A DNA stretch of 64,000 bases, taken from an uncultured Gemmata sp. (GTDB taxonomy: Bacteria > Planctomycetota > Planctomycetia > Gemmatales > Gemmataceae). Positions 1-64,000 of this stretch are shown one piece after another. The translations under genes and the position numbers were made by a program. Each line of letters begins with the position of its first letter. Position 1 is the stretch's first letter. The notes under the pieces were generated by a model. The model was given only the letters and a program-made list of their open reading frames with translations, was not told the DNA's origin and did not search any database. The stretch is from contig CALDUT010000019.1 in the NCBI GenBank assembly GCA_937924775.1, forward strand, positions 62,001-126,000, in the 5' to 3' direction.

Positions 1-1
1 G

Positions 2-536
2 GATTTCCGCAGCCGCTGGGGGTTGCCGGTCATCAATATTCCCGGCTGTCCGGCCCACCCCGATTGGGTCACACAAATTCTTGTGGCAATCGCCACCGGC
101 CGCGCCAAAGACATCACGTTGGACGATCTCCAACGCCCGGTGACGTTTTTCAAGACGTTCACGCAATTTGTATGTACGCGCGTTCAGTTATTCGAGTAAA
201 GCAATCCCCCAAAGAATTGGGCCAAAGCACCCGCACTGGTTATCTGTTCTACGAGTTCGGCTGCCGTGGCCCGATGACGCATTCCCCCTGCAACCGGATT
301 TTGTGGAACCGGCAGTCGAGCAAGACCCGGCCGGCATGCCCTGCACGGGCTGCACAGAACCCGAATTCCCCTTCTACGATCTGATGCCCGGGACAGTCTC
401 CAAAACGCAGAAAATCAGCGGGGTGATTCCCAAAGACGTTCCCGCGGGCGTCGATCATGTCACCTACATGGCTCACGCGGCCGCCGCCAAGATCGCGGCT
501 CCCAAGTGGTCAAAAGAGGACATGTTTGTCGTCTGA
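2..536 (+). pseudogene. [NiFe] uptake hydrogenase small subunit, C-terminal part, frameshifted
   Basis: The small subunit carries electrons from the NiFe site through iron-sulfur clusters. The window opens inside the gene. Three frames must be joined to read it: frame 2 (2-196, with the motif NIPGCPAHPDW), frame 1 (about 200-331, with FYEFGCRGPMTHSPCNRILW) and frame 3 (about 332-536, with GMPCTGCTEPEFPFYD and the C-terminus). Both joins look like single-base deletions: TA where a Tyr codon is expected at 197-199, and a missing base near 331. The cluster-binding cysteines survive in the split pieces. The large subunit follows 55 bases downstream. The pattern fits recent decay or indel-type sequencing error. 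The 5' part lies outside the window. Family call is confident; real decay versus error is undecided. Confidence 0.8.
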
Positions 537-591
537 TTTTTCACTCTATGTGCAAATTTATACCTAACCTGAAACTCTCCCGGAGTTCCCC

Positions 592-2218
592 ATGACCACC
601 ACTCTCCTGCCCCCCCAATACCCAACGGATCAGCCCCTTGGACCGGGTCGAAGGCGACCTCGACCTCAATATTCAGGTCGATAACGGCGTTGTTACCAAC
701 GCCTGGACCGAAGCAAGCATGTTCCGCGGCTTCGAGATCATCCTGAAAGGGAAAGACCCGCAAGCCGGCTTGATCGTCACGCCGCGGATCTGCGGTATCT
801 GTGGTGGGAGCCATTTGTACAAAGCCGCCTATGCTCTGGATACCGCGTGGCGCACGCAGGTGCCGCCCAGCGCCACCTTGGTGCGTAATATCGCCCAAGC
901 CTGTGAAACCCTGCAATCCATCCCGCGATGGTTTTATGCTCTGTTCGCTATTGATCTTACCAACAAGAACTATGCGAAATCCCTGTTTTACCCGGAAGCG
1001 GTGAGGCGGTTCGCCCCCTTCGTTGGCAGCAGTTACGAACCGGGAGTCACACTCTCCGGCAAACCGGTGGAAATCTACGCGATCTTTGGCGGGCAGTGGC
1101 CGCATAGCAGCTTCATGATTCCCGGCGGTGTGATGTGTGCCCCAACACTCTCCGATGTTACGCGAGCGATCTCGATTCTGGAGTATTGGAAAAACGAATG
1201 GCTCGAAAAACGCTGGCTGGGTTGCTCGGTAGATCGTTGGCTAGAAAACAAAACCTGGAACGATGGTCTGCGTTGGGTGGAGGAAAATGACGCTCAACGC
1301 CACAGCGACTGCGGTTTCTTTCTCCGTATGGGGATGGACATTGGTCTGGACAAATACGGTGAGGGCTGCGGAGCGTATCTGGCCACGGGAACCTATTTCC
1401 AACCGGAATTGTACGAACGGCCGACCATCGAAGGCCGCAATGCAGCTCTCATCAACCGCAGCGGCGTCTGCGACGGCCACGACTTCCACGACTTTGATCA
1501 AGCCCATGTCCGCGAAGATGTCACCCACAGTTTCTATAAGGGCAATTCCTTATTGCACCCGTGAGAGGGTGTCACGGAACCGATCGACCCAGCCGAAGGA
1601 CACAAGCAAGGCAAGTACAGTTGAGCGAAGTCGCCGCGGTATTTGGTGCCAGGGAAAGGACAGATTCCTCTGGAAGCTGGTCCTGTGGCTCGACAGGTGA
1701 TCGCCGGCCGCCCCGGAGCTGCGAAACATCAAGACTACGACCCACTCTTTCTCGACGCCATCAAAACTGTTGGTCCGAGCGTGCTAGTCCGGGTGATGGC
1801 CCGGATGCACGAAGCCGCCAAATACTACAAGCTCGCGCGCCAGTGGCTTGGAGAATTGGACTTACACGACAAGTTCTATTCCAAACCGACTGAACATGCC
1901 GAAGGAAAAGGCTTCGGCAGTACCGAAGCGGCCCGCGGCAGTCTTTCCGACTGGATCGTCATCAAAAATGGGAAAATCGAGAACTACCAAGTGGTGACAC
2001 CAACCGCGTGGAACATCGGACCGCTCGATGGCCAGAATGTCCATGGGCCGATGGAACAGTCGTTCATCGGGGCACGCATCGCGGATCCAACCGACCCGGT
2101 GGAAATGGGGCCTGTCGCCCGGTCGTTTGACTCCTGCTTGGTCTGTACGGTTCACACTTACGATGCCAAAACCGGGAAAGAGCTGGCCGGTTTCCAACTC
2201 GGTAAGGCTCTGCGGTGA
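592..2218 (+). pseudogene. [NiFe] hydrogenase large subunit, group 2a-like (HupL/HucL type), disrupted
   Basis: This is the catalytic subunit that oxidises H2 at the NiFe(CN)2CO site. The N-terminal ligand motif RICGICGGSH (near 787) and the C-terminal motif DSCLVCTVH (near 2130) are both intact, and total length (about 540 codons) is normal. The text around the first motif (FRGFEIILKGKDPQAGLIVTP) resembles cyanobacterial HupL and mycobacterial Huc, hence group 2a. ATG 592 runs out of frame at a 7-C tract (613-619); with six Cs it continues in frame into SPLDRVEGDLDL. The same frame then meets TGA at 1562 and TGA at 1622. The second lies within KYS-stop-AKSPRY, where a Trp is usual. Reading resumes in the same frame to 2218. 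The stop overlaps the next start (GTGA). Confidence 0.85.
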
Positions 2219-2508
2219 CTCCCGACAACAAACCACGCGTGCTGATTGTTGGCTGCGGCAACTTGCTCCGGGGTGACGACGCCGCCGGGCCGGTCACGAT
2301 TCGCCGCCTGTGGGACACCGGGTTACCGCCCGATGTTCATTGTGCCGATGGTGGCACGGGGGGTATGGATGTGGCCTTTCAGATGCGGGGGGTGCCGCTG
2401 GTGGTGTTGATCGATGCCTGTGCCAGTGGTTCGCCACCGGGTTCGATTTTTGAACTCCCCGGACATGAGGGCAAACGGCTCCCGCCGCCCAGCGGCATCA
2501 ACCTGAAT
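2215..2508 (+). pseudogene. Hydrogenase maturation protease, N-terminal portion
   Basis: This endopeptidase family trims the C-terminus of the large subunit after nickel insertion. The start GTG overlaps the large-subunit stop as GTGA. The N-terminus VLIVGCGNLLRGDDAAGP is the family's nickel-binding signature, and LIDACASGSPPGSIF is the second conserved segment. The family resemblance ends after GINLNA (about residue 98), while the family is normally about 150-170 residues. The frame runs on to 2772 but into unrelated sequence, and a different reading frame carrying protein-like sequence begins at 2511. The C-terminal third therefore appears lost in a deletion that fused this gene to the next. 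Confidence 0.7.
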
Positions 2509-2510
2509 GC

Positions 2511-2825
2511 TTGCGGTATGTGGAACGATTGGAACAACGCAATCAGGGTACTGCCAACGCTCTGGCACGCTTGCGGGAAAAACCAGAACAGGATGGCATT
2601 CGCCTCACAGAGTTCGTCACGGCCTTATTTGCTGACTTCCTGCTGGATAACCCCGATGGGGCTTGTTTCGTACTGCGAGCCTTGCCGCGGCGACCTGTTG
2701 AACCGCCCCCCAGAGGAACCGTGGCGGAAATCTTGCACGCCATGGCCACCGCGACTTTCGCCGACTTGCTGAAGCACAACAAAGCGATGGAGCGATTGGA
2801 GCAACATGCCGCGTATTCTGCGTAA
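2511..2825 (+). pseudogene. Conserved small protein of the hydrogenase locus, N-terminus missing
   Basis: The frame reads about 104 residues starting RYVERLEQRNQG and ending QHAAYSA, with Leu/Ala/Glu-rich predicted helices. It begins abruptly where the protease homology ends, with no ribosome-binding site, so the real N-terminus was probably removed by the same deletion. A TAA stop at 2823-2825 is followed by AAGGA and the next gene. I do not recognise a named family. Group 2a hydrogenase clusters commonly carry one or more small uncharacterised proteins between protease and Rieske genes, and position is the only reason to assign it to this locus. Confidence 0.5.
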
Positions 2826-2836
2826 GGATTTTGCTC

Positions 2837-3139
2837 ATGCCTGAAATTTCGTCTACGACCTCATTTCCACCCCCCGATGACTTGGATTCCCTTGCCGCCA
2901 AAGTGGACCAAGCCGCGGCCGCTGTTCGTGGGTTGCCCGAAGACGCTCGCCAGCGTGCCTGGGCGTTAAAAGCCGCTGGTGGATTGCGTGCTTATCGTAA
3001 CCAGTGCCCACATCAGGGTTTGCCTTTGGCAGGGGGGAGCCTCGACGCTGACGAGAACACTCTCGCATGCCCGTGGCAGGGTTTCCGCTTCGATTGCGAC
3101 ACCGGAGAATGTCTCACAGCTCCCGCCGTCCAGGTTGAT
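2837..3139 (+). pseudogene. Rieske [2Fe-2S] protein of the hydrogenase locus, internally deleted and truncated
   Basis: The likely start is ATG 2837, with AAGGA eight bases upstream. About 45 residues of a helical N-terminus (DDLDSLAAKVDQAAAAV) pass directly into the Rieske core: CPHQGLPLAGG (C-x-H) and CPWQGFRFDC (C-x2-G, with Gln where the second His ligand is usual). Homologues in group 2a clusters, as I remember them, carry a NifU-like domain between the helical start and the Rieske core; here that domain is absent at about 2966-2970. The C-terminus stops after ECLTAPAVQ, where NHL-repeat sequence begins in another frame. The Gln in place of His in the second cluster motif would also impair a Rieske centre. 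Confidence 0.65.
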
Positions 3140-3859
3140 CGGCCAACCCAACCCTGCCGCGACCGAACCGAATCGCGGCCAAGCGGTATCCGCCTCGGGT
3201 TTCTACTGGCCGTATGGCATCGAGTGGGTGAAGGGGTGGCTGTGGGTGGCTGACACCGGGAATCGCCGCATCATGGGGTGGAAAGGAATCCCCACGGACC
3301 AACAAACCGCGGATATTATTCTCGGCCAACCGGACGCGACCAGCGGGGCCGAGAATCGCGGGGGACCAGCAGCCGGAAATTCCTTTCGCTGGCCGCATGC
3401 CATAGCAGCCACCGATGAACTGCTGTTAATCGCCGACGCGGGCAATCACCGTGTGCTAGGTTGGCAATTCCCGATCACAGATCGCTCAGCCGACCTCGTG
3501 TGGGGCCAGCCGGCATTTCACACCAACGCCGAATGGCCCTACCGTGCCCCAGGACCTGCGACACTGCGCTTTCCCTATAGCGTACGACATGGGAGAATGA
3601 AGTGAGCGTGGCCGATACCGTGAACAACCGCATTCTTCACAGGAATACGGTTCCGTCCACAGGTGCCGGCCATCCCGCTACGGTCGTCGTCGGCCAACAG
3701 ACGTTTGAAAGTTATGGTGAAAATCGCTGGGCAGCGGTCACGGCCGATTCGCTGTGCTGGCCTGACGGGGTGTGCCGCTATGGGCCGTGGCTGGCGATTG
3801 CAGATTCCGGTAATAATCGCGTGATGCTATGGTGTTGGGAGGGAGAACGATGTGCCTAG
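3129..3859 (+). pseudogene. NHL-repeat beta-propeller protein of the hydrogenase locus, frameshifted
   Basis: NHL repeats (WVADTGNRRIMGW, IADAGNHRVLGW, VADTVNNRILHRN, IADSGNNRVMLW) show a propeller of the kind encoded beside group 2a uptake hydrogenases. The first part is in frame 3 up to TGA 3603-3605, and the rest is in frame 2 from about 3602 to 3859. The N-terminus is missing because the sequence begins in mid-protein immediately after the truncated Rieske gene. The C-terminal end overlaps the hypC start. With one frameshift and one 5' deletion it is almost certainly non-functional as it stands. Confidence 0.7.
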
Positions 3860-4095
3860 CAGTACCGGGGCGGGTGGAGTCGGTGTACGAGACCGATGGC
3901 ACCCGCATGGGAAAGGTCAATTTCGGCGGCGTGGTGAAGGAGGTGTGTTTGGCCTATTTGCCGGACATCGCAGTCGGTGACTATACAATAGTTCATGTTG
4001 GCTTTGCCATCAGCAAAATCGACGAAACGACCGCTCAGGAAACACTCCGCACGTTTGCCTCCCTGGGCTTACTCGAGGAGGAAATTCGGGAATAG
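3850..4095 (+). CDS. hypC: Hydrogenase maturation chaperone HypC
   Basis: HypC carries the Fe(CN)2CO moiety, works with HypD, and delivers iron to the hydrogenase large subunit in the cytoplasm. The protein is 81 residues, normal for the family, and starts with the diagnostic MCLAVPGRV whose Cys2 is essential. The conserved [17 protein letters not shown] segment follows at about residues 45-60. The start is fixed by the N-terminal motif because Cys2 must be exposed; GGGAGG lies just upstream. The gene overlaps the end of the broken NHL gene by ten bases and is five bases from hypD. Unlike the genes before it, it is undamaged. Confidence 0.95.
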
Positions 4096-4100
4096 GCAGC

Positions 4101-5222
4101 ATGAAGTACCTCAGCGAATTCCGCAACGGCGAGTTGGCCCGCCAGTTGGCAGCCGAGATTCGTTCGATAATCACCCGGCCGTGGGCGATTATGGAAGTGT
4201 GTGGCGGGCAAACCCATTCCATCCTCCGCAACGGAATCGACCAGCTTCTGCCACCGGAAGTCGAATTGATTCACGGTCCCGGTTGCCCGGTCTGTGTCAC
4301 GCCCGTGGAGCTGATCGACAAAGCCTTGGCGATCGCAGCGATACCGGACGTCATCTTCTGTAGCTTCGGAGATATGCTACGAGTACCAGGCAGTAGCGGT
4401 GATTTGTTCACCGTCAAAAGCCGGGGGGGCGATGTGCGGATCGTGTACTCCCCGTTGGATGCGATCCAACTGGCCAAGACTCACCCCACACGGCCCGTGG
4501 TTTTTTTTGGCATCGGTTTTGAAACCACGGCTCCGGCCAATGCCATGGCCATTCATCAGGCGTGGCGGTTGGGGCTGACGAACTTTTCTGTGCTGGTATC
4601 GCATGTGTTGGTCCCGCCCGCGATCGATGCCATCATGCGTTCGCCGACCAACCGGGTGCAAGCCTTTTTGGCCGCGGGTCATGTGTGCAGTGTCATGGGG
4701 TATCACCAATACGTCCCGCTGGCCGAACGGCACCGCGTACCGATTGTGGTCACCGGGTTTGAACCGCTGGACATCCTCGACGGCATCCGCCGGGCGGTTC
4801 GGCAACTCGAGGCCGGGATACACACTGTGGAGAACGCTTACCCCCGAGTGGTCACACGCGAAGGCAATCAGGCCGCGCAAGCCATGCTCGCGGAAGTATT
4901 TGAGGAAACCGACCGCACTTGGCGGGGCATCGGTGTGATTCCTCAAAGCGGCTGGAAACTCCGCGACAAGTACTGGGATTTCGATGCGGAAAGACGTTTC
5001 CCCGTCGCCGGGATTCGGTCGCAAGAATCGCCGCGCTGCCGCAGCGGAGAAGTGCTGCAAGGAACCCTCAAACCGCACCAGTGTGACGCCTTCGGCACCG
5101 CATGCACCCCGCGAACCCCACTGGGAGCCACGATGGTGTCCAACGAGGGGGCTTGTGCCGCATACTATAACTACGGACGGCTCTTAGACTTAGGAACGGA
5201 GCGGACCGCGTGTCGGCTGTGA
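4101..5222 (+). CDS. hypD: Hydrogenase maturation scaffold HypD
   Basis: HypD is the [4Fe-4S] scaffold on which the Fe(CN)2CO group is assembled with HypC and HypE. At 373 residues it is full length. Conserved blocks are [16 protein letters not shown] (about 31-46), [11 protein letters not shown] (about 59-69), [10 protein letters not shown] (about 135-145) and GHVCSVMGY (about 195). The C-terminal cysteines ([23 protein letters not shown]) supply cluster ligands. The gene sits five bases after hypC and overlaps hypE by 13 bases, so the three are probably co-translated. hypA, hypB and hypF are not in the window and may lie upstream of base 1. Confidence 0.96.
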
Positions 5223-6265
5223 ATTTCGACAACGTCACTTGCCCGCAGCCACTGCGGGATTATCCCCAGGTGGTACTGGGCCACGGGGGGGGAGGCCAAC
5301 TCTCCGCAGAGTTGATCGAACATCTGTTTGTTCCCGCGTTTCGCAATCCCGCGTTGGAAGCCTTGGGCGATGCGGCCATTGTACCTCCCCCAGCGGGACG
5401 TTTAGCCCTGACCACCGATGCGTATGTCGTCCGGCCGCTATTTTTCCCCGGGGGGAGCATCGGTGAGTTGGCGGTCAACGGTACTGTCAATGATTTGGCG
5501 GTCAGTGGGGCGGAACCGCTTTATCTGACAGCCAGTTTCATTCTCGAAGAGGGGTTTCCCCTCGCCGATTTGCAGCAGATTGTCGAGCGTATGGCGGCCG
5601 CGGCGGTCCACGCGGGCGTGCGGATTGTCACCGGGGATACGAAAGTGGTCGAACGCGGTCATGGTGATGGCTGTTTTATCACCACGGCGGGTGTGGGTTG
5701 GGTTCCGCCAGGGCGGACGCTTGGCCCCGAACAGATTCGCCCCGGCGATGCGGTGCTGGTTTCTGGCCCGATGGGCAACCATGGCATCGCGATTCTCAGT
5801 GTCCGCGAGGGGCTGGAGTTTGAAACCGTTATTCCTAGCGACACTGCAGCCCTGAATGGGCTGATCGCCCACATGCTGGCGGTTTGCCCCGACATTCGCG
5901 TGATGCGCGATCCGACCCGCGGCGGCTTAGCCGCAAGCTTGAACGAATTCGCCCGCCACTCCGGCTGGGGGATCGAGATTCACGACAACCGCATTCCCGT
6001 GGAAGAACCCGTTCGGGCTGCTTGCGATCTGCTCGGACTCGATCCGCTTCTGGTCGCCAACGAAGGAAAAGTGGTGGCGATCGTACCGGCCCCCGCGGCC
6101 GATGGGCTGATCACAGCCATGCAGCAGCACCCACTCGGCCAACAGGCCGCGATCATCGGCCAAGTCACGGAGCAGCACCCGAAAAGAGTGGTGGCCCGAA
6201 CGCCGATTGGGGGTTCGCGGATCATCACGCTTCCGATGGGTGAACAGTTGCCGCGGATTTGCTAA
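5210..6265 (+). CDS. hypE: Hydrogenase maturation protein HypE (carbamoyl dehydratase)
   Basis: HypE dehydrates the carbamoyl group received from HypF to a thiocyanate on its C-terminal cysteine, the source of the CN ligands. The protein is 351 residues in the PurM/ThiL-like fold: [13 protein letters not shown] near the N-terminus, [14 protein letters not shown] (about 89-102), [21 protein letters not shown] (about 234-243), and the family's obligatory C-terminal PRIC. The start is GTG 5210, overlapping hypD. The intact C-terminal Cys argues that this maturation gene is still functional while its likely substrate upstream is broken. Confidence 0.95.
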
Positions 6266-6513
6266 AAGCCCATCACCTAGTATCGGGTGTTCGGCTCAAA
6301 GTGCCCGCTGATGATCTGTGTGCTTCCGGTCGGCAAGGAATCCGGTACTCTCTTTTTAGGCATTTTGCTGGGCATATTGCCAAAGATAACAGCAGAGAAA
6401 GTCGGTATCCAACGAGTTCCACGAACTGGACTTTCTGCTTGGAGATCGGCCGCGGCTGGGGTATCCTGCTGAACAACACGGTGATTTTTCGACAGTCAAT
6501 AGGTCCGAACATC
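6266..6513 (+). other. Intergenic region hypE to Gfo/Idh/MocA gene
   Basis: These 248 bases hold no convincing gene. The downstream frame stays open back to 6259, but this part has no family resemblance and no ribosome-binding site. No clear terminator was seen. Confidence 0.5.
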
Positions 6514-7860
6514 ATGGCTCGCATGAATCGTCGTCAATTTGCTCAAACAACAGGCATTGCCGCGGCCACGGCTCTGAGTGCTGGACGGGTTTGGGGAGCT
6601 AACGATCGGGTTCGCGTGGGTTTCATCGGCTTGGGCAATCGCGGTGATCAGGTCCTCACGGCCTTCCTGGCGCAGAAGGATTGTGAAGTGGCAGCGCTTT
6701 GCGACATTTATCAGCCCTACTTGGATTTCGCCGCCAACCGAATCGGCGGTAACCCGCTACGGTTCACAGATTACAGCAAAATGCTCGAGGAGCGCAGCCT
6801 CGATGCCGTGGTGATTGTCACCCCCGACCATTGGCACGCCCTGATGACGGTCGAGGCATGCGCGGCCGGGAAAGATGTTTATGTAGAAAAGCCGCTATCG
6901 TTGTGCGTGGCGGAAGGCCGCGCGATGGTCAACGCAGCCCGCAAGCACAAACGCATCGTCCAATGCGGCATTCAACGCACTTCCAGCCCGATGTGCCAAG
7001 AAGCGGCGTCGCTCATCCGAAATGGCGCAATCGGGAAGGTGACGGTCGTACGGGCCTTCCATGTGCAAAACGAGTGGCCCAAGGGGATTGGCAACCCGCC
7101 CGACGGGGAACCCATGCCTGAAGGGTTCGATTGGGACGCGTGGCTGGGTCCGGCTCCTCTGCGGAAGTACAACAAGAACCGGACGTTCTACCGTTTCCGG
7201 TGGTTTTACGATTACTCGGGGGGCCAACTGACCAACTTTGGCGTGCATTACTTGGCGCAAATTCATGCCTCACTGGGAGTTGAGGCACCACTGGCTGTCG
7301 TGGCGATGGGTGGGAAGTTCGCCAACTTCGACAATCGCGAAGTGCCCGATACGATGGAAGTTCTCTGGCATTACCCAAACGATACGCTCGTGACCTTCTC
7401 CCAATTCAACGCCACCGGAGCGACACCGGCGGCCAAAGCGTGCGAAATCGAATTTCGCGGTACGAAAGGAACGATGTACTTCCGCACCAGCGGCTACGAG
7501 ATTGTGCCGGAAATCATTACACCGAATGAATTTGCGGCTCGAACACCGCTCGATCGCTCTATCGAGAAAGCTTGGCGCAACGGGGCCAAGGCGGAAATCG
7601 AAGCCAAGAAAGTCGATAGCCGGGTTCTCGACACCGACCATGTCCGCAACTTCCTCGATTGCCTCAAAAGCCGCAAAACGCCGACCTGCGACGTCGAATT
7701 CGGCCACCGCTGCACCAGTGCCGCCTTGATCGGCAACATCGCCCACCGCTTGAAGGCCTACTTGGAATGGGACGCGAAAACCGAACGGTTCACCAATTAT
7801 CCCAAAGCCAATGAGTTGTTGAGTTATACTTACCGTAAGCCTTATACGATGCCGACTTAA
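6514..7860 (+). CDS. Gfo/Idh/MocA family oxidoreductase, Tat-exported
   Basis: This is a predicted NAD(P)-dependent sugar or polyol oxidoreductase of the large secreted planctomycete family (448 residues). The chosen start, ATG 6514, puts the twin-arginine motif NRRQFAQ at residues 4-10, followed by an Ala-rich hydrophobic stretch; the frame is open upstream but without support. The Rossmann motif VGFIGLGNRGDQ lies near residue 35, TPDHWHALM near 100, and the family signature YVEKPLSL near 120. The C-terminal half has the alpha/beta substrate domain (RFRWFYDYSGGQLTNFGVHYL). Substrate is unknown; the protein probably acts folded in the periplasm. It is a paralogue of the gene at 36433. Confidence 0.85.
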   Translation: MARMNRRQFAQTTGIAAATALSAGRVWGANDRVRVGFIGLGNRGDQVLTAFLAQKDCEVAALCDIYQPYLDFAANRIGGNPLRFTDYSKMLEERSLDAVVIVTPDHWHALMTVEACAAGKDVYVEKPLSLCVAEGRAMVNAARKHKRIVQCGIQRTSSPMCQEAASLIRNGAIGKVTVVRAFHVQNEWPKGIGNPPDGEPMPEGFDWDAWLGPAPLRKYNKNRTFYRFRWFYDYSGGQLTNFGVHYLAQIHASLGVEAPLAVVAMGGKFANFDNREVPDTMEVLWHYPNDTLVTFSQFNATGATPAAKACEIEFRGTKGTMYFRTSGYEIVPEIITPNEFAARTPLDRSIEKAWRNGAKAEIEAKKVDSRVLDTDHVRNFLDCLKSRKTPTCDVEFGHRCTSAALIGNIAHRLKAYLEWDAKTERFTNYPKANELLSYTYRKPYTMPT

Positions 7861-7954
7861 GCGCGGCGAGAACCCTTGGGGCGTTGGTCCAATCATGGCT
7901 GTATAGTGGAGTGTACCCTATTCCTGAGTTGCTCAATCGTATGGGTGAACTCTC

Positions 7955-8530
7955 ATGCGTTACCAATGCCCCCGTTGCGCGGATTATTGGGAAGCGGAGC
8001 CGAAAGACAACACCCTACCGCGTTGCCCGCGCTGCTCGGCTCCGTTACGCCCCGTCTCCATCGAAGCAACCACGGCACTGCCAATGCCGGTGCGACCCAA
8101 TGCCCCCCCGGTTATTTACCCTCCGCCCGCGTTCAGTCCATTCTCCCTCGGGATAGACCCCCGGGATTATATCGAGGAGAAGGTTGAAGATCTCCGCGAG
8201 CGTCGCCAATACCGCCGCGAACAGCAACAATATGCCCGCGAGGATCGCGTCAGCAACCCCATCGCGATTGCCGGTTTGGCCATCAACAGTACCGCGTTCT
8301 TATTGGTGATGTCCGGCTTGATGTTTGGCCGCGGGTTACTGGGATACGGTTGGTTTAGCGCGATTATGAGTATCCCTATGGTGCTGCTGGGCTTGCCGTT
8401 GTGCCTGGTGGGCGGATTGCGACAGGGCCGGGTGCGGATGTATGCGTGGATCGGCACAGGGCTGGGGGCGATGCTGCTTCTGCTGATGATTCCCGGTTTG
8501 CTGTTGATTCTGATCAAACCTGGGAGGTAA
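7955..8530 (+). CDS. Zinc-ribbon membrane protein, function unknown
   Basis: A 191-residue protein with an N-terminal zinc ribbon (RYQCPRCADYW then PRCPRCSAPL, two CPRC knuckles within 30 residues), a proline-rich linker to about residue 60, a charged helix (EEKVEDLRERRQYRREQQQY, about 70-90), and two to three hydrophobic segments (about 103-125, 130-150, 160-185). This looks like the small DUF4190-like or zinc-ribbon membrane proteins common in planctomycetes, but I cannot name a function. The next gene starts 14 bases later, suggesting co-transcription with the hydrolase. Confidence 0.7.
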   Translation: MRYQCPRCADYWEAEPKDNTLPRCPRCSAPLRPVSIEATTALPMPVRPNAPPVIYPPPAFSPFSLGIDPRDYIEEKVEDLRERRQYRREQQQYAREDRVSNPIAIAGLAINSTAFLLVMSGLMFGRGLLGYGWFSAIMSIPMVLLGLPLCLVGGLRQGRVRMYAWIGTGLGAMLLLLMIPGLLLILIKPGR

Positions 8531-8544
8531 AGCCGGGAACCACA

Positions 8545-9954
8545 ATGCCCTCCTCCTTCGCATCGCCACCCCGGGTGACTTTCTGGGGCGCAGCGGGTAC
8601 TGTGACCGGCTCGATGCACCTCCTCGAAGCCTACGGGAAAACCGTTTTGCTCGACTGTGGCTTGTACCAAGGCTCGCGAGCCGAAAGCTACCGCCGCAAC
8701 CGCGAATTCCCCTTCCGCGCCAAAGATATCGACGCCGTTCTCCTCACCCACGCCCACATCGACCATTGCGGTAATCTGCCCAATCTCGTGCGTCGTGGAT
8801 TCGCCGGCCCCATCTACTGCACACCGGCCACAAGGGCTTTGGCCGCTGTCATGCTCGGCGATTCTGCCAAAATCCAAGAAGAAGATGCGCACTACCTTAA
8901 CCGCAAAAGGGGCAAAAACGAACCGAAAATCCAACCTCTCTACGACAGCCGCGATGTCTTCCGCACGCTGACCAAACTGCAGGCGGTACCCTGTGGCAAA
9001 ACGTTCCGCGTGGTCAAGGGTGTCGAAGCCAGCTTTGTGGAAGCTGGGCACTTACTTGGTTCCGCCATGGTGCAGATCGGCATCGCCGCGGGCACCGCGA
9101 AACGGCGGGTGACCTTCACTGGGGATGTGGGCCGACCGGGGCTGCCCATTCTCCGCAATCCGGCCCCGATTCCGCCTGCCGAGGTCCTGATTACCGAATG
9201 CACCTACGGGGGCCACACCCACGAACCGGTCGATGAAACCGCCGCGTATCTGGGCGCGGTGGTCCGCCGAACCGCCGCACGCGGCGGCCGGGTGATCATT
9301 CCCGCGTTTGCCGTCGGTCGGACACAAACCATCGTCTATTTTCTCCATCAGCTCATTTCCGCCGGCCAACTGCCCGACATCCCCATTTTCGTGGATAGCC
9401 CGATGGCTGTTCGGGCCACGGAGGTTTTTCGCGCCCACAGCGAGTGTTACGATGACGAAACCCTGGCCTTGCTCGCGACCCACCCGGACTTATTTGGCGA
9501 GAAACACGTTCGCTATGTCGAAACCGTGACGGAAAGCGTACAACTGAACTACCGCACCGGACCTTGCGTTGTGATTGCCTCCAGCGGCATGTGCGAGGCG
9601 GGGCGGATTCTGCATCACTTGCGACATGGCTTGAGCAACCCAGCCAATACCATTCTCATTGCCGGCTACCAAGCCGCCGAGACCTTGGGCCGCAAGCTCG
9701 TCGAAAAACGCCCTGCCGTTCGCGTGTTGGGGCGATTGATTCCGGTGAAAGCGGAGATTGTCGTTCTCAATGGCCTGTCGGCCCATGCCGATCATCCCGA
9801 TTTATTGCGAATGATCGAGCCACTCGACCGCACGACCCGGATTCGCTTAGTCCATGGCGAGCCGTTCCGGGCTGAGAAATTGATGGAAGGTCTGAGATTG
9901 CAAGGATTTACGGATGTCGAAGCCCCGGCCCGCGGCGACACGGCAAGCCTCTGA
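8545..9954 (+). CDS. MBL-fold beta-CASP hydrolase (RNA-processing exonuclease family)
   Basis: A 469-residue metallo-beta-lactamase/beta-CASP protein of the CPSF/YSH1-like group, predicted to cleave RNA. Metal-binding motifs are visible in order: THAHIDHCG (about 63-71), VEAGHLLGSAM (about 167), TFTGDVGRPG (about 190), then the beta-CASP blocks IPAFAVGRTQ (about 252), FVDSPMA and SSGMCEAGRI (about 345), and the C-terminal LSAHADHPDL (about 410). ATG 8545 is chosen because the fold begins at PRVTFWGAAGTVTGS; the frame is open further upstream over the preceding gene. Cytoplasmic. It is close behind the zinc-ribbon gene. Confidence 0.87.
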   Translation: MPSSFASPPRVTFWGAAGTVTGSMHLLEAYGKTVLLDCGLYQGSRAESYRRNREFPFRAKDIDAVLLTHAHIDHCGNLPNLVRRGFAGPIYCTPATRALAAVMLGDSAKIQEEDAHYLNRKRGKNEPKIQPLYDSRDVFRTLTKLQAVPCGKTFRVVKGVEASFVEAGHLLGSAMVQIGIAAGTAKRRVTFTGDVGRPGLPILRNPAPIPPAEVLITECTYGGHTHEPVDETAAYLGAVVRRTAARGGRVIIPAFAVGRTQTIVYFLHQLISAGQLPDIPIFVDSPMAVRATEVFRAHSECYDDETLALLATHPDLFGEKHVRYVETVTESVQLNYRTGPCVVIASSGMCEAGRILHHLRHGLSNPANTILIAGYQAAETLGRKLVEKRPAVRVLGRLIPVKAEIVVLNGLSAHADHPDLLRMIEPLDRTTRIRLVHGEPFRAEKLMEGLRLQGFTDVEAPARGDTASL

Positions 9955-10076
9955 GGTCGGCAAATGCGGGCTCCCTCCCGCCACGAGCCTATCACTTTCC
10001 CTCGGCCTGCCTCTTCGCTTCAAAAGTGGACTACTCTTCGCCCAATCCAGAACCGACATGCCAACGACGCCCCCAT

Positions 10077-10856
10077 TCACAACAGTTGTTGCCCGGCTTT
10101 AATCACAAGCACCAACAATACATCCGCGAGCAAAACCAACAACACACACGCGACAACACTATCCGTGGCCGCTCGACCAACACCCTCGGAACCGGGCCGC
10201 GGATAAAGACCGATGAAACAGCCCGTGAGGCCCACCACCGCACCAAAAGCCAGCGTTTTCAGGCCCGCCGGGATCACATCTTCGAGCAACAGTTCCCGCA
10301 CCGCCGCGGTATCGTATTTCAAATAGGTTGTTGAACCGGTGAGTGTTTCGGCAGCAAAGCCGCTAGCGAGGGCCGTTGCAGTGATCAGGATGTGAAGCAG
10401 CGGCACCGCGACGACACACGCCACAGCCCGCGGGCCGACCAACCGCCGCAGGGGAGAACCCCCCAGCAGTTCCAGGGCGTCGATCTGTTCGCTGACACGC
10501 ATCGCCGCCAATTCCGCGCCGAGGCTGGCTCCGGTACGAGCCGCGACGATCAAACCCGCCCCCACTGGGCCCAGTTCCAAAAGCACAGCCGCCGCAAGCA
10601 AGGTGGGCAAGTATTCGACCGCCCCGGTGCCGCTGCGGGCCAAAACATCTCGCGTATGAAGCCAGATGACCACGCCTAAAGCCACCCCGGTGACAATCGC
10701 CAGCGGCAAGCCACCAACCAGAACACCATAGAGCGGCCGAAGCCAATCCCCCCACCGGGGGATTGCCCGCAGCATCGCCGGCCCCGCAGCCACTACGAAC
10801 ATAGTCCAGCGTCCCGACCACTCGCAGAGGGCCAAAAGTTTCGACACGGCAAGCAA
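10077..10856 (-). CDS. MlaE/YrbE-family ABC transporter permease
   Basis: The integral membrane permease of an Mla-type (phospholipid/hydrophobic solute) ABC transporter, 259 residues with about five to six hydrophobic segments. The family block LLELGPVGAGLIVAARTGAS (about 93-112) with following AELAAMRVSEQIDALELLG is the MlaE coupling-helix signature, and PRAVACVVAVPLLHI follows. No ATPase (MlaF) or MCE protein (MlaD) gene is adjacent, so partners must be encoded elsewhere. The gene is convergent with the hydrolase and stands alone. Confidence 0.85.
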   Translation of the reverse strand: MLAVSKLLALCEWSGRWTMFVVAAGPAMLRAIPRWGDWLRPLYGVLVGGLPLAIVTGVALGVVIWLHTRDVLARSGTGAVEYLPTLLAAAVLLELGPVGAGLIVAARTGASLGAELAAMRVSEQIDALELLGGSPLRRLVGPRAVACVVAVPLLHILITATALASGFAAETLTGSTTYLKYDTAAVRELLLEDVIPAGLKTLAFGAVVGLTGCFIGLYPRPGSEGVGRAATDSVVACVLLVLLADVLLVLVIKAGQQLL

Positions 10857-10997
10857 TTTTCACCTAAAATCTGACCAAACAAGAATTTGCATCGTTCAAC
10901 CATAGCCCCCGAGGGTATGCGTCCTCACTTCGCCGACAACGGACAGGCCGCGTGGGCCATAGCACCGTCTATCACCCGCCCATTCCATGAGGCACTT

Positions 10998-11672
10998 CTA
11001 CGAGGCCGACGACAAGCGGGTAGCGGCCCAAGTCCAGTGGCGATCGGAGGTCTTTTGTACAGTTTCTGAACAGTATCCCAATTGTTGGACCGCGTCCTGA
11101 ACTTCTGTCACAGTCAGGGAAGCACGCAAGGACGCGACGAATAACGCCCGCTGTTGGTCATTCGCTTTGGCCGCGTGGAGCTTTACCAAATATTCCAGCT
11201 CCGCTTCGCTCGCGGGCCGGATCAGATCGCGAACAAAGATCGTTCCCCCCTGGCGGCAAACCCGGTGCAGTTCGCGGAAACAATCGGCCGGCGCAGGAAT
11301 ATGATGCACACTCCCGTTGCAGATGACCGCGGCGAAGGCTTGATCGCGGAAGGGCAGGCGTTTCGCGTCGGCTTTCAGAAGGCGAATACGGTGGTTCAAC
11401 CCCGCCGCGGCGATATGCCGCTGCGCTAGGGCGAGCATGTGTTCAGCGAGATCCACGGCGACGACATGCAACCGCGGAGAATGTCGGCACAGGTCGATAG
11501 GAATTCGCCCTGGCCCCGTGCCAACATCAAGGACTTCTCCCCCCCTAGGAGGCCCGTAGGCGAGGAAATCGCTGACGAACTGTTGATTGACGGCCGTGAA
11601 GTCCATGGCGTCGTAGTCGCGGGCGTCCGCTTCGTTATCCATCACCTCATCTTCGAGAATACGAGGCAGCAT
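10998..11672 (-). CDS. Class I SAM-dependent methyltransferase
   Basis: A 224-residue methyltransferase. Motif I is GEVLDVGTGPGRIPI (about 45-58), motif II VVAVDLAEHMLALA, and motif IV/post-motif AVICNGSVHHIPAPADCFRELHRV, typical of the Methyltransf_11/25 (UbiE-like) group. ATG 11672 is preferred over the longer frame from 11732 because a 7-bp inverted repeat (11680-11698) lies just upstream and the extra N-terminal residues look non-conserved. The substrate cannot be read from sequence. It is followed on the same strand by no close gene. Confidence 0.78.
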   Translation of the reverse strand: MLPRILEDEVMDNEADARDYDAMDFTAVNQQFVSDFLAYGPPRGGEVLDVGTGPGRIPIDLCRHSPRLHVVAVDLAEHMLALAQRHIAAAGLNHRIRLLKADAKRLPFRDQAFAAVICNGSVHHIPAPADCFRELHRVCRQGGTIFVRDLIRPASEAELEYLVKLHAAKANDQQRALFVASLRASLTVTEVQDAVQQLGYCSETVQKTSDRHWTWAATRLSSAS

Positions 11673-11679
11673 AAGTGGC

Positions 11680-11698
11680 CTGTTCAAAATATGAACAG
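11680..11698. repeat. Inverted repeat CTGTTCA-N5-TGAACAG
   Basis: Perfect 7-bp arms separated by AAATA, eight bases upstream of the methyltransferase start codon. No T-run follows on either strand, so it looks more like an operator or a 5' UTR hairpin than a terminator. The same core with a five-base AT-only spacer recurs at 49589-49609. Confidence 0.45.
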
Positions 11699-11738
11699 AT
11701 GTCGATTGACCGGGCAATCCAGCAACAGCCACGAACCA

Positions 11739-13526
11739 TCAGTTGGTTTTGATTCCTTCGGGGGACGGTGCGGGGGGTTCGCTGCCGAGAACCGCGCGAA
11801 GAATTTGTTCTTGCCGAAAGGGTTTGTAGAGGACGTATTTCATCCCGTCGGCGCGGGCTTTGACGATAGAATGCGCTTCGTCGTAGCCGAAACCGGTGGT
11901 GAGAGCTACGGTGGCGGTGGGGCAGGCCGCGCGAAGGCGACAGTAGCACTCGTAACCGCCCATATCCGGGGGTTTGACTTCTTGAAAAATCGCGTCGTAC
12001 GGGCCGCGGCTGGCCATGGCGATGCCATCGGCCCCGGTACTAGCGGTTTCAACCGTGGCTCCCAAGCGACCGAGCAGCAAATGCGCAGCGCGGCGGAAGC
12101 GTTCATCGGATTCCACGACCAGAACCCGTTTGCCCACAAGCGGTTGGGGGTTTTTGTGGGGCGAGCTGGTCATTTCGCGGCCCACTTGGGCAATGCTGTC
12201 TTTCACCTGGCGGGCAGCGTCGAGCATCCGTTGCAGGCGATCCGTGGTTTCGGTGGGCAGGTTGTCCCCCCGCGATAGCAAGACACTGGCCCCGGCAATC
12301 ACCTCGTCCAACGGCAAGGCCACTTCTTTGTTCACCGCTTCGATGGATTGCCCCGCGGTACACACCTGCTGGGCGCTCAACAGATCGAGGGTGTGCAGAG
12401 CCGCGGCGATCTCCTTGGAAAAAAGTTCGGTGAATTGCAAATCCTCCGGGCCAAACCCGTTGACCCGCGGACTTTCGACATTGAGTGTGCCGATCACTTC
12501 GTCTTGGAATTTCAGCGGCACGGTCATGGAACTGCGTGCCCCGGCCGCCCCGGCGATGTAGTACGGATCGTTCGCGGTATCTGGGCACAAGTAGCTTTGG
12601 CCCGTGGCCGCCACAAGCCCGGTGACGCCGTTGCCGGTCGGCAGGGCGTAGAGTTTGCGCCCGGCGGCTTCAGGCAGCATGCCATCCGAAAGCAAAGGCT
12701 TCAATTCGTTGGTTTTGCGGTCGAGCAGTCGGACTTCGATCGTGTCGTAATGCAGCAGGTCGCGGATGGTGCGGCGGAGATTGGCTTTGAGCAATTCGAC
12801 GCGATCTTCGACTTTCATATCGGTGAGTTGTTCGGCATCCAACCCGGCGAGTTCCCGCCCGGCGGCGTGAAGAGCATCGAGTTTTTGCTGCTGAACAACT
12901 TCCGGGGTGATGTTGCGAACCAGGGCAATGAGGCCGGAAACCTGCCCTTCGGGAGTTAACACCGGGCGGACGTCGATTTCCAGAAATGGTTGATGGGTGG
13001 TATTGAGGCGGTGAACGCGTAACAACGACGCTAACCCCTGCCGGGCCGGACCCAACGGATCGGCCATGCGGGAAACGGTGGGAGCGATCCATTCCCGGTT
13101 GGCATTGGCAGGGGCCACGGTCTTCGTGCCCGGCACCACCTCGACCGCGGCAAGGGTCGCATCGAGTGCCGCCAACAGCGACTTGCCCACCGGTTCGCCC
13201 GCAGCCAAGTCGCGAAAGACCGGGTTGGCCCACAACACGATGCCGTTGGGATCGAGAACCGCCAACCCTTTGTCGATATGACCGATGATCAGTTCGTCGC
13301 GGCGAAAGCGATCCAACAGGCCAGAGACCACATCGGGGGCCACAACCACGGCCGTGTAACCGCCTTCCTTGAGTCGGCGCGCAACTTCCGTGGGATCGTT
13401 CGATACCGCTTCCACATCGGCTGCCGCCGCCAGTACGTTATCGAACGAACCAATGGAAGGACCTATGAGCAAAAGACGCGGACGGTCAGCCAACGTCACC
13501 TCCCCATACATGCCAATGAAGACCAA
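11739..13526 (-). CDS. PAS-GAF protein with degenerate C-terminal receiver domain
   Basis: A 595-residue cytoplasmic signalling protein. In order: an N-terminal receiver-like or linker segment (about 14-75), a PAS domain (about 80-215, LAVLDPNGIVLWANPVFRDL), a helical linker, a GAF domain (about 240-400, including the free-Met-R/phytochrome-like SMTVPLKFQDEVIGTLNVES), a coiled HisKA-like helix (about 405-460) without a conserved His box, and a receiver (about 465-580). In the receiver the phosphoacceptor position reads IFQEVKPPDMGG where LLDV is usual, so Asp is Glu. No HATPase domain is present. It is divergent from the ECF sigma gene (68 bases apart). GTG/ATG alternatives exist near 13511. 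Confidence 0.75.
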   Translation of the reverse strand: MVFIGMYGEVTLADRPRLLLIGPSIGSFDNVLAAAADVEAVSNDPTEVARRLKEGGYTAVVVAPDVVSGLLDRFRRDELIIGHIDKGLAVLDPNGIVLWANPVFRDLAAGEPVGKSLLAALDATLAAVEVVPGTKTVAPANANREWIAPTVSRMADPLGPARQGLASLLRVHRLNTTHQPFLEIDVRPVLTPEGQVSGLIALVRNITPEVVQQQKLDALHAAGRELAGLDAEQLTDMKVEDRVELLKANLRRTIRDLLHYDTIEVRLLDRKTNELKPLLSDGMLPEAAGRKLYALPTGNGVTGLVAATGQSYLCPDTANDPYYIAGAAGARSSMTVPLKFQDEVIGTLNVESPRVNGFGPEDLQFTELFSKEIAAALHTLDLLSAQQVCTAGQSIEAVNKEVALPLDEVIAGASVLLSRGDNLPTETTDRLQRMLDAARQVKDSIAQVGREMTSSPHKNPQPLVGKRVLVVESDERFRRAAHLLLGRLGATVETASTGADGIAMASRGPYDAIFQEVKPPDMGGYECYCRLRAACPTATVALTTGFGYDEAHSIVKARADGMKYVLYKPFRQEQILRAVLGSEPPAPSPEGIKTN

Positions 13527-13594
13527 TTATAGTCCAAGCGGTTCCCCTCCCACAAGCGACGCCGCGGCGTTACAGTAATACTCAGGGAGGAATT

Positions 13595-14179
13595 ATGCCG
13601 GTCACTTCGGCGACACTCTTAGATCGGTTGAAAGATGCCCGCGATAGCGACGCGTGGAACCGTCTGATGGAATTATATACACCGCTGATCCGGTGTTGGG
13701 CGGAGCGACTGAACATTCGCGGGGCCGATGCCGACGACCTCGTGCAAGACGTACTGACAGTGGTCGTACGTCGTTTCCCTGAGTTTGTCCACCCGCAGCA
13801 ACCCGGGGCCTTCCGCGGCTGGCTACGCGCCATTGTGGCCAACTGCGCCCGCAGTCTGTGGCGAGCACGCCAAATACACCCCACCGCTCCAGGCGGCACC
13901 GATTTTGGCAGCTACATCGCCCGTTTGGAAGACCCTAACGACGACTTCGCCCGTGCGTGGGACCGCGAACACGATCTGCACGTCACCCGTACGTTGCTCG
14001 ATCGCATCCGCACCGACTTTGAAGAACGAACCTGGCAGATGTTTGCCCGGTTTGTCCTCGATGGCCTCTCCGCTGACGAAGTCGCCGAGGAACTGGGCAC
14101 TTCGCCCAACGCCGTCTACATCGCCAAATCGCGTGTTTTGGCGCGACTGCGAGAAGAAGCCAGCGGGCTTGTGGGTTGA
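13595..14179 (+). CDS. ECF-family RNA polymerase sigma factor
   Basis: A 194-residue sigma-70 of the extracytoplasmic-function class. Region 2 (about 10-75) includes the DADDLVQDVLTVVVRRF helix; region 4 (about 135-190) shows LSADEVAEELGTSPNAVYIAKSRVLARLREE, the -35-binding helix-turn-helix. AGGGAGG lies 6-7 bases before ATG 13595. The next gene downstream encodes a kinase with an N-terminal zf-HC2 motif like those of zinc-dependent anti-sigma factors, so that protein is the likely regulator. Such sigma/kinase pairs are typical of planctomycetes. Confidence 0.9.
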   Translation: MPVTSATLLDRLKDARDSDAWNRLMELYTPLIRCWAERLNIRGADADDLVQDVLTVVVRRFPEFVHPQQPGAFRGWLRAIVANCARSLWRARQIHPTAPGGTDFGSYIARLEDPNDDFARAWDREHDLHVTRTLLDRIRTDFEERTWQMFARFVLDGLSADEVAEELGTSPNAVYIAKSRVLARLREEASGLVG

Positions 14180-14476
14180 TCCCACGGCGATACGCGATCG
14201 GCACCCGACGTTCGCCCGCTGAGCAATCGCCCGAGAATTCATTCAAGGGTATTGTGCCAGTGCGATGGGAATTCCCGGACACGACACCACCCCTGGGGCG
14301 AAAACTCCCAATCCCTCCACCCCGGCGGCGAAATGCATCCGGAAGCGGAATTCTCCCGCATAAGGCCCCACAAAGAGTCGTCCCAATCCTTTATGCTGAA
14401 GTGAAATACCGACAGAGCCCCCCTTTTCGTGCCATCATGAATATATGCGGATTGAACGAGGGGGAGTGCTGACCCA
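14180..14476 (+). other. Intergenic region between ECF sigma and kinase genes
   Basis: These 297 bases show no coding sequence or convincing terminator. A self-regulated promoter for the kinase gene might lie here, but no consensus is known to compare with. Confidence 0.4.
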
Positions 14477-16666
14477 ATGGCTGTAGACAAGTGCCTCAAC
14501 CCAGAAACTCTGGCCGCCTTCGCACGCGGTGAACTGCCAGCTCCGACGCTCGCCGCGGTCGCCGAGCATGTGGGGGCATGTGCAGCCTGCTGCCAGGCCC
14601 TCAAGAATGTGCCGGACGATGCGTTAGCTCAATTGGCCCGTGAGGCCGCCGTGAGTGCCCTCCCCGTCCACTCTAAGGCGGTCGGTTCTCCCCCCAGTTG
14701 GCCATCCCTCCATCAACGGGATAGTACAGCTTCCTCCCTGCCGATTCCCCCCGGTTTTGTCGATCATCCCCGCTACCGCATTCTCAGCCAACTGGGTTCC
14801 GGGGGCATGGGAACGGTTTACAAAGCCGAGGATCAGTGGATGGGGCGGGTGGTCGCCATCAAGGTCGTTGCGGCTCATCTGACGACGAAGGACAGCGCCG
14901 TGGCCCGGTTTCGGCGCGAAGTTCAAGCCGCGGCCCGCCTCACCCATCAGAACATCATTCGCGCTTACGACACGGGCGAATCCGGCGGCTGTCAGTTTCT
15001 GGTCATGGAATTCGTCGAAGGTGTCAGTCTGGATAAACTCGTGGCCAAGAAAGGCCCCCTGCCAGTAGCGTTGGCTTGCGCTCTTATTCGCCAAGCCGCG
15101 TTGGGACTTCAACACGCGGCCGAGCAAGGGATGGTCCATCGCGACATCAAACCCCAAAACCTGATGGTGACCCGGAAGGGCCAACTGAAAATTCTAGACT
15201 TTGGCTTGGCCCGCTTTGCCAGCCTCGACGATGACCCGCCAGCCTCCGGACGGCTTCCCTTCGGTGCCGGGACTTTGGCCGCCGCCGCGATGACCAACCC
15301 GAATCTGGTCATGGGCACACCGGACTATCTGTCGCCCGAGCAAGCGAAAAATTCTCACGAAGTTGATCCACGAAGTGATATTTATTCCCTCGGTTGTACC
15401 CTCTACTTTCTGCTCACTGGGAAACCGCCGTTTCACGAGGCGTCAACACTCATTGATAAACTGTTGGCCCATACACACAGCGAACCGGTCTTGGTGCGGC
15501 AGCTCCGCCCGGACATCCCAGCCGGCTTGGAGCCAGTTCTGGTCAAGATGATGGCGAAGAACCCGGCCCAACGTTACGCGAAGGCTTCCGAAGTGGCCGC
15601 GGCGCTGGTGCCGTTTACCCGTTCTGAGGCGGGTCAAGAACCCGGAGCTGAACCGGAGCCGGTCTTCGAGGTGGTTGAGGCCGTCGTGGCCAGCCGTTCA
15701 CAACGGCCGTCGGGATCGCCACCATCACCAAGCCCCGGCCCGGCCGCCCCCGATACCGACCCCGAACGCGGCATAGCCACATTTCGCGATCTCGCCTCGC
15801 CCCGCCGCAAAAAGAAACCTACGCGGAAAGCGGGGCCATGGTGGAAACGCCGCCGGGGCTGGCTTGTCAGCGGCTTTGCGGTGATCATCCTCCTGTTTGT
15901 TGGGATAGTACTGGCTGCTAGTCACACTCAGAAACCGCGGGACAATGCCACATCCGCGAAAACAGCCAAGACCGACCCACTCGCCACGGAATCCCATCCT
16001 CCGCATCCCCCGGTCGAACCTGCCCCCAAAGGCGGACGACCAACCCCCGCACCTGTTCCGCCGCTGGTGATCGCCCCTCCAGCCAAGGAGGAGCTTGTTG
16101 TTCTCTATGTCGTTCCTAGCACAGGAGTTACAATCGCTGACGTGGGTGATGTCCGGAAACGCCTCACCCGAGATCGAGATGGGAAAAAGCCGATCCGCAT
16201 CGACATCGCCGCGACCACCGGAACCCGCAGTTTCTCCGTGTTGGGCCACGAAAGCCTTCCCATCGACGTACATCTGACCGAGGGGATGAAGCTCGACAAA
16301 TACGCTGCGGTGATCTTCAGTGGTTTTCATGTGGACGAATACACGGCCCCTACCGGCAGTGGGCGGCGGGCCGCCTATCACGTCATTCGCGAAATGTACC
16401 GGGCCCAAAAACCGATCGCCGCCATCTGCGCCGGGCAAGCCGTTCTCGCCGCTCATGGGATACTGAAAGATCGTCAAGCGGCGATTCCGACGCGGGTTTT
16501 TGACCATTCGCAATTCAAACGGTATTTCAGCGACCCAAGTATCCGCTGGCAGAAACTGCCGGTGGTGATGGACGACACCGGTGGGCCCCCCCTCATCACG
16601 GCCGCCGGGACCGCCCAAGCCGATCTCTTGGCTCAAGCGCTTCTTCGGGTGATCGACCGCCGGTGA
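14477..16666 (+). CDS. Membrane Ser/Thr kinase with zf-HC2 N-terminus and DJ-1/PfpI-like C-terminal domain
   Basis: A 729-residue protein with four parts. Residues 1-45 contain HVGACAACC (HxxxCxxC), the zinc motif of ZAS anti-sigma factors. A Hanks-type kinase spans about 98-385: LGSGGMGTVY loop, VAIKVV lysine, VHRDIKPQN catalytic loop, LDFGLARF, and GTPDYLSPEQ. After a basic/proline-rich linker, one TM segment lies at about 459-482. Beyond it is a DJ-1/PfpI-like (class I glutamine-amidotransferase-fold) domain, about 538-727, with the nucleophile elbow AAICAGQAVLA (Cys651) and VIFSGFHVDEY. By topology the C-terminal domain would be extracytoplasmic. It lies downstream of the ECF sigma gene, its likely partner. 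The DJ-1-like call is from fold-level motifs. Confidence 0.82.
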   Translation: MAVDKCLNPETLAAFARGELPAPTLAAVAEHVGACAACCQALKNVPDDALAQLAREAAVSALPVHSKAVGSPPSWPSLHQRDSTASSLPIPPGFVDHPRYRILSQLGSGGMGTVYKAEDQWMGRVVAIKVVAAHLTTKDSAVARFRREVQAAARLTHQNIIRAYDTGESGGCQFLVMEFVEGVSLDKLVAKKGPLPVALACALIRQAALGLQHAAEQGMVHRDIKPQNLMVTRKGQLKILDFGLARFASLDDDPPASGRLPFGAGTLAAAAMTNPNLVMGTPDYLSPEQAKNSHEVDPRSDIYSLGCTLYFLLTGKPPFHEASTLIDKLLAHTHSEPVLVRQLRPDIPAGLEPVLVKMMAKNPAQRYAKASEVAAALVPFTRSEAGQEPGAEPEPVFEVVEAVVASRSQRPSGSPPSPSPGPAAPDTDPERGIATFRDLASPRRKKKPTRKAGPWWKRRRGWLVSGFAVIILLFVGIVLAASHTQKPRDNATSAKTAKTDPLATESHPPHPPVEPAPKGGRPTPAPVPPLVIAPPAKEELVVLYVVPSTGVTIADVGDVRKRLTRDRDGKKPIRIDIAATTGTRSFSVLGHESLPIDVHLTEGMKLDKYAAVIFSGFHVDEYTAPTGSGRRAAYHVIREMYRAQKPIAAICAGQAVLAAHGILKDRQAAIPTRVFDHSQFKRYFSDPSIRWQKLPVVMDDTGGPPLITAAGTAQADLLAQALLRVIDRR

Positions 16667-16750
16667 CGCAATTTTCCAACGAACGCCCACCTCGGCGGTG
16701 AAGACCGCGGCGGAGCGAATTCCGTCGCCGCGAACCATTCGCGTGGGCGG

Positions 16751-18511
16751 TTATTTGACCAATTCGGGCAGATACTTCACCGGCAGCGTTCCGTGGCTGA
16801 GAACGGCCTCGTGGAATGTCCCCAAATCGAAGGAATCCCCTTGGCGACGCTGGACGTTTTGCCGCAAGCGGTAGAAAGCCGTTCGCCCCACGAAGTAGGT
16901 GGAGAGTTGTGTGCTACTTTGCTTGGCCCGGGCGATCTTGCCAAGGGCTTCCGCTTCGGTTTGGAAGCCACGGCCGACCAGGAGTTTCAAGGCGTCGTCA
17001 TCGGTCATGTTCGCGGTGTGCATTTGGTTATCGAGAATCGCATTGAGGACCGCTCGGAGATAGAACTTCAACTGATGCAAACGTAAGCCGAGGTCACCAT
17101 CGCCATACCCTTGATCGAGCATCATCTGCTCGGTGTAAACGGCCCAGCCTTCCGCAAACGTGCCCGAGGCGAGAATCTTCCGCACCAACGACGGACAGCG
17201 GTTGGAGTAGGCCAATTGCACATAATGACCGGGGTAGGCTTCGTGAATGGTGAGAATTTGTAACATCGCGGAGTTGTACTCGCGGAAGAAGGTTTCTTGC
17301 CGAGCCGCGGGCCAATCCTTGGGCGGCGGTGCCACGGCGTAAAGGCTGACGGCCTTCGGGTCCAACGGTGGAGCCGGATTCAAATACGCGACACTGAATC
17401 CGCGTTGGAACTCCGGCATTGGCACAATCTGGCAGGTATCGGGTTCTGGTAGAGTGAGAATTTTCTTGTCACGAATGAATTGTTTGATCGTGGCGACGGT
17501 TTTCTTGGCATCCGCGACAAGCGTTTCGGCCGTGCCGTGGTCTTTGCTGAGTTCATCCATGACGCGTTGAATGGTTTCGCGGCGACCGGCTTCGTCGTCC
17601 GGGGGAAGGGCTCGGCCCGGGAAGTGCCGGCTCCAGAGTTGTTTGGCGAAGGCGTACATGTCGCGTTCGATGTGGGCAGCTTCGACTTCGGCCAGTTGGA
17701 GCACCTCATCGGCGGTTAGCCCGGCTTGAAGCTCCAGGTCCAGCTTGTGAGCGAACTTTTCTTTACCGAGCCGCCATTCCCCTTGAGATTGGGGCAAGAG
17801 TTTCTCCTCAAGCCAGGTTTGGTAGTCCTTGAGAGCCTTCACCGCGGCTTTGCAAGGGGTGGCGAGGGGTTCACTGCCGGGGGTTTGTTGGGCGAACTCA
17901 TAGATGTCCTTTTCGTAAAACGCGATGGCTCCGAGATTGCGTTTGATGGCGACTTCGGTGAGAATCCGCGGGGGATTTTTGAGATTGGCCTTGGCCGCGT
18001 CAACAATGCGGGGAATGAAGCGGATGCGTTTGGCCGCGTTTTCGACATTCCGCTCACGCGGCAGCGTTGATTGCGTCAGCAGGAGGAAAACACTATCGGA
18101 GATGTACTCGCCGTAAACGCGGGGATCGTATTCGAAGCGGTTGTCGTTTTCGGCCAGCCACAGGGCGTATTTCAGGGCGTGGGTCCAAATCTCAAAGTCG
18201 ATCTGGCCGTCGCGTGAAAGTTTCTGGAAGTCGATCTGCTGGGGAAGGCGTTCGAGCCAAGCCGCGATGCGTTTCCGGTCACGCTGCCGAGCTTCGGGGG
18301 ATAGATCATCTAGTTGATCATCAAAGTCATGATTCCCCTGCTGAGTCGCAAATAGGGGGTGGAAGCGGAACTCCTCTTCCAAATAGGCCTGAAACAGGTT
18401 GGCCAGCCGGGTGTCTTCCGCGTTCTCCGCCGGCTCAGCGACGCTCGAAGGTATTGCAAGCGACATCATCACAACCCCGACAGCAGCAAGACCGGCGATA
18501 TAGACATACAT
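16751..18511 (-). CDS. DUF885 family secreted protein (putative metallopeptidase)
   Basis: A 586-residue protein with a signal peptide (residues 1-25, VYIAGLAAVGVVMMSLAIPSSVA). The DUF885 hallmark HEAYPGHYVQL (HExxxGH) lies near residue 420 and GTFAEGWAVYTEQMM near 450, giving a likely zinc site. Family members are annotated as carboxypeptidase-like but few have been tested. Location is probably periplasmic. It is convergent with the kinase gene and 85 bases away; no operon partner is evident. Confidence 0.85.
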   Translation of the reverse strand: MYVYIAGLAAVGVVMMSLAIPSSVAEPAENAEDTRLANLFQAYLEEEFRFHPLFATQQGNHDFDDQLDDLSPEARQRDRKRIAAWLERLPQQIDFQKLSRDGQIDFEIWTHALKYALWLAENDNRFEYDPRVYGEYISDSVFLLLTQSTLPRERNVENAAKRIRFIPRIVDAAKANLKNPPRILTEVAIKRNLGAIAFYEKDIYEFAQQTPGSEPLATPCKAAVKALKDYQTWLEEKLLPQSQGEWRLGKEKFAHKLDLELQAGLTADEVLQLAEVEAAHIERDMYAFAKQLWSRHFPGRALPPDDEAGRRETIQRVMDELSKDHGTAETLVADAKKTVATIKQFIRDKKILTLPEPDTCQIVPMPEFQRGFSVAYLNPAPPLDPKAVSLYAVAPPPKDWPAARQETFFREYNSAMLQILTIHEAYPGHYVQLAYSNRCPSLVRKILASGTFAEGWAVYTEQMMLDQGYGDGDLGLRLHQLKFYLRAVLNAILDNQMHTANMTDDDALKLLVGRGFQTEAEALGKIARAKQSSTQLSTYFVGRTAFYRLRQNVQRRQGDSFDLGTFHEAVLSHGTLPVKYLPELVK

Positions 18512-18596
18512 AATTCGCCTCGGATGAGTTCATCAAAGAGTTTGTTTGTACAGAGCGATCTTGGCCGATCTACGAGCATTGTTGGTCAGTGAACAT

Positions 18597-19133
18597 TTAC
18601 CTTCCCCAATCGATAACCTCCCACTTTTGGGTGTCGAAGAAAACACCTGTGACGCCGTCGGTGCCGGGAAGCCCTTCAGGTGGCAATTCACTGCGGCGAC
18701 CCACGACGACACTGATCGCCCGTGAGTAGCCTGGGCCATCCGGGAACGGATGGCGAAACTTCGCAAGCAGGGAGTGATCGGCGGCGATGGCATTGGGGTT
18801 GGTCAGAAACGCGACACTGATCGCAGCCAGCCGCATATCCGGGGCTCCCCGTTCGCCCAGCCGCCAAATGAGCAAATCCGGGGTGCGCCAATCCGCGTGG
18901 GGTTCGGCTTGAATGACAATGTGCCCCAAGCCGCGGCGGATCGGCTCGGCCTGATCCCACAAGCGACGGAACTCGTGGTAGAACTCCATGAGGAAGGGCC
19001 GTTCCCGGACCTTCCGGGCCGCGGGCGGCTCCTCCGCTTCGGCGGGGGTGTAAGCCAGACCGTGGGCCGACGCGAAACGGGGGTGGGTTAAGTTCAGTAT
19101 GTCGATTACCAATTGCAGGAATGGGTCGGTCAT
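18597..19133 (-). CDS. Hypothetical protein, 178 residues
   Basis: The frame runs from ATG 19133 (residues MTDPFLQLVIDIL) to 18597. It is soluble, without signal peptide or TM segment, rich in Trp/Arg/Pro, with a hydrophobic strand-like core (HIVIQAEPHADW, DLLIWRLGERG, ISVAFLTNP). I do not recognise the family. The same frame stays open far upstream across the MfnB gene, but that part is an antisense shadow; ATG 19133 with AAAGCA upstream is the sensible start. It lies 104 bases downstream of mfnB on the same strand and may be co-transcribed. Confidence 0.6.
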   Translation of the reverse strand: MTDPFLQLVIDILNLTHPRFASAHGLAYTPAEAEEPPAARKVRERPFLMEFYHEFRRLWDQAEPIRRGLGHIVIQAEPHADWRTPDLLIWRLGERGAPDMRLAAISVAFLTNPNAIAADHSLLAKFRHPFPDGPGYSRAISVVVGRRSELPPEGLPGTDGVTGVFFDTQKWEVIDWGR

Positions 19134-19237
19134 TGCTTTCCCCGTTACAGAACTCCATCGGCCACGGCTTGGTCGGGTTGTTGCCGCTGACTTCGTGGCG
19201 AAGCGTGTTTCGACCCCAGCCGTTGGTTGCCGGGCCG

Positions 19238-19948
19238 TTACACTTTGACAGCAGCCAGCAATTCCTTCCACTTGCGAACGCGGGCGACGTCGATCAGGCC
19301 ATCCCGTTTGTTCGCGGCACACACCGAGCTGCGTACGGCATAATAGTGGGGCATCACTCCTTTGAGCTGCTTGAGATGCTCGGGCCGCAACGATCCCCCC
19401 ACGGCAACGGTCGTGTAAACCCGCTTCAACCCGTCGACAATGTCCGCAATTTCGGCCGGTTTCATGAAATCCAGCAATGTTTTGCCATCTTTGCCGAAGG
19501 TGTCCAGCAGGAAGGCTTTGAAACGGAACCGCTTGGCGAATTTCGCGACTTCCGCCGGGGGAATCGACTTGGCCCGTTCCCAATCCGCGTAGGCCACAAG
19601 TACCATTTCGGTGGCGATGGGCAGTTCGCGGCGGGTATCCAGAAGGTCTTCGCCCCAGCCCGGAGTGTGCGCATAGCCGGCCAGCCCCCATTTCACATAT
19701 TGCAAAGGTAACTCCAAATGCCAATGGGCCGCGGTGATGGCATGGGGCGACCATTCGCCCAACGCCGCGCTGACAGGGACCCGGCCGTGGACCGCATCGA
19801 TCACCGCGGCCACCACCTCGGCTTCGGCAGGAGCTAGGGGCCCTTTGGAAGGTTCCTTCACATCGATAATGTCAGCCCCGCCAGCGAGGGCCGCGGCAAC
19901 TTCCTCAGCAGAACGGACACTGACCAACAATCCGGGTGTGGTAGTCAT
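19238..19948 (-). CDS. mfnB: (5-Formylfuran-3-yl)methyl phosphate synthase, MfnB family
   Basis: MfnB condenses two glyceraldehyde-3-phosphate molecules to the furan precursor of methanofuran, the one-carbon carrier of formyl-H4MPT metabolism. The protein is 236 residues from ATG 19948, a TIM-barrel of normal length. LLVSVRSAEEVAAAL, GGADIIDVKEPSKG (the Asp-x-Lys pair of the active site) and FLLDTFGKDGKTLLD (Asp and Lys four residues apart, as in the archaeal enzyme) are all present. In bacteria the family occurs in methylotrophs and planctomycetes that use H4MPT/methanofuran for formaldehyde oxidation. No other C1 gene is in the window. Confidence 0.85.
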   Translation of the reverse strand: MTTTPGLLVSVRSAEEVAAALAGGADIIDVKEPSKGPLAPAEAEVVAAVIDAVHGRVPVSAALGEWSPHAITAAHWHLELPLQYVKWGLAGYAHTPGWGEDLLDTRRELPIATEMVLVAYADWERAKSIPPAEVAKFAKRFRFKAFLLDTFGKDGKTLLDFMKPAEIADIVDGLKRVYTTVAVGGSLRPEHLKQLKGVMPHYYAVRSSVCAANKRDGLIDVARVRKWKELLAAVKV

Positions 19949-20053
19949 AAGCGGGTGATTCCTTTCACCATAAGGAAGGACGTTCGTTTGGGAACCGCAT
20001 GATAAGCGATCAGGCCGGGATTTTGGAACACGAACCCGTGACGATGTCGCCAA

Positions 20054-20387
20054 CTAAGCCATCCCCCGGCTTGGCGCGATAGCGATTGGCACCGGGAGCC
20101 GAGGTGGATGAATCTGCCTGCCTGCCTTCCGGAGCAAGTTGGGGATGTTCGGAGGTTGATCATATTCCTAGCGGCCATCGGTGGGCTTGCCCACCATGGC
20201 CAGAGTGACAACGCGGGTAAATTCATGCCGACATGTGAAAATTCAGCTATGGCCTGAAAGACTTTCGTATTGGTCTTGATCCTTTTTGCTTCGGAGCGTG
20301 ATCTGAGCTACAGACTAGTAGCCGGTAGTTTGCCCACATCCGGTGATGCCGCGGATAGTCTGCCCTTATCCTTCGCAGTAGCTGAAC
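20054..20387 (+). other. Intergenic region before the kinase-tubulin gene
   Basis: No gene is supported in these 334 bases. The region is flanked by divergent genes, so promoters for both should lie here; no clear consensus was recognised. Confidence 0.4.
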
Positions 20388-23300
20388 ATGCCGGTACGTT
20401 TGGTCAGCCAAGAAGAGTTACCTGGTCCGTTGAAGGGCTACCGGCTCATTGAGCGTTTGGGGCGGGGGGGCTTTGGCGAAGTTTGGAAGGTGGAAGCCCC
20501 CGGCGGTCTGTTGAAGGCGGTGAAATTCGTTTTTGGTAATTTGGATGAACTGGACGAAGAAAGCCGCCCGGCGGAACAAGAAGCCAAGGCGCTAGAACGT
20601 GTCAAGGGCATTCGCCACCCGTATATCCTTTCGCTGGAACAAGTTCGCGTTATCGACGGTCAGCTCATCATCGTGATGGAGTTGGCCGACCGCAATCTGT
20701 GGGACCGCTTCCGCGAATGCCGCGGGCAGGGGCTGCCGGGCATTCCCCGCGACGAACTATTGCGTTACATGGAGGAAACCGCCGAAGCTCTCGACTTGAT
20801 GAATAACCACTATCAGATTCAGCACTTAGACATCAAGCCGCAGAACCTGTTTTTGGTCTTCAACCACATCAAAGTTGCGGATTTTGGTTTGGCGAAGGTT
20901 CTGGAGGGGGTAAAGGCGACGGTCACAGGGGGCGTGACACCGGTTTATGCCGCCCCGGAAACGTTTGAAGGCTGGGTGTCTCGCTATTCGGATCAGTACA
21001 GCCTGGCGATTGTCTTCCAAGAGCTGCTGACCGGCTGCCGACCGTTCACCGGCACAAACACGCGACAGTTGTTGATGCAGCACTTGAATGGAACGCCGGA
21101 TCTAGCTGCCCTTCCCCCCGCCGATCAGCCGATCATCAGCCGGGCTTTGGCGAAAATCCCCGAACAGCGCTGGCCGACGTGTACGGATATGGTCCGGGCA
21201 CTGAAAGCCGGCGGTTTGCCGGAAATGCGGACGACCACCGCAGAGCCCCCCCTGCCCGCCGCCCTGGCGGCTCGTTCGCCGGGCGATTCGAGCGTGCCGA
21301 CGATGATCCAAGGCGGTGCTCCGCCCGCCGCTGCAGCGGCCCCTGCCGCAGCGATGGCTTCCGACTCGATTCAAGCCACGCGCATGGCCGGAACAAGCTC
21401 TGGCACAGCCCCGGTGGGAACTTCCCCGGTGATTCGCGAGCGAACTCCGGCCCCGACGACTCTGCCGCCACTGATCAAACCAGGCGGTTCCACCCCGGGG
21501 CTGTCGATCGTCACCCCGATGGCCACGCCGCGGTTGGTCACCCCGGGTACCACGAGCCATAACCCCGCGCAAACCCTGTCGCGACCAGTCATCTTCCAAA
21601 CGGCCCGGATGGGCAGTCTCGGCTTGGCGCCCCCCGAAAGAACCGGTAATGGCGTACTTCTGCCGGCACTGATTGTGGCCCTCGGGCAGACCGGACGGCT
21701 GGTGGTAGAGCAATTCAAGCGGCTCATCACAGCCCGCTACGGCTCTCCCGCCCGCACCCCGCACATCCGCACCCTGTATATCGACACCGACCCCGAGATT
21801 CCCCTCGGTTCCACCGAGGACCCCGCCGCCTTCAGCCCCCGCGAGGTCATTCCGGCCCGGTTGAACCGCTCCACACATTATCTGCAACGCGACTCACTCC
21901 CGGCGGTGGAACAGTGGATGCCGCACGGTTCGCTCTACAAACTGCCCCGGAACCCTGGCCCCACCCGGGGCGTGCGAGCCTTTGGCCGCTTGGCGTTCAT
22001 CGACCACTACCGGGTCATCGCTCAGCGCATTCGTCAGGAAATCGAAACGTTCCTCACCGACGATAGCCTTCTTCACGCCGAAAACATCACCCAACTGGGA
22101 TTACGAACCAATCGACCGCGAGCCTATGTGGTGGCCAGCTTGGCGGGGGGAACCGGCGGCGGCATGTTCCTGGACGTCGCCTATTTGATTCGCCACGAAT
22201 TGCGGCAAGTGGGCTATCTGAAACCGGAAGTCTGCGGCGTGTTTTTCGTCCCACCAGCGGGGGCCCGCGCGCCGCGAACGCCCGCCTTGGGCAATACTTA
22301 TGCCGCATTAACGGAACTGTACCATTTCCAGTCGAAAGCCAGCCGTTACCAGGCCGCGTTCGACAAAATGGAAGCCCCGATCACCGATAGTGAGGTGCCC
22401 TTCGCTCGTATCGCACTGTTACAAATGCCCGTGAACGCGGAAGCTGGCCCCGCCGACCCAGTTTTGGGCACCGCGGCCCGCACCCTCTACCAAGAGTTGC
22501 TCACCCCCGCCGGCCGCATCGTCGATACCGACCGCGATAAACACCTCGCGGAAAACCCGGTCGCAGTCCCCAGTTGCCAAACTTTTGGAGTATTCCGCCT
22601 CAGTTGGCCACGCATGGAACTGCTCGCTACCGCCACGGTCCGTCTGGCTCAGAAACTGTTGCAGCAGTGGGCAAGTAAAGACGCCACCGCGATCAAAGAA
22701 GCCGTCGGGGAGTGGGTTGGGCAGCAATGGCAGAATCGTCGACTGAGTTTCGAATCTCTGGTGGAAACTCTAGAAACTACGGCACGTACCCTGTTGAAGG
22801 AGGCACCAGAGCGGGTCTTCGATTCCCTGGTCGATCCCCTCCGGACTCGCACACCCTCCGGCGGGCGGCTGGATACGACCTGCGTGTGTCTCGTATTCGA
22901 GCAGGTGATTGGACTGGTCGGCAAGCCCGAGGCCGATGCGGCCAGTGGCGGCTCGCTCGCCGCGGCCTTGGATCAGGCGTTTGAAACACATATCAAAGAA
23001 TGGGAAAGTCAGGTCGCGGTGATCGCGGCAACGTTCCTGGAAGTGCCCGGATATCGTTTCGCCGCCGCCGAAGAAGCCACGCGGCAACTGGGGCAGCGGC
23101 TCAAAGCGCAGATTGAAACCCTCGAGCCGGTGCGGGATGAACTCGACCGCGAGCTGCGAACCACCTATAGCCGGCTCGTCCACGCCATCGCGGCCTTGGA
23201 CGCCACCGGGATCGCGGCCACCGTCCAGCGGAAGGCCAACGCCGCCGAAGCCTTGGAGCTACTGCGGGTCTATCCGCGCAAACGCCTGCAATGGCTTTTC

Positions 23301-24062
23301 TTGGATATGGCGCTGTCGTCGTACCGACGGCTCCTGGGGAACGTGCCCGAGTACCTCCGCGAACTCAACGGCTGCCGCGCCGCTTTGCTGGAGATGAGTA
23401 CCGCGATGGCCAAAACCGCGGAGGCCGCTGTTTCCCCCATCGGGCTGGGCAAACTAATCCTGCCCGATGGCTGTGACACCATCGACGCCGCCGCGGATAC
23501 TTTTCTGGCCAGCCTCCCCGCTGAACGGCTGCACGCATGGGAAGAATCGTTGCAAAGTGAGCTGAAACGTAAGTTTCGCGGACTGGGCAATGTCTGTTTG
23601 AAGCCGGCGGAGAAAGGCCCGCCCTTCCGGGAATGGCTGTTGCGACGCTCGCGGGAATTTTTGGACAGCCAATTGGATCATTCGGACCCGGCCACGGTCT
23701 TCTTCCGTTCGCGAACCGAAGAAGGCAGCGCGGTGAAGATCCTGGCGGAAGCTTTCGACGAAGCCGCCCCGACACTCACCGTGCCCGGTTCACGCCCCCA
23801 GGAGTTGATCGTTTTACAAGCCCCCCCAGGCGAGGAAGGCCAACGGCTGATCGACCTGACGCGGGAAACCTTTCCCCATCACGAGATCATCACAGCCCCC
23901 CTGGCCGACGACATCCTGTTTTACCGGGAATTTCCGCAGGTTCCCTTCACCGATCTGCCCCAATTGGGGCCCCATGCCCGCGACGCCTATCAGCATCTCG
24001 ACGGCGACCACCCGCCGCATTCCCGCATGGATGTGGCTTGGCAGCCGCCGCCGGAGTGCTGA
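20388..24062 (+). CDS. Ser/Thr protein kinase fused to a tubulin/FtsZ-like (Tubulin_2) domain
   Basis: A 1224-residue protein. Residues about 15-275 form a Hanks-type kinase: LGRGGFGEVW loop, KAVKFVF lysine, catalytic loop HLDIKPQNLFLV (Leu instead of Arg, so a non-RD kinase), ADFGLAKVL, and YAAPETFEGW. A Pro/Ala/Thr-rich linker follows (about 280-415). From about 420 the sequence reads LIVALGQTGRLVVEQF with LYIDTDPE, then SLAGGTGGGMFLDVAYLIRHEL (about 584-605), matching the nucleotide-binding G-box (GGTGxG) of the tubulin/FtsZ superfamily as seen in Tubulin_2 proteins. The remaining 500 residues are mainly helical. No TM segment is evident, so it is probably cytoplasmic. It stands alone as a transcription unit. 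Function is unknown; phosphorylation-controlled filament formation is an inference. Confidence 0.82.
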   Translation: MPVRLVSQEELPGPLKGYRLIERLGRGGFGEVWKVEAPGGLLKAVKFVFGNLDELDEESRPAEQEAKALERVKGIRHPYILSLEQVRVIDGQLIIVMELADRNLWDRFRECRGQGLPGIPRDELLRYMEETAEALDLMNNHYQIQHLDIKPQNLFLVFNHIKVADFGLAKVLEGVKATVTGGVTPVYAAPETFEGWVSRYSDQYSLAIVFQELLTGCRPFTGTNTRQLLMQHLNGTPDLAALPPADQPIISRALAKIPEQRWPTCTDMVRALKAGGLPEMRTTTAEPPLPAALAARSPGDSSVPTMIQGGAPPAAAAAPAAAMASDSIQATRMAGTSSGTAPVGTSPVIRERTPAPTTLPPLIKPGGSTPGLSIVTPMATPRLVTPGTTSHNPAQTLSRPVIFQTARMGSLGLAPPERTGNGVLLPALIVALGQTGRLVVEQFKRLITARYGSPARTPHIRTLYIDTDPEIPLGSTEDPAAFSPREVIPARLNRSTHYLQRDSLPAVEQWMPHGSLYKLPRNPGPTRGVRAFGRLAFIDHYRVIAQRIRQEIETFLTDDSLLHAENITQLGLRTNRPRAYVVASLAGGTGGGMFLDVAYLIRHELRQVGYLKPEVCGVFFVPPAGARAPRTPALGNTYAALTELYHFQSKASRYQAAFDKMEAPITDSEVPFARIALLQMPVNAEAGPADPVLGTAARTLYQELLTPAGRIVDTDRDKHLAENPVAVPSCQTFGVFRLSWPRMELLATATVRLAQKLLQQWASKDATAIKEAVGEWVGQQWQNRRLSFESLVETLETTARTLLKEAPERVFDSLVDPLRTRTPSGGRLDTTCVCLVFEQVIGLVGKPEADAASGGSLAAALDQAFETHIKEWESQVAVIAATFLEVPGYRFAAAEEATRQLGQRLKAQIETLEPVRDELDRELRTTYSRLVHAIAALDATGIAATVQRKANAAEALELLRVYPRKRLQWLFLDMALSSYRRLLGNVPEYLRELNGCRAALLEMSTAMAKTAEAAVSPIGLGKLILPDGCDTIDAAADTFLASLPAERLHAWEESLQSELKRKFRGLGNVCLKPAEKGPPFREWLLRRSREFLDSQLDHSDPATVFFRSRTEEGSAVKILAEAFDEAAPTLTVPGSRPQELIVLQAPPGEEGQRLIDLTRETFPHHEIITAPLADDILFYREFPQVPFTDLPQLGPHARDAYQHLDGDHPPHSRMDVAWQPPPEC

Positions 24063-24165
24063 ATTGGCCGCGACGGCAGCATCAATTTGAACACAAGCTC
24101 AATGATGGTCCCATGTTACGTCGCTGTCAGCCTCAAGTGGCTAACCAGAGACCGGGCTCGCAGTC

Positions 24166-25548
<1,383 letters not shown>

Positions 25549-25598
25549 CTAGGCCGGTGGTGCGACGCTGCGACCATTCCTCATCCGCGATCGGATGT

Positions 25599-25676
25599 CG
25601 CCTTCCTCAGCGGCATAACCCGCTCAGGTTCAAAGGGTGTGTTCTCAGCCCCCGTATCCGACGGAGGCACCCCCGG
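25599..25676 (-). promoter_or_regulatory. TPP (THI-box) riboswitch upstream of thiC
   Basis: Read on the minus strand, the segment carries the THI-box consensus in order: GGGGGTGCC, GGGGCTGAGA, ACACCCTTTGAACCTGA, CGGGTTATGCCG and GAGGAAG. These form the pyrimidine- and pyrophosphate-sensing arms that bind thiamine pyrophosphate. About 100 bases separate it from the thiC start codon. No U-tract terminator is visible in between, so translational control is more likely; the bases just before ATG include CTCCCC, not a good ribosome-binding site. Confidence 0.93.
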
Positions 25677-25821
25677 CGATTAGAGTTTTTGTATGCCGCT
25701 AGTGGTTGCCGTGTCCAAAAGAAAAGAGCGGCTAAGGAAAACCAGGGAGACCGCGTCGCTGCGTCCAGCCCGGCTGCCCGGGATTTTTCGTGCCCCAATG
25801 CTTGGGCAATCACCACTGCGC

Positions 25822-25858
25822 AAAAACCAGCCCCGCGGTCTCTGCAACCGCGGGGCTG
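25822..25858 (-). terminator. Intrinsic terminator downstream of the barrel-protein gene
   Basis: On the minus strand a 12-bp perfect GC-rich stem (arms 25858-25847 and 25839-25828, seven-base loop) is followed by GTTTTTG. It lies about 115 bases beyond the stop of the minus-strand gene at 25972 and precedes the thiC leader, so it separates the two transcription units. Confidence 0.75.
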
Positions 25859-25971
25859 TGCCGGTGCGGTCCCCCTCCCCACCGGCAACTGACCAATTTC
25901 TGGTCAGCCACGATTGTCCGGTTGGACTATCGCTCCCCCTTCCAGCTTCTCAACAGTTGATCAATGTCGGG

Positions 25972-27009
25972 TCAATAGCGAATACCCAAGGTGATTTGCA
26001 AGTTCACATTGTGAATGTTGCCTTCCAACGGCGGGGTGAGATTCGTCCAGTCGTGCGCGTATTCGCTCCGCACACCGCCGAAGAGAATCCAGCCCCCCAT
26101 CGGGATGTCCCACGTCGAGTGGACGCCCACCGCGACGCCTAGAAATACATTCTGACGCCGGGAGTAGCCGTCGATTTCGTCCAGCGGAATTTGATCAACG
26201 TGCGAGGTCCCGTAGCGTCCGCCGACCCAGGCTCCCACCCGCCAATTGGTGCCTTGCATTCCCCCCGTATCCCCGCGGCCCCACAACCACACATCGCGGC
26301 CCAAGTTGTAATTGAAACTGGTGCGATGCACTTCGCGGATCGCGGTGAAGGTGAAGCGGTCAGGCTGCGGTGTGGCCGCTCCGGTGAAGGGATTGATCAG
26401 TGGCGGCGAGCGGAGAAACAGATTCACCGGATCGTCGGTTCCGGCGGCCCAGTTATGGGTGTAGCTCACGCCCAAGTCGATGGTCCACGCCGCGGTGTGC
26501 GTCGGATTGAACAGCAAGGTACGTACCCCGCCGCCGACGGTCCAGCCCGCGTTCATATACTCGGGTAAGCCTTCACCAAAGGGCAAATTCACCCCGGTGT
26601 AGGTATAGAATTCATAACTGATGCGTCCGTCTCGCCCCAACGGACCACAGCAACCGGGGCCATCCACATAGTATGGACTGGGGTAGCTCCCCGGGGGTAG
26701 CCCTGGCCAAGTCCCCGGGGGAGCTGAGTATTCCATCAGAGTTCCCAAGGGATTGGCCGTTTCGGGAGACGCTGACGATGGCGGGGTGGCCATCTGTTCC
26801 AAACTGGCGACACGCACCGGGCCCGATGCCGAGGAAGCCGCTCGTTCGGTGGCCAAACGGTTGCGGATAGCGGTTGTGGCTTCCTCGGCGTGGCGAGGAA
26901 GAACTGAGGGAATCACATCCGCTGGGGGGGACAGTCGCTCTTGTGCTGCCGCCGCGACAGCGAATGCTGCTAGCACACTTCCGGGAAGAAGGAATCGCGT
27001 GAATCTCAT
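25972..27009 (-). CDS. Secreted outer-membrane beta-barrel protein (BBP7-like)
   Basis: A 345-residue protein from ATG 27009, where a signal peptide begins (RFTRFLLPGSVLAAFAVAAAA). After a low-complexity segment (about 30-100) and a Gly/Pro/Tyr stretch, the remaining sequence has alternating polar/aromatic strands typical of a beta-barrel (GWTVGGGVRTLLF, IDLGVSYTHNW, WRVGAWVGGRYG), ending in LQITLGIRY with a terminal aromatic residue, the outer-membrane insertion signature. It resembles the planctomycete BBP7 or porin-like families. Function is unknown. A terminator at 25822-25858 closes the unit. Confidence 0.7.
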   Translation of the reverse strand: MRFTRFLLPGSVLAAFAVAAAAQERLSPPADVIPSVLPRHAEEATTAIRNRLATERAASSASGPVRVASLEQMATPPSSASPETANPLGTLMEYSAPPGTWPGLPPGSYPSPYYVDGPGCCGPLGRDGRISYEFYTYTGVNLPFGEGLPEYMNAGWTVGGGVRTLLFNPTHTAAWTIDLGVSYTHNWAAGTDDPVNLFLRSPPLINPFTGAATPQPDRFTFTAIREVHRTSFNYNLGRDVWLWGRGDTGGMQGTNWRVGAWVGGRYGTSHVDQIPLDEIDGYSRRQNVFLGVAVGVHSTWDIPMGGWILFGGVRSEYAHDWTNLTPPLEGNIHNVNLQITLGIRY

Positions 27010-27284
27010 GCGCCCCTCGCCCGGCCACCGCGACACCCCGCGACAGCCGAATACCGGTCAAGTCAACCACACGTCGGGCTTATAATCGTCACTTCCTGCG
27101 GTAAACTTTAACGGCTTTGCCGAAGGCAGCGGTTTCCAGACCTCGACGTCACACTGCATTGGACCACGCGCGGCACTGCTGCGCGATTCTTTCCAGGTGT
27201 GCGAAACGCGACAACTGAGTTTGGTAGGATGGGAAAGTTACGATATAAGTAGGGAAGAAGAAGAGACCGAATTGAGACGGTGGA

Positions 27285-28727
27285 ATGGAGCTTGTCAAAG
27301 AAATTCGCGACCGCGACACCGCCAGCCAATACATTCTTGAAGGATTATGGCTGCAACGGGTCGCCAAACCAACGGCCAAGACAGTTAAGCCGGCGTTAGA
27401 ATGGGCCATGGAGATCGCTGCCGCCGGTTATCCGCTGCCGCCGATTGGCTTGGTCGCGGATGTGGGGCATGTGGCCTTGGGCATGGATTTTGACCAGCGG
27501 TCGCAGGACGTGATACCGGTGGCGGGCTGGCCCCCAGCCCTCAGCCGCAGTTATGAAGACCACATTTTGGGGAAGTTATACGCGGATTGGACTTTTGAAC
27601 GAGCCAGTGACGCTCTGCGGCGTTACAACGCGGCCGATCGCCGCCGCGGGCTGGCCTACATCATCAACCAAATCCGCGAACGGGCGGGCTTTCCCGGGAT
27701 ACTCCTTCCCCCCGCGGTGATCCGTACACAACTCAACAGCCCGCCCGATGAGGTTCTGCGTACCGGCTGGGATATCCTCGAACGCGATGGGCCTTTACCG
27801 TTGCTCATCGAAATGTACACGGCTCTTTGCGCAGCGGGCCGCCGCACTGCAGAACTGCTCGACAAAGCCGACATTCTTGCCCTCGAACAAGGCACCGCCT
27901 TGGCGGACATGGGCCAATACGTCGCGCACCGGCAAATTCTCCAGGCGACCGCGACATTGCTGGACCGGCTCCCGGCTCGGCCCGTCAAGCCACTGCTGGG
28001 CCGCAAGGAAGTGCCCACCCGCATCCATGAAGAAGATCAGTACCCCGTCGGCGGCTACAGTTCCATCTCAACACGCGGTTCTATCGAAAGCCTACTGCAT
28101 TCTCAACTGGCCTACATGGAACCGCAAAGCCCCGATTTGTTCGACATGAAGTTCGTCCGCGACGAACTTTTCTACTACTCGCGGGACGAAAACCAATTCC
28201 TCCGCCGTCGTCGGGCATTTGTGTTTGTACTGTTCCCCGATCTTTATGTGACCCGGCTCGGCAAAGACGTGGAACTGCCCTACCAACGGATTGTCTTGAT
28301 TCAATCGCTGATTGTGGCTCTGGTGGAGAAACTCACCGATTGGCTCAGTTACGACGCGATCCGTTTTGACATCCTATTTGTTCAAGAAAAAGGCAAAAAT
28401 CCGCTCGACGAGGAAGCCCACCTCCTGCGGTTATTGCTCCGTGAGCTCATCGGGCGCGGCGACGGGGCGATCGTCGAGATCGCCAACCAAGCCGCAGTAG
28501 AAACCTACCTCACCCATCTGGCCCGCACGGCACAAGTTCAGGCATTGGCCATAGCCACCGAACCGCTGGAGATGGAGCTAGATTTTGTGGGGGTGACACA
28601 AGTCGTCGTCAGCGGGCCGCGGCCGGCCATAGGGTCAGGCGACGGCATCGTCGCGGAACTGGAAGGCGACGACGCCTTCGAGGTCTGGCAACAAACCGCC
28701 CTGCGTGTCTTGCAGCTGTGGGTGTGA
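27285..28727 (+). CDS. Uncharacterised 480-residue cytoplasmic protein
   Basis: I do not recognise a named family. No signal peptide or TM segment is seen. The N-terminal half (1-260) is helical and rich in Arg/Leu; a conserved-looking core at about 285-385 reads MKFVRDELFYYSRDEN, RRRRAFVFVLFPDLYVTRL, and ELPYQRIVLIQSLIVALVEKL followed by AIRFDILFVQE. The alternating hydrophobic strand/helix pattern could be a degenerate von Willebrand A-like fold, but no MIDAS motif is present. A candidate -10 element TATAAG lies about 40 bases before ATG 27285. It is convergent with the SGNH hydrolase gene. Confidence 0.6.
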   Translation: MELVKEIRDRDTASQYILEGLWLQRVAKPTAKTVKPALEWAMEIAAAGYPLPPIGLVADVGHVALGMDFDQRSQDVIPVAGWPPALSRSYEDHILGKLYADWTFERASDALRRYNAADRRRGLAYIINQIRERAGFPGILLPPAVIRTQLNSPPDEVLRTGWDILERDGPLPLLIEMYTALCAAGRRTAELLDKADILALEQGTALADMGQYVAHRQILQATATLLDRLPARPVKPLLGRKEVPTRIHEEDQYPVGGYSSISTRGSIESLLHSQLAYMEPQSPDLFDMKFVRDELFYYSRDENQFLRRRRAFVFVLFPDLYVTRLGKDVELPYQRIVLIQSLIVALVEKLTDWLSYDAIRFDILFVQEKGKNPLDEEAHLLRLLLRELIGRGDGAIVEIANQAAVETYLTHLARTAQVQALAIATEPLEMELDFVGVTQVVVSGPRPAIGSGDGIVAELEGDDAFEVWQQTALRVLQLWV

Positions 28728-28748
28728 TTCGCAACGGAACCTCGGCCA

Positions 28749-29450
28749 TCACTTCTTCGGCAGAAGCTTCCGGATTTCCGCGTTCCACACCTCGTAGCCT
28801 TGATCGGACAGATGCAGGCCATCCTTGACAAACAGCTCCGGGATGGGCTGACCATCGGCATTGAGCATCCGCGGAACAATGTCCACAAACACTAACCCTT
28901 TCTCCTGTTGGCAGAAGTCTTTCACCAACGCATTCGCCTTTTTCTGCACCTCGTACAACTTCCACCGGGCCAGACTCGGCTTGATGGCGATGAATAGAAT
29001 GCGGCACTGCGGATTGTCTTGGCGCACTACAGCCACAAATTGTCGGAAGTCGTTGAGGACTTGCTCCGCGGAATGACCGCGAGCGATGTCATTATCGCCG
29101 GCATAAAAGACGATAGTACTTGGGCGAAACGGTGTGATGATGCGTGGAGCAAAGTGCGTGCTATCGGCGATGATGGAGCCGCCAAACCCGACATTCACAT
29201 AGCCTTTGCCAGGAAAGGACTTTTCCACATCCCATCGGACAATGCTCGAACTGCCGACAAAGAACACGCTCTGCGGTTGGGGCGGATTCTCCTTGAGTCT
29301 TTGCTCATGAGCGGCAATGCTCTTTTCCCAACGGGCGAAGTTGTTCGCCAGCCGTGGCATGGGAGCCACGGGCAACGTGTCCCCCCCCTGCGCCCCCAAC
29401 GGCGGCACGAAAGCGAGGAAAAAACCGACAGCGAGTCGCAATCGACACAT
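28749..29450 (-). CDS. Secreted SGNH/GDSL-family hydrolase
   Basis: A 233-residue predicted esterase or carbohydrate deacetylase. It starts at ATG 29450 with a signal peptide (CRLRLAVGFFLAFVPPLGAQG). SGNH blocks are visible: FFVGSSSIVRW (block I Ser), NVGFGGSIIAD (block II Gly), VFYAGDNDI (block III Asn), and DGLHLSDQGYEVW (block V Asp and His). The frame stays open upstream antisense to the next gene; the signal peptide fixes the start. Substrate is unknown; such proteins in planctomycetes often act on acetylated polysaccharides. Confidence 0.85.
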   Translation of the reverse strand: MCRLRLAVGFFLAFVPPLGAQGGDTLPVAPMPRLANNFARWEKSIAAHEQRLKENPPQPQSVFFVGSSSIVRWDVEKSFPGKGYVNVGFGGSIIADSTHFAPRIITPFRPSTIVFYAGDNDIARGHSAEQVLNDFRQFVAVVRQDNPQCRILFIAIKPSLARWKLYEVQKKANALVKDFCQQEKGLVFVDIVPRMLNADGQPIPELFVKDGLHLSDQGYEVWNAEIRKLLPKK

Positions 29451-29558
29451 GGTTCCATGCCTTGGAGATAGAAACCACCCGGATACTCGAAACCGCGGCC
29501 GAACATTCCGTCGACTTCCAGTAGAATGATAAGGACTTCCTGGAGCTAGCAGAATTTT

Positions 29559-30398
29559 ATGAATCCCCCTCACTTTTCTGACCCGGACTCCGGCCCAGCT
29601 CCGGCTCGCCGCGCGTTCTTGCGTGGCGGCTGGGTGGGTGGCCTGATTGGGTTGACCGCCGGCGGTAGTGGCGGTTTTGTCTATGGTCGCTTCCAGCATC
29701 GCCTGGGAGAATGGCGGTCGCCACAGGAGGAAGAAATCGCCGCGGAAGAGAAGCGCCACGGGGCCGTATCCTACGCCCAGTTCGGGGAAGACCTCATCAT
29801 GAAAGGCTGGTTCCCGCCGCTGCGACTCGAAAAACCCACTTATCTCGACATCGGCTCTGCCGAGCCAATCTACGCCAATAACACCTATCTCTTCTACACC
29901 CTCGGCGGCCGCGGCGTTCTGGTGGAGCCCAACGTCGCGCTTTCCGACAAGATTCGCCGGATTCGCCCGGGCGATCGATTGGTTGTCGCAGGAATGGGTG
30001 TGGAGGAACAGCCAGACGCCGATTACTTCGTCATGTCGGCCCCTGATCTGAACACCTTCGATCGGCAGCAAGCCGAACATGTGGAGAAAACCAGCCCGCA
30101 TCGGGTGGTGCAAGTGGTGAAGATGCCGCTGGTCACCCTCCATCGCATCATCACCGAGTATTTGGGCGGGCAAGCCCCCGACATCCTCTCCATCGACATC
30201 GAAGGTTGGGACTTCGCAGTCCTCAACACGCTCGATTGGACCCGTTACCGCCCCAAGATCATCTGCGTGGAAACGGTCATTTACAATACGTTCCAGCACA
30301 ATCCACAGACCCCGCGGCTCTTGGCCGAGAAGGGGTATGAACTTTGCGGAATGACGTTTGCCAACAAGATTTATGTGGATCAGCAGTTGTTGACGTAG
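29559..30398 (+). CDS. FkbM-family methyltransferase with N-terminal Tat-like or anchor segment
   Basis: A 279-residue protein. Residues 17-45 read ARRAFLRGGWVGG followed by a Gly-rich hydrophobic stretch, resembling a twin-arginine signal or anchor, unusual for this cytosolic family. The methyltransferase core has AQFGEDLIM and YLDIGSAEPIYANNTY (SAM motif I), GVLVEPN, and DILSIDIEGWDFAVL (about 205-220), the FkbM signature. The substrate is probably a glycan or other small molecule. The stop is 32 bases before the nuoD start, so the two may share a transcript. Confidence 0.8.
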   Translation: MNPPHFSDPDSGPAPARRAFLRGGWVGGLIGLTAGGSGGFVYGRFQHRLGEWRSPQEEEIAAEEKRHGAVSYAQFGEDLIMKGWFPPLRLEKPTYLDIGSAEPIYANNTYLFYTLGGRGVLVEPNVALSDKIRRIRPGDRLVVAGMGVEEQPDADYFVMSAPDLNTFDRQQAEHVEKTSPHRVVQVVKMPLVTLHRIITEYLGGQAPDILSIDIEGWDFAVLNTLDWTRYRPKIICVETVIYNTFQHNPQTPRLLAEKGYELCGMTFANKIYVDQQLLT

Positions 30399-30430
30399 AA
30401 TGCCGCTTGCGCCCTGCAGGATGTCTCGCC

Positions 30431-31720
30431 ATGCCACCCGAAGATCCGACTGTCATTGAATTTGATGTTCGCACCGACGAAATGCTCGTCAATATGGGGC
30501 CGCAGCACCCCAGTACGCACGGCGTACTGCGTCTGGTATTACGCACCGATGGCGAGGTGGTCTCGGATGTTCAGCCGCACTTGGGTTATTTGCATCGCTG
30601 TGCGGAGAAAATTGGGGAAAATGTCACACCGATTCAGTTCATCCCTTACACCGACCGGATGGATTATCTCGCCGGGATGAACATGAACCTCGGCTTCTCG
30701 CTGGCGATTGAGAAGCTCAGTGGTTTGGTGATTCCCGAAAAGGCCCAAATTATTCGCGTGTTGATTTGTGAATTGAACCGGATTGCATCGCACCTGGTGG
30801 GCATGGGAGCGTATGGTCTTGATTTGGGGAGTTTCTCGCCGTTTCTTTACGCGTTCCGCGAGCGCGAACACATTCTCGACCTCTTTGAAGAGGTGTGCGG
30901 GGCCCGGCTGACGTACAGCTATCTGACCATCGGCGGGGCCCACGACGACCTGCCCGAAGGTTTCACCACCCGCGTTCGCCAATTTCTCGACTATTTCCGG
31001 CCGCGCATCCCGGAATACCATGCACTTCTGACCGATAATCACATCTTCGTGAAGCGGACGGCGGGAATCGGCGTTCTCACGAAGGAGAAGGCCCTCAGTT
31101 ACGGCTGCACTGGCCCAGTGCTGCGAGCCTCCCTCGATCGTACCCAGGGCGACCCGGAGTGGGATTTACGCAAAATCGAACCCTACAGCGGCTATCAGCA
31201 CTACCAGTTCGATGTGCCCATCCCGCCGTTTGACCGCACCCCGCCGGATGCCGTGATCGGCGACTGCTGGCACCGGTTCTATGTGCGTATGCTCGAAGTT
31301 GTTCAGTCGATACGCATCTGCGAGCAAGCGGTGGAGAAGTACGACGCGCTCCACGCCGAGGGGGAAAACGTGAAGGCCGAATTCGCCGCCCGCAAGCCGA
31401 CTCTGACCGCGGACGAAGCCAAAAAAGCGGAGGCCAAATTGGCGGAGTTGATGAAAACCAAGTATGCCCACCGCGTCGAGCCGCCGCGGCATCTGCCCCC
31501 GGGGGAATGTTACGTTGAGACCGAATGCCCCCGCGGGCAGATGGGTTTTTATGTAGTGGGTCGGCCGTCCAAGGAGGCCGTTCCGCTGCGGGTGCGGGCC
31601 CGGTCCAGTTGCTTTGCGAACTTGAGTGTAACCAACGAGTTGTGTCGCGGCTGCCTGGTCGCCGACATTCCGGCGATCGTGGGTAGTATCGACATCGTCA
31701 TGGGCGAAATCGACCGGTAG
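30431..31720 (+). CDS. nuoD: NADH-quinone oxidoreductase subunit D (NuoD), with insertion
   Basis: NuoD is the 49-kDa subunit of complex I lining the quinone site. The protein is 429 residues from ATG 30431. Family motifs are MGPQHPSTHGVLRL (about 17-30), GYLHRCAEKIGE, DRMDYLAGM, ELNRIASHLV, and the C-terminal ADIPAIVGSIDIVMGEIDR. A charged segment of about 40 residues rich in Lys/Glu/Ala (about 307-350, including ALHAEGENVKAEFAARKP) interrupts the usual sequence before ECPRGQMGFY. No other nuo gene is in the window, so the complex I genes are scattered in this genome or this is a lone paralogue. Confidence 0.93.
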   Translation: MPPEDPTVIEFDVRTDEMLVNMGPQHPSTHGVLRLVLRTDGEVVSDVQPHLGYLHRCAEKIGENVTPIQFIPYTDRMDYLAGMNMNLGFSLAIEKLSGLVIPEKAQIIRVLICELNRIASHLVGMGAYGLDLGSFSPFLYAFREREHILDLFEEVCGARLTYSYLTIGGAHDDLPEGFTTRVRQFLDYFRPRIPEYHALLTDNHIFVKRTAGIGVLTKEKALSYGCTGPVLRASLDRTQGDPEWDLRKIEPYSGYQHYQFDVPIPPFDRTPPDAVIGDCWHRFYVRMLEVVQSIRICEQAVEKYDALHAEGENVKAEFAARKPTLTADEAKKAEAKLAELMKTKYAHRVEPPRHLPPGECYVETECPRGQMGFYVVGRPSKEAVPLRVRARSSCFANLSVTNELCRGCLVADIPAIVGSIDIVMGEIDR

Positions 31721-32004
31721 CCGCCGCACTGGTCGCGGCTCATGAGAAACAAATAATCACTATATTCATTCGTATAGTTAAGTACCCAGTGGTAGTTCCG
31801 CAGCAGCCTTTCCAGGCCTGCGGCCCATTGCCAGAGGGGGAGGCGACCGGGGGCCAACGCCCCGCCCATCCGCTCCGACAGAGTCCGAAAGAAGGCCCGC
31901 TTCGGTTCTGGTAGTGGAAAACCCGGGACTGCGATTGTCTGAAGACCCCGTTCGGAAAGGGCCGCCGACCGACCCACCCGGGTATTCCAATCTCCAGGAT
32001 GGCG
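31721..32004 (+). other. Intergenic region between convergent nuoD and propeller gene
   Basis: No gene is supported in these 284 bases. A 6-bp inverted repeat ACTATA...TATAGT lies near 31759-31778 in an AT-rich patch; no clear T-tract terminator was found. Confidence 0.4.
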
Positions 32005-33255
32005 TCACTTCGTCCCGATCGCCCACAAGTAGTCCCAACCGCGGAGGTAAATGCGTCCATCCGCGATCGCCGGGGAGGAGTAGAACGTATCGGGCAGTTT
32101 GTTGGTGCCAACTAACTTGAAAGTGCGGCCGGCTTGAACCACATCGGTAGCCCCATTCACCGCGGTGACGTAGATTTTGCCATCGACCGCAACCATTTGG
32201 GCCCGGTGCAGGGCTTTGGTGAGCTGTTCGCGGTACAGTTGCGTACCCGTTTTGGCATCGACGGCTGTGAAGGGGCCATTATCGGTGAAGTACACCACAT
32301 CCCCGACCCGAAGGGGGGCTACGACATCCGGCGTCGTCTTGATCCGCCACAATTCGTTCTTGTTGTCCGGATCGATCTTGCCCTTGGCCCCCACGGGGTT
32401 GAAAGCGACCGTGGGCCCGTTTTTGCACGAAGGGACTACGATCAAATCCGGCGTCACCAGCGGGCACGACACAAACCGCCAGGCACTGTTGTTGGTAGGG
32501 TTGAGACCATAAACGCGCCAAACTTCCTCGCCAGTGTCCAATTTATGGCCAGTGCAGTAGTCGTTGCCGTGGGCCACTAACAGCGGCCCGCCCTCCCCTT
32601 CCCAAATGAAAGGCGAAGCGTAGGTATCGGGGCTTTCCCCGCGGCCATAGCCCGGGCGATCGACCTGCCACAATTCACGGCCGGTGGCCGCTTCAAACGC
32701 AATGAGCTTCTGGGCCCCGCGATGCATCACCTGAACATAGAGTTTCCCTTTGTAGAGAACCGGTGTCCAGTGGCAGCCAAATTGGATCTGGAAGCGGCCG
32801 TAGCTTTGTAAGTCTTTGTCCCACGCAGGTTTACCATCAACGGTATAGCAAACCAGTTTACCGTTGCCGACGAAGGTCCACACATATTGGCCGTCGGTAC
32901 TACACGAGGCCGAGGCGTCGTTGCCCTCACCGCCTTTGTATTTGACACGCCCGGTGTTCGAGAGCGTCTGTTTCCATTGTTCTTTCCCATCGGTGCTGAT
33001 GCACATGAGAACAATATGGTCGCCATCGGCGGAAGTGAGGAAAATGCGTTGCCCCCACACTGCGGGTGTCGAAGACCCCTGCCCGGGCATTTTCAGTTTC
33101 CAGACGACGTTTTTGTCACTACTCCACTCGGTTGGAAGGCCTTTCTCGTGGGAATGACCATCGTTTTTCGGCCCCCGCCACTGCGGCCAGTTCTCGGCCG
33201 ACGCCATGGTTGTGCCAATCGTAACAAAACACGCGGCAGCAATGAACACACGCAT
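32005..33255 (-). CDS. Secreted PQQ-type beta-propeller repeat protein
   Basis: A 416-residue protein from ATG 33255, with signal peptide (RVFIAAACFVTIGTTMASA) then the family opening NWPQWRGPKNDG. Repeats of the PQQ_2/WD-like type appear about every 45 residues (VVWKLKMPGQGSSTPAVWG, GKEQWKQTL, GRELWQVDRP, GEEVWRVYGL, NELWRIKTTP, GTQLYREQL). There are no catalytic Ca2+/PQQ residues of the methanol dehydrogenases, so it is a binding or structural propeller rather than an enzyme. It is one of the abundant planctomycete 'outer membrane protein assembly factor BamB-like' secreted proteins. It is divergent from the aspartate kinase gene (123 bases). Confidence 0.85.
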   Translation of the reverse strand: MRVFIAAACFVTIGTTMASAENWPQWRGPKNDGHSHEKGLPTEWSSDKNVVWKLKMPGQGSSTPAVWGQRIFLTSADGDHIVLMCISTDGKEQWKQTLSNTGRVKYKGGEGNDASASCSTDGQYVWTFVGNGKLVCYTVDGKPAWDKDLQSYGRFQIQFGCHWTPVLYKGKLYVQVMHRGAQKLIAFEAATGRELWQVDRPGYGRGESPDTYASPFIWEGEGGPLLVAHGNDYCTGHKLDTGEEVWRVYGLNPTNNSAWRFVSCPLVTPDLIVVPSCKNGPTVAFNPVGAKGKIDPDNKNELWRIKTTPDVVAPLRVGDVVYFTDNGPFTAVDAKTGTQLYREQLTKALHRAQMVAVDGKIYVTAVNGATDVVQAGRTFKLVGTNKLPDTFYSSPAIADGRIYLRGWDYLWAIGTK

Positions 33256-33378
33256 CACGGAACAGTTCCTCGGATTGGAGGTTACAGGCTGGTATTTGCT
33301 GAAGGTACCGGCTCGCCAACGCAGGATCAATACGATAGCGATAATCTTGGGTATTGTCGGCTTGTGGGAGGTGCTATT

Positions 33379-35283
33379 GTGGGTGTGGTTGTTCAGAAGT
33401 TTGGGGGTTCCAGCGTCAAAGATGCACAGCGGATTATGGAAGCGGCACGGAAGGCGATTCGCGCCAAACACGCGGGTAACCAGGTGATTGTCGTTGTGTC
33501 GGCGCAAGGGAGTACCACCGACGACCTGATCGCCAAAGCTGCGGAGATCACCGCCACCCCTTCTGCCCGCGAAATGGATATGCTCCTGGCTACTGGTGAG
33601 CAAATTTCCATAGCTCTGACCGCCATGGCCATTCAGGAATTGGGCGAACGGGCCGTCAGCTTCACCGGGCCGCAGATTGGCATCGTCACCGATAGCACCC
33701 ATCGCAAAGCCCGTATCAAAAAGATCGATACGCAACGGCTCCTCGAAGCCCTCGAAGCTGGCAACATCGTGGTGCTGGCTGGTTTTCAAGGGGTCGATGA
33801 ACTGGGGGATATTTCCACCCTCGGCCGGGGGGGGTCGGATACCACCGCGGTGGCGGTAGCTGCCGCTCTCAAACTGGCCGGCCACGACGTACAATGCGAA
33901 ATTTATACCGATGTGGACGGTGTCTACACCACCGATCCGCGGATTGTCCCGGATGCCCGGAAAATGGACGCTATCAGCTACGACGAAATGCTGGAAATGG
34001 CCAGCATGGGCGCGGGCGTGATGCATTCCCGTTCCATCGAATTCGCCAAAAAGTTCGATGTTCCGCTGATGGTGCGCAATTCGCAATCGGACACCATCGG
34101 AACGTGGATCATCCCAGAAGAGCCGTGGATGAGCGAATTCCCCGTCTGCGGGGTGGCTCTGGCCGCGGATGAATCCCGCCTGGTGCTGGAGGGGGTACCT
34201 GACCGCCCCGGGGTCAGCCATCAGATTTTTGCCGCTTTGGCCGACGCTAATATTGCAGTCGATATGATCGCCCAAAGTGTGGGCGAAGGCGGGAAAGCGA
34301 CCATCGGCTTCACCGTGTTGAATACCGAACTCGACAAAACCAAAAAAACACTGGCCCCATTGGTGGCGGAGTGGGGTGTGAGCATCAACGATACGAGCAA
34401 AGTGAGCAAAGTTTCGGTGGTGGGAGTGGGGATGCGGGTCATCGCGGGGGTGGCCGAACGGATGTTCCAGGCCCTCGCGCAAGAAGGCATCAACTTGAAA
34501 ATGATCACCACCGGCGACATCAAAATCAGTGTTTTGGTGGAAGAAGACGGTACCGACGATGGCAGCGGCTGGCCGACCCCAGAACCGGCCCCCACCGAAC
34601 CCACCAAACGGGCACACCTCGAAAGCCGCAAAGCCGTCCGTGGCCGGCGGGCCTTGCGAGCTGTCCACACCGCCTTCGGTTTGGCGAATCCGCGCAAAGG
34701 CGCCGGAGAGAAAACCGGAGCCAATGGCGAATTTCGCCCACGCCTCAATCCTTTGCTGACACCAAACGACAAAGACCGCGACGCCGCCATCGCCCGCCTC
34801 ACCGGCATGGAGGATGTTCTGGTCAGCAGTGTTCACCTGAATACTGAACAGAGTCGGATCACCATCCGCGACCTCCCCGACGTACCGGGGAACTGTTCGC
34901 GGGTCTTCAACGCCGTGGCCACGGGGGGGATTCTTGTGGATATGATTGTCCAGAATCAAAGTGGCCCTGGCAAAGCGGAACTGTCTTTCACCGTGGCCCG
35001 AGCTGATCTGACGCGGGCCCTCAAACGTACTCAAGACGTGGTTCGGGAAATTGATCCCCATTGCCGGGTTGTGGGCGATGGGGATATTGCCGTGCTGTTT
35101 GTCCTGGGGGTGGGGATGCGGACGCACACCGGGGTGGCCCGCACCATGTTCGGAGCCTTGGCCAGCCGCGGCATCAACATCGCGATGATCAATACCAGCG
35201 AAGTGTGCATCGGCGTGGTGGTGGAACGTTCCCGCGGCGAAGAAGCTCTCGCCTGCTTGCAGGAAGCCTTCAAACTCAAATAA
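33379..35283 (+). CDS. lysC: Aspartate kinase with duplicated ACT-domain pairs
   Basis: The enzyme phosphorylates L-aspartate, the first step toward Lys, Thr, Met and DAP. The catalytic domain (about 1-245) shows VVQKFGGSSV, STLGRGGSDTTAVA, YTDVDGVYTTDPRIV and MGAGVMHSRSIEFA. Two ACT domains follow (about 265-400), then a proline/basic linker (about 400-470), then a second ACT pair (about 480-634). The double pair makes the protein 634 residues against the usual 400-470. The start is GTG 33379, chosen for GGGAGG at 33366-33371, seven bases upstream; GTG 33385 is possible. The duplicated ligand-binding region suggests binding of more than one effector. Confidence 0.93.
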   Translation: MGVVVQKFGGSSVKDAQRIMEAARKAIRAKHAGNQVIVVVSAQGSTTDDLIAKAAEITATPSAREMDMLLATGEQISIALTAMAIQELGERAVSFTGPQIGIVTDSTHRKARIKKIDTQRLLEALEAGNIVVLAGFQGVDELGDISTLGRGGSDTTAVAVAAALKLAGHDVQCEIYTDVDGVYTTDPRIVPDARKMDAISYDEMLEMASMGAGVMHSRSIEFAKKFDVPLMVRNSQSDTIGTWIIPEEPWMSEFPVCGVALAADESRLVLEGVPDRPGVSHQIFAALADANIAVDMIAQSVGEGGKATIGFTVLNTELDKTKKTLAPLVAEWGVSINDTSKVSKVSVVGVGMRVIAGVAERMFQALAQEGINLKMITTGDIKISVLVEEDGTDDGSGWPTPEPAPTEPTKRAHLESRKAVRGRRALRAVHTAFGLANPRKGAGEKTGANGEFRPRLNPLLTPNDKDRDAAIARLTGMEDVLVSSVHLNTEQSRITIRDLPDVPGNCSRVFNAVATGGILVDMIVQNQSGPGKAELSFTVARADLTRALKRTQDVVREIDPHCRVVGDGDIAVLFVLGVGMRTHTGVARTMFGALASRGINIAMINTSEVCIGVVVERSRGEEALACLQEAFKLK

Positions 35284-35419
35284 CGCCCGGGTTCGGATGA
35301 AGGATTGGTAAAATGACGTCCGCCGGTGAAACAATCCGGCCTAGGCGACGAATCACTCAACGGAATGGGGTCGTGCTCGCGTGACCCCAGCCTTTCACTT
35401 CCTCGCACAGGAGTTCCCG

Positions 35420-36172
35420 ATGACTCATTTCCGTTTCGCAATCGTAGCGACCACCTGGGTTTTGGTCAGTGTGTGGCCGCTCTCCGCGGACGATGCGGAC
35501 GCCAAAGCGATTATCGAGAAAGCCATCAAAGCCCATGGTGGGCACGAGAATCTGGCCAAGTTCACCGGCGGCACGGTCACCTTCAAGGGCACCTTCTACG
35601 GGATGGGGGAAGGCCTTCCCATGAGCGGCACTGTCACCGTGTCGGGCCACGACAAGCAAAAGATCGATCTCGAAATCGAAGTCGGCGGGCAGAAGTTCGC
35701 CGTTGTCGTGGTACTCGCGGGCCAAAAAGGTTGGACGAAGTTCGATAAGGACGTGAAAGAAATGGATGCCGATGACGTCGCGGAAGCCCGCGAACAAGCC
35801 TACGCCGCCTGGGTCGCCACTCTCAGCCCTCTCACCGGCAAGCAATTCCAATTCACGAAAATTGGTGAAGCAGAGATCAATAACCGCAAGGCGATCGGCG
35901 TCAAGGTTTCCAGCAAAGGCCACCGCGATGTGGATTTGTACTTCGACAAAGAAACCTTCCTGCTGGTGAAAACCGAAACCATCGTGAAAGACGATATGTC
36001 CGGCAAAGAAATGACAGAGGAAAACTTCCCCAGCGAGTACAAAGACGTTCAAGGGACCAAACAAGCAATGAAATTCGTCGTGAAACGGGATGGGAAGTTG
36101 TTCCTGGAAGGAGAAGCCAGCGAAGTTCATCTGGCTGAAAAGATCGACGACGCGGTCTTCGCCAAACCCTGA
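35420..36172 (+). CDS. Secreted LolA-like hypothetical protein
   Basis: A 250-residue protein from ATG 35420 (GGAG six to nine bases upstream) with a signal peptide (RFAIVATTWVLVSVWPLSA). The mature part has AKAIIEKAIKAHGG, repeating strands (GGTVTFKGTFYGMG, GTVTVSGHDKQKIDLEIEVG, VVVLAGQKGWTKF) and RDVDLYFDKETFLLVKTET, a pattern found in the LolA/LolB lipoprotein-sorting fold and related planctomycete secreted proteins. It lacks a lipobox. Function is uncertain. Confidence 0.65.
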   Translation: MTHFRFAIVATTWVLVSVWPLSADDADAKAIIEKAIKAHGGHENLAKFTGGTVTFKGTFYGMGEGLPMSGTVTVSGHDKQKIDLEIEVGGQKFAVVVVLAGQKGWTKFDKDVKEMDADDVAEAREQAYAAWVATLSPLTGKQFQFTKIGEAEINNRKAIGVKVSSKGHRDVDLYFDKETFLLVKTETIVKDDMSGKEMTEENFPSEYKDVQGTKQAMKFVVKRDGKLFLEGEASEVHLAEKIDDAVFAKP

Positions 36173-36432
36173 TCAAATTTTGAACACCCGATCCGCAACA
36201 ACGGCCTCCTCACCCACCGCGGCCTCAGAAGGAGCCTCCCGCCACGACCGCAAGGTCGTGGCGTAGCCCTTCTGTGCGTCGTTGGATATCTGGGAGAGCC
36301 GGCCTTCTGACGATTGGCCACGATTTTTTGCGGCCACAAGCGCCGGAATTCTTGTTTCCTTCGGCCTGTCATCGCTTATCATACTTCTTCAACTCGTCCC
36401 GCTTTGCAGTTCCATGTTTGGAAAGGTGAGTT

Positions 36433-37842
36433 ATGTTCGATCGTGGTAATCTCTCCCGCCGCGGGTTTATGACCCGCTCGGTCGCCGCCTTGACCGCCGC
36501 TGGCCTGCCCGCCTGGCATGCCAAAGAGTATTTCGGTGCTGCCGTTTGCGCCCAGGACACCAAACCGGGGGCCAATGGCAAGATCCACATCGGCGTGATT
36601 GGAGTGGGGCCGAATCCCCGTCGCTCGAACGCCCTTTATAACGAAGCCCGCCGCTACAAAGACAAAGTCCATTTCACCGCGGTGTGCGATGTCGATGGCC
36701 GCCACCTCGATTATGCTGTGGCTCAGTACAAGAAAGACGGCTATGACGTCAAGGGCTACAAGGATTTCCGCGATCTGGTGAATAGCAAAGATGTTGATGT
36801 CGTGATTGTATCGACGCCGGACCACTGGCACGCGATCATTTCCATCGCGGCGATGCGTGCCGGTAAGGACGTGTACTGTGAAAAACCGCTGACGCTGACC
36901 GTCGAAGAAGCCTTGGCGATGAAGGCCGTGGCCGCGGAGACCAAACGCGTTCTGCAAACCGGTAGCCAACAACGGACCGAAATGGGCGGGAAGTTCCGCC
37001 TCGCCACGGAGTTGGTGCGCGCGGGCCGATTGGGCAAGATCGAAAAGATCGAATGCCGCATTGGTGCCAATCCCACCAGCGGACCGATCAAAGCCGTGGA
37101 TCCCCCCAAGGAACTCGATTGGGACATGTGGTTGGGGCCCGCGCCCAAAGTGCCGTTCCGGTTGGAAGGCAACAAGACGAACTGCCACTATGAATTCCGC
37201 TGGTGGTACGATTACAGCGGCGGCAAAATGACCGACTGGGGCGCCCACCACATCGACATCGCCCAATGGATGCTCGACATGGACGGCAGTGGTCCGACCA
37301 CGGTACAAGTCCTCAGTTCTACAAAACCCTACGACAAAGGCGATGGCTACGACACGCACCCCACCTTCAAAGTGTTACATACCTACGCCAACGGTGTGAA
37401 GGTCGAAGTCAGCCATGGCGACGGTACCACCGTCAAAGGCTTGGTCGATACCAATGGCAACCCGCGTAAAGGCGACCTGAGCGGCGGGGAAAACGGCGTC
37501 TTGGTCATCGGTGACAAAGGCACGCTCTTTGTCAGCCGCGGACTGCTGTTGGCCAGCGACCCGGCCATCTTCGCGGAATTGAAAGACAAGCCCAAACTGT
37601 ATCCGTCGGTACCCACCAATCACATGGGCAACTTCCTCGATTGCGTCAAGAGCCGGGAAACCCCGATCTGCGGTGTCGATGTCGGGGCCGGTTCGGTGAT
37701 CGTGTGCCATCTGGGCACGATCGCTCTGCGGTTGGATGCCACCAAACCGCTGACCTGGGACCCGAAGAAGTACACTTTCACTGATCCGGCGGCCAATAAG
37801 ATGCTGGCCCGCGAACGCCGCGGCGGCTGGAAGATCAGCTAA
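36433..37842 (+). CDS. Gfo/Idh/MocA family oxidoreductase, Tat-exported
   Basis: A 469-residue paralogue of the gene at 6514. A twin-arginine signal (LSRRGFMTRSVAALTAAGL) opens the protein. IHIGVIGVGPNPRRSN is the nucleotide-binding region, STPDHWHAII and YCEKPLTLTVEEA carry the family signature, and YEFRWWYDYSGGKMTDWGAHHID the substrate-domain core. It is predicted to oxidise or reduce a sugar derivative in the periplasm. An intrinsic terminator with TTTCGGTC arms follows the stop at 37852-37890. No sugar-uptake genes adjoin. Confidence 0.88.
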   Translation: MFDRGNLSRRGFMTRSVAALTAAGLPAWHAKEYFGAAVCAQDTKPGANGKIHIGVIGVGPNPRRSNALYNEARRYKDKVHFTAVCDVDGRHLDYAVAQYKKDGYDVKGYKDFRDLVNSKDVDVVIVSTPDHWHAIISIAAMRAGKDVYCEKPLTLTVEEALAMKAVAAETKRVLQTGSQQRTEMGGKFRLATELVRAGRLGKIEKIECRIGANPTSGPIKAVDPPKELDWDMWLGPAPKVPFRLEGNKTNCHYEFRWWYDYSGGKMTDWGAHHIDIAQWMLDMDGSGPTTVQVLSSTKPYDKGDGYDTHPTFKVLHTYANGVKVEVSHGDGTTVKGLVDTNGNPRKGDLSGGENGVLVIGDKGTLFVSRGLLLASDPAIFAELKDKPKLYPSVPTNHMGNFLDCVKSRETPICGVDVGAGSVIVCHLGTIALRLDATKPLTWDPKKYTFTDPAANKMLARERRGGWKIS

Positions 37843-37851
37843 CCGGTCTTT

Positions 37852-37890
37852 TTTCGGTCCCGGTCGACCTCGTGTGGACCGCGACCGAAA
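37852..37890 (+). terminator. Hairpin terminator after the Gfo/Idh/MocA gene
   Basis: TTTCGGTC (37852-37859) pairs with GACCGAAA (37883-37890), with additional GGTC/GGACC pairing inside. It starts ten bases after the stop codon and is followed by TTCTGATTATA; the T-tract is weak, so it may be a bidirectional or rho-assisted terminator. Confidence 0.5.
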
Positions 37891-37939
37891 TTCTGATTAT
37901 ACCTTAACTTCCGGTGCTGTATCCCCAACTAACGAATTG

Positions 37940-38055
37940 TTCCAGGAAAGCTCGTTAAGGGCACATTGCTGAATTCACCGAACCGTTCGGGGAATGGGCC
38001 ACCGAAAGGCTTTTCAGACCCGCACTTCCAAACAATGAGGAAGTGCGGTTTTTTT
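37940..38055 (+). ncRNA. Candidate small RNA ending in a strong orphan intrinsic terminator
   Basis: A textbook rho-independent terminator occurs at 38020-38055: a 10-bp perfect stem CCGCACTTCC/GGAAGTGCGG, nine-base loop, then seven Ts. It is not the end of the upstream gene, which has its own hairpin 130 bases earlier, and no coding sequence precedes it. The 80 bases before it contain short self-complementary elements (CCGAACCGTTCGG near 37979; CCACCGAAAGG). A small non-coding RNA or a leader remnant is the simplest explanation. No known RNA family was recognised and the 5' end is a guess. Confidence 0.4.
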
Positions 38056-38157
38056 GTACAACTCGGCGGCCACCCGCAGGGTTTTGATGCGGTCTTCATG
38101 CCACGGGTTTTCCAACTGCGGCAGGCAATCCTGAGAGTGGAAGTTTTCCAAGAGGGC
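38014..38157 (-). pseudogene. Short minus-strand remnant A
   Basis: An open stretch of 47 codons without a start, ending RVAAELYKKTALPHCLEVRV before TGA. Composition is protein-like, but an in-frame stop precedes it at 38158-38160. It overlaps the plus-strand terminator. It may be a remnant of a decayed gene or chance; low confidence. Confidence 0.2.
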
Positions 38158-38234
38158 CTACCGGAGCAGCATGGCCCGGGCTTTGTGAACCCATTCCTAC
38201 CCCCTTTTCCGCCACACTAATAGTAGAGCGTACT

Positions 38235-38399
38235 TTACTTTACGGTGATCGCGGGCAAGCCGGCATTGCGGCGAACAGGCCCGGTGACACAATTTTCCGT
38301 AACGGCATTCGATACGAAGTTCAACAGGTACCACCGGTCCGCCGCAGCGATGAGCATGATAGGGTTGACCGGCGTCGAGGCCGGGACTGCGGCCCGCAT
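38235..38399 (-). pseudogene. Short minus-strand remnant B (possible cytochrome c-like C-terminus)
   Basis: A 54-residue frame from ATG 38399 reads RAAVPASTPVNPIMLIAAAD then RWYLLNFVSNAV and ends LPAITVK. The DRW-LxNFV stretch recalls the C-terminal helix of class I cytochromes c, but no CxxCH haem motif lies upstream in any frame I could follow. It is probably the tail of a decayed gene. Low confidence. Confidence 0.25.
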
Positions 38400-38450
38400 T
38401 TTGGCCACCGCGATTGTGTTGAGGAATATCTCCTCAAGCGATCGATCGCT

Positions 38451-38708
38451 CTAACACACTGTGCGAATCTTTAAGTATCCATTCACAAAGAGCTTAAGGC
38501 CGACGATGATGCGGTCGAGGAACTCCTTGGCCTGCCACTGGGGGCCGCTGATCGCCGTGCCCCACCAAGTGACCCCCAACGTCACCCCGGACGTAGTCGC
38601 GGCCACCAAGACGGTCACGAGGATGCGTTGGGTATATTCCGCCGCAACTTGAAACTTCGTTCGCGTCGAAGTCCAATCCCAGCAAGAACATCGGGCATTC
38701 CTCGACAC
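38451..38708 (-). CDS. Small membrane protein or remnant, 85 residues
   Basis: From ATG 38708 the frame contains one clear hydrophobic segment (ILVTVLVAATTSGVTLGVTW, about residues 29-48) followed by a polar tail ending KIRTVC. The overlapping frame at 38494-38736 starts FCSRCVEECPMFLLGLDFD, which also looks protein-like, so a frameshifted gene is possible. No family is recognised. Together with the two fragments downstream it makes 38.0-38.7 kb look like decayed minus-strand sequence. Confidence 0.3.
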   Translation of the reverse strand: MSRNARCSCWDWTSTRTKFQVAAEYTQRILVTVLVAATTSGVTLGVTWWGTAISGPQWQAKEFLDRIIVGLKLFVNGYLKIRTVC

Positions 38709-38823
38709 ACCGCGAGCAGAAAGGGGTCAAGCCCACCCCGAGGCGGACGCGATCGCGGCCTGGGCGGGAATACCGCGACCACCGCTCTCATTTTCTTTTC
38801 ATCGACACTTCACTTCCAACGAC

Positions 38824-39870
38824 CTATTCCGTTAAGCCAAAGTCCCGGGGCAACCGCCGCCACGCACTATGAATGTGATTCGCCGGGTTTTTGGCACTAT
38901 CGGCCTGCACATTGAGGAATTCCACCACAAACTGTGGGCCTTGAATGCGATAAGTGTAGGCCTCACCAGGATTTGCGCTACCGCTGTAGGCAAAATACAA
39001 CTTCTCTCGCGGGGTGGACTGCACCAATTTCATTTCGTAGGTGGCCAGGTCTTCAGGCATACGCGCGGTATATGCCTCTAGCAACTGGTTGAGCGTGGTT
39101 TGTTGCTCCGCGGTGAGCCGATCGACAGTCAGACCCACTGGCGCCCCGACATCGGCGGTCGGTTGGCCCTCCCTGATCTCTGGGAAATGCTTGGCTTGCT
39201 TGGCTATGCGGTCTTGCTCTGGGGTGAAGGATCGGATCAGTGTCCGGGCATGGTTCTCAATTTCTGGAAGCGTGCGATGTCCTTTCCTGTCCCCCACCTT
39301 GATCTCTGCGGGATTGGCGGCCAACAACAGTGGCGAACCGGCGATCACTTCGCCTTTGTCGAGCGTATAGTTCACCGACAGATGGTGCCCTTCAAACCGC
39401 CACCCCCATTTCCCGGTATTACTCGGTTCGCCAAAGATACTCACGAAATACCAGCCATCGTTACGAACCATCGCCCCGTGGGGGCCTTCGAGTTCCCGCA
39501 AGAGCTTTTCCAGCCCAATAATGGTGACGGCTTGTTCATATCCGCGAGCGGAGAGGCCGGAGCGCAACAGGGCCATCGCCGCTTGTTTCTGCTCAGCAGT
39601 CATCTCTTCGAGTCGAACCCCCTTGCGGGTGAAATTCTTGTTTTTGTCCTGTTGCGGGGTGAAAAACCACTTGAGGCGGTGAGGATCGTCAAAAGCGAAC
39701 ATGGCTTTTTTCTTCAACTCCGGTGTCAACGCGGCCAGAAAGGCCTCGGCAGCAGCCTTCATCCGTCCCCCGGTCGTTTCCGGAGCAGAACGACCCACCA
39801 TCGCCACACTTCCAACACCAAAAAGCGTGAAAACGAACGCCGACGTACGGAACCAGCGAATCCGCAGCAT
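38824..39870 (-). CDS. DUF3500 family secreted protein
   Basis: A 348-residue protein with an N-terminal signal (FRTSAFVFTLFGVGSVAMVG). The DUF3500 hallmark FGEPSNTGKWGWRFEGHHLSVN lies near residues 148-169. Other conserved stretches are FDDPHRLKWFFTP and LYFAYSGSANPGEAYTYRIQGP near the C-terminus. The biochemical role of the family is unknown. The ATG at 39870 is preceded by GAGGAG at 39875-39880 (on the minus strand), a good ribosome-binding site. It stands alone. Confidence 0.82.
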   Translation of the reverse strand: MLRIRWFRTSAFVFTLFGVGSVAMVGRSAPETTGGRMKAAAEAFLAALTPELKKKAMFAFDDPHRLKWFFTPQQDKNKNFTRKGVRLEEMTAEQKQAAMALLRSGLSARGYEQAVTIIGLEKLLRELEGPHGAMVRNDGWYFVSIFGEPSNTGKWGWRFEGHHLSVNYTLDKGEVIAGSPLLLAANPAEIKVGDRKGHRTLPEIENHARTLIRSFTPEQDRIAKQAKHFPEIREGQPTADVGAPVGLTVDRLTAEQQTTLNQLLEAYTARMPEDLATYEMKLVQSTPREKLYFAYSGSANPGEAYTYRIQGPQFVVEFLNVQADSAKNPANHIHSAWRRLPRDFGLTE

Positions 39871-40484
39871 ATCGAAATCTCCTCAGTTCTGATGCCGACA
39901 AGTTGCGAGCATACGCCATTAACACCCCCCTGGGAAGCGTGAAACACTCCGGCCAACCGAATAATGAGAATTGCGGACCCATAGGATCGCCGCGATGAGA
40001 GCCATCGCGAACCCATACAGCTCCGGATTGTCTCAGAAGCAAGGAACGATTGTAAACAAAGCCGCAGGGTTACCGGTTCGGGCCGCGGCCCCTGACAGAC
40101 CCATTCCGATAGAAGGAATGATTGCGGGCAAAACCGTACATTGTACGGCCGATCCGACGCGATTCGCACGGCTGAAGTGGATGGTGCCAACAGCGGTGCT
40201 GATGCGTTACCGAAACGGATACCGATACTACGGGATGTGAGCGGCTGGGGCGAATGTTACAATCTCCCACAGCTGGTATACAATTTCGCTCTAGAACAAG
40301 TGTCACAGTATACTGCCCACCAAACAGTTATCAATATTCCCAGCACGATACACCATGCCACACGGCGTTCGCGATTACCCGATGCGATCGACTAAGCGGA
40401 TACAACCGTAGGCGGATGACAGAGCGAAGATTTGGCACGATGCCTCTTGAACCCTGCAGCGGAAACCGCCAAAATAGAAGTGTT
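39871..40484 (+). other. Gene-poor region before tRNA-Lys
   Basis: About 610 bases with no gene I can support. Open frames here lack ribosome-binding sites and recognisable sequence. The promoters of the DUF3500 gene (minus) and the tRNA (plus) must lie within it. Confidence 0.4.
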
Positions 40485-40557
<73 letters not shown>

Positions 40558-40574
40558 CTGATGCTCACCGCCGC

Positions 40575-40602
40575 AACCTGGCGCAATCCGTGCCAGGTTT
40601 TT
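40575..40602 (+). terminator. Intrinsic terminator after tRNA-Lys
   Basis: AACCTGGC (40575-40582) and GCCAGGTT (40592-40599) form an 8-bp stem with a nine-base loop; Ts at 40598-40602 and a further T-rich stretch follow. It starts 18 bases after the tRNA. Confidence 0.8.
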
Positions 40603-40829
40603 GTATTTTCAGCACTTGCGACAGATGCTCTGACGTTCCGGCAACCATTTCGTGAGTGCCTCGCCGCGCCAAGCGACGCAAAATTCAATTCCTTTCCTTC
40701 TCCTGAAACTCCCCAAAACCATCGACGACTTGGACGATCGGGGCAAACGGGCGTGGGATCCAATTCCTCTTCCCCCACGGGTGATTATCGCATTAGACTG
40801 ACCCCATTCGTGGGAAGGGAGGTCCTGTC

Positions 40830-42662
40830 ATGTGTGGAATCGTTGGTTTTACTGGGCGCCGGGAAGCGTCGCCGATTCTCTTGGAAGGGCTGGCGCGGCT
40901 GGAATACCGCGGCTACGACAGTGCGGGACTGGTCACCAGTACCGGTCAGCAACTGCATTTACGCAAAAAAGCCGGCCGGTTGGCCGAATTGCGGAAGTTG
41001 GTCGCGGCTCATCCGGCCCCGGGCTGCCATGGGATCAGCCACACCCGTTGGGCCACCCACGGCAGGGCCACCGATCGGAACGCCCATCCACATGTGAGCT
41101 ATGATCAGCAGATCGCCGTGGTCCATAATGGGGTGATCGAAAACTACGCAACCCTCAAACAGCAACTCCTGGCCGATGGCGTGACCTTCCGATCCGATAC
41201 CGACACCGAAGTGTTGTGTCACCTGATCGCCCGGTTCTATCAGGGGGATTTACTCGCCGCGGTGGGGGCCGCGTTGGCGTTAGTCAAAGGGACCTACGGT
41301 TTGGCGGTGATGGCCCGCGACGAACCCGGTGTCATTGTCGGGGCCCGTTTGGGAAGTCCGCTGGTGATTGGGATTGGTCCCGATGGACATTATTTGGCGT
41401 CTGATGCCGGGGCTCTCGCCGGTTTCGCCGACAAGGTGGTGTATCTCCACGACCGCCAATTGTGTCAACTCGATGAATCCGGCTATGTCATTCGCAACCC
41501 CGATTGCGACACGATTGATGTCCCTGCCTACGACATTGCCGCTTTTCTCGGTGATGGCGAGCGTGACCGCGGCGACTTCCCGCACTATATGCTCAAAGAG
41601 ATTTACGAACAACCCGAGGCGTTGGCGAATGCCATGCGGGGTCGCCTTGACACGGCCGACAGTACCGCTCATTTTGGCGGCCTGAATCTCAGCGCCCAGC
41701 AACTGCGGCAGGTCGATCGCGTCATCATGACGGCCTGTGGCACCAGCTATCATGCTGCCTTGGTAGGCGAGTATTTGTTTGAGGAATTCGCCCGGCTGCC
41801 GGTGGAAGTGGAATATGCCAGCGAATTCCGCTACCGCAATCCGCCGATCGATCGCCACACCGTGATTTTAGCCATCACCCAAAGCGGGGAGACCGCCGAC
41901 ACGCTCGCCGCGCTGCGGGAAAGCAAACGGATGGGCCATACAACTCTAGCCATTTGTAACGTGGTCGGCAGTTCCATTGCCCGGGAAGCCGATGGGGGCG
42001 TGTATCTGCATGCCGGCCCAGAAATCGGCGTCGCGAGTACCAAGGCGTTCACTTCCCAGGTCTGCACGTTGGCGATGCTGGCATTGTACTTTGGCCGCAT
42101 GCGGCATCTTTCCAGCCTTCAGGGTCAGCGGATGATCCAGGATCTGCAGGCGCTGCCTAACATGGTTCGCCGAACGCTCGAATGTCACGACCTTGTCAAG
42201 GAAGTGGCCGTGAAGTACGCCGAAGCCAAAAACGTGTTGTATCTCGGTCGTCAGTACCTCTATCCGGTCGCTCTCGAAGGCGCTTTGAAGCTCAAAGAGA
42301 TCAGCTACATCCATGCCGAAGGCTACCCCGCGGCGGAGATGAAACACGGGCCGATCGCTTTGGTCGATGCCCAGACACCCAGTGTATTCCTGGTGCCGCG
42401 TGGGAGTGTCTTCGACAAGGTGATGAGCAACATGCAAGAAATCAAAGCCCGGGGCGGGCCCATCATTGCCATTGCCAGCGCGGGCGACGCGGACGTGGCC
42501 GCGGTGGCTGATGACGTCATTCCGGTTCCCGATGTGCCCGAATATCTCCAGCCCATCATCACCGCGATCCCGTTACAATTGTTGGCTTACGAAATCGCCT
42601 TGTTGTGCGGTTGCGATGTGGATAAACCGCGCAATCTGGCTAAAAGTGTCACCGTGGAGTGA
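40830..42662 (+). CDS. glmS: Glutamine-fructose-6-phosphate aminotransferase GlmS
   Basis: GlmS makes glucosamine-6-phosphate from fructose-6-phosphate and glutamine, the entry to UDP-GlcNAc for peptidoglycan/LPS. The protein is 610 residues. Met-Cys-Gly-Ile at the N-terminus supplies the Ntn-type Cys nucleophile; EYRGYDSAGL, GISHTRWATHGR and HNGVIENY mark the glutaminase domain (1-240). Two SIS domains follow (CGTSYHAALVGEY; ITQSGETADTLAAL; GRQYLYPVALEGALKLKEI), ending in the conserved KSVTVE. AAGGGAGG lies seven bases upstream of ATG 40830. No glmS ribozyme was seen in the 270-base leader. Confidence 0.97.
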   Translation: MCGIVGFTGRREASPILLEGLARLEYRGYDSAGLVTSTGQQLHLRKKAGRLAELRKLVAAHPAPGCHGISHTRWATHGRATDRNAHPHVSYDQQIAVVHNGVIENYATLKQQLLADGVTFRSDTDTEVLCHLIARFYQGDLLAAVGAALALVKGTYGLAVMARDEPGVIVGARLGSPLVIGIGPDGHYLASDAGALAGFADKVVYLHDRQLCQLDESGYVIRNPDCDTIDVPAYDIAAFLGDGERDRGDFPHYMLKEIYEQPEALANAMRGRLDTADSTAHFGGLNLSAQQLRQVDRVIMTACGTSYHAALVGEYLFEEFARLPVEVEYASEFRYRNPPIDRHTVILAITQSGETADTLAALRESKRMGHTTLAICNVVGSSIAREADGGVYLHAGPEIGVASTKAFTSQVCTLAMLALYFGRMRHLSSLQGQRMIQDLQALPNMVRRTLECHDLVKEVAVKYAEAKNVLYLGRQYLYPVALEGALKLKEISYIHAEGYPAAEMKHGPIALVDAQTPSVFLVPRGSVFDKVMSNMQEIKARGGPIIAIASAGDADVAAVADDVIPVPDVPEYLQPIITAIPLQLLAYEIALLCGCDVDKPRNLAKSVTVE

Positions 42663-42677
42663 ATGCCAAGCAGAGCG

Positions 42678-44759
42678 TCAGGATAAATTGACCGTCGCGG
42701 CTCCGGCCGCGGTGCGGTATGCGGCTTCGAGATGCCGCACATAGCGGGGGCCATCCGTCAGCGGCGATGTCCGAAGCAACTCGCGGAGGGTGGCTCCCAA
42801 TTCCGCAAGGGCTTCCCGCTGTTGGGCCCATCTGACCGCCAATTGCACATATTGGGCCGGCGAATCCGCGATGAATTCCGGCAGCCCCACCGCCTGGAGA
42901 ATACTCACGCCGCGTCGGCCCCGGGCATCGCCGCCGGCCAGGGTTAGAACCGGTACACCCATCCACAGCGCATCGCCGGTGGTTGCCCCCCCGTTGTAGG
43001 GAAACGGATCCAGAGCCAGATCGATCGCCGGATAGGCCGCCAGATAATCCCGCCACGGGAGGCGATAGACCACCTCCAAGCGCTCAGCCGCAATGCCTCG
43101 CTGCGTGAATTGTGCGGCGAGTCTTTGGGCTCCTTGCACCGATTGCCCCGCGAGCAGCACGAGGCGCGATTTCGGCACCGCGTGCAGGATCGCCGCCCAG
43201 CAATCGAAACACGGTGGGGATAACTTCGCCGGGTGATTCAGGCACCCCCATGTGAACGTCCGACGGTTCGCGGAAGCCGGCTTCGGCACAGGTGGAGCCT
43301 CCACGGGGGGTTGATACACCCAGCTCACCTCAGGTAAACGCAGAAGCTTCTCCACATACAAGGTTTCACTGCCCGGCGGATCGGTCGTAGCGTCGGTGAC
43401 ACGGTAATCGATAGCGCGAATCCCGGTGGTCGCGGGATAACCTCCCAGCGTCAGTTGCCGTAGTGCAGGCCGGCGAGCAAACGTCAACAGCCGATTCCCC
43501 GGCGTATGCCCGTGGAGATCGACCAACAGATCGATGCCGTCGGCCCGAATCACCTGAGCGAGTTGTTCATCGCTCAAATGGGTCGTGATGCGCCACATAT
43601 CCGCGCGGTGGCGTAGGGCCTCGATGGCCTCGGTTCTTCGTAACCCATTCGCATAAACCGTCACATGGAATTGGCTCCGATCGTGGTGAATAAGCAACTC
43701 GTGCAGGAAGGCCACGGCCGCCCGCGAGCAGAATTCCCCTACCACATAGCCGATCCGAAGTCGTCCCGAGGCTCCGATCGGTCGGTCATCCTCGCCCCAT
43801 GCAGGTGGCTGCAGCGGATCGGCATACTGCCGCCCCCAATGAATATGATGATCGCGGAGTTGTTCCGGCGAAAGGTCGGTAGTGAACAATTCCATGGTGA
43901 GCAAAGCCGAGGCTGTCTGCGGCTGTGGCGCGAGGTTCCACGCGCTGCGGAGGGCGGCCATCGCCGCCGGGACGCAACCTTGCTCGCTGTAATGCAGGCC
44001 CAAGTTGGAATGAGCTTCGGCGAAATCCGGACGCTGACGCAAGGCTTCGCGATAGGCTTGTTCCGCGGCGTCGGCCTGCCCGGTGCTGTCAAGGACAATA
44101 CCGCGGGCGTTGTGGGCTTCGGGATAATCGGGTTGGAGCGCGAGGGCTTGGTCGAAGCAGCTTAAGGCTTCATCCCACTGTCCGGCCGCGGCCCGGTACA
44201 AGCCAAGGTTGTAGTGAGCCTGGGGAGAATCGGGAAATCGTCGTGCAGCTTCCTGGAAGGCGGCGAGAGCTTCCGTGGCTCGACCGCAGCGAGCCAGCGC
44301 ATCTCCCAGCAGCGCAAGGACATCCGGCCAATCGGGGGTGATCGTAGCCGCCCGGGCGAAACATTCCACGGCCCGGGCCCAATCGCCCTTGTCGCTGGCG
44401 ACCAAACCCAGGTTCACAAGGGCCGCGGGCGTGTGGGGAGCCCGACGCAGCACCTCTTCGTAAGCCGCGGCCGCCTCGAGCCATCGCCCACGACGGCGGT
44501 AAATGTTGCCGAGTTTGAAATGCGCTTCGAGCAGGTCGGGTGCGGCCGTCAGGGCCGTTTGGTACAAGCGTTCGGCTTCGTCCCACTCCCCGCGGCCGCT
44601 GACGATCGCCGCCAAATTCATCAAACTGGCGGAATGATCGGGGAACACGGCCAAAAGCTGCCGGTAGCACTGCTCCGCGGTTGGCAGGTCGCCCGTTTGA
44701 TGGGCAGCGAAACCTTGCCGGAAAAGTTCGTCCGCCGTAGCCACGGCTCCCTCCGACAT
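42678..44759 (-). CDS. TPR protein with OGT/SPINDLY-like glycosyltransferase domain
   Basis: A 693-residue protein. About nine tetratricopeptide repeats span residues 10-290 (for example AHFKLGNIYRRRGRWLEAAAAYEEVL). The C-terminal half is the glycosyltransferase-41 (O-GlcNAc transferase) catalytic region: RIGYVVGEFCSRAAV, GIDLLVDLHGHTPGNRLLTFARRPA, QLTLGGYPATTGI, TFTWGCLNHPAKLSP and ALDPFPYNGGATTGDALWMGVPV, the nucleotide-sugar-binding end. It is predicted to transfer a sugar from UDP-GlcNAc or similar to protein Ser/Thr. It is convergent with glmS, which supplies the UDP-GlcNAc pathway. Confidence 0.88.
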   Translation of the reverse strand: MSEGAVATADELFRQGFAAHQTGDLPTAEQCYRQLLAVFPDHSASLMNLAAIVSGRGEWDEAERLYQTALTAAPDLLEAHFKLGNIYRRRGRWLEAAAAYEEVLRRAPHTPAALVNLGLVASDKGDWARAVECFARAATITPDWPDVLALLGDALARCGRATEALAAFQEAARRFPDSPQAHYNLGLYRAAAGQWDEALSCFDQALALQPDYPEAHNARGIVLDSTGQADAAEQAYREALRQRPDFAEAHSNLGLHYSEQGCVPAAMAALRSAWNLAPQPQTASALLTMELFTTDLSPEQLRDHHIHWGRQYADPLQPPAWGEDDRPIGASGRLRIGYVVGEFCSRAAVAFLHELLIHHDRSQFHVTVYANGLRRTEAIEALRHRADMWRITTHLSDEQLAQVIRADGIDLLVDLHGHTPGNRLLTFARRPALRQLTLGGYPATTGIRAIDYRVTDATTDPPGSETLYVEKLLRLPEVSWVYQPPVEAPPVPKPASANRRTFTWGCLNHPAKLSPPCFDCWAAILHAVPKSRLVLLAGQSVQGAQRLAAQFTQRGIAAERLEVVYRLPWRDYLAAYPAIDLALDPFPYNGGATTGDALWMGVPVLTLAGGDARGRRGVSILQAVGLPEFIADSPAQYVQLAVRWAQQREALAELGATLRELLRTSPLTDGPRYVRHLEAAYRTAAGAATVNLS

Positions 44760-44799
44760 GCTGGGCCGGCGTTACGATCGGGACAACGGTTCGGGGCGG

Positions 44800-45042
44800 T
44801 TACTCGCCTACATAGGGCAGAAGCCCCATGAACCGGGCCCGTTTCACCGCCGTGCTGACCTCCCGTTGGAAGGCTGCGCACAGCCCGCTGCGCTTGCGGC
44901 CAAACAACTTGCCTTGGCTGGTAATGAGCTTTTTCAGATTCGCAACGTCCTTATAATCCACAAACGCGGGACGTGGGCACCCCTCCTTAGTGCAGAACCG
45001 GCAATGCTTCGTCCGGGCGCTGGCCAATTTCTTGCGCTTCAT
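44800..45042 (-). CDS. rpsR: 30S ribosomal protein bS18
   Basis: An 80-residue small-subunit protein. KRKKLASARTKHCRFCTKEGC begins the protein, with FVDYKDVANLKKLITSQGKLFGRKRSG the rRNA-binding core, ending in ARFMGLLPYV. Four cysteines near the N-terminus suggest the zinc-binding C+ form. ATG 45042 is chosen because MKRKK fits bS18; a start four codons upstream is possible. It stands apart from rpsF, ssb and rplI, its usual partners. Confidence 0.95.
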   Translation of the reverse strand: MKRKKLASARTKHCRFCTKEGCPRPAFVDYKDVANLKKLITSQGKLFGRKRSGLCAAFQREVSTAVKRARFMGLLPYVGE

Positions 45043-45224
45043 AAATAGTCTCAAACCCCCAATATCTCGGCAAAAACTCGCACGCTTTTTGAGAAGCTAT
45101 TAGCTTAGTGGTCGCGGCGGTAATGTCAACGGTGCCCGCCGTTGGAGAGAATCGGGAGGCGTGAAGCCAACAAGGGTCGGAACGTGCTAAACTGACAATG
45201 CCCGTCTGTAAGCTTCTGGCGACC

Positions 45225-46478
45225 ATGTACACCGATGCGGAAGCGTTTCTGGCCCGAATCCGTGCCTATCCGGACGACGACACCCACCGGCTCATTTTCG
45301 CCGATTGGCTTGACGAACAGGGCGACCCCCGAGGAGCCTTCATCCGGATTCAGCTCGCCCGGGCTCACCCCCCCGAATCGGGAGAAACCGATCGCCACTT
45401 GCAAAATCAAGAACGGGCTCTGCTTGAGGCTTACCGGGCTGCCTGGGAAGCGCCCCTGCGGGCCTGCGGGGCCAGCGGCTGCGAGTTCCGCCGAGGATTT
45501 ATCGATGAAATCAAAATTGAAGCCCAACAACTCCTCCGGAATGCTCACATTCTCTTCAGCCTCTCACCGATTCGTCACATCCACTTGCTCGATGTGGGCG
45601 AAAGCCTCACCGAAGTGTTCCGATGCCCCTATCTGAGCCGGCTGGCGGCGTTAACTATCCATGCGCAACACATCGGCGATTCTCTAGCCCGAGTGGCCGC
45701 CGCATCCGAGCATCTGGCAGGTTTGAAACAGCTGACCATGACCAAAAACCGCCTGACCGATGAGGCCGCGGAATACCTCGCTCTCTCGCCACACTTGGCC
45801 CGATTGGAGGAATTGATCCTGACCGACAACGAAATCGGCGAAACCGGAGCCCGCGCACTGGCCGTGTCCCCCTATCTGGGCCAACTCCAACGTTTGGACG
45901 TGACCGGAAATCGCTTCGGACCGGTGGGAGCCGAAGCCATCGCTTGTTCTGAGTCGCTCCGTTCCCTAGATACTGTCGGATTTTCCGACAATGGCCTCGG
46001 CACACCGCGGTTGCAAACGCTCACCCACGTGTCCGCGTTACTGCGAATTTCGCGACTCGATCTTTCGGGGAATGGGTTGAATGCCAGTGGCCTGCAAACG
46101 ATTCTCCACCGGCCCGCCCACGCCGAAGCCCCGCCCGTTCGGCTCCGCGAACTCGACCTGAGCTTCAACGAACTGGGGGATGCCGGGGCGCGGGTGTTGG
46201 CCGCTTGCCCGCATTTGAGCCAACTCGAAGTCCTCCGCTTGGGGCATTGCGCCATCGGCGATGAGGGGGCCCGGGCCTTGGCCAACAGTCCTCATTGTAA
46301 TCACGTCGCGGCATTAGATTTGCAGAATAACCCGATCGGCGATTCCGGCTTTCGGGCCTTCCTGGAGAGCCCCTATTGGCGTTCTCTCCAAAAGCTCCAT
46401 CCGCCGCGTGTTGGCCTTTCTCCAGGGATTCGCCACGCGCTTGAGCGGCACTTCAACCGCACCACGCGCCGCGGATGA
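45225..46478 (+). CDS. TIGR02996-domain leucine-rich-repeat protein
   Basis: A 417-residue protein. The N-terminal 45 residues (YTDAEAFLARIRAYPDDD then THRLIFADWLDEQGDPRGAF) are the planctomycete TIGR02996 repeat-companion domain, best known from Gemmata. The remainder holds about ten ribonuclease-inhibitor-type LRRs (LARLEELILTDNEIGETGARALA; LRELDLSFNELGDAGARVLA; VAALDLQNNPIGDSGFRAFL). Such proteins are expanded in Gemmataceae and their ligands are unknown. ATG 45225 is preferred over 45198 because the domain begins there. No signal peptide is seen. Confidence 0.9.
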   Translation: MYTDAEAFLARIRAYPDDDTHRLIFADWLDEQGDPRGAFIRIQLARAHPPESGETDRHLQNQERALLEAYRAAWEAPLRACGASGCEFRRGFIDEIKIEAQQLLRNAHILFSLSPIRHIHLLDVGESLTEVFRCPYLSRLAALTIHAQHIGDSLARVAAASEHLAGLKQLTMTKNRLTDEAAEYLALSPHLARLEELILTDNEIGETGARALAVSPYLGQLQRLDVTGNRFGPVGAEAIACSESLRSLDTVGFSDNGLGTPRLQTLTHVSALLRISRLDLSGNGLNASGLQTILHRPAHAEAPPVRLRELDLSFNELGDAGARVLAACPHLSQLEVLRLGHCAIGDEGARALANSPHCNHVAALDLQNNPIGDSGFRAFLESPYWRSLQKLHPPRVGLSPGIRHALERHFNRTTRRG

Positions 46479-46633
46479 TTGCTCCCAACGCTTGTCCCCA
46501 GCGCCAAACTCCAGCCAGAAGCCACGTGTTTCGCCCAAACGAAACAGCCGGCGAACGCCCCCACCCAGCCCAGCCGCCGCGACAGTCACAACGCCGGTTG
46601 CCCCATACCCGAAATTTGATAACATGGTTATTG

Positions 46634-46804
46634 CTGATAGGTTCGGCTGCTCATGGAGCAGCCGACGAAGAGGGAAGCCGGTGCGAATCCGGCGCAGGGC
46701 CGCTGCTGTATTCGGCCAGATCGGGTTCACAACGCCACTGCGAGCATTCGTGGGAAGGCGAACCCATCGCGACGAGCCGTAAGCCAGAAGACCTGCCTAT
46801 CGGC
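46634..46804 (+). promoter_or_regulatory. Cobalamin (B12) riboswitch
   Basis: All the class I-type landmarks are present in order: P1 strand CTGATAGG, AGGGAAGCCGGTGCGAATCCGGCGCAGGG, the conserved GCCACTGCG, GGGAAGGCG, and the B12-box CGAGCCGTAAGCCAGAAGACCTGCC closed by CTATCGG pairing with P1. It senses adenosyl- or methyl-cobalamin. A terminator (46840-46891) and then a GTG-started pseudopilin gene follow directly, arguing for transcriptional attenuation of that gene. Confidence 0.93.
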
Positions 46805-46839
46805 GATTCATCGTTCGGACCCCGGACCGGGTCGTCGAG

Positions 46840-46891
46840 CGGGCAGGCCACTTCGTTTTAGCCGCGTGGTGCGGCTACCTCCCGTTTTTTT
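46840..46891 (+). terminator. Riboswitch-controlled intrinsic terminator
   Basis: An outer stem CGGG(C)AGG (46840-46847) pairs with CCTCCCG (46878-46884); an inner TAGCCGC/GCGGCTA stem (46859-46877) closes the loop. Seven Ts (46885-46891) follow immediately. It begins 36 bases after the cobalamin riboswitch and ends 58 bases before the next start codon. Confidence 0.8.
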
Positions 46892-46949
46892 GCACACTCG
46901 GTCCGTTCCGACTAACTCTCGCCCGACCCGGCGAGAAGGAGTGTGTACT

Positions 46950-47768
46950 GTGCGGTTTCCCCGTCCTGCGGGGCGTGGCCCCGTTGCGCCCCTGGCTTTC
47001 ACCCTCATCGAATTGCTCGTGGTGATTGCTATTATTGCTATCCTGGTCAGTCTGGTTCTGCCCGCGGTGCAGAAAGTGCGACTTTCGGCCGCCCGTGTCA
47101 AAGGGCAGAACAACCTGCGGCAGTTAGCCATCGCCGTTCACAACTACGAGAACGTCCATCACCGCCTGCCGCCGGCGTCGCGGAACATCGTGCCATTTTC
47201 CCGGGACAACCCAACGTATGTGTTCCAATACTGGTACGGTGAAGTCACCTCGAGCACCACCACTTTCCAACCAGTGGCCACCGATCCGACCCGAGGCATT
47301 CTCACCCCCTATTACGAGAACAATACCGCGGTGGCCAAGTGCCCGTTGGTCGATACCTACCCGATTGTGGCCACCGTCGGCGGTTTATCCCGGGGCTACG
47401 CCTACAACCGCCATGTTGTGGACCAGAAGTTGGTGAACCTGGCGACCAGCCAAACCTTTATGTTCACTGAACAACTCCAGCTCAATACGAACGGAACACT
47501 GTCCGAAGTACAGGAGAGCTTCGGTTCACCCTATGAACCCAACCCGTTCGGCGGGACCCAGGCGTTCACGCGTTTTGGGGTGAACTGCACGCATTTCCGC
47601 TTTGGGGGCGTGGCGAATGTCGCCTTCGTCGATGGCCATGTGGAAACACGACGGCCGGTGGATGTGCCCTCGGTTGCTCCGTTTGATCAGGCCGTGTGGG
47701 ATGCGGCGAAAGTGCGGTGGTCGCTCGGGTTTCTGTCGGCGGATCGCTTCGAGTACATGGGGCGATAA
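46950..47768 (+). CDS. DUF1559 pseudopilin-like protein under B12 riboswitch control
   Basis: A 272-residue protein. The start is GTG 46950, with AAGGAG (46936-46941) eight bases upstream. The N-terminus carries the type IV pilin/pseudopilin processing and membrane motif [26 protein letters not shown] (about 14-39; Glu5 of the mature protein retained). The family's second mark is the C-terminal H-x9-DG segment, [12 protein letters not shown] (about 225-236). DUF1559 proteins are hugely expanded in planctomycetes and their role is unknown; surface or secretion-related assemblies are likely. The upstream cobalamin riboswitch and terminator imply this copy is made when B12 is scarce. Confidence 0.88.
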
Positions 47769-47888
47769 GGCTTTCTAGCGAGTGAATCGTCTCGCCGGAA
47801 TAAGCCGCAGGGATCGACCCGGAAGCTGAGACCGCGTGGCCGGCATGGCTCGCCGGTCACGCTGGTTCGACCGTGCGAACGCTCTCTG

Positions 47889-47911
47889 CCGGTCTGATCG
47901 TGTCAGACCGG
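47889..47911. terminator. Bidirectional hairpin between convergent genes
   Basis: CCGGTCTGA (47889-47897) pairs perfectly with TCAGACCGG (47903-47911) around a five-base loop. It includes the stop codon of the minus-strand agmatine deiminase gene and lies 120 bases beyond the pseudopilin stop. No strong T-tract follows on either strand; a second imperfect hairpin lies at 47836-47860. Confidence 0.5.
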
Positions 47912-48970
47912 TTCTTGCTGTGTCATACAGTGGAGGGTCCCTAAGCCCCACACCAGATCGACGCAGTGGATGCCCACAACGTCGCGATCGGAGAACAGTT
48001 CCGCGAGCGTGCCCAGGGCCACGCGATCGGCCGGGTCGTTGAACGTGGGCACAATCACCACCCCGTTGGCGATGTAGAAATTTGCATAACTGGCTGGCAA
48101 GCGAACGCCCTCGAAATAGACCGGCCGGGGCATGGGCAGTGGGACCACCTCCAACGGTGTACCATCGGCATCAGTCAGCCCTTCCAGTCGCTGGCGGTTG
48201 TCCTGCAGGTGGGCGTAGTTGTCGTCGTTGGGATCGTTTTCCACCACCGCCACCACGGTATGGGTATCGACAAAGCGGGCCACATCGTCGATGTGGCCGT
48301 GGGTGTCATCACCGACAATCCCCTTCCCCAGCCAGAAAACCTTGTGAATACCGAGATAGTCCGCGAAGACCGCCTCATAATCGGCTCGGGAAAACGACGG
48401 ATTACGTTCTTGCACGGAACTGAGCAGGCATTCCTCCGTGGTCAGGAGCAGACCGTGGCCGTTGACGTCAAAACTGCCGCCTTCGAGGACCACCCGTTGG
48501 CCGCGGTGAACCGGTTCGAGGCGTGGCACACCGATTTGTTCGGCTATGAAGGCGGGAATGCGGTCGTCTTGCTGCCAGTCGGAATATTTCGCCCATGCAT
48601 TGAATCGCCAATCGAGCGCGACTTTCGCTCCGGCCGCATTTTTCACAAAAATCGGTCCGCTGTCGCGCAGCCACGAGCGATCGGTGGGGCATCGCCAAAA
48701 CCGCACCTGGTTCCAATCGGCCGAAGCGCGGGTGAGCATGTCGGTGGCCGCGGCTTGGGTGGCGGCATCCGGCACGAGAATGTTCACCGGTTCATAGCGG
48801 CTCAGCACCCGCACGATTTCGGCGTAAACCCAGGGGATGAGAGCTAATTTCCCCGGCCAATCGGATTCCCGTACCGGCCAAACCAGCCAGGTGCCCGCGT
48901 GCGGTTCCCATTCTGCGGGCATGCGAAATTTGTTCTTTGCGAATTTGTCTGGCGTCAGTGTCTGTGCCAT
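47903..48970 (-). CDS. aguA: Agmatine deiminase
   Basis: The enzyme converts agmatine to N-carbamoylputrescine plus ammonia (polyamine synthesis). The protein is 355 residues in the peptidylarginine-deiminase fold. Catalytic-site segments are RMPAEWEPHAGTWLVWP (N-terminus), SWLRDSGPIFV, VVLEGGSFDVNG, GHIDDVARF, and the C-terminal LGTLHCMTQQEP with the nucleophilic Cys. A 12-bp palindrome (48972-48983) lies directly before the ATG, which has no ribosome-binding site. No arginine decarboxylase gene adjoins. Confidence 0.92.
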   Translation of the reverse strand: MAQTLTPDKFAKNKFRMPAEWEPHAGTWLVWPVRESDWPGKLALIPWVYAEIVRVLSRYEPVNILVPDAATQAAATDMLTRASADWNQVRFWRCPTDRSWLRDSGPIFVKNAAGAKVALDWRFNAWAKYSDWQQDDRIPAFIAEQIGVPRLEPVHRGQRVVLEGGSFDVNGHGLLLTTEECLLSSVQERNPSFSRADYEAVFADYLGIHKVFWLGKGIVGDDTHGHIDDVARFVDTHTVVAVVENDPNDDNYAHLQDNRQRLEGLTDADGTPLEVVPLPMPRPVYFEGVRLPASYANFYIANGVVIVPTFNDPADRVALGTLAELFSDRDVVGIHCVDLVWGLGTLHCMTQQEPV

Positions 48971-48971
48971 A

Positions 48972-48983
48972 TTTACTAATTAG
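48972..48983. promoter_or_regulatory. 12-bp perfect palindrome TACTAATTAGTA at the aguA start
   Basis: The palindrome ends one base before the aguA initiation codon. It occupies the place where a ribosome-binding site would be, so it could be an operator or a -10-like element of a leaderless mRNA. Confidence 0.4.
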
Positions 48984-49171
48984 TAGAAAATTCTTACCTC
49001 GTTATCGAAATTATCAACTGAATCTCGGCTCCACGCGAATCCTTCAGCCGACAGCAGAACAAACTTCGGGGAACAGCGAGGAATTGCTTGTCGGACGAAG
49101 CGCTTGTGATTATATGTGTTCCCCATCGACATCACGGACGAATTTGCGGCAGAACGAATGGAGGCCTGTGT

Positions 49172-49588
49172 ATGTCCGCGAATCCTGCCATCTTATTGGT
49201 GGACGCGAACCCCGAGTTTCGCGACGATCTTGAACGGTACCTGTTGAAGCTAGGTTACCAGGTTGTTTCGACCGGCAATGGCCTGCGGGCTATGGAATTG
49301 GCCAACGAACGGGATTTCCAACTGGCGCTGGTGGATTTACTGATACCCGGGCAAAGCGGTTTCCGCGTCGCCCACGATCTGAAGGCCCGCTTTGGCGACG
49401 GTATCACCGTGGTTGTACTTTCGGTCGCACTCTCCCCGGCACACCAAGACTACGCGTTAGCCAACGGTGCCGACCGCTTTCTGTCCAAGACGCTCTCGAT
49501 CCCCGAGATTGGTGCTTGCGTCGCCTCACTCTGCCCGCCACCGCGGCACCGCCCGGCCCCCAGCCGGTTTGTCCGCATCGGCGTTTAG
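49172..49588 (+). CDS. Stand-alone response-regulator receiver protein
   Basis: A 138-residue single receiver domain. ATG 49172 has GGAGG seven bases upstream. AILLVDANPEFRDDL gives the acidic pocket (Asp-x-Asn variant rather than Asp-Asp), LALVDLLIPGQSGF has the phosphoacceptor Asp, VVVLSVALS the Ser/Thr, and GADRFLSKTLS the Lys. A short basic C-terminal tail has no output domain. No kinase adjoins. An 8-bp inverted repeat follows the stop directly. Confidence 0.85.
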   Translation: MSANPAILLVDANPEFRDDLERYLLKLGYQVVSTGNGLRAMELANERDFQLALVDLLIPGQSGFRVAHDLKARFGDGITVVVLSVALSPAHQDYALANGADRFLSKTLSIPEIGACVASLCPPPRHRPAPSRFVRIGV

Positions 49589-49609
49589 CCTGTTCAAATA
49601 ATGAACAGG
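49589..49609. repeat. Inverted repeat CCTGTTCA-N5-TGAACAGG
   Basis: Perfect 8-bp arms around AATAA, immediately after the receiver-gene stop and 56 bases before the pseudouridine synthase start. No T-run follows, so it could be an operator for the downstream gene or a weak terminator. It shares its 7-bp core and spacer length with 11680-11698. Confidence 0.45.
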
Positions 49610-49664
49610 TGTATCCGAGAAAAAAACCGCCGACGGCCCGCCTCACCGTCGCTAAAATAGCTTC

Positions 49665-50468
49665 ATGCAACGACTTAACAAATTTCTAGCCCACGCGGGT
49701 GTTGGCTCCCGCCGCTATTGCGATGAACTGATTCGCGCGGGCCGGGTGAAGGTCGATGGCGTCAAGGTCACGCAATTGGGGTTGCAGATCGACCCGGCCA
49801 GTCACCAAATCGCCGTCGACGATCACCCAGTCAAACCCGAAAAACTGGTCTACTGGGCGGTTCACAAACCGGTGGGCTATTTGTGTACCAATCACGACCC
49901 GGCAGGCCGGCCCCGGGCAATCGATTTACTCCCGCACGTGGAACAGCGGGTCTACACCGTCGGTCGACTGGATGAAGCCAGCGATGGGCTTCTCCTAATG
50001 ACCAACGACGGCGACCTCGCCCTTCAACTCACCCATCCCCGCTACGGGATTCCCAAAACCTATGAAGTCCTCGTCGCAGGACGGCCGTCCGACGACGACC
50101 TTCAGAGACTGCTCGACGGCGTGTGGCTCAGCGATGGGAAAGTCCGAGCCAAGCATGTCAAACGCTGGAAATCGCAAGGGAATAGCACTTGGCTGAGAAT
50201 TGTGTTAACGGAAGGAAAAAACCGCGAAATCCGGCGTATGCTCGCCCAGCTCGGCCATAAAGTGTTGCGGCTGAAACGGACGGCCATTGGCCCCATCCAA
50301 CTCGACCGGCTTCCCAAGGGCAAGGTCCGGCGTTTGAAAGAGGCGGAAATCCAACAGCTTCGAGCTTATGTCGCCAAAGCCCAGGCGAAGTTGGCCGCGG
50401 CCCGCGCCAAAGCCCGTCGGTCCACCGCCCCACCGCCCCAGTCGCACGGTTCGCTCCCCTCGTCCTGA
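49665..50468 (+). CDS. Pseudouridine synthase, RluB/RsuA family
   Basis: A 267-residue rRNA pseudouridine synthase. An S4 RNA-binding domain (residues 1-60, RLNKFLAHAGVGSRRYCDELI) precedes the catalytic domain with VGRLDEASDGLLLMTNDGDLA (Asp nucleophile in GRLD) and KNREIRRMLAQLGHKVLRLKRTAIG. A basic Ala/Lys-rich C-terminal tail (about 230-267) is typical of RluB-type enzymes, which modify 23S rRNA. The exact target site cannot be told from sequence. Confidence 0.9.
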   Translation: MQRLNKFLAHAGVGSRRYCDELIRAGRVKVDGVKVTQLGLQIDPASHQIAVDDHPVKPEKLVYWAVHKPVGYLCTNHDPAGRPRAIDLLPHVEQRVYTVGRLDEASDGLLLMTNDGDLALQLTHPRYGIPKTYEVLVAGRPSDDDLQRLLDGVWLSDGKVRAKHVKRWKSQGNSTWLRIVLTEGKNREIRRMLAQLGHKVLRLKRTAIGPIQLDRLPKGKVRRLKEAEIQQLRAYVAKAQAKLAAARAKARRSTAPPPQSHGSLPSS

Positions 50469-50521
50469 CTTTTCCCGCTAGGAAATCCCCGGGAAAATCT
50501 TGTAACCGCAGTAGCTTCTTT

Positions 50522-51364
50522 ATGTTCCAGCGCACAGTTCGTGTCCTAGAAAACATTTCCCTAGCTGAACGCACCTACCGCGTGCGGCTGGCTTGCCCGG
50601 AATTGGCCGCGGCGATCCGCCCTGGGCAATTCGTCATGCTACGGCTGCCCCGGACCACCGATCCGCTCTTAGGTCGGCCGTTCGCCCTCTACGACACGGT
50701 GCTGGACAACGGCCAGCCGGTGGCGATCGACGTGGTGTATCTGGTCGTTGGCAAAATGACGGCTCACTTGGCGGATATGGGTCCGGGGGAATCGCTCGAA
50801 GTGTGGGGACCACTGGGGAAACCGTTTCTGGATGTGGGCCATCCGCCGCGGGTCACACTGGTGGCCGGCGGGATTGGTCAAACCCCCTTTCTAGCCTACG
50901 CCCGCGAACTGCTCGGCACCCGGGGCTACGGTGGGGATGCCCCCCGGGTTCGCACGCGATCGGTCGCCCTGTATTACGGCGTGCGGACAGCCCGATTCGC
51001 CGCCGGCATCGACGACTTCCGCGCCGCGGGTGTGGAAGTCCATCTGGCCAGCGACGATGGGAGTTTGGGAAGCCCTGGCTATGTCACACAACTCTTAGAA
51101 TCGCATGGAAAAACCGGGCCATTGGTCGGTTGTGGCCCAGAACCGATGCTTCAAGCCTTGGCGAAATTGGCCGCGCGCTGGGGCGTTCCGTGTCAAGTTT
51201 CCCTGGAAACCCCCATGGCCTGCGGAATTGGGATTTGTTTCAGTTGTGTCACCAAGGTGCGAACCGGCGAAGGTTGGGACTACAAACGTGTCTGTGTCGA
51301 TGGGCCGTGTTTCGATGCGCAGGAATGGATGTTTGACGAGCCTCAGCCCGCTGGGCATGTGTAG
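50522..51364 (+). CDS. pyrK: Dihydroorotate dehydrogenase electron transfer subunit PyrK
   Basis: PyrK is the FAD/[2Fe-2S] partner of class 1B dihydroorotate dehydrogenase (PyrD), passing electrons to NAD+. The protein is 280 residues of the ferredoxin-reductase fold: LGRPFALYD (FAD), LVAGGIGQTPFLAYARELL (NAD), and the C-terminal cluster motif PMACGIGICFSCVTKV with RVCVDGPCF. The gene is 53 bases after the pseudouridine synthase gene. pyrD is not in the window. Confidence 0.9.
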   Translation: MFQRTVRVLENISLAERTYRVRLACPELAAAIRPGQFVMLRLPRTTDPLLGRPFALYDTVLDNGQPVAIDVVYLVVGKMTAHLADMGPGESLEVWGPLGKPFLDVGHPPRVTLVAGGIGQTPFLAYARELLGTRGYGGDAPRVRTRSVALYYGVRTARFAAGIDDFRAAGVEVHLASDDGSLGSPGYVTQLLESHGKTGPLVGCGPEPMLQALAKLAARWGVPCQVSLETPMACGIGICFSCVTKVRTGEGWDYKRVCVDGPCFDAQEWMFDEPQPAGHV

Positions 51365-51636
51365 GGTTTTTGAACACTCCTGACAAATTGTCCATTTTTC
51401 AAACAGCCTGTCCGATCGGAGGGTTTGTCGACAATCCCCAATAGCTAGACTGTAGAAGAGGATACACGCCCGGTCACATCCGTGTGCCGGGCGTACAGGC
51501 GGCTGGCAGCATCCGGTGCTTGCCGCAAGAGATATCTCGACTTATCCGCCACAAGCCCCGTCCACACGCGGCGGTTGTGGGGACCGCTGGAGTGTGCCAC
51601 GAAAAGCTGTGTTAACGGATAGTCATCATCATTTCC

Positions 51637-52452
51637 TCAGCGATCAGCCTTGCGGTATCTCAGGCGTGCGAAATGCGGTCGAGGATACGAAGCTGCGTCG
51701 CGTCGCCAGCCACTGTCTGGCTGAGGGGGGATTGTTCCCACCACGTGTAATAACGGAACGATTGTTCGCACGCCCTCCGTGGCGAAACGCGCGTCCTGCG
51801 CCATCCGCTGGGTCTTGTTGGGGTGTCGGAAGCCCCGGCCCGAACGCTGTGCCGAGCGGGCCCCCTCAAACTTCACCCATTCCCACAAAGCGACCAATTC
51901 TGCGTTACCAGAGGCGAGAAACCGGGCTTTCGTCACAATTCGCCGAGCTTGCCCCACTTGCCCGATTTCCAGGAGTCCGGACACAACCACCCGAATCACC
52001 GCGAGGTCGTTCTCCGCTTGCCGAGCGGCCGCCAGCATATCGCGAATACCGCGGCGGACCTGACCACAACGAGCCGCGGCTCGCCCGTAAGCCGCCCGAT
52101 AGATGGGGTTGGCCGGTTCATGCTTCAGGGCGTGGCGAAAGGCTATCGCCGCTCGGCGGTCACAGCCGTCGGGATCCTCCTCCCACGCCCGGCCTATCGC
52201 GTAATAGGCCTCCGCGGAATCGCCCGCGCGGTGCAAAACCGCTTTCCAATGCCGCCGGGCCACCGGATACTGTCCCAGCTCCAGGGCTAATTGACCGGCC
52301 AGCCGCTGCGCCTTGGCGGTCAGAGTTTCGGGCACATCGGGCCGTGCCAATAGCCGCATCACGTGTCGGAGAGCTGTTCGGTATTGTTTCCGAACCACCA
52401 ACGACTGAATCACATCCCAAGTCGTTTCCACTAAGCTGAGCGTCCTGCTCAT
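51637..52452 (-). CDS. TPR-repeat protein, function unknown
   Basis: A 271-residue protein from ATG 52452 (residues SRTLSLVETTWDVIQ) with four to five tetratricopeptide-like helices (YRTALRHVMRLLARP, AQRLAGQLALELGQYPVARRHWKAVL, AEAYYAIGRAWEEDP, NPIYRAAYGRAAARCGQVRRGIRDML). The C-terminal 60 residues are basic and low-complexity. No signal peptide is seen. It is divergent from the ExeA-type ATPase gene; both share a 246-base region holding a TTTTCC-C-GGAAAA inverted repeat (near 52566-52578). Confidence 0.7.
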   Translation of the reverse strand: MSRTLSLVETTWDVIQSLVVRKQYRTALRHVMRLLARPDVPETLTAKAQRLAGQLALELGQYPVARRHWKAVLHRAGDSAEAYYAIGRAWEEDPDGCDRRAAIAFRHALKHEPANPIYRAAYGRAAARCGQVRRGIRDMLAAARQAENDLAVIRVVVSGLLEIGQVGQARRIVTKARFLASGNAELVALWEWVKFEGARSAQRSGRGFRHPNKTQRMAQDARFATEGVRTIVPLLHVVGTIPPQPDSGWRRDAASYPRPHFARLRYRKADR

Positions 52453-52698
52453 GGTATCTGCCTCCGGCAGAGTCCGGCGGTCCAACATACCGCCGGTGGA
52501 GGGAAGATATACCGGTTGGGGGAGCCGGTGCAAGTACGAAATTGCATGCCATTTCCAGAAAAATTTTCCCGGAAAAATTCAAGCGCAGCCCTTGACAACG
52601 AAGGCCGGGGATGAGTTCAAGTCGTAGCGGACCATCCGCCGATTAGGCACCTCACAGAGCCAGTTTTACACACCCCTGACACGGGCGGAGAATTGGTC
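52453..52698. other. Divergent intergenic region between TPR and ExeA-type genes
   Basis: No gene is seen here. An inverted repeat TTTTCC-C-GGAAAA lies near 52566-52578 and may mark an operator or promoter for one of the divergent genes. Confidence 0.4.
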
Positions 52699-53649
52699 GT
52701 GGATTGGTCACGTTTCGGCCTCGACCGCGTTCCTTTCCGACCGGCGGTTGATACCGGCAGCTATTTCCCAGCCCCAGCGCACGAAGCGGCTCTGGCATGT
52801 ATCGCCGCCGCGTTTTCACGCCGGGAACCGATAGTATTGCTGGATGGCCCCACCGGGGTGGGCAAATCCTTGGTGGCCCGCAAGTGGTTGGAGGATTTGC
52901 TGCCAGATGTCCCGCGGATCGTCATTCCCAACGCGCAGGCCGAACGACCGGCTGACCTGCTGCAAGCCATCCTCTTCGACCTGGGCCAAGCCTACCTCGG
53001 GCTGAGCGAACAAGAACTGCGGCTGGCGGTAATGGCGCATTTGCTGGAAGTCGCCAAACGCGGATTCCCCACCGTGTTGGTTATTGACGAAGCCCAGAAC
53101 TTGAGTTCCGCCGCTTTAGAAGAGGTGCGGCTCCTGAGCAACCTCGAAACACGGGAGGGTACCGCGGTTGTGACGCTGCTCATCGCCCAACCGGGTTTAC
53201 GGGCCATCTTGGCCCGTCCGACCGCGCGGCTGTGTGCCGATCGCATCGCCAGCCGCATCTCCGTGGAACCACTGACACCCGATGAGTCGGCTGCATACAT
53301 TCGCCATCACATCTCGGCGGCGGGCGGCGATGCCGGGCAATGGTTCATAGAGGAAGCCGTTTCGCTCCTGGCTGCGGCCTGTGGCGGCATTCCTCGGCTG
53401 TTGAACCGCGTAGCCGCGGTGGCTTGTGAATTGGGTGTTCAGACCAATGCCTTGCCGGTCGATGCCGAAGCGGTGGTGGAGGCTCTGACGCAACTGGGTA
53501 TCCCATTACCCGCGGAGCAATCGGAGGAGAACCCGGCCGATGTCGTGACCTTACCCCCTCCGGCCTCAACAACCGCCTCGTTCTCATCCCTCGCCCCCAA
53601 GCAGCCCTCACGCAAACGAAAAGCCAAACGAGACCGACGCGCGGCCTAG
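52699..53649 (+). CDS. ExeA/GspA-type AAA ATPase
   Basis: A 316-residue ATPase. GTG 52699 with GGGCGGAG nine bases upstream is the preferred start. The N-terminus WSRFGLDRVPFRPAVDTGSYF is the ExeA family opening. Walker A is LLDGPTGVGKSLVARKW (about 48-64), Walker B VLVIDEAQNLS (about 129-139), followed by LLSNLETREGTAVVTLLIAQPGL and sensor regions. The C-terminus is basic (KQPSRKRKAKRDRRA). Relatives are found with exopolysaccharide/exosortase loci and type II secretion; here a CpsD-like gene follows 59 bases later. Confidence 0.85.
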   Translation: MDWSRFGLDRVPFRPAVDTGSYFPAPAHEAALACIAAAFSRREPIVLLDGPTGVGKSLVARKWLEDLLPDVPRIVIPNAQAERPADLLQAILFDLGQAYLGLSEQELRLAVMAHLLEVAKRGFPTVLVIDEAQNLSSAALEEVRLLSNLETREGTAVVTLLIAQPGLRAILARPTARLCADRIASRISVEPLTPDESAAYIRHHISAAGGDAGQWFIEEAVSLLAAACGGIPRLLNRVAAVACELGVQTNALPVDAEAVVEALTQLGIPLPAEQSEENPADVVTLPPPASTTASFSSLAPKQPSRKRKAKRDRRAA

Positions 53650-53708
53650 CACACCCAAGCACAAGACACGCAACGACACACTTACTCCCCGGGACTGCGG
53701 ACAACACC

Positions 53709-54665
53709 ATGAGCCGAATGTACAGTGCAATGACCGGTACCGATAGCGGGCGGGCAGTACTCAGAACCCCCGCAGAACCGGATGTCTTTGTTGCTGCGGA
53801 AGAGGCTCCGTTTATTGAAATCGGCGGCCCGACGGGCCCTGTGCTGTCTGCCACGCTGGCTGCGGCGGAAGGAAAGCGGCTTTCGGAGCCCAGTCGGACA
53901 TTTCCACGCATCGTCACGCCGCCGCCGGCAAGCCACGTTGTGGCCCACGAGCCGACCGCTTCTTCCGGGCTGCATGTTGAGTTTCACGACATTGTACCGC
54001 AACTACCTCGCACCACCGAAGGATTGCATCCGGAATTGGTTGCGTATCACTTCCCGGAGCACCCGGTCAGCGGAGAATACCGCCAGTTGCGGGACGCTGT
54101 GAAGCGGCAACTGCCCGAGGCCGCTTCACGCGTTCTGATGTTCACAGCCGCAACGACGGCCGCCGGAACGACCACGGTCGTGCTGAATTTGGCCATCACA
54201 CTGGCCCGGGAAGGGCAACGCGTATTGGTTGTGGATAGCAATTGGCACGACCCCGCCGTCGCGGTGAAACTCGGGATTCGGGCCGCGCCCGGTTTGGCCG
54301 AAGTCCTCCGCGGGCAACTGCCTCTGCCATGGGTCTTGCAACCAACCGCTGTTCCCACGCTACAGGCTTTGGCGGCAGGATCGGTGGCCGAAGCCGACGA
54401 AATCCAGCAAGGGGAATTACTCCTCCGCGACTTCGCCAAGCTGCTCACGCAATTGCGGCAGTGGTTCGATTGGCTCCTGATCGATGCCGGGGTATGGGGG
54501 GTGAACCCGGATCGCGACGCCACTTGCCAGTGTGCGGATGCCGTTTATCTGGTCACCCGAGCCGATCAGTCCCACCGCCCGGAATTCACCGGCTTGCAAG
54601 CCTGGGTGAAACAACTGGGAGGCGCTCTGCGAGGCTATGTAACAACGCACACCGCGAGCACCTGA
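53709..54665 (+). CDS. CpsD/CapB-like P-loop protein with degenerate Walker A
   Basis: A 318-residue protein. After a variable N-terminus (1-115), EYRQLRDAVKRQLPE leads into the BY-kinase/ParA-like fold. The expected Walker A (GEGKTT) reads TAATTAAGTTTVVLNLA, with Thr in place of the Lys. The Walker A' region is VLVVDSNWHDPAV and Walker B DWLLIDAGVWG. No Tyr cluster is present at the C-terminus. ATP hydrolysis or autophosphorylation by the standard mechanism looks unlikely, so it may be a regulatory pseudo-kinase. It follows the ExeA-type gene, an arrangement seen in exopolysaccharide loci. Confidence 0.75.
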   Translation: MSRMYSAMTGTDSGRAVLRTPAEPDVFVAAEEAPFIEIGGPTGPVLSATLAAAEGKRLSEPSRTFPRIVTPPPASHVVAHEPTASSGLHVEFHDIVPQLPRTTEGLHPELVAYHFPEHPVSGEYRQLRDAVKRQLPEAASRVLMFTAATTAAGTTTVVLNLAITLAREGQRVLVVDSNWHDPAVAVKLGIRAAPGLAEVLRGQLPLPWVLQPTAVPTLQALAAGSVAEADEIQQGELLLRDFAKLLTQLRQWFDWLLIDAGVWGVNPDRDATCQCADAVYLVTRADQSHRPEFTGLQAWVKQLGGALRGYVTTHTAST

Positions 54666-54738
54666 ATAGTCAACGCACCTTATGGGTGAGTAATTCAGGG
54701 AAGTCTTGTGTGGGCGTGGCCATCGTGGGTTGGCGAAC

Positions 54739-55644
54739 TCATGAGAAGCCGAACAACTTGCCCGCCGTCCCGCCGAAGATTTTGGCCCGTTCGCTTGCGG
54801 TCAGGTGAGAGAGCAACCCGGCGACACGTTCGCGCTCGGCCCGATAGCTCTTGCCAGTCGCCGTTGCCGAAAAGCCACCGCCGTACATCAGGCGATCCGC
54901 CCCGAAGGCTTCGGTCAGTTGTTTGACGACCGCCTGCGGATCGCGATGCGGATATTGGCGTTTGTCGGGCACACTCGATAATTTCATCACCACATTCGCG
55001 TACTTGGCCCAACCGAGGACCACCGCGTATTCCTTCGCTGTGCCCTGAAACGGGCGGCCCAAGTGATCGACCAAAACGCGTGTATCCTTGAATTCCTGGA
55101 TCAACGGTTCAAATCCTTTGGCATAGCGCGGTTCGAAGTGCAGTTGTACTGCCAGCCCCAGTTCGCTGAGTTGTTTCCACAATTCCCGCAACTCGGGTTG
55201 GCCAAACGGGGGCAGTCGATCAGGATTGTAGGCGTGAATACGCCCCGCCACCAGCGGCACGGCCTTCGCCAAGGCTTTCATCTTCGCGGCATTCCCTTCT
55301 CGCCCCGCAAAAAACAGGCAGGTTCCCTGGAGTTTGCCTTTTCCAATCGCCAAACAATGCGCAAGGTACCGATGATCGTCCTGATAAGGTTCGGGATGAA
55401 CGACAATCGCATAGTCCACTCCGGCATCGGCCATGCACTTCAACAGATGTTCGGGAGTCGCCGCCTCCGCGGGCTGATACGGGGCATCGGGATGGTAGGG
55501 AAATTGGGGATCCTTTGTACCGGCAAAGCAGTGGAGATGCGTATCGATCACCGGTGCGCGTGGTTCCGCACAATGGGCATGGGCCACAAGGGGTGTTATA
55601 GCAGCAGCAGAGAGGAATTCGCGGCGCGTGGATGGCATCCCCAA
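54739..55644 (-). CDS. Tat-exported amidohydrolase (amidohydrolase_2 family)
   Basis: A 301-residue protein. The twin-arginine signal is STRREFLSAAAITPLV. PVIDTHLHCF is the metal-binding HxH motif, YAIVVHPEPYQDDHRYL and VLVDHLGRPF mark the family's later histidine/aspartate, and RLMYGGGFS replaces the usual C-terminal metal ligand Asp segment (normally GSDxP), so activity is uncertain. Substrate is unknown. It lies 125 bases downstream of the membrane GTPase gene on the same strand and may or may not belong to that operon. Confidence 0.8.
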   Translation of the reverse strand: MGMPSTRREFLSAAAITPLVAHAHCAEPRAPVIDTHLHCFAGTKDPQFPYHPDAPYQPAEAATPEHLLKCMADAGVDYAIVVHPEPYQDDHRYLAHCLAIGKGKLQGTCLFFAGREGNAAKMKALAKAVPLVAGRIHAYNPDRLPPFGQPELRELWKQLSELGLAVQLHFEPRYAKGFEPLIQEFKDTRVLVDHLGRPFQGTAKEYAVVLGWAKYANVVMKLSSVPDKRQYPHRDPQAVVKQLTEAFGADRLMYGGGFSATATGKSYRAERERVAGLLSHLTASERAKIFGGTAGKLFGFS

Positions 55645-55769
55645 GTCTCCCCAGAATCGCTAGCGTCAATACCGCGGCTGTTCGGCTACCGGAGGCTACA
55701 CCCTTTTTTCGCCCACAGGATAGGCACGATAGGTCCAGCGTCCATGCCGCGTCATTCGGCCACCAGAAA

Positions 55770-58262
55770 CTACTTCCGTTGCAAAAGGAGCGGAAGTTGG
55801 GGCAGCGTACTGCCGGCCGCTGGTGTGAGCACAACGCCTGCCGCCGGCTCGGAGCCAGTCGGCTTGACGAGCCGCGGAGGGTGGCGTAGCCGGTCGAAGC
55901 GGAACGTGTTGGAACTCCCGTGATCCCATACCAACTGAAGTTCCTGCGGCCCGGCTCGCACCGGGATTTCCACCCGCAGTTCATCTTCCGCATAATACTT
56001 GAGTGCCCCGGGGCCTTCCAATGTCAGTTGATAGACAACCATTTTTCCGCGTACTTGCCCTTTGCCGGGAACGAACCTGGCCTGTTGTTGCTGCTGCCCG
56101 CGTATGATTGTGAGTGTCAGCGGTCCGGCCACTTCAATGCGGTCCAGCCCCACCGTGAGGTTGATAGGCAAAGCCAATTCCCAGCCGCGAACATTCAGTT
56201 CAAATGCTGTGGCGTCCAAATCGTGCAAGAAACGGGCCAGCTCGACGATGGGATCGGGCGGCGGGGGATCGTCCTTGCGTTCTCGCTGCAACCGGGCCAC
56301 CAGGTGCAGCAACCGGCCCCAATCGCGAAACGCCGGCTCCGCCAGTGAAGTGGCGAGGGTTTTCCAGTTCTCCTTGGTATCTGGCCCTGTGATCAATTTT
56401 TGTACATGTTGAACTCCGGTGTCGAAGGAGTGCTGGAGCCGTTCTTTGAGAATGGCGGTGGTGGGGGGATAAAAGTGGTGCAGTTCCCAATCGCCGTATT
56501 CCGGGGCTTGGGCGGGGTAGTTTTGGACCAAGGCTGTCCAACGGGCCCCTGGGAGTGTCGTGGAATCCGCCGCGGCGGGCTCGGGCAACACCAGCACCGC
56601 CGGGGGGCGGTCCGGCCCGCTGGTCAAACCCAGGGCGTCCGCCAGATCGCGGAGATGGAGCAGGCGTTGCCGGGTATGCGCCATAGTTTCGCGAGCGCGG
56701 GTCACACCGTCGAAGTAGAGCAGGTCGCGGTAGGTGACTGGTTCGCCCCGGGGTTGTGGCAGTCGCAGTGAACCGGGGATGGGATCGTCCAGTGGAAACG
56801 GCGGTTGGGTGGTCTTGGTCAAAAGAGCCTCGAGTTCGGCCAGCCAAACGGCATCAAAACTGCGGGTCAGCAGATGACCGGTAAGTTCCCGATCCCAGGC
56901 GGTGTATTTTTCCACAAACACCGGCTCGGCCGCCATGATCGCCGCGGCATCGGCCAGCCATTTATTGCGAAGTTCCGCCGCCGCCGTGGCTTCCCACGAG
57001 TAGTGAGCCGGCAAGGCCAATTCGGTCTGGATCGTCTGTACGATCTGTTTGAGTTGGGGGTCGATGTTGCGGGCCGACGCGGGCGACGCGGCCTGGGCGA
57101 GCTTCCGCCGATACTCTTGGTAGTCTTCAATCTCTTGCAAGCGGCTGTGAACAAACTCGCGTAATTCGCTCTCCAGGGCCGGAAAACCGACATCACTGGC
57201 GAACGCTAAAAGGATTTTCTTGTTGCGTTCGATCTGTCCGTTGGCCAAACGCATGGCCGCCGGCGGTTCCTGCCTCTGATATTGGCGAACTTTTTCCGCC
57301 AAAGCCAGGGCTGTTTGTTCGGGAGGGAAGAAGGTGACAATCCCGAGCGTCGTCAGCAGGAGAAGGACCAGACTGATCGCCGCGCGAACTGTCCACTTCA
57401 GGCGGCGAGCCGATTCCCCAGCCCGCAGGCAATGGGCTTTGGCTTCCGCAAAACATTCCCGAAACAGCTCCGCGACGCCATAGGGCTGATTCTGCGGTAG
57501 CAAACGCCCCCGCAGCGGCGGTTGCCGCACCGCCACGGCTTTCACGGTCAAATCAACACTACCAAACGCCAGAAAAGGGGACGGCATTTCCTCGGTGGTG
57601 GCGGCATCGTGGAGAAACGCGGCGAAGGCCGCCCACGCGGCTTCGCATCGGGCGGCCACCCGCTGTTCCCACTCTTTTCGCGTGTCGTTGGGCCGCGCCA
57701 GTCGATCGCATTGGGTCAGAACGAGAAAAATGGGGAACCCACCGACTTCGCGGGCATCGATTTTGGCACGGGCCACCACCTGGAGGAACTGGTTGAACTC
57801 GTGAAAGGCTTCCTGCAACTCGTCTTCGGTGGAGGAAGCATCAATCAGAAGCATGATGGCATCGGCTTCGACCACCGCACGGGCCAGGGGGCTGTTGGCG
57901 TAGCGTTGCGTGATGGGTTCGGGGTGTTCTAACAGTTCTTCGGCGGCTCGACCGTCGCAATCGTGAAGAATGATCGTCAGGGGTTCGCCGACGGGTTGCG
58001 TTCCGGACCGCCAGGGCCGCAAGTGTATGGTATAGCTGACCAATTCCCGGGCAGGGGCCGTGATTTTTTGATCGCTATAAACCGCATCGCGAATGCGCGG
58101 CAGATCCACCGAGGAGCTGACCAACTCCGCCTGGAGCGTTTCCCCTTGGGTTTCCCCCGCTTGCAGCAGGGCGCCGATAAGGGCCGATTTGCCTGCGCCG
58201 CGGTGGCCAAACAGCAACACCCGCGGTACCGACGGCTCTGATTGCGGTTGCGGCGACGACAT
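55770..58262 (-). CDS. Membrane-anchored TRAFAC-type GTPase, large C-terminal domain
   Basis: An 830-residue protein. G1 is LLFGHRGAGKSALIG (about 16-30), a DxxG-type G3 HDCDG near 107, and G4 LVLTQCDRL near 185. One TM segment lies at about 286-311 (LKWTVRAAISLVLLLLTTLG). The next 500 residues are mainly helical then beta-rich, probably extracytoplasmic, ending in strands such as LDRIEVAGPLTLTIIRG and LQLVWDHGS. A GTPase-TM-extracytoplasmic layout recalls TssM/IcmF of type VI secretion, though no direct family match is claimed. It is the last gene of the minus-strand operon with the TolQ/TolR-like genes (13 bases from the previous gene). Confidence 0.78.
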   Translation of the reverse strand: MSSPQPQSEPSVPRVLLFGHRGAGKSALIGALLQAGETQGETLQAELVSSSVDLPRIRDAVYSDQKITAPARELVSYTIHLRPWRSGTQPVGEPLTIILHDCDGRAAEELLEHPEPITQRYANSPLARAVVEADAIMLLIDASSTEDELQEAFHEFNQFLQVVARAKIDAREVGGFPIFLVLTQCDRLARPNDTRKEWEQRVAARCEAAWAAFAAFLHDAATTEEMPSPFLAFGSVDLTVKAVAVRQPPLRGRLLPQNQPYGVAELFRECFAEAKAHCLRAGESARRLKWTVRAAISLVLLLLTTLGIVTFFPPEQTALALAEKVRQYQRQEPPAAMRLANGQIERNKKILLAFASDVGFPALESELREFVHSRLQEIEDYQEYRRKLAQAASPASARNIDPQLKQIVQTIQTELALPAHYSWEATAAAELRNKWLADAAAIMAAEPVFVEKYTAWDRELTGHLLTRSFDAVWLAELEALLTKTTQPPFPLDDPIPGSLRLPQPRGEPVTYRDLLYFDGVTRARETMAHTRQRLLHLRDLADALGLTSGPDRPPAVLVLPEPAAADSTTLPGARWTALVQNYPAQAPEYGDWELHHFYPPTTAILKERLQHSFDTGVQHVQKLITGPDTKENWKTLATSLAEPAFRDWGRLLHLVARLQRERKDDPPPPDPIVELARFLHDLDATAFELNVRGWELALPINLTVGLDRIEVAGPLTLTIIRGQQQQQARFVPGKGQVRGKMVVYQLTLEGPGALKYYAEDELRVEIPVRAGPQELQLVWDHGSSNTFRFDRLRHPPRLVKPTGSEPAAGVVLTPAAGSTLPQLPLLLQRK

Positions 58263-58275
58263 AAGTCATTAAATT

Positions 58276-58947
58276 TCAACGGTTTGCGGCGATGGTAACA
58301 TCGATTTTCGCCTCTTGGGCCCACCGGGTCAGTTGCGAGATACTGTAATGCGGCGGATCAAGCGCCGGCGCATTCTGGGGCCGAAAGTGAATCGCAATCC
58401 CAAGGCTCCGCTTCTCGTCGGCCTGGCGTGTGCGAATGGCCTCCTTCAGTTCGCCGAAGCTTTTGCGGTCCGGATTGTCGTCGATCAAGTAGAATTTCTC
58501 GTCGCCGGGCACGTCGCTGCCCCCCAGAATGGTCACGCGTATCAGTACCTCTCCTGGTTTCTGGTGAGTGACCAGTTCTGGTTTGGGCGGGGAAAGCTCG
58601 TCTTTCTTCTCGGGTGTCGACGGCGTTTGGGTGCTGTCGTCGGGGGCCGTGGTGCCGGTGCCCTCTGCAGGTCCGCCGCCTCCGAAAAGCCCGCTGCCCC
58701 CTTCACCAAACACAAAGAGTGCCACTAGAATCGCTATGGTTACACCCGCGAGAATGGCGCAGGCTGACTTGAGCTGGTCGGGAGCTTTGTGAGCCAGCAC
58801 CCACCGGTTCACAGCCCACGCCAACGCATAACCGAACAGATAGCCCAGGAGAAATCCCCCCCCTACCGCCAGGCACTTGAACACCACCATGACGACCCGG
58901 TTTTCCAACCCAGTGGTCATGCCATCAGCCCACAGTGGCTCGATCAT
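58276..58947 (-). CDS. Two-TM protein with periplasmic ExbD-like tail
   Basis: A 223-residue protein with TM segments at about 21-46 and 62-82, a Gly/Thr/Pro-rich linker (about 84-125), then a soluble C-terminal domain (about 130-223) with strand GEVLIRVTILGG and the ending ISQLTRWAQEAKIDVTIAANR. This resembles the small C-terminal domain of ExbD/TolR proteins, where a helix is followed by a final strand. No family name is certain. It lies 13 bases before the GTPase and ten after the TolR-like gene, so the proteins probably act together. Confidence 0.6.
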   Translation of the reverse strand: MIEPLWADGMTTGLENRVVMVVFKCLAVGGGFLLGYLFGYALAWAVNRWVLAHKAPDQLKSACAILAGVTIAILVALFVFGEGGSGLFGGGGPAEGTGTTAPDDSTQTPSTPEKKDELSPPKPELVTHQKPGEVLIRVTILGGSDVPGDEKFYLIDDNPDRKSFGELKEAIRTRQADEKRSLGIAIHFRPQNAPALDPPHYSISQLTRWAQEAKIDVTIAANR

Positions 58948-58957
58948 ACAGCCCCCC

Positions 58958-59485
58958 TCACCAACCGGCCCCCGTATCGAAACCGATCAATTCGTTGCTG
59001 AACCACGACCGTATCTCATTGACCTGTTCTTGCGTCGGATAGCTGGAGCGGGGTGGGAACAATACCAAAAAGAAGACGTCTTTCACCCCCCCGGATTTAT
59101 TCGCGATCGCCTTCTGCTGATTGATCAATTTGAGCGCGTCGTGCGCGGTGCGAATTTCTTGCCGCTCGGGGCTGTCCGGCGTGTAATAGAAAAGCGTACC
59201 GGTGTTGCGGTCGATCTGCAACACGCGGACACTCAACCGGTCAGCCAAGCGGGCTTGCATGCTTTTTTCCAGCCGTTCGATGCGGGCCTTGGCTTCGCTC
59301 AGTTCGCGTTGCAATTCGCGCACATCCTGGGGCAATTCCTCTTTCGGCTCGGCGGCCGTCGGCCGGGAGTCGGTCGCCGGTTCACTAACTAAGGGCATCA
59401 GCAAGAAAATCGCAAAAAGCAGAATGAGAACGTCGATGAGAGGAATGAAGAAGCGGGTCACGGAACGACGCGGCGGAATGATCAC
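58958..59485 (-). CDS. TolR/ExbD-like stator protein
   Basis: A 175-residue protein with a single N-terminal TM segment (FFIPLIDVLILLFAIFLLMP, about 12-31). Asp18 in LIDV matches the proton-carrying Asp of ExbD/TolR. A coiled coil follows (about 50-80, LQRELSEAKARIERLEKS), then a periplasmic domain with DRLSVRVLQIDRNTG and a helix-strand end. The GTG start 59485 overlaps the stop of the TolQ-like gene (GTGA). It is longer than usual ExbD (about 140) because of the coiled coil. Predicted to form the ion channel with the next protein. Confidence 0.75.
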   Translation of the reverse strand: MIIPPRRSVTRFFIPLIDVLILLFAIFLLMPLVSEPATDSRPTAAEPKEELPQDVRELQRELSEAKARIERLEKSMQARLADRLSVRVLQIDRNTGTLFYYTPDSPERQEIRTAHDALKLINQQKAIANKSGGVKDVFFLVLFPPRSSYPTQEQVNEIRSWFSNELIGFDTGAGW

Positions 59486-60036
59486 GGCTTATCCCCCGGG
59501 GCCAGGGGAGGTACAGCGATGGGAGTTGGGGCTGTGGGCGCCGGGGCCAAGCCGGCCAACGCCCGGATCAGATCACGCCCCACCGAAACCACCCAAACCG
59601 GCAAAATATTGATGAAAGCCATGTACAACCCGCCCCCGGTCGCGGTGATCGCCGGACCATAGGCATGAAGGATATCCTGGGGTGTGACCCCCGGCTTGAT
59701 CGAACTGAAGGTCTGCAGAATCGCCACCACGGTGCCAATCAAGCCCAATAAGGGAAACCATTCCGCTCCCTGGGCCAAATGGCTCAGCCACCGATCGGTG
59801 CGAATATCGAAATCCGTTTCCTGCCAGCGCAAAGCCTTCCACGACAAACTGATCTGCACAGCGAATAGGGTGAACCCCAGGGTGATGATGATCCAATCAA
59901 TCGGCGAAGTACGGACACGCTCCAGATATTGCCCGCGGGCATCGGTCGGTACGGCAAAAAAGAGAGTCGCGGCCGTCAAAACCGGAATCGCGGCGAACGT
60001 CAGCGGCAGTACATGATGAATCCAGACCCGACGCAC
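59482..60036 (-). CDS. TolQ/ExbB/MotA-like proton-channel protein
   Basis: A 184-residue membrane protein with about four TM segments. The signature PLLGLIGTVVAILQTFSSI (about 95-113) matches the TolQ/ExbB block, and AITATGGGLYMAFINI (about 129-144) carries the channel-lining Thr residues (T131, T133) in the ATxxGLxxA context. The start is GTG 60036 with GGAGG seven bases upstream. It lies 30 bases after ybgC and overlaps the TolR-like gene by four bases (GTGA), implying translational coupling. Confidence 0.8.
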   Translation of the reverse strand: MRRVWIHHVLPLTFAAIPVLTAATLFFAVPTDARGQYLERVRTSPIDWIIITLGFTLFAVQISLSWKALRWQETDFDIRTDRWLSHLAQGAEWFPLLGLIGTVVAILQTFSSIKPGVTPQDILHAYGPAITATGGGLYMAFINILPVWVVSVGRDLIRALAGLAPAPTAPTPIAVPPLAPGDKP

Positions 60037-60066
60037 GGACGCTCCTCCCCCAGCACCATCGGCCAG

Positions 60067-60510
60067 TTACTCGTCACCGACTACCCAAGCCGGCATTTCT
60101 CGCAGTTTACCGTCTTTTCCCACGCACGCGAGCGTCGAACTGCCTTCGCAAATCAAAGTTCCATCGCGAAAAACCTCATACTTATGCTCAATGCGAATGG
60201 GGCTGGTCCGTGTCACTGTCGTGCGGATGGTGAGCAGATCGTCGTAATACGCGGGCAGTTTGTATTTCACCTCAATCTTCGCCACCACCAAAAAGTAACC
60301 TTGATCCTCCAATTCCTTGTACGACGCTTGCCGGGCCCGAAGCAATTCCGTCCGGGCTTGTTCAAAATACACGAGGTAATTGGCATGGTGCAGCAAACCC
60401 ATGCGATCAGTCTCCGCATAGCGGACGCGGATTTGGATTTCTCCTGTTCGGCTCACAGTCGCCTCGGATGGGATTGCGAAACTCTGATTCTCTACGCTCT
60501 TTCTACCCAC
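60067..60510 (-). CDS. ybgC: YbgC-type 4-hydroxybenzoyl-CoA-like thioesterase
   Basis: A 147-residue hot-dog fold acyl-CoA thioesterase. RVRYAETDRMGLLHHANYLVYFEQART contains the catalytic Asp of the YbgC signature, and SPIRIEHKYEVFRDGTLICEGSSTLACV the central strands. The GTG start overlaps the last base of the preceding signal-peptidase stop (TAGTG). In proteobacteria ybgC is the first gene of the tol-pal operon; here it likewise precedes the TolQ- and TolR-like genes. Confidence 0.85.
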   Translation of the reverse strand: MGRKSVENQSFAIPSEATVSRTGEIQIRVRYAETDRMGLLHHANYLVYFEQARTELLRARQASYKELEDQGYFLVVAKIEVKYKLPAYYDDLLTIRTTVTRTSPIRIEHKYEVFRDGTLICEGSSTLACVGKDGKLREMPAWVVGDE

Positions 60511-62252
60511 TACTTAATAAAACCCACACGGCCCAGCGGGAAGAAGACAAACACCGCTTTGCCCAGCAGCAGCCGCTCAGGAACCACCCCCCATTTGCGG
60601 CTGTCTGAACTTTGGGCGCTGTTATCGCCCAAGCACAGATAATGCCCCGGTTGAACGTAGAAAATGTCAGCACTGCTGTGGTCGCCCACGCCCAGCTCAC
60701 GGGTGTAGTAGATGTCGCGGTACAGCTTGATGTGCCGAATCGAGGCCACCGCGCCGCGGGCACCGATACTGGCCGGGCGGTCGATATCGTCTTGCGTGTA
60801 GCCTTCTTTGTTCTGAAGATCGTCCGGATGCAGTGTCGCTGGCTCCACAGGGCTGTAATTGGCTTCATCCCCAAAATCGATAAGCTTACCATCAACCCAC
60901 ACCCAAAGCCGGCAATCGACATTCGCAAACCGCAACTTGTAGGTGCCTGCCTGAACGGGGTACGGCCGTGTGGGTTGGCCAAACTCCGGGCCTAAAGCCC
61001 CGATACGGGCCAGCGACACTTGCCCGTTGCCAAATTTGGCTTGAAATCGGCTTGTGCTGCGCGTTAATTCCAAAACGACCTCCGAACCGGCCGTCATCTC
61101 GACTTCGCATTCGAGAATGAGATCGCCCACCCACATGGTAGCATCGCGAAGTGAATCGCGGCTCTCGTCGCGGCTTTGCGCTTGCCGCAGCACGGGATTC
61201 CATTCGATGCCGGCGTTGTAACCGAGCATGTTGTCGATGGGGCCGGGCACGGGCTTGGCTCCCTCCGGATCTGGCCAGCGCCACGGCACGCGACGTTTAT
61301 TGGCATCGAGTTTCCATACCAAATGTTTGTAGGTGATCCAATCGAGTTCATCGCCCGAATGGGCGAAAGCCCGGGGTTGTTTATCGTTGTCCGTTGTCCA
61401 GCGCCCCTCCGGACCGACGATTTGCCACCGCGGCAGGCCGATCCCGACCAGTTCTTTGGGTTGTTTGTCGTTATCCCACACCATGCGCATATCCGCGAGC
61501 AGTTGCTGTTCCCCTTTGCGAATAATTTCAAAGCCGCCGGGCACCTGGTTGGTGAAGCCGGCCTCACGCGAAGCCCGGAAGAGTTCCTCCGCGTGCGCGC
61601 TATTGGGATAGCGATACTCCGGTTTCCACAGATCCACAGCCCGTTCGGGTCGCGGGAAAAGCGGGTTATCCTCGGGATAAGCCAATGATCGCGTCATAAA
61701 CAGGTCGCCGCGATGAATAGCAATCGTCTCGCCGCCAAAACCCATGGCTCGCTTGATGTAATTGGCCGGAACATGGTTCTCCTGTGGGGCTTCGGGATAT
61801 TTGAAAACGACCACATCGCCACGATGGGGCGGGCGAATATGATACAACGGTTTGAGAACCAACACGCGGTCGCCACTGTTGTTTTTCTCGGGCAACCCAT
61901 GATTCAAATCGCGATGCATGTACCGGCAGTTGGGACAGGTGTAGCCCACCAAGGGATGTCGCTGCCGCGTACTCTGGTTGACTTCGACTTCGTCATGGGA
62001 ATTAATAGGGAACAGGTGTCCACATTTTGTACAGGTGATTAGTTTCTGGTAGCCGTAGAGCGTTTCGGCCATCGAACCGGTGGGGATGACGAACGCTTCG
62101 GTCACGAACAACTTGAGCAACAGTACCAACACCACCACAAAAACGATCGTCTCGACGACCTCCCGGGCCGGGTCGCGAGACGCGAGTTTCTTCTTCTCGC
62201 TGTCGCTCTCCATCTGTTCCCGACTTTTTGTAGCGGCCAGTGTGCTGGTCAT
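60510..62252 (-). CDS. lepB: Signal peptidase I with zinc-ribbon and lectin-like insertions
   Basis: A 580-residue type I signal peptidase, over twice the usual size. ATG 62252 is preferred (GAGG five bases upstream) over GTG 62270. One TM segment (about 33-55) precedes box B FVIPTGSMAETLYG (catalytic Ser), a four-Cys zinc ribbon (CTKCGH ... CPNCRY, about 75-115), box D NYIKRAMGFGGETI (catalytic Lys, about 160), a 350-residue insertion including a concanavalin-like sandwich (ILECEVEMTAGSEVVLELTR; YKLRFANVDCRLWVWVDGK), and box E LCLGDNSAQSSDSRKWG near the end. It heads the run of overlapping minus-strand genes with ybgC. Confidence 0.88.
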   Translation of the reverse strand: MTSTLAATKSREQMESDSEKKKLASRDPAREVVETIVFVVVLVLLLKLFVTEAFVIPTGSMAETLYGYQKLITCTKCGHLFPINSHDEVEVNQSTRQRHPLVGYTCPNCRYMHRDLNHGLPEKNNSGDRVLVLKPLYHIRPPHRGDVVVFKYPEAPQENHVPANYIKRAMGFGGETIAIHRGDLFMTRSLAYPEDNPLFPRPERAVDLWKPEYRYPNSAHAEELFRASREAGFTNQVPGGFEIIRKGEQQLLADMRMVWDNDKQPKELVGIGLPRWQIVGPEGRWTTDNDKQPRAFAHSGDELDWITYKHLVWKLDANKRRVPWRWPDPEGAKPVPGPIDNMLGYNAGIEWNPVLRQAQSRDESRDSLRDATMWVGDLILECEVEMTAGSEVVLELTRSTSRFQAKFGNGQVSLARIGALGPEFGQPTRPYPVQAGTYKLRFANVDCRLWVWVDGKLIDFGDEANYSPVEPATLHPDDLQNKEGYTQDDIDRPASIGARGAVASIRHIKLYRDIYYTRELGVGDHSSADIFYVQPGHYLCLGDNSAQSSDSRKWGVVPERLLLGKAVFVFFPLGRVGFIK

Positions 62253-62370
62253 GCCGACCTCATTTCCCACATCCGGTACGAGCCCGGTGCATTACCGGTT
62301 CGTCACGAGCCAACCGAAAATCCCAGGATGAGCCGATCCCATTCCCAGAATACCGCGTGCGCTAGCACGC

Positions 62371-63972
62371 TCAGTGCAACCAGCGCAAACGCGACCAATC
62401 GAGGGTTTGAAGTTCCCGTTCGCGGCCACCGAGGCGGTAATGGCTCATGCGCAACGGTTGATGAATGAGGAATGGTTTACCGATGAAATCGCCTTCTGGC
62501 ACGCCTGGCGACGGCCATTTCCGGCTGTCTTGCGAATTCCCGCTGTTATCCCCCAGAACGAAGTACTCCTGCGGTCCCAAGCGGGCCGGTTGCCGAGTTC
62601 CATGAAGACCATAGTCGGACGTATAGTGGGTATCCCGCCACAGTTGGAGCCGGTGAACTGCCACGCGGCAGCCCCGAGCCCCCAGTTGCAACGGCCGGCT
62701 GACGTCTTTCCGATTCCGCACCCCCGGCAAGTCGGCACTCAGCCACGGCTGACCATCGACCGCCACAATCGCCCGGCGATCGACAAACGCAAACTCAAAG
62801 CGATATGTCCGACCAACTTCCAACGATACACCCCGCCGCGAACACAAACCCCCATGACCGGCCCACAGCAGATGCGCTTGACCGGTAGACCGCTCGCCCA
62901 CCGTGATTTCCACGCTCACCGCATCGGCCCCGTCCAGCAACCGGCACGCCCAACTGGCTTCCCCATACGCCGCTGCTGCTGTCACTTCCACATCGCAAGT
63001 GACAATGAAATCATGGGCCGCGGGGTATTGGCCCAGATAGCGCGGAGCCCCATCGTAGGGCGTCCAGACCGTAATCGGTTGTTCGCGGCGTTCATCAAGG
63101 TGCCAGTGACGATAGGTCAAACCGACCATGGTTTGCGGCGACTCGGCCGCATCCAGAATCAAGGCCTTCTGATGAATCACCGGGCGCAATCGGTCGCTCG
63201 GCAAGTCGGCCGGAAGCCGAGGATCCTCTTCAGTCACTAGCCACCGGGAGGCCCAACTACCACCGTGGGGAGCGCAGGTCATGTCGAACACCGGAACCAT
63301 CAGTTCACGAATTTCAGGGAATGTTTTGCGAACCAGTTGGTCGTCGGCATACACATCGCCCTCAGCAATGGTGATGGTTTCCCCGGGCAGGCCGACGACC
63401 CGCTTCACATAGGGTTTGCCGTATTCCTCGGGGTCGGTGTCGGGGCAGCGGAAAACCACCATCTCCCAACGTCGCGGCGAACGGAGGCTATAAACGTTTT
63501 TGTCCACTAACAACCGATCGCCGGCAATGTCGCGAGCCTCCGCCAGAGAAAAGCGATAATCACAGTTCGGGCAGGCCACATGGGCAAAGTGATCGGCCGC
63601 ATTCCCCCGCGTGGGTCGACCGACACGCACAACATATCCACACCGCGGACACGGCCCACTGCGGTGATGACCAATCAGGACCGGGGCCATACTCCCGGTC
63701 GGCACCCCAAAAGGCTCCACCGCCAGGGTGCGCAGGATCAGCAAACCACTGAAAAACACTACCCCAACCACCAACAGGGTCCGAAAGGGAGTGACATGGG
63801 CGATCGGTGCTGGAGTGGTTAGCGGGGGGTGGAGTCCCGCGGCTGGCGATTCGGGTGGGCGAGAACTCGTGGTGTCATGCGCCGGCATTATTGGCGGAAT
63901 CGGTGGGCCCGTGCCGGGGGTGGCCGTGGCGGGCGGGAGGGCGTGGTTAGGCCGCGGTTCGGCGTAGTCCAT
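62371..63972 (-). CDS. Signal peptidase I, second copy with zinc ribbon and insertion
   Basis: A 533-residue paralogue of the next gene. After a Pro-rich N-terminus and one TM segment (about 65-85), box B reads FGVPTGSMAPVLIG, a zinc ribbon CPRCGYVVRV ... HVACPNCDYRFS follows, then box D YVKRVVGLPGETI, a long insertion with a lectin-like sandwich (FIVTCDVEVTAAAAYGEASW; YRFEFAFVDRRAIVAVDGQPW), and box E FVLGDNSGNSQDSRKW. All catalytic residues are present. The start is ATG 63972 (a GTG six bases upstream is possible); the gene begins 29 bases from the window end. Confidence 0.87.
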   Translation of the reverse strand: MDYAEPRPNHALPPATATPGTGPPIPPIMPAHDTTSSRPPESPAAGLHPPLTTPAPIAHVTPFRTLLVVGVVFFSGLLILRTLAVEPFGVPTGSMAPVLIGHHRSGPCPRCGYVVRVGRPTRGNAADHFAHVACPNCDYRFSLAEARDIAGDRLLVDKNVYSLRSPRRWEMVVFRCPDTDPEEYGKPYVKRVVGLPGETITIAEGDVYADDQLVRKTFPEIRELMVPVFDMTCAPHGGSWASRWLVTEEDPRLPADLPSDRLRPVIHQKALILDAAESPQTMVGLTYRHWHLDERREQPITVWTPYDGAPRYLGQYPAAHDFIVTCDVEVTAAAAYGEASWACRLLDGADAVSVEITVGERSTGQAHLLWAGHGGLCSRRGVSLEVGRTYRFEFAFVDRRAIVAVDGQPWLSADLPGVRNRKDVSRPLQLGARGCRVAVHRLQLWRDTHYTSDYGLHGTRQPARLGPQEYFVLGDNSGNSQDSRKWPSPGVPEGDFIGKPFLIHQPLRMSHYRLGGRERELQTLDWSRLRWLH

Positions 63973-64000
63973 AAGCACTCGCCAAGGCTGTGTCGGTTGG

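What the first reader, a model, noticed from the sequence alone, without database searches (positions are those of the whole stretch)
20388..24062. Ser/Thr kinase fused to a tubulin/FtsZ-like domain in one 1224-residue protein
A complete non-RD Hanks kinase is joined by a Pro/Ala-rich linker to a region with the tubulin-superfamily G-box (GGTGGG, about 586-592) and a following helix-rich 500 residues. Tubulin_2 relatives are known in bacteria, and Makarova and Koonin described FtsZ-like families implicated in membrane remodelling, but a covalent kinase fusion would put filament formation under direct phosphorylation control. Planctomycetes lack canonical FtsZ, which adds interest.
Basis: partly seen in the sequence, partly recalled or inferred. 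Interest (0 to 1): 0.8.

Follow-up and report, generated by a model that had tools for sequence, protein, structure and literature searches.

The report
Kinase–tubulin-like fusion protein of Gemmataceae
A bacterium without the usual division protein FtsZ carries a real protein that joins a protein kinase to a distant tubulin relative; the fusion was already described in 2010, but its frequent placement beside a chromosome-condensation gene in related bacteria looks like a new clue to its job.

Summary
One uninterrupted 1,224-codon ORF (20388-24062, +) has a full protein-kinase domain (Pfam E=1.7e-31) and a full-length Tubulin_2 match (E=1.1e-37). It is not a missed stop: of 92 distinct Tubulin_2 proteins I collected, 80 have the kinase at the N-terminus, and the kinase catalytic residues are invariant in 59 of 59 aligned fusions. 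The own genome has three such paralogs and no PF00091 FtsZ/tubulin.

The fusion is not new. Makarova and Koonin (2010) reported four planctomycete FtsZl1 proteins with an extra N-terminal kinase; papers of 2023 and 2024 repeat it.

What I add: both halves give the same paralog clades, so the fusion is old and inherited as a unit; two paralogs often sit in tandem; in 11 of 45 Gemmataceae genomes (11 genera) scpA (SMC-condensin) lies directly downstream, though not in the window's own genome. I found no mention of the scpA link in the papers searched.

Relation to FtsZ is supported only for the N-terminal GTP-binding half. The polymerisation-critical part is not detectable, and AlphaFold was uninformative with the two-sequence alignment allowed. 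Filament formation and its control by phosphorylation remain hypotheses.

The parts
20388..24062 (+). kinase-Tubulin_2 fusion gene, 1,224 aa
   Evidence: single open frame; colinear homolog L004
20439..21128 (+). Ser/Thr kinase domain, residues 18-247
   Evidence: Pfam PF00069 E=1.7e-31
20823..20846 (+). catalytic loop HLDIKPQN, residues 146-153 (non-RD)
   Evidence: H146, D148, K150 and N153 invariant in 59/59 fusions
20880..20888 (+). DFG motif, residues 165-167
   Evidence: invariant in 59/59 fusions
21258..21647 (+). Pro/Ala/Ser/Thr-rich linker, residues about 291-420
   Evidence: sequence; least conserved segment, 77% identity to L004
21669..22661 (+). Tubulin_2 (FtsZ-like 1) domain, residues 428-758
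   Evidence: Pfam PF13809 E=1.1e-37
22146..22163 (+). G-box GGTGGG, residues 587-592 (T4-like)
   Evidence: conserved GGTG[S/G]G in the fusions; aligns with FtsZ GGGTGTG
22668..24062 (+). C-terminal region, residues 761-1224, no known family
   Evidence: no Pfam match; helices only in a low-confidence model
19238..20053 (-). divergent 4HFC-P synthase (MfnB-like) gene, conserved neighbour of the A-type paralog
   Evidence: PF04476 E=9.9e-54; found divergent in nine related loci

Best explanation
The gene encodes a cytoplasmic FtsZ-like 1 (Tubulin_2) GTP-binding protein with its own Ser/Thr kinase at the N-terminus, one of a three-paralog set in Gemmataceae. Shown: the domain order, the intact kinase active site, the conserved GTP-box, joint inheritance of both halves and strong purifying selection. 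Inferred: the GTP-bound tubulin-like domain self-assembles, perhaps with its tandem paralog; assembly brings kinase domains together; they phosphorylate the linker, the tubulin-like part, the C-terminal part or a bound partner and so tune assembly. The recurrent scpA neighbour suggests that the process served is chromosome condensation or segregation coordinated with FtsZ-less division, rather than membrane remodelling alone.
For: Domain matches. Invariant kinase residues and conserved G-box in 59 fusions. dN/dS 0.035-0.11. 80 of 92 distinct Tubulin_2 proteins fused, including in other families of the class. The same clades in the kinase and tubulin trees. No FtsZ in the own genome and 20 relatives. 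kinTub, often an A-B tandem, followed directly by scpA on the same strand in 11 genomes of 11 genera, against a chance of about 0.00075 per genome. No transmembrane-like segment stands out: the best 19-residue hydropathy is 1.7, at the T1 region. Kinases acting on FtsZ in trans are known (PMC12747378, PMC2784874, PMC6052341).
Against: Profile comparison with FtsZ stops before T6-H7/T7, the elements for polymerisation and GTP hydrolysis. No confident structure. scpA adjacency is limited to part of Gemmataceae and absent in the own genome (scpA on C1, paralogs on C2, C8, C19) and in the other families tested; it may be one ancestral operon kept in several lineages. No GTP-binding, phosphorylation or localisation data.
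Confidence: 0.45

Rival explanations
1. Membrane remodelling: as Makarova and Koonin propose for FtsZl1, the protein builds a membrane-shaping machine (vWA, GTPase, OmpA partners) and the kinase regulates it.
For: Published genome context for FtsZl1; Gemmataceae have extensive internal membranes (background knowledge); an ivWA gene lies 3.2 kb downstream in the window.
Against: The vWA neighbour is kept only in the nearest relative; no vWA, GTPase or OmpA partner recurs beside the fusion in the loci compared (only the recurrent neighbours were identified by Pfam).
Confidence: 0.25
2. Non-filamentous switch: the tubulin-like part binds GTP but does not polymerise; it senses nucleotide and controls the attached kinase, which signals to other proteins.
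For: No T6-H7/T7 detectable; the kinase is the most conserved segment.
Against: Characterised tubulin-superfamily proteins form filaments (Makarova and Koonin's argument); the missing elements could be too diverged to see.
Confidence: 0.25
3. Artefact: missed stop codon or frameshift that joins two neighbouring genes.
For: None found.
Against: Open frame; 85% identical colinear homolog; 80 fused homologs.
Confidence: 0.01

Closest known systems
FtsZ-like 1 (FtsZl1) family with N-terminal kinase in Planctomycetes (Makarova and Koonin 2010, PMC2875224; Pfam Tubulin_2 PF13809)
   Same: Same architecture in the same phylum: N-terminal kinase, FtsZ-like domain, long C-terminal region; the 2010 paper counts four such planctomycete proteins.
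   Different: Nothing categorical. Further members, three paralog clades, tandem pairs and scpA linkage are added here.
Canonical FtsZ / tubulin (PF00091)
   Same: T1-like GxGxxG, DTD and GGTG[S/G]G motifs align in register with FtsZ.
   Different: No PF00091 match; similarity ends before T6-H7/T7; long inserts; no FtsZ or tubulin C-terminal domain found by Pfam.
PknA/PknB/PrkC-type Hanks kinases that phosphorylate FtsZ in trans
   Same: Bacterial Ser/Thr kinases such as PknE and PknA are among the nearest solved kinases; a kinase acting on a tubulin-superfamily protein would be analogous.
   Different: Here the kinase is covalently joined to the tubulin-like part; no PASTA match; non-RD catalytic loop; no transmembrane helix apparent.

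Membership tests
FtsZl1 / Tubulin_2 (PF13809) | Match to the family profile above the curated cut-off | tested here: met
   130.5 bits against 27, profile 1-355/356
FtsZl1 / Tubulin_2 (PF13809) | GTP-box GGTGxG with T1 glycine loop | tested here: met
   G433, G592 and D596 invariant, G436 and G587 nearly so, in 59 fusions
FtsZl1 / Tubulin_2 (PF13809) | Coiled coil and helical C-terminal domain | tested here: inconclusive
   Long C-terminal region without Pfam match; helices only in a model with mean pLDDT 32
FtsZ/tubulin superfamily fold | Homology to the FtsZ GTP-binding half | tested here: met
   hhalign score 36.4, E=0.00046 over 145 columns; above 40/40 column shuffles (best 22.8), exceeded by 1 of 60 block shuffles (36.6). 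Moderate support, driven largely by the G-box
FtsZ/tubulin superfamily fold | T7 loop and H7 helix, needed for GTP hydrolysis and polymerisation | tested here: not met
   Alignment ends before T6-H7; the elements could be too diverged to see by sequence
FtsZ/tubulin superfamily fold | Predicted or solved structure with the fold | tested here: inconclusive
   AlphaFold pLDDT 32 and 34 with only two sequences; no PDB chain matched by the profile
Canonical FtsZ | PF00091 match | tested here: not met
Hanks-type kinase with intact active site | Lys, alpha-C Glu, catalytic Asp, Asn and DFG present | tested here: met
   all invariant in 59/59
Hanks-type kinase with intact active site | Measured kinase activity | not testable with these tools
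   needs an in vitro assay

The most novel reading that the evidence does not exclude
In FtsZ-less Gemmataceae, paired kinase-tubulin paralogs (A and B) act as a two-subunit, self-phosphorylating tubulin-like system that works with the SMC-ScpAB condensin to couple chromosome segregation to division.
Probability: 0.15. Interest if true: 0.75.

Novelty: new member of a known kind. Interest (0 to 1): 0.35.

Why it matters
How planctomycetes divide and segregate chromosomes without FtsZ is an open question. A conserved kinase-tubulin family, often next to scpA, gives a concrete set of genes to delete and test. The fusion itself adds little beyond what was published in 2010.

Tried and rejected
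Missed stop or frameshift: rejected (colinear homologs). Sequence search of the PDB with the tubulin-like part: no credible match. First hhalign against FtsZ, with N-truncated FtsZ rows: score 34.1, but block shuffles reached 34.9, so I repeated it with complete rows and a broader Tubulin_2 set. Mobile-element origin: no relative in the phage records or the viral contigs, two distant unfused ones on plasmids. Link with the nearby ivWA gene: conserved only in the nearest relative. The 385-aa ORF at 18597-19754 overlaps the Pfam-supported MfnB-like gene 19238-20053 in another frame, so it is probably not a gene as listed.

Full report
What is there. The ORF 20388-24062 (+) encodes 1,224 residues without an internal stop. 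Pfam finds a protein kinase at 18-247 and Tubulin_2 at 428-758, over the full length of that profile. The kinase is complete, with HLD instead of HRD, so 'non-RD' is correct. The linker at about 291-420 is Pro/Ala/Ser/Thr-rich. The C-terminal region has no known family.

Is it real? A relative, Gemmata sp. SKYG68 (L004), has the same fusion, 85% identical over residues 411-1224. dN/dS by segment is 0.035 (kinase), 0.11 (linker), 0.06 (tubulin-like) and 0.10 (C-terminal); dS is about 1.0-1.2, so these are rough. Of 92 distinct Tubulin_2 proteins collected, 80 have the kinase N-terminal to the tubulin-like part. Of the other 12, at least two (L074, L081) are cut by contig ends. The sample is weighted to Gemmataceae. 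In 59 aligned fusions K46, E65, H146, D148, K150, N153 and D165-F166-G167 are invariant; residue 147 is Leu in 58 and Met in one. The kinase therefore looks functional in every member aligned.

Distribution. In the window's family, 39 of 44 good-quality genomes have Tubulin_2 genes, commonly two or three. Across the class sample 86 of 186 good genomes do; across the phylum sample 16 of 209. Fusions occur in the window's family and in other families of the order and class, though not every class member is fused. The Tubulin_2 proteins from outside the class that I collected were not recognised as fused. The own genome has three Tubulin_2 genes, all fused, and no PF00091 match; neither do 20 relatives, while the search rings in 13 of 14 control genomes.

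History. The tubulin-half tree separates a C clade, which groups with the fusions of other families of the class, from the A and B types of Gemmataceae. In the kinase-half tree the A, B, C and outgroup sets used for labelling are each one side of a branch. Both trees are quick searches with many weak inner branches, and a number of Gemmataceae rows fall in neither the A nor the B set. The simplest reading is an old fusion, inherited as a unit and duplicated in Gemmataceae.

Neighbourhood. In the window the gene is flanked by a divergent 4HFC-P synthase (MfnB-like) gene and, downstream, a convergent thiC. MfnB is divergent from the A-type gene in all nine related loci that form this cluster. 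In many loci the A gene is followed closely by B on the same strand. In 11 genomes of 11 genera, of 45 family genomes with hits to both families (my count), scpA (PF02616) follows a kinTub gene directly on the same strand: G001, G008, G009, G010, G012, G020, G024, G026, G033, G039, G046. In G020 the Tubulin_2 gene is cut by the contig end, so its kinase part was not seen. G046 has mfnB, one kinTub gene and scpA in a row, which may be the ancestral order. The adjacency does not hold in the window's own genome or in the other families tested. I found no mention of ScpA in Makarova and Koonin, nor a paper on this link in the library search that combined these terms; the library lacks most subscription papers, so this is weak evidence of novelty.

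Relation to FtsZ. A broad Tubulin_2 profile (78 rows) against six FtsZ sequences gives score 36.4, E=0.00046 over 145 columns, with the T1, DTD and GGTG motifs in register. It exceeds all 40 column-shuffled controls (best 22.8), but one of 60 block-shuffled controls reached 36.6, so the signal rests largely on the G-box. HHsearch probability was only 33%. Makarova and Koonin report an HHpred E-value of 1.4e-5 for an archaeal family member. The alignment ends before T6-H7, as they found. Hence membership in the FtsZl1 family is well supported, an FtsZ-like GTP-binding half is moderately supported, and filament formation is unproven. Structure prediction gave no usable model.

Known or new. The architecture is in the literature: four planctomycete FtsZl1 proteins with an extra N-terminal kinase (PMC2875224); [quoted passage not shown] the tubulin-like domain as the commonest associated domain among those found solely in cytoplasmic planctomycete Ser/Thr kinases (PMC11032199). 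This gene is a new member of that kind.

Mechanism. I favour a GTP-binding tubulin-like protein whose self-association and kinase activity regulate each other, with chromosome condensation or segregation as a likely process in Gemmataceae given scpA. Only anatomy, conservation and gene neighbourhood are shown; assembly, phosphorylation and the process served are inferred. Phosphorylation of FtsZ in trans by Ser/Thr kinases is known from several bacteria (titles and abstracts), which makes the idea plausible but does not test it.

Noticed in passing
window 27285-28727 (+): vWA protein of the FtsH ternary systems (PF19997 E=3e-40, with PF19996); kept next door in L004 only. Whether an FtsH partner lies nearby was not examined.
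   Followed up: partly
window 14477-16666 (+): Another Ser/Thr kinase, fused to a C-terminal DJ-1/PfpI domain, with a weak zinc-finger-like N-terminus; an unusual domain combination.
   Followed up: no
L060, L062, L069, L071-L078: scpA directly downstream of kinase-Tubulin_2 genes on the same strand in 11 Gemmataceae genera; in A-B tandems the second paralog adjoins scpA.
   Followed up: yes
L062 6834-7289 (-), also L067, L069, L077, L082: ASCH-domain gene beside the kinase-Tubulin_2 gene, mostly next to mfnB, in several Gemmataceae; not seen in the window locus.
   Followed up: partly
L005/L080 (G031) and L105 (G355): An additional, unfused Tubulin_2 protein in two Gemmataceae, with the strongest PF13809 scores of the survey (E about 1e-56).
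   Followed up: no
L098 7950-11594 (+): Unfused Tubulin_2 gene on an Azospirillum plasmid, among OmpA-family and caspase-family genes.
   Followed up: no
L004 15251-16859 (-): The GDSL lipase gene of the window (28749-30437) matches two overlapping frames in L004, suggesting a frameshift there.
   Followed up: no

Follow-up and report, generated by a model that had tools for sequence, protein, structure and literature searches.

The locus and its gene order

A locus in an uncultured Gemmata sp. raises the question of what a Tol-type motor would act on where ybgC, tolQ and tolR lead into a GTPase gene and tolA, tolB and pal are missing. The locus lies in a stretch of 64,000 nucleotides, which we call the window. 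The original prediction described five packed minus-strand genes there, and checking of the reading frames confirmed their coordinates, strand and order. Their packing is indeed tight, with a gap of 30 bases between ybgC and tolQ, an overlap of 4 between tolQ and tolR, and gaps of 10 between tolR and TM2 and 13 between TM2 and the GTPase gene. Upstream of ybgC, however, the cluster goes on with two signal peptidase I genes:

62371..63978, minus strand: lepB2, signal peptidase I, 535 aa, at the head of the conserved cluster as seen in the window (TIGR02227, 80.8 bits, cut-off 47)
60510..62270, minus strand: lepB1, signal peptidase I, 586 aa (TIGR02227, 98.6 bits, cut-off 47)
60067..60510, minus strand: ybgC-like gene, YbgC/FadM-family acyl-CoA thioesterase, 147 aa (TIGR00051, 90.3 bits, cut-off 68.7)
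59482..60036, minus strand: TolQ/ExbB-like stator protein, 184 aa, with PF01618 over its cut-off and four hydrophobic segments
58958..59485, minus strand: TolR/ExbD-like protein, 175 aa, a single hydrophobic segment that contains Asp18, followed by a C-terminal part
58276..58947, minus strand: TM2, two-TM protein, 223 aa, two hydrophobic segments, a low-confidence linker and a C-terminal beta-beta-alpha-beta-alpha-beta domain (AlphaFold2)
55770..58262, minus strand: bitopic GTPase protein, 830 aa, Ras/Rag/Arf-like GTPase domain (predicted) plus one TM

TolQ, TolR, TM2 and the GTPase gene stand in this order in all 16 same-genus loci that span the four on one contig, so the arrangement is not due to chance. 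For wider comparison we used 74 named loci, obtained from a second scan of named genomes with the TolQ alignment; a first scan of these genomes with the GTPase query gave no matches. The ybgC-like gene precedes TolQ in 62 of the 67 named loci that have room for it. For lepB1, which shares one base with ybgC, the count of upstream placements is 48 of 63. Same-genus loci with room carry lepB2 upstream of lepB1. The ybgC-like protein also matches 4HBT_2 over its cut-off (4.8e-16). Given their linkage with signal peptidase and thioesterase genes, the motor genes may be co-expressed with functions in export and membrane housekeeping.

A conserved stator pair

The TolQ-like protein matches MotA_ExbB (PF01618) at 35.8 bits against a cut-off of 22.9 (E = 7.8e-9), and a PDB profile search placed TolQ on top (8vlw, 3.4e-4; 8odt, 3.6e-4). 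The loop between its second and third hydrophobic segments spans only ~30 residues. In a profile alignment, T102 and T133 fall on T145 and T178 of the TolQ in PDB 8odt, which we take to be pore threonines by role, and both are invariant in 38 family rows. The channel residues first proposed were T131 and T133 of this protein and Asp18 of the TolR-like protein. T133 and Asp18 hold, but the pore pair by the 8odt alignment is T102/T133; T131 is invariant in the 38 family rows, yet Ser in two distant relatives.

Asp18 lies inside the hydrophobic segment of the TolR-like protein and is invariant across 39 rows. On its own, the window protein scores 10.6 bits on ExbD (PF02472; E = 0.6), below the cut-off of 25.4; 27 of 39 TolR-like family members reach E ≤ 0.5 against ExbD, the best of them 9.5e-5, and a PDB profile search matched MotB from residue 14 on (E = 0.0044). 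By sequence, these proteins form a TolQ-like and TolR-like pair with conserved pore residues and putative proton conduction.

The fifth gene encodes a predicted membrane GTPase

The 830-residue protein divides into a GTPase domain (~13–280), a transmembrane segment (~294–312), a helical part (~318–680) and a C-terminal beta part (~687–830). The segment at 294–312 is its one hydrophobic segment, with the GTPase domain ahead and ~520 residues beyond. The AlphaFold2 model has a mean pLDDT of 90.7 (42 rows). VIA-align, in rows covering residues 9–280, matched RagC with a Z of 18.0 (rmsd 2.5, 177 aligned), and the motifs G1 (GHRGAGKS), G3 (DCDG) and G4 (TQCD) are present. Together, model, structural matches and motifs give a Ras/Rag/Arf-like (TRAFAC/Ras-like) GTPase fold with G1, G3 and G4, joined to one TM: a predicted membrane GTPase. 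A Pfam search returned P-loop and GTPase families, all of them below threshold.

Three other origins for this protein were weighed. The top Foldseek match was SRbeta (E = 1.1e-5), and two lepB genes head the cluster, as would suit an export-linked machine in which an SRbeta-like membrane GTPase and a motor aid secretion or lipoprotein release; on that reasoning the signal peptidase genes would be there because of this role. Rag and Arl score on par with or above SRbeta by VIA-align, however, which points to a general small-GTPase fold, and in 15 of the 63 named loci with room lepB1 is not upstream while the stator genes stay. We consider the export reading highly improbable.

TssM runs from a GTPase through transmembrane segments, of which it has more than one, to a helical and then a beta part. 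The cluster protein's layout recalls this, and IcmF-related_N is matched at E ≤ 0.1 by 5 of 42 members (best 2.3e-4), as might be expected had a trans-envelope secretion or scaffold protein of the TssM/IcmF type borrowed a TolQR motor. Against this, the 25 Pfam families listed, of 53 matched by members, include no IcmF periplasmic family; TssM is not among the 13 PDB sequences matched by the profile at E ≤ 0.1; and the cluster protein has fewer TM segments than TssM. With weak IcmF-related_N matches and no support beyond the TM in the profile search, a T6SS/TssM origin seems very unlikely.

The third candidate links the protein to the DO-GTPase conflict systems (GTPase plus GAP1), as a domesticated relative that would sense damage or invaders and act at the membrane. 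DO-GTPase2 is matched at E ≤ 0.1 by 22 of 42 members (best 9.4e-7) and DO-GTPase1 by 3 of 42 (best 4.7e-6), although the window protein, at 19.9 bits, is below the DO-GTPase2 cut-off of 27. A GTPase encoded in a distant stator cluster (L217) also has a sub-threshold DO-GTPase2 match (E = 7e-4). The cluster shares with DO-GTPases a TRAFAC-type GTPase, membrane links and weak-to-moderate DO-GTPase2 matches, but lacks an adjacent GAP1 and is distributed family-wide (PMC7159879). The gene after the GTPase gene encodes an amidohydrolase (PF04909, 1e-29), nearly every genome of the family has the system, which lies beside housekeeping genes and is not patchy, and none of the five proteins matched a PADLOC family of known defence systems, Zorya included, at E ≤ 1. 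A defence system was rejected on this last result, and DO-GTPase descent seems quite unlikely. The main text of PMC7159879 does not contain TolQ, ExbB or MotA.

The two-TM protein

TM2 had been described as a two-TM protein with an ExbD-like tail. Its two hydrophobic segments are there, but its likeness to ExbD is only suggestive: the AlphaFold2 model has a mean pLDDT of 78.6 and a pTM of 0.43, hhalign against the TolR family gave a probability of 28% (E = 6e-4), and a PDB search returned no match at E ≤ 0.001, with ExbD 5sv0_D at rank 42 (E = 1.5). Assignment to the ExbD domain was therefore dropped.

Distribution and linkage

A class sample of 248 genomes comprised 61 Gemmataceae, the window's family, 7 genomes of a sister family (f2) and 180 others. 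The TolQ-like protein occurs in 58/61, 4/7 and 1/180 of these, respectively; those of one f2 genome (G021) and one outside genome (G179) are of a distant type on the tree. The TolR-like protein is found in 58/61 family genomes and 3/7 of f2, and the GTPase in 49/61 and 1/7. All 50 GTPase-bearing genomes also have the TolQ-like protein. The predicted co-occurrence therefore holds within the family, in 49 of 49 genomes with the GTPase, and none of the three family genomes lacking the TolQ-like protein has one.

In 45 of 46 genomes from outside the window's genus, TolQ and TolR lie next to each other, and locus comparison showed the gene order kept in distant genera of the family, as anticipated. 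The GTPase gene adjoins TolR in 21 of 35 non-congeneric genomes and lies apart from it in 14, where some contigs simply end. Where the cluster breaks, the pieces are kept in the genome: between TolR and TM2 in G193 (on one 9.4 Mb contig), G141 and G159, between TolQ and TolR in G208, and between TM2 and the GTPase gene in G137, G152 and G103. Among the genomes where no GTPase was found, one (G023) has TolQ, TolR and TM2 without an adjacent fifth protein, and in another (G022) the contig ends 1.2 kb past TM2. Among named loci, the counts for TolR (65/70) and fifth genes (40/53) are low, with TolR missed as an over-long frame in L140, L148, L202 and L204 and the fifth gene in L158.

The 14 separated cases would suit a reading in which lepB, ybgC, tolQR and the GTPase gene are co-transcribed neighbours whose products act separately. 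Yet the unlinked parts are retained, TM2 and the GTPase gene have moved as a pair in four genomes (G193, G141, G159 and G199), and the GTPase is accompanied by the TolQ-like protein in every family genome that has it. We give mere neighbourhood a fairly small chance.

Beyond the two families, the 180 other class genomes gave one marginal GTPase match (E = 0.0056), and 36 of 381 other phylum genomes gave matches of 3e-9 to 1e-3. These are restricted to the GTPase domain in 34 cases and to model positions 262–362 in two (G441, G386). Of four such orphan loci inspected, three (L242, L244, L245) appear to encode ordinary tandem-GTPase proteins of the Der/EngA-like kind. Within the limits of these matches in 180 class and 381 phylum genomes, GTPase homologues away from the stator genes, which would have spoken against the prediction, did not emerge, but in 14 of 35 non-congeneric genomes the GTPase gene is not beside tolR.

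Distant clusters repeat the TolQ/TolR pattern with or without a GTPase. Five distant genomes share the layout but have a different bitopic partner, and the three partners scanned are right-handed beta helices; in these beta-helix clusters the third protein reaches a probability of just 5% against its own TolR. Weak TolR matches arose in six f4 genomes. Two were fetched and rejected: one (G055) belongs to an ExbB-ExbD-ExbD cluster preceded by a one-TM frame, and the other (G114) is a frame with two stops and no ExbB-ExbD-type neighbours.

Loss of the P-loop in several lineages

A P-loop is present in 36 of 47 fifth proteins of named loci; of the 11 without it, five run to or near a contig end. 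It is also missing in loci from g18, g19, g23 and g25 and in the f2 genome G019, and the lineages concerned are not a single group on the TolQ tree, where support for inner branches is often weak. The degenerate proteins were tested for homology with a profile built from P-loop members only. This profile matched G103 (5.5e-65), G086 (5.6e-28), G133 (1.3e-14) and G196 (2.2e-13), aligning mainly from the TM onward, and the degenerate proteins of g18, g19, g25, G103 and G019 all matched it; G115 (g23), truncated by a contig end, gave no match (E = 0.31). A wider GTPase profile had included four proteins placed by position alone (L107–L110), so its matches on the same contigs (L180, L183, L207 and L210) arose partly by construction; the P-loop-only profile tested them free of this effect.

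Several lineages have thus lost the P-loop while keeping the TM and the part that follows, and from these sequences GTP is therefore probably a switch rather than a fuel. The original prediction had proton flow driving or gated by the GTPase, which would put direct coupling of proton flow and GTP hydrolysis at the core of the machine. The G1, G3 and G4 motifs of the window protein and the P-loop of the majority of fifth proteins are what such coupling would call for; as an essential mechanism it is not supported, since the P-loop is lost in several lineages with the remaining parts retained, and we think it unlikely. One group has a fifth protein of just ~510–540 aa without the C-terminal beta part, so outward reach through that part is not general.

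Tol-Pal and other related systems

TolA (TIGR02794), TolB (TIGR02800) and Pal (TIGR02802) were sought in a separate sample of 61 family genomes, the window's own included. In line with the prediction, 0 of 61 scored over cut-off for any of the three, although the TolA model is narrow and a weak negative, the 14 control genomes giving TolA 1, TolB 2 and Pal 2 over cut-off. Below cut-off, TolA matched in 4/61, Pal in 4/61 and TolB in 61/61, the TolB matches listed starting from model position 157. The closest Pal near miss, at 117.5 of 125.35 bits, came from a genome (G264) without this TolQ-like protein. A complete tolA-tolB-pal set alongside these tolQR genes, which would have counted against the prediction, was not seen in the 61.

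The cluster resembles Tol-Pal in its ybgC-tolQ-tolR order, in TolQ as best PDB match, in the conserved pore Thr and Asp and in a bitopic protein downstream. It differs from Tol-Pal, beyond the lack of TolA, TolB and Pal over cut-off in the 61 family genomes, in the very short TolQ-like loop, the extra two-TM protein, a YbgC-like protein below the cut-off of the Tol-Pal-associated TIGR02799 (98.5 against 141.35 bits) that reaches only the general TIGR00051, and a bitopic protein that carries a GTPase domain and lacks the SHLS histidine.

The Myxococcus AglRQS motor has two TolR-like proteins and is regulated by MglA, a separate soluble protein. The cluster would likewise set a TolQR-class proton motor alongside a Ras-like GTPase (PMC13104615), but its GTPase is fused to a TM and a part beyond, and the gene adjoins the motor genes. 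TolA, TonB and one vWA transducer family are reported to dock through an SHLS-type His (PMC12204202), which is missing here, as the GTPase protein has no histidine in residues 294–312, a point against docking in TolA's manner. In the PVC group, TolQ and paired TolR-like proteins go with vWA proteins proposed as force transducers (PMC12204202). The cluster shares with those systems a tolQ-like gene, one and perhaps a second TolR-like protein and a non-TolA bitopic protein as proposed force transducer; their partner combines a vWA fold with an SHLS motif, whereas the one here joins a GTPase to a helical and a beta part. The main text of PMC12204202 does not contain the word GTPase. A search of open-licence PMC papers found no description of a TolQR-GTPase cluster in planctomycetes: by word search, PMC9389320 contains neither 'GTPase' nor 'planctomycet', and the one mention of Tol-Pal in PMC5147048 regards division in general.

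A candidate envelope machine

We put at about even the chance that the locus encodes a TolQR-type motor driven by protons, in which a bitopic protein with a GTPase domain stands where TolA would be; physical coupling and function are inferred. The motor appears to be of a known type, that of Tol; what appears new is the exchange of its usual partner for a GTPase-bearing membrane protein. The five genes would specify one inner-membrane machine of the MotAB/ExbBD/TolQR class, in which five TolQ-like and two TolR-like subunits would assemble into a rotary motor with a proton channel. Through its single TM, the bitopic protein may contact this motor at the position of TolA in Tol-Pal, and its periplasmic helical and beta part would transmit force or a conformational signal to the outer membrane or the cell wall. 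The GTPase domain, on the cytoplasmic side, would act as a switch for when or where the motor engages, not as the energy source, and TM2 would have an auxiliary role, perhaps as a further TolR-like subunit. Envelope maintenance is the most likely function of the machine, in a family without detected Tol-Pal.

On a broader and more tentative reading, Gemmataceae may have swapped Tol-Pal for a TolQR-type 5:2 rotary motor whose transducer is a Ras/Rag/Arf-like GTPase with a built-in nucleotide switch. It would then belong, as one branch, to a broader planctomycete class of envelope-shaping motors, built from TolQ, TolR, a small TM protein and an exchangeable partner: GTPase, degenerate GTPase or beta helix. 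We know of no nucleotide switch in the known transducers TolA, TonB and the vWA proteins. Here one polypeptide, encoded next to the motor genes, combines a candidate switch with a candidate transducer; this bears on how TolQR-class motors are timed, and the candidate is nearly universal in a family without detected Tol-Pal. Its natural variants, in which the P-loop is lost, the C-terminal part is lost or the partner is swapped, offer ready-made experiments on the roles of the domains.

The cluster and its neighborhood

The window occupies positions 62001–126000 of contig C19 in a 4.79-Mb genome, and a scan with the TolQ alignment placed Gemmata and other Gemmataceae as its closest named relatives. 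Five minus-strand genes lie at the originally predicted coordinates, separated by gaps of 30, −4, 10 and 13 bases, and the cluster as a whole was confirmed. It continues upstream into two signal peptidase I genes:

55770–60510, minus strand: YbgC-like, TolQ-like, TolR-like, two-transmembrane (TM2) and GTPase proteins
60510–62270, minus strand: signal peptidase I, 586 aa, unusually large, profile match in separate stretches
62371–63978, minus strand: signal peptidase I, 535 aa, unusually large, profile match in separate stretches

In both peptidases the profile matches are split over two or three stretches, as with a large inserted domain. The TolQ-like, thioesterase and signal peptidase proteins exceed Pfam and NCBIfam cut-offs; the TolR-like, TM2 and GTPase proteins, taken singly, fall under all of them, and PADLOC returned nothing at E ≤ 1.

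A GTPase search of 31 genomes matched 18 of 19 assigned to the same genus (own genome included; the exception, G007, is 82% complete) and 1/7 of the sister family. The order TolQ-TolR-TM2-GTPase holds in all 16 same-genus loci contained on one contig, with YbgC and lepB1, the signal peptidase gene adjoining it, upstream in 13; the remaining three contigs start within 0.5 kb of TolQ. TolQ is the most conserved of the four membrane proteins (67–94% identity across these loci). The sister-family genome G019 repeats the order lepB-YbgC-TolQ-TolR-TM2-GTPase, adjoining a frame that we named LepA-like from its sequence.

Stator pair and TM2

A PDB profile search with the TolQ-like protein ranked TolQ on top (8vlw, 3.4e-4; 8odt, 3.6e-4), followed by MotA and ExbB. 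Its T102 and T133 align to T145 and T178 of 8odt and are both invariant over 38 rows. The TolR-like protein matches MotB best (0.0044), and its D18 is invariant over 39 rows. In a 51-row TolQ tree, with long branches and often weak inner forks, the cluster proteins group with distant GTPase clusters and with clusters carrying beta-helix proteins (99/93). This group excludes four further stator proteins encoded in the same genome and two additional ExbB-like rows.

The TM2 model (mean pLDDT 78.6, pTM 0.43) has a C-terminal domain of order b-b-a-b-a-b, which we take to resemble the periplasmic domain of TolR. Profile comparisons with the TolR family (probability 28%, E = 6e-4) and with the third protein of the beta-helix clusters (65%, 6e-5) are suggestive only of possible kinship.

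Distribution and retention after breaks

In a class sample of 248 genomes (61 from the window's family, 7 from the sister family, 180 others; related genomes are not independent trials), the TolQ-like protein was found at E ≤ 1e-10 in 58/61, 4/7 (G021 at just 1.8e-17) and 1/180 (G179), respectively. With a wider TolQ profile at a 1e-8 threshold, cluster-type proteins reach down to 1.6e-33, the one exception being a fragment on a contig piece of G248 (3e-14), whereas the best match from any other stator family is at 1.8e-11. The TolR-like protein occurs at E ≤ 1e-3 in 58/61 and 3/7, with six weak matches in another family, f4 (6e-5 to 9e-4). The GTPase, at E ≤ 0.01, occurs in 49/61, 1/7 and 1/180; the sole match among the 180 (G175, E 0.0056) we took as chance. 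The predicted co-occurrence with TolQ held: the GTPase is found in none of the three family genomes lacking the TolQ-like protein (G073, 100% complete; G242, 84%; G248, 82%).

Nine family genomes have the TolQ-like protein and no GTPase at E ≤ 0.01. Besides G125 and G202, these comprise six in whose fetched locus the GTPase position is taken by a protein lacking a P-loop (G086, G163, G090, G196, G115, G133), and G215, which has neither TM2 nor GTPase after TolR. A GTPase profile built without these six proteins matches all of them except that of G115, which is truncated by a contig end.

In 45/46 genomes from outside the window's genus, no more than 245 bases separate TolQ and TolR. Of the 35 with the GTPase, 21 have it on TolR's strand at a distance of up to 1.9 kb, and 14 have it elsewhere; some of the 14 reflect contig ends (in G042, TolR is at the edge). 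The fetched flanks show the cluster broken at three different points. In G193, G141 and G159 the break follows TolR, and TM2 and GTPase have relocated as a pair; in G208 it follows TolQ and leaves TolR-TM2-GTPase intact; in G137, G152 and G103 it follows TM2. The pair lies 6.2 Mb away on the same contig in G193 and on a different contig in G199; G159 has 1.8 kb of room after TolR, yet its pair is elsewhere. The parts are kept in the genome after separate breaks, and this is the strongest evidence here that they function together.

The TolQ scan of named organisms returned 74 loci, including Gemmata, Limnoglobus roseus, Zavarzinella formosa and Fimbriiglobus. Gemmataceae or Planctomycetota is the name given in many of the titles; other taxa are named in a few titles of MAGs. 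Of the 53 loci that extend 3.5 kb or more past TolQ, a script found an adjoining fifth gene in 40, and inspection by eye added L158. Where a fifth gene is present, 36/47 named-organism loci have a P-loop.

The fifth protein

The AlphaFold2 model of the GTPase protein (42 rows; mean pLDDT 90.7, pTM 0.58) comprises a GTPase domain and a single long helix containing the TM, then a helical and a C-terminal beta part. Foldseek matched SRbeta (1.1e-5) and RagD (1.3e-4), and VIA-align matched RagC (Z 18.0, rmsd 2.5, 177 aligned); these model-based hits are general small-GTPase matches and indicate no function. For the G4 motif, the window protein and most others of its genus have TQCD, while the usual form elsewhere is T/S/N-K-C-D.

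The P-loop is absent from fetched fifth proteins of genera g18, g19, g23 and g25, of G103, and of G019, whose sequence at this site reads GPPESDKS. Against a 40-row GTPase profile that leaves out P-loop-less proteins, those of G103, g18, g19 and g25 align mainly from about position 260, at the TM, onward, so the common core consists of the TM and the region beyond it; the G019 protein aligns within the GTPase region too. Short forms of about 510–540 aa (G190, G205, G218, G251, g22), a single branch of the TolQ tree (89/86), keep the GTPase and TM and lack the C-terminal part. At L199 (10940–13230; Gemmatales KatS3mg105), a short fifth protein precedes a frame of 270 aa that has a TM as well and again matches part of the fifth-protein profile (334–537, as given by the same frame in L122), like a partial second copy.

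Related clusters

G033 has a second, smaller cluster beside its main one (L220, 6092–10280), in which TolQ and TolR are joined by two TM proteins and by a single-TM GTPase protein of 636 aa (GTPase-profile match 6e-9). In another family, G179 (L217, 2182–6586) encodes TolQ and TolR, then a third protein and a GTPase-TM protein of 571 aa matching at just 0.009. Next comes a 428-aa protein that matches nothing in Pfam at E ≤ 0.5 and whose start may resemble GAP1. G021 encodes TolQ, TolR, two more proteins and a 430-aa, single-TM protein that has no P-loop and does not match the GTPase profile. Five of 391 other genomes of the phylum, all distant planctomycetes (L227–L231), have TolQ and TolR with a small, apparently single-TM protein and a bitopic protein of 511–629 aa after them. 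The bitopic protein is a right-handed beta helix in all three cases scanned (PF13229, 4.9e-34 to 3.5e-45), and the two scanned TolR proteins exceed the ExbD cut-off. The bitopic place appears exchangeable, as would be expected for a transducer slot.

Elsewhere in the window's own genome (contig C12; L211, 929–6628), one TolQ-like and two TolR-like frames stand with frames of 524 and 545 aa. The 545-aa frame has what looks by eye like a TM, and its match is squalene-hopene-cyclase-like (4e-7). The arrangement is similar to the published TolQ/paired-TolR layout, but a vWA match is absent.

Comparison with Tol-Pal and proposed mechanism

None of TolA, TolB and Pal was above cut-off in 61 family genomes (a different draw, with 43 known TolQ-like carriers), the TolA model itself passing in just 1/14 control genomes. 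A Pal-like frame falls just below cut-off (117.5 of 125.35 bits) in G264 (L129; 69% complete), which has no TolQ-like protein of the window type, and may be either contamination or a true Pal; weaker Pal matches (26–51 bits) occur in G253, G256 and G205.

Our literature search of open-licence PMC papers found no publication on this TolQR-GTPase cluster. PMC12204202 treats TolQ with paired TolR-like proteins and proposed vWA force transducers in the PVC group, and "GTPase" does not occur in its main text. PMC12505986, a survey of stator relatives, has no GTPase either; PMC7159879 defines DO-GTPases with no mention of TolQ, ExbB or MotA in its main text, and PMC13104615 covers AglRQS. PMC12204202 describes the SHLS histidine as a TM docking motif of transducers. 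TolA and TonB have this histidine, whereas the bitopic GTPase protein lacks it; docking, if any, would therefore be unlike theirs.

We propose that protons admitted through the TolQ-TolR pore would turn or shift the TolR dimer, that the TM of the bitopic protein, at the ring's edge, may sense or transmit this movement, and that its GTPase domain would decide engagement. The original prediction coupled proton flow to the GTPase across the envelope. This mechanism is supported in part: a TolQR-type motor likely has a GTPase-bearing protein as its partner, and is not likely to be driven by GTP. Whole genera have lost the P-loop, a loss that argues for GTP being regulatory and dispensable.
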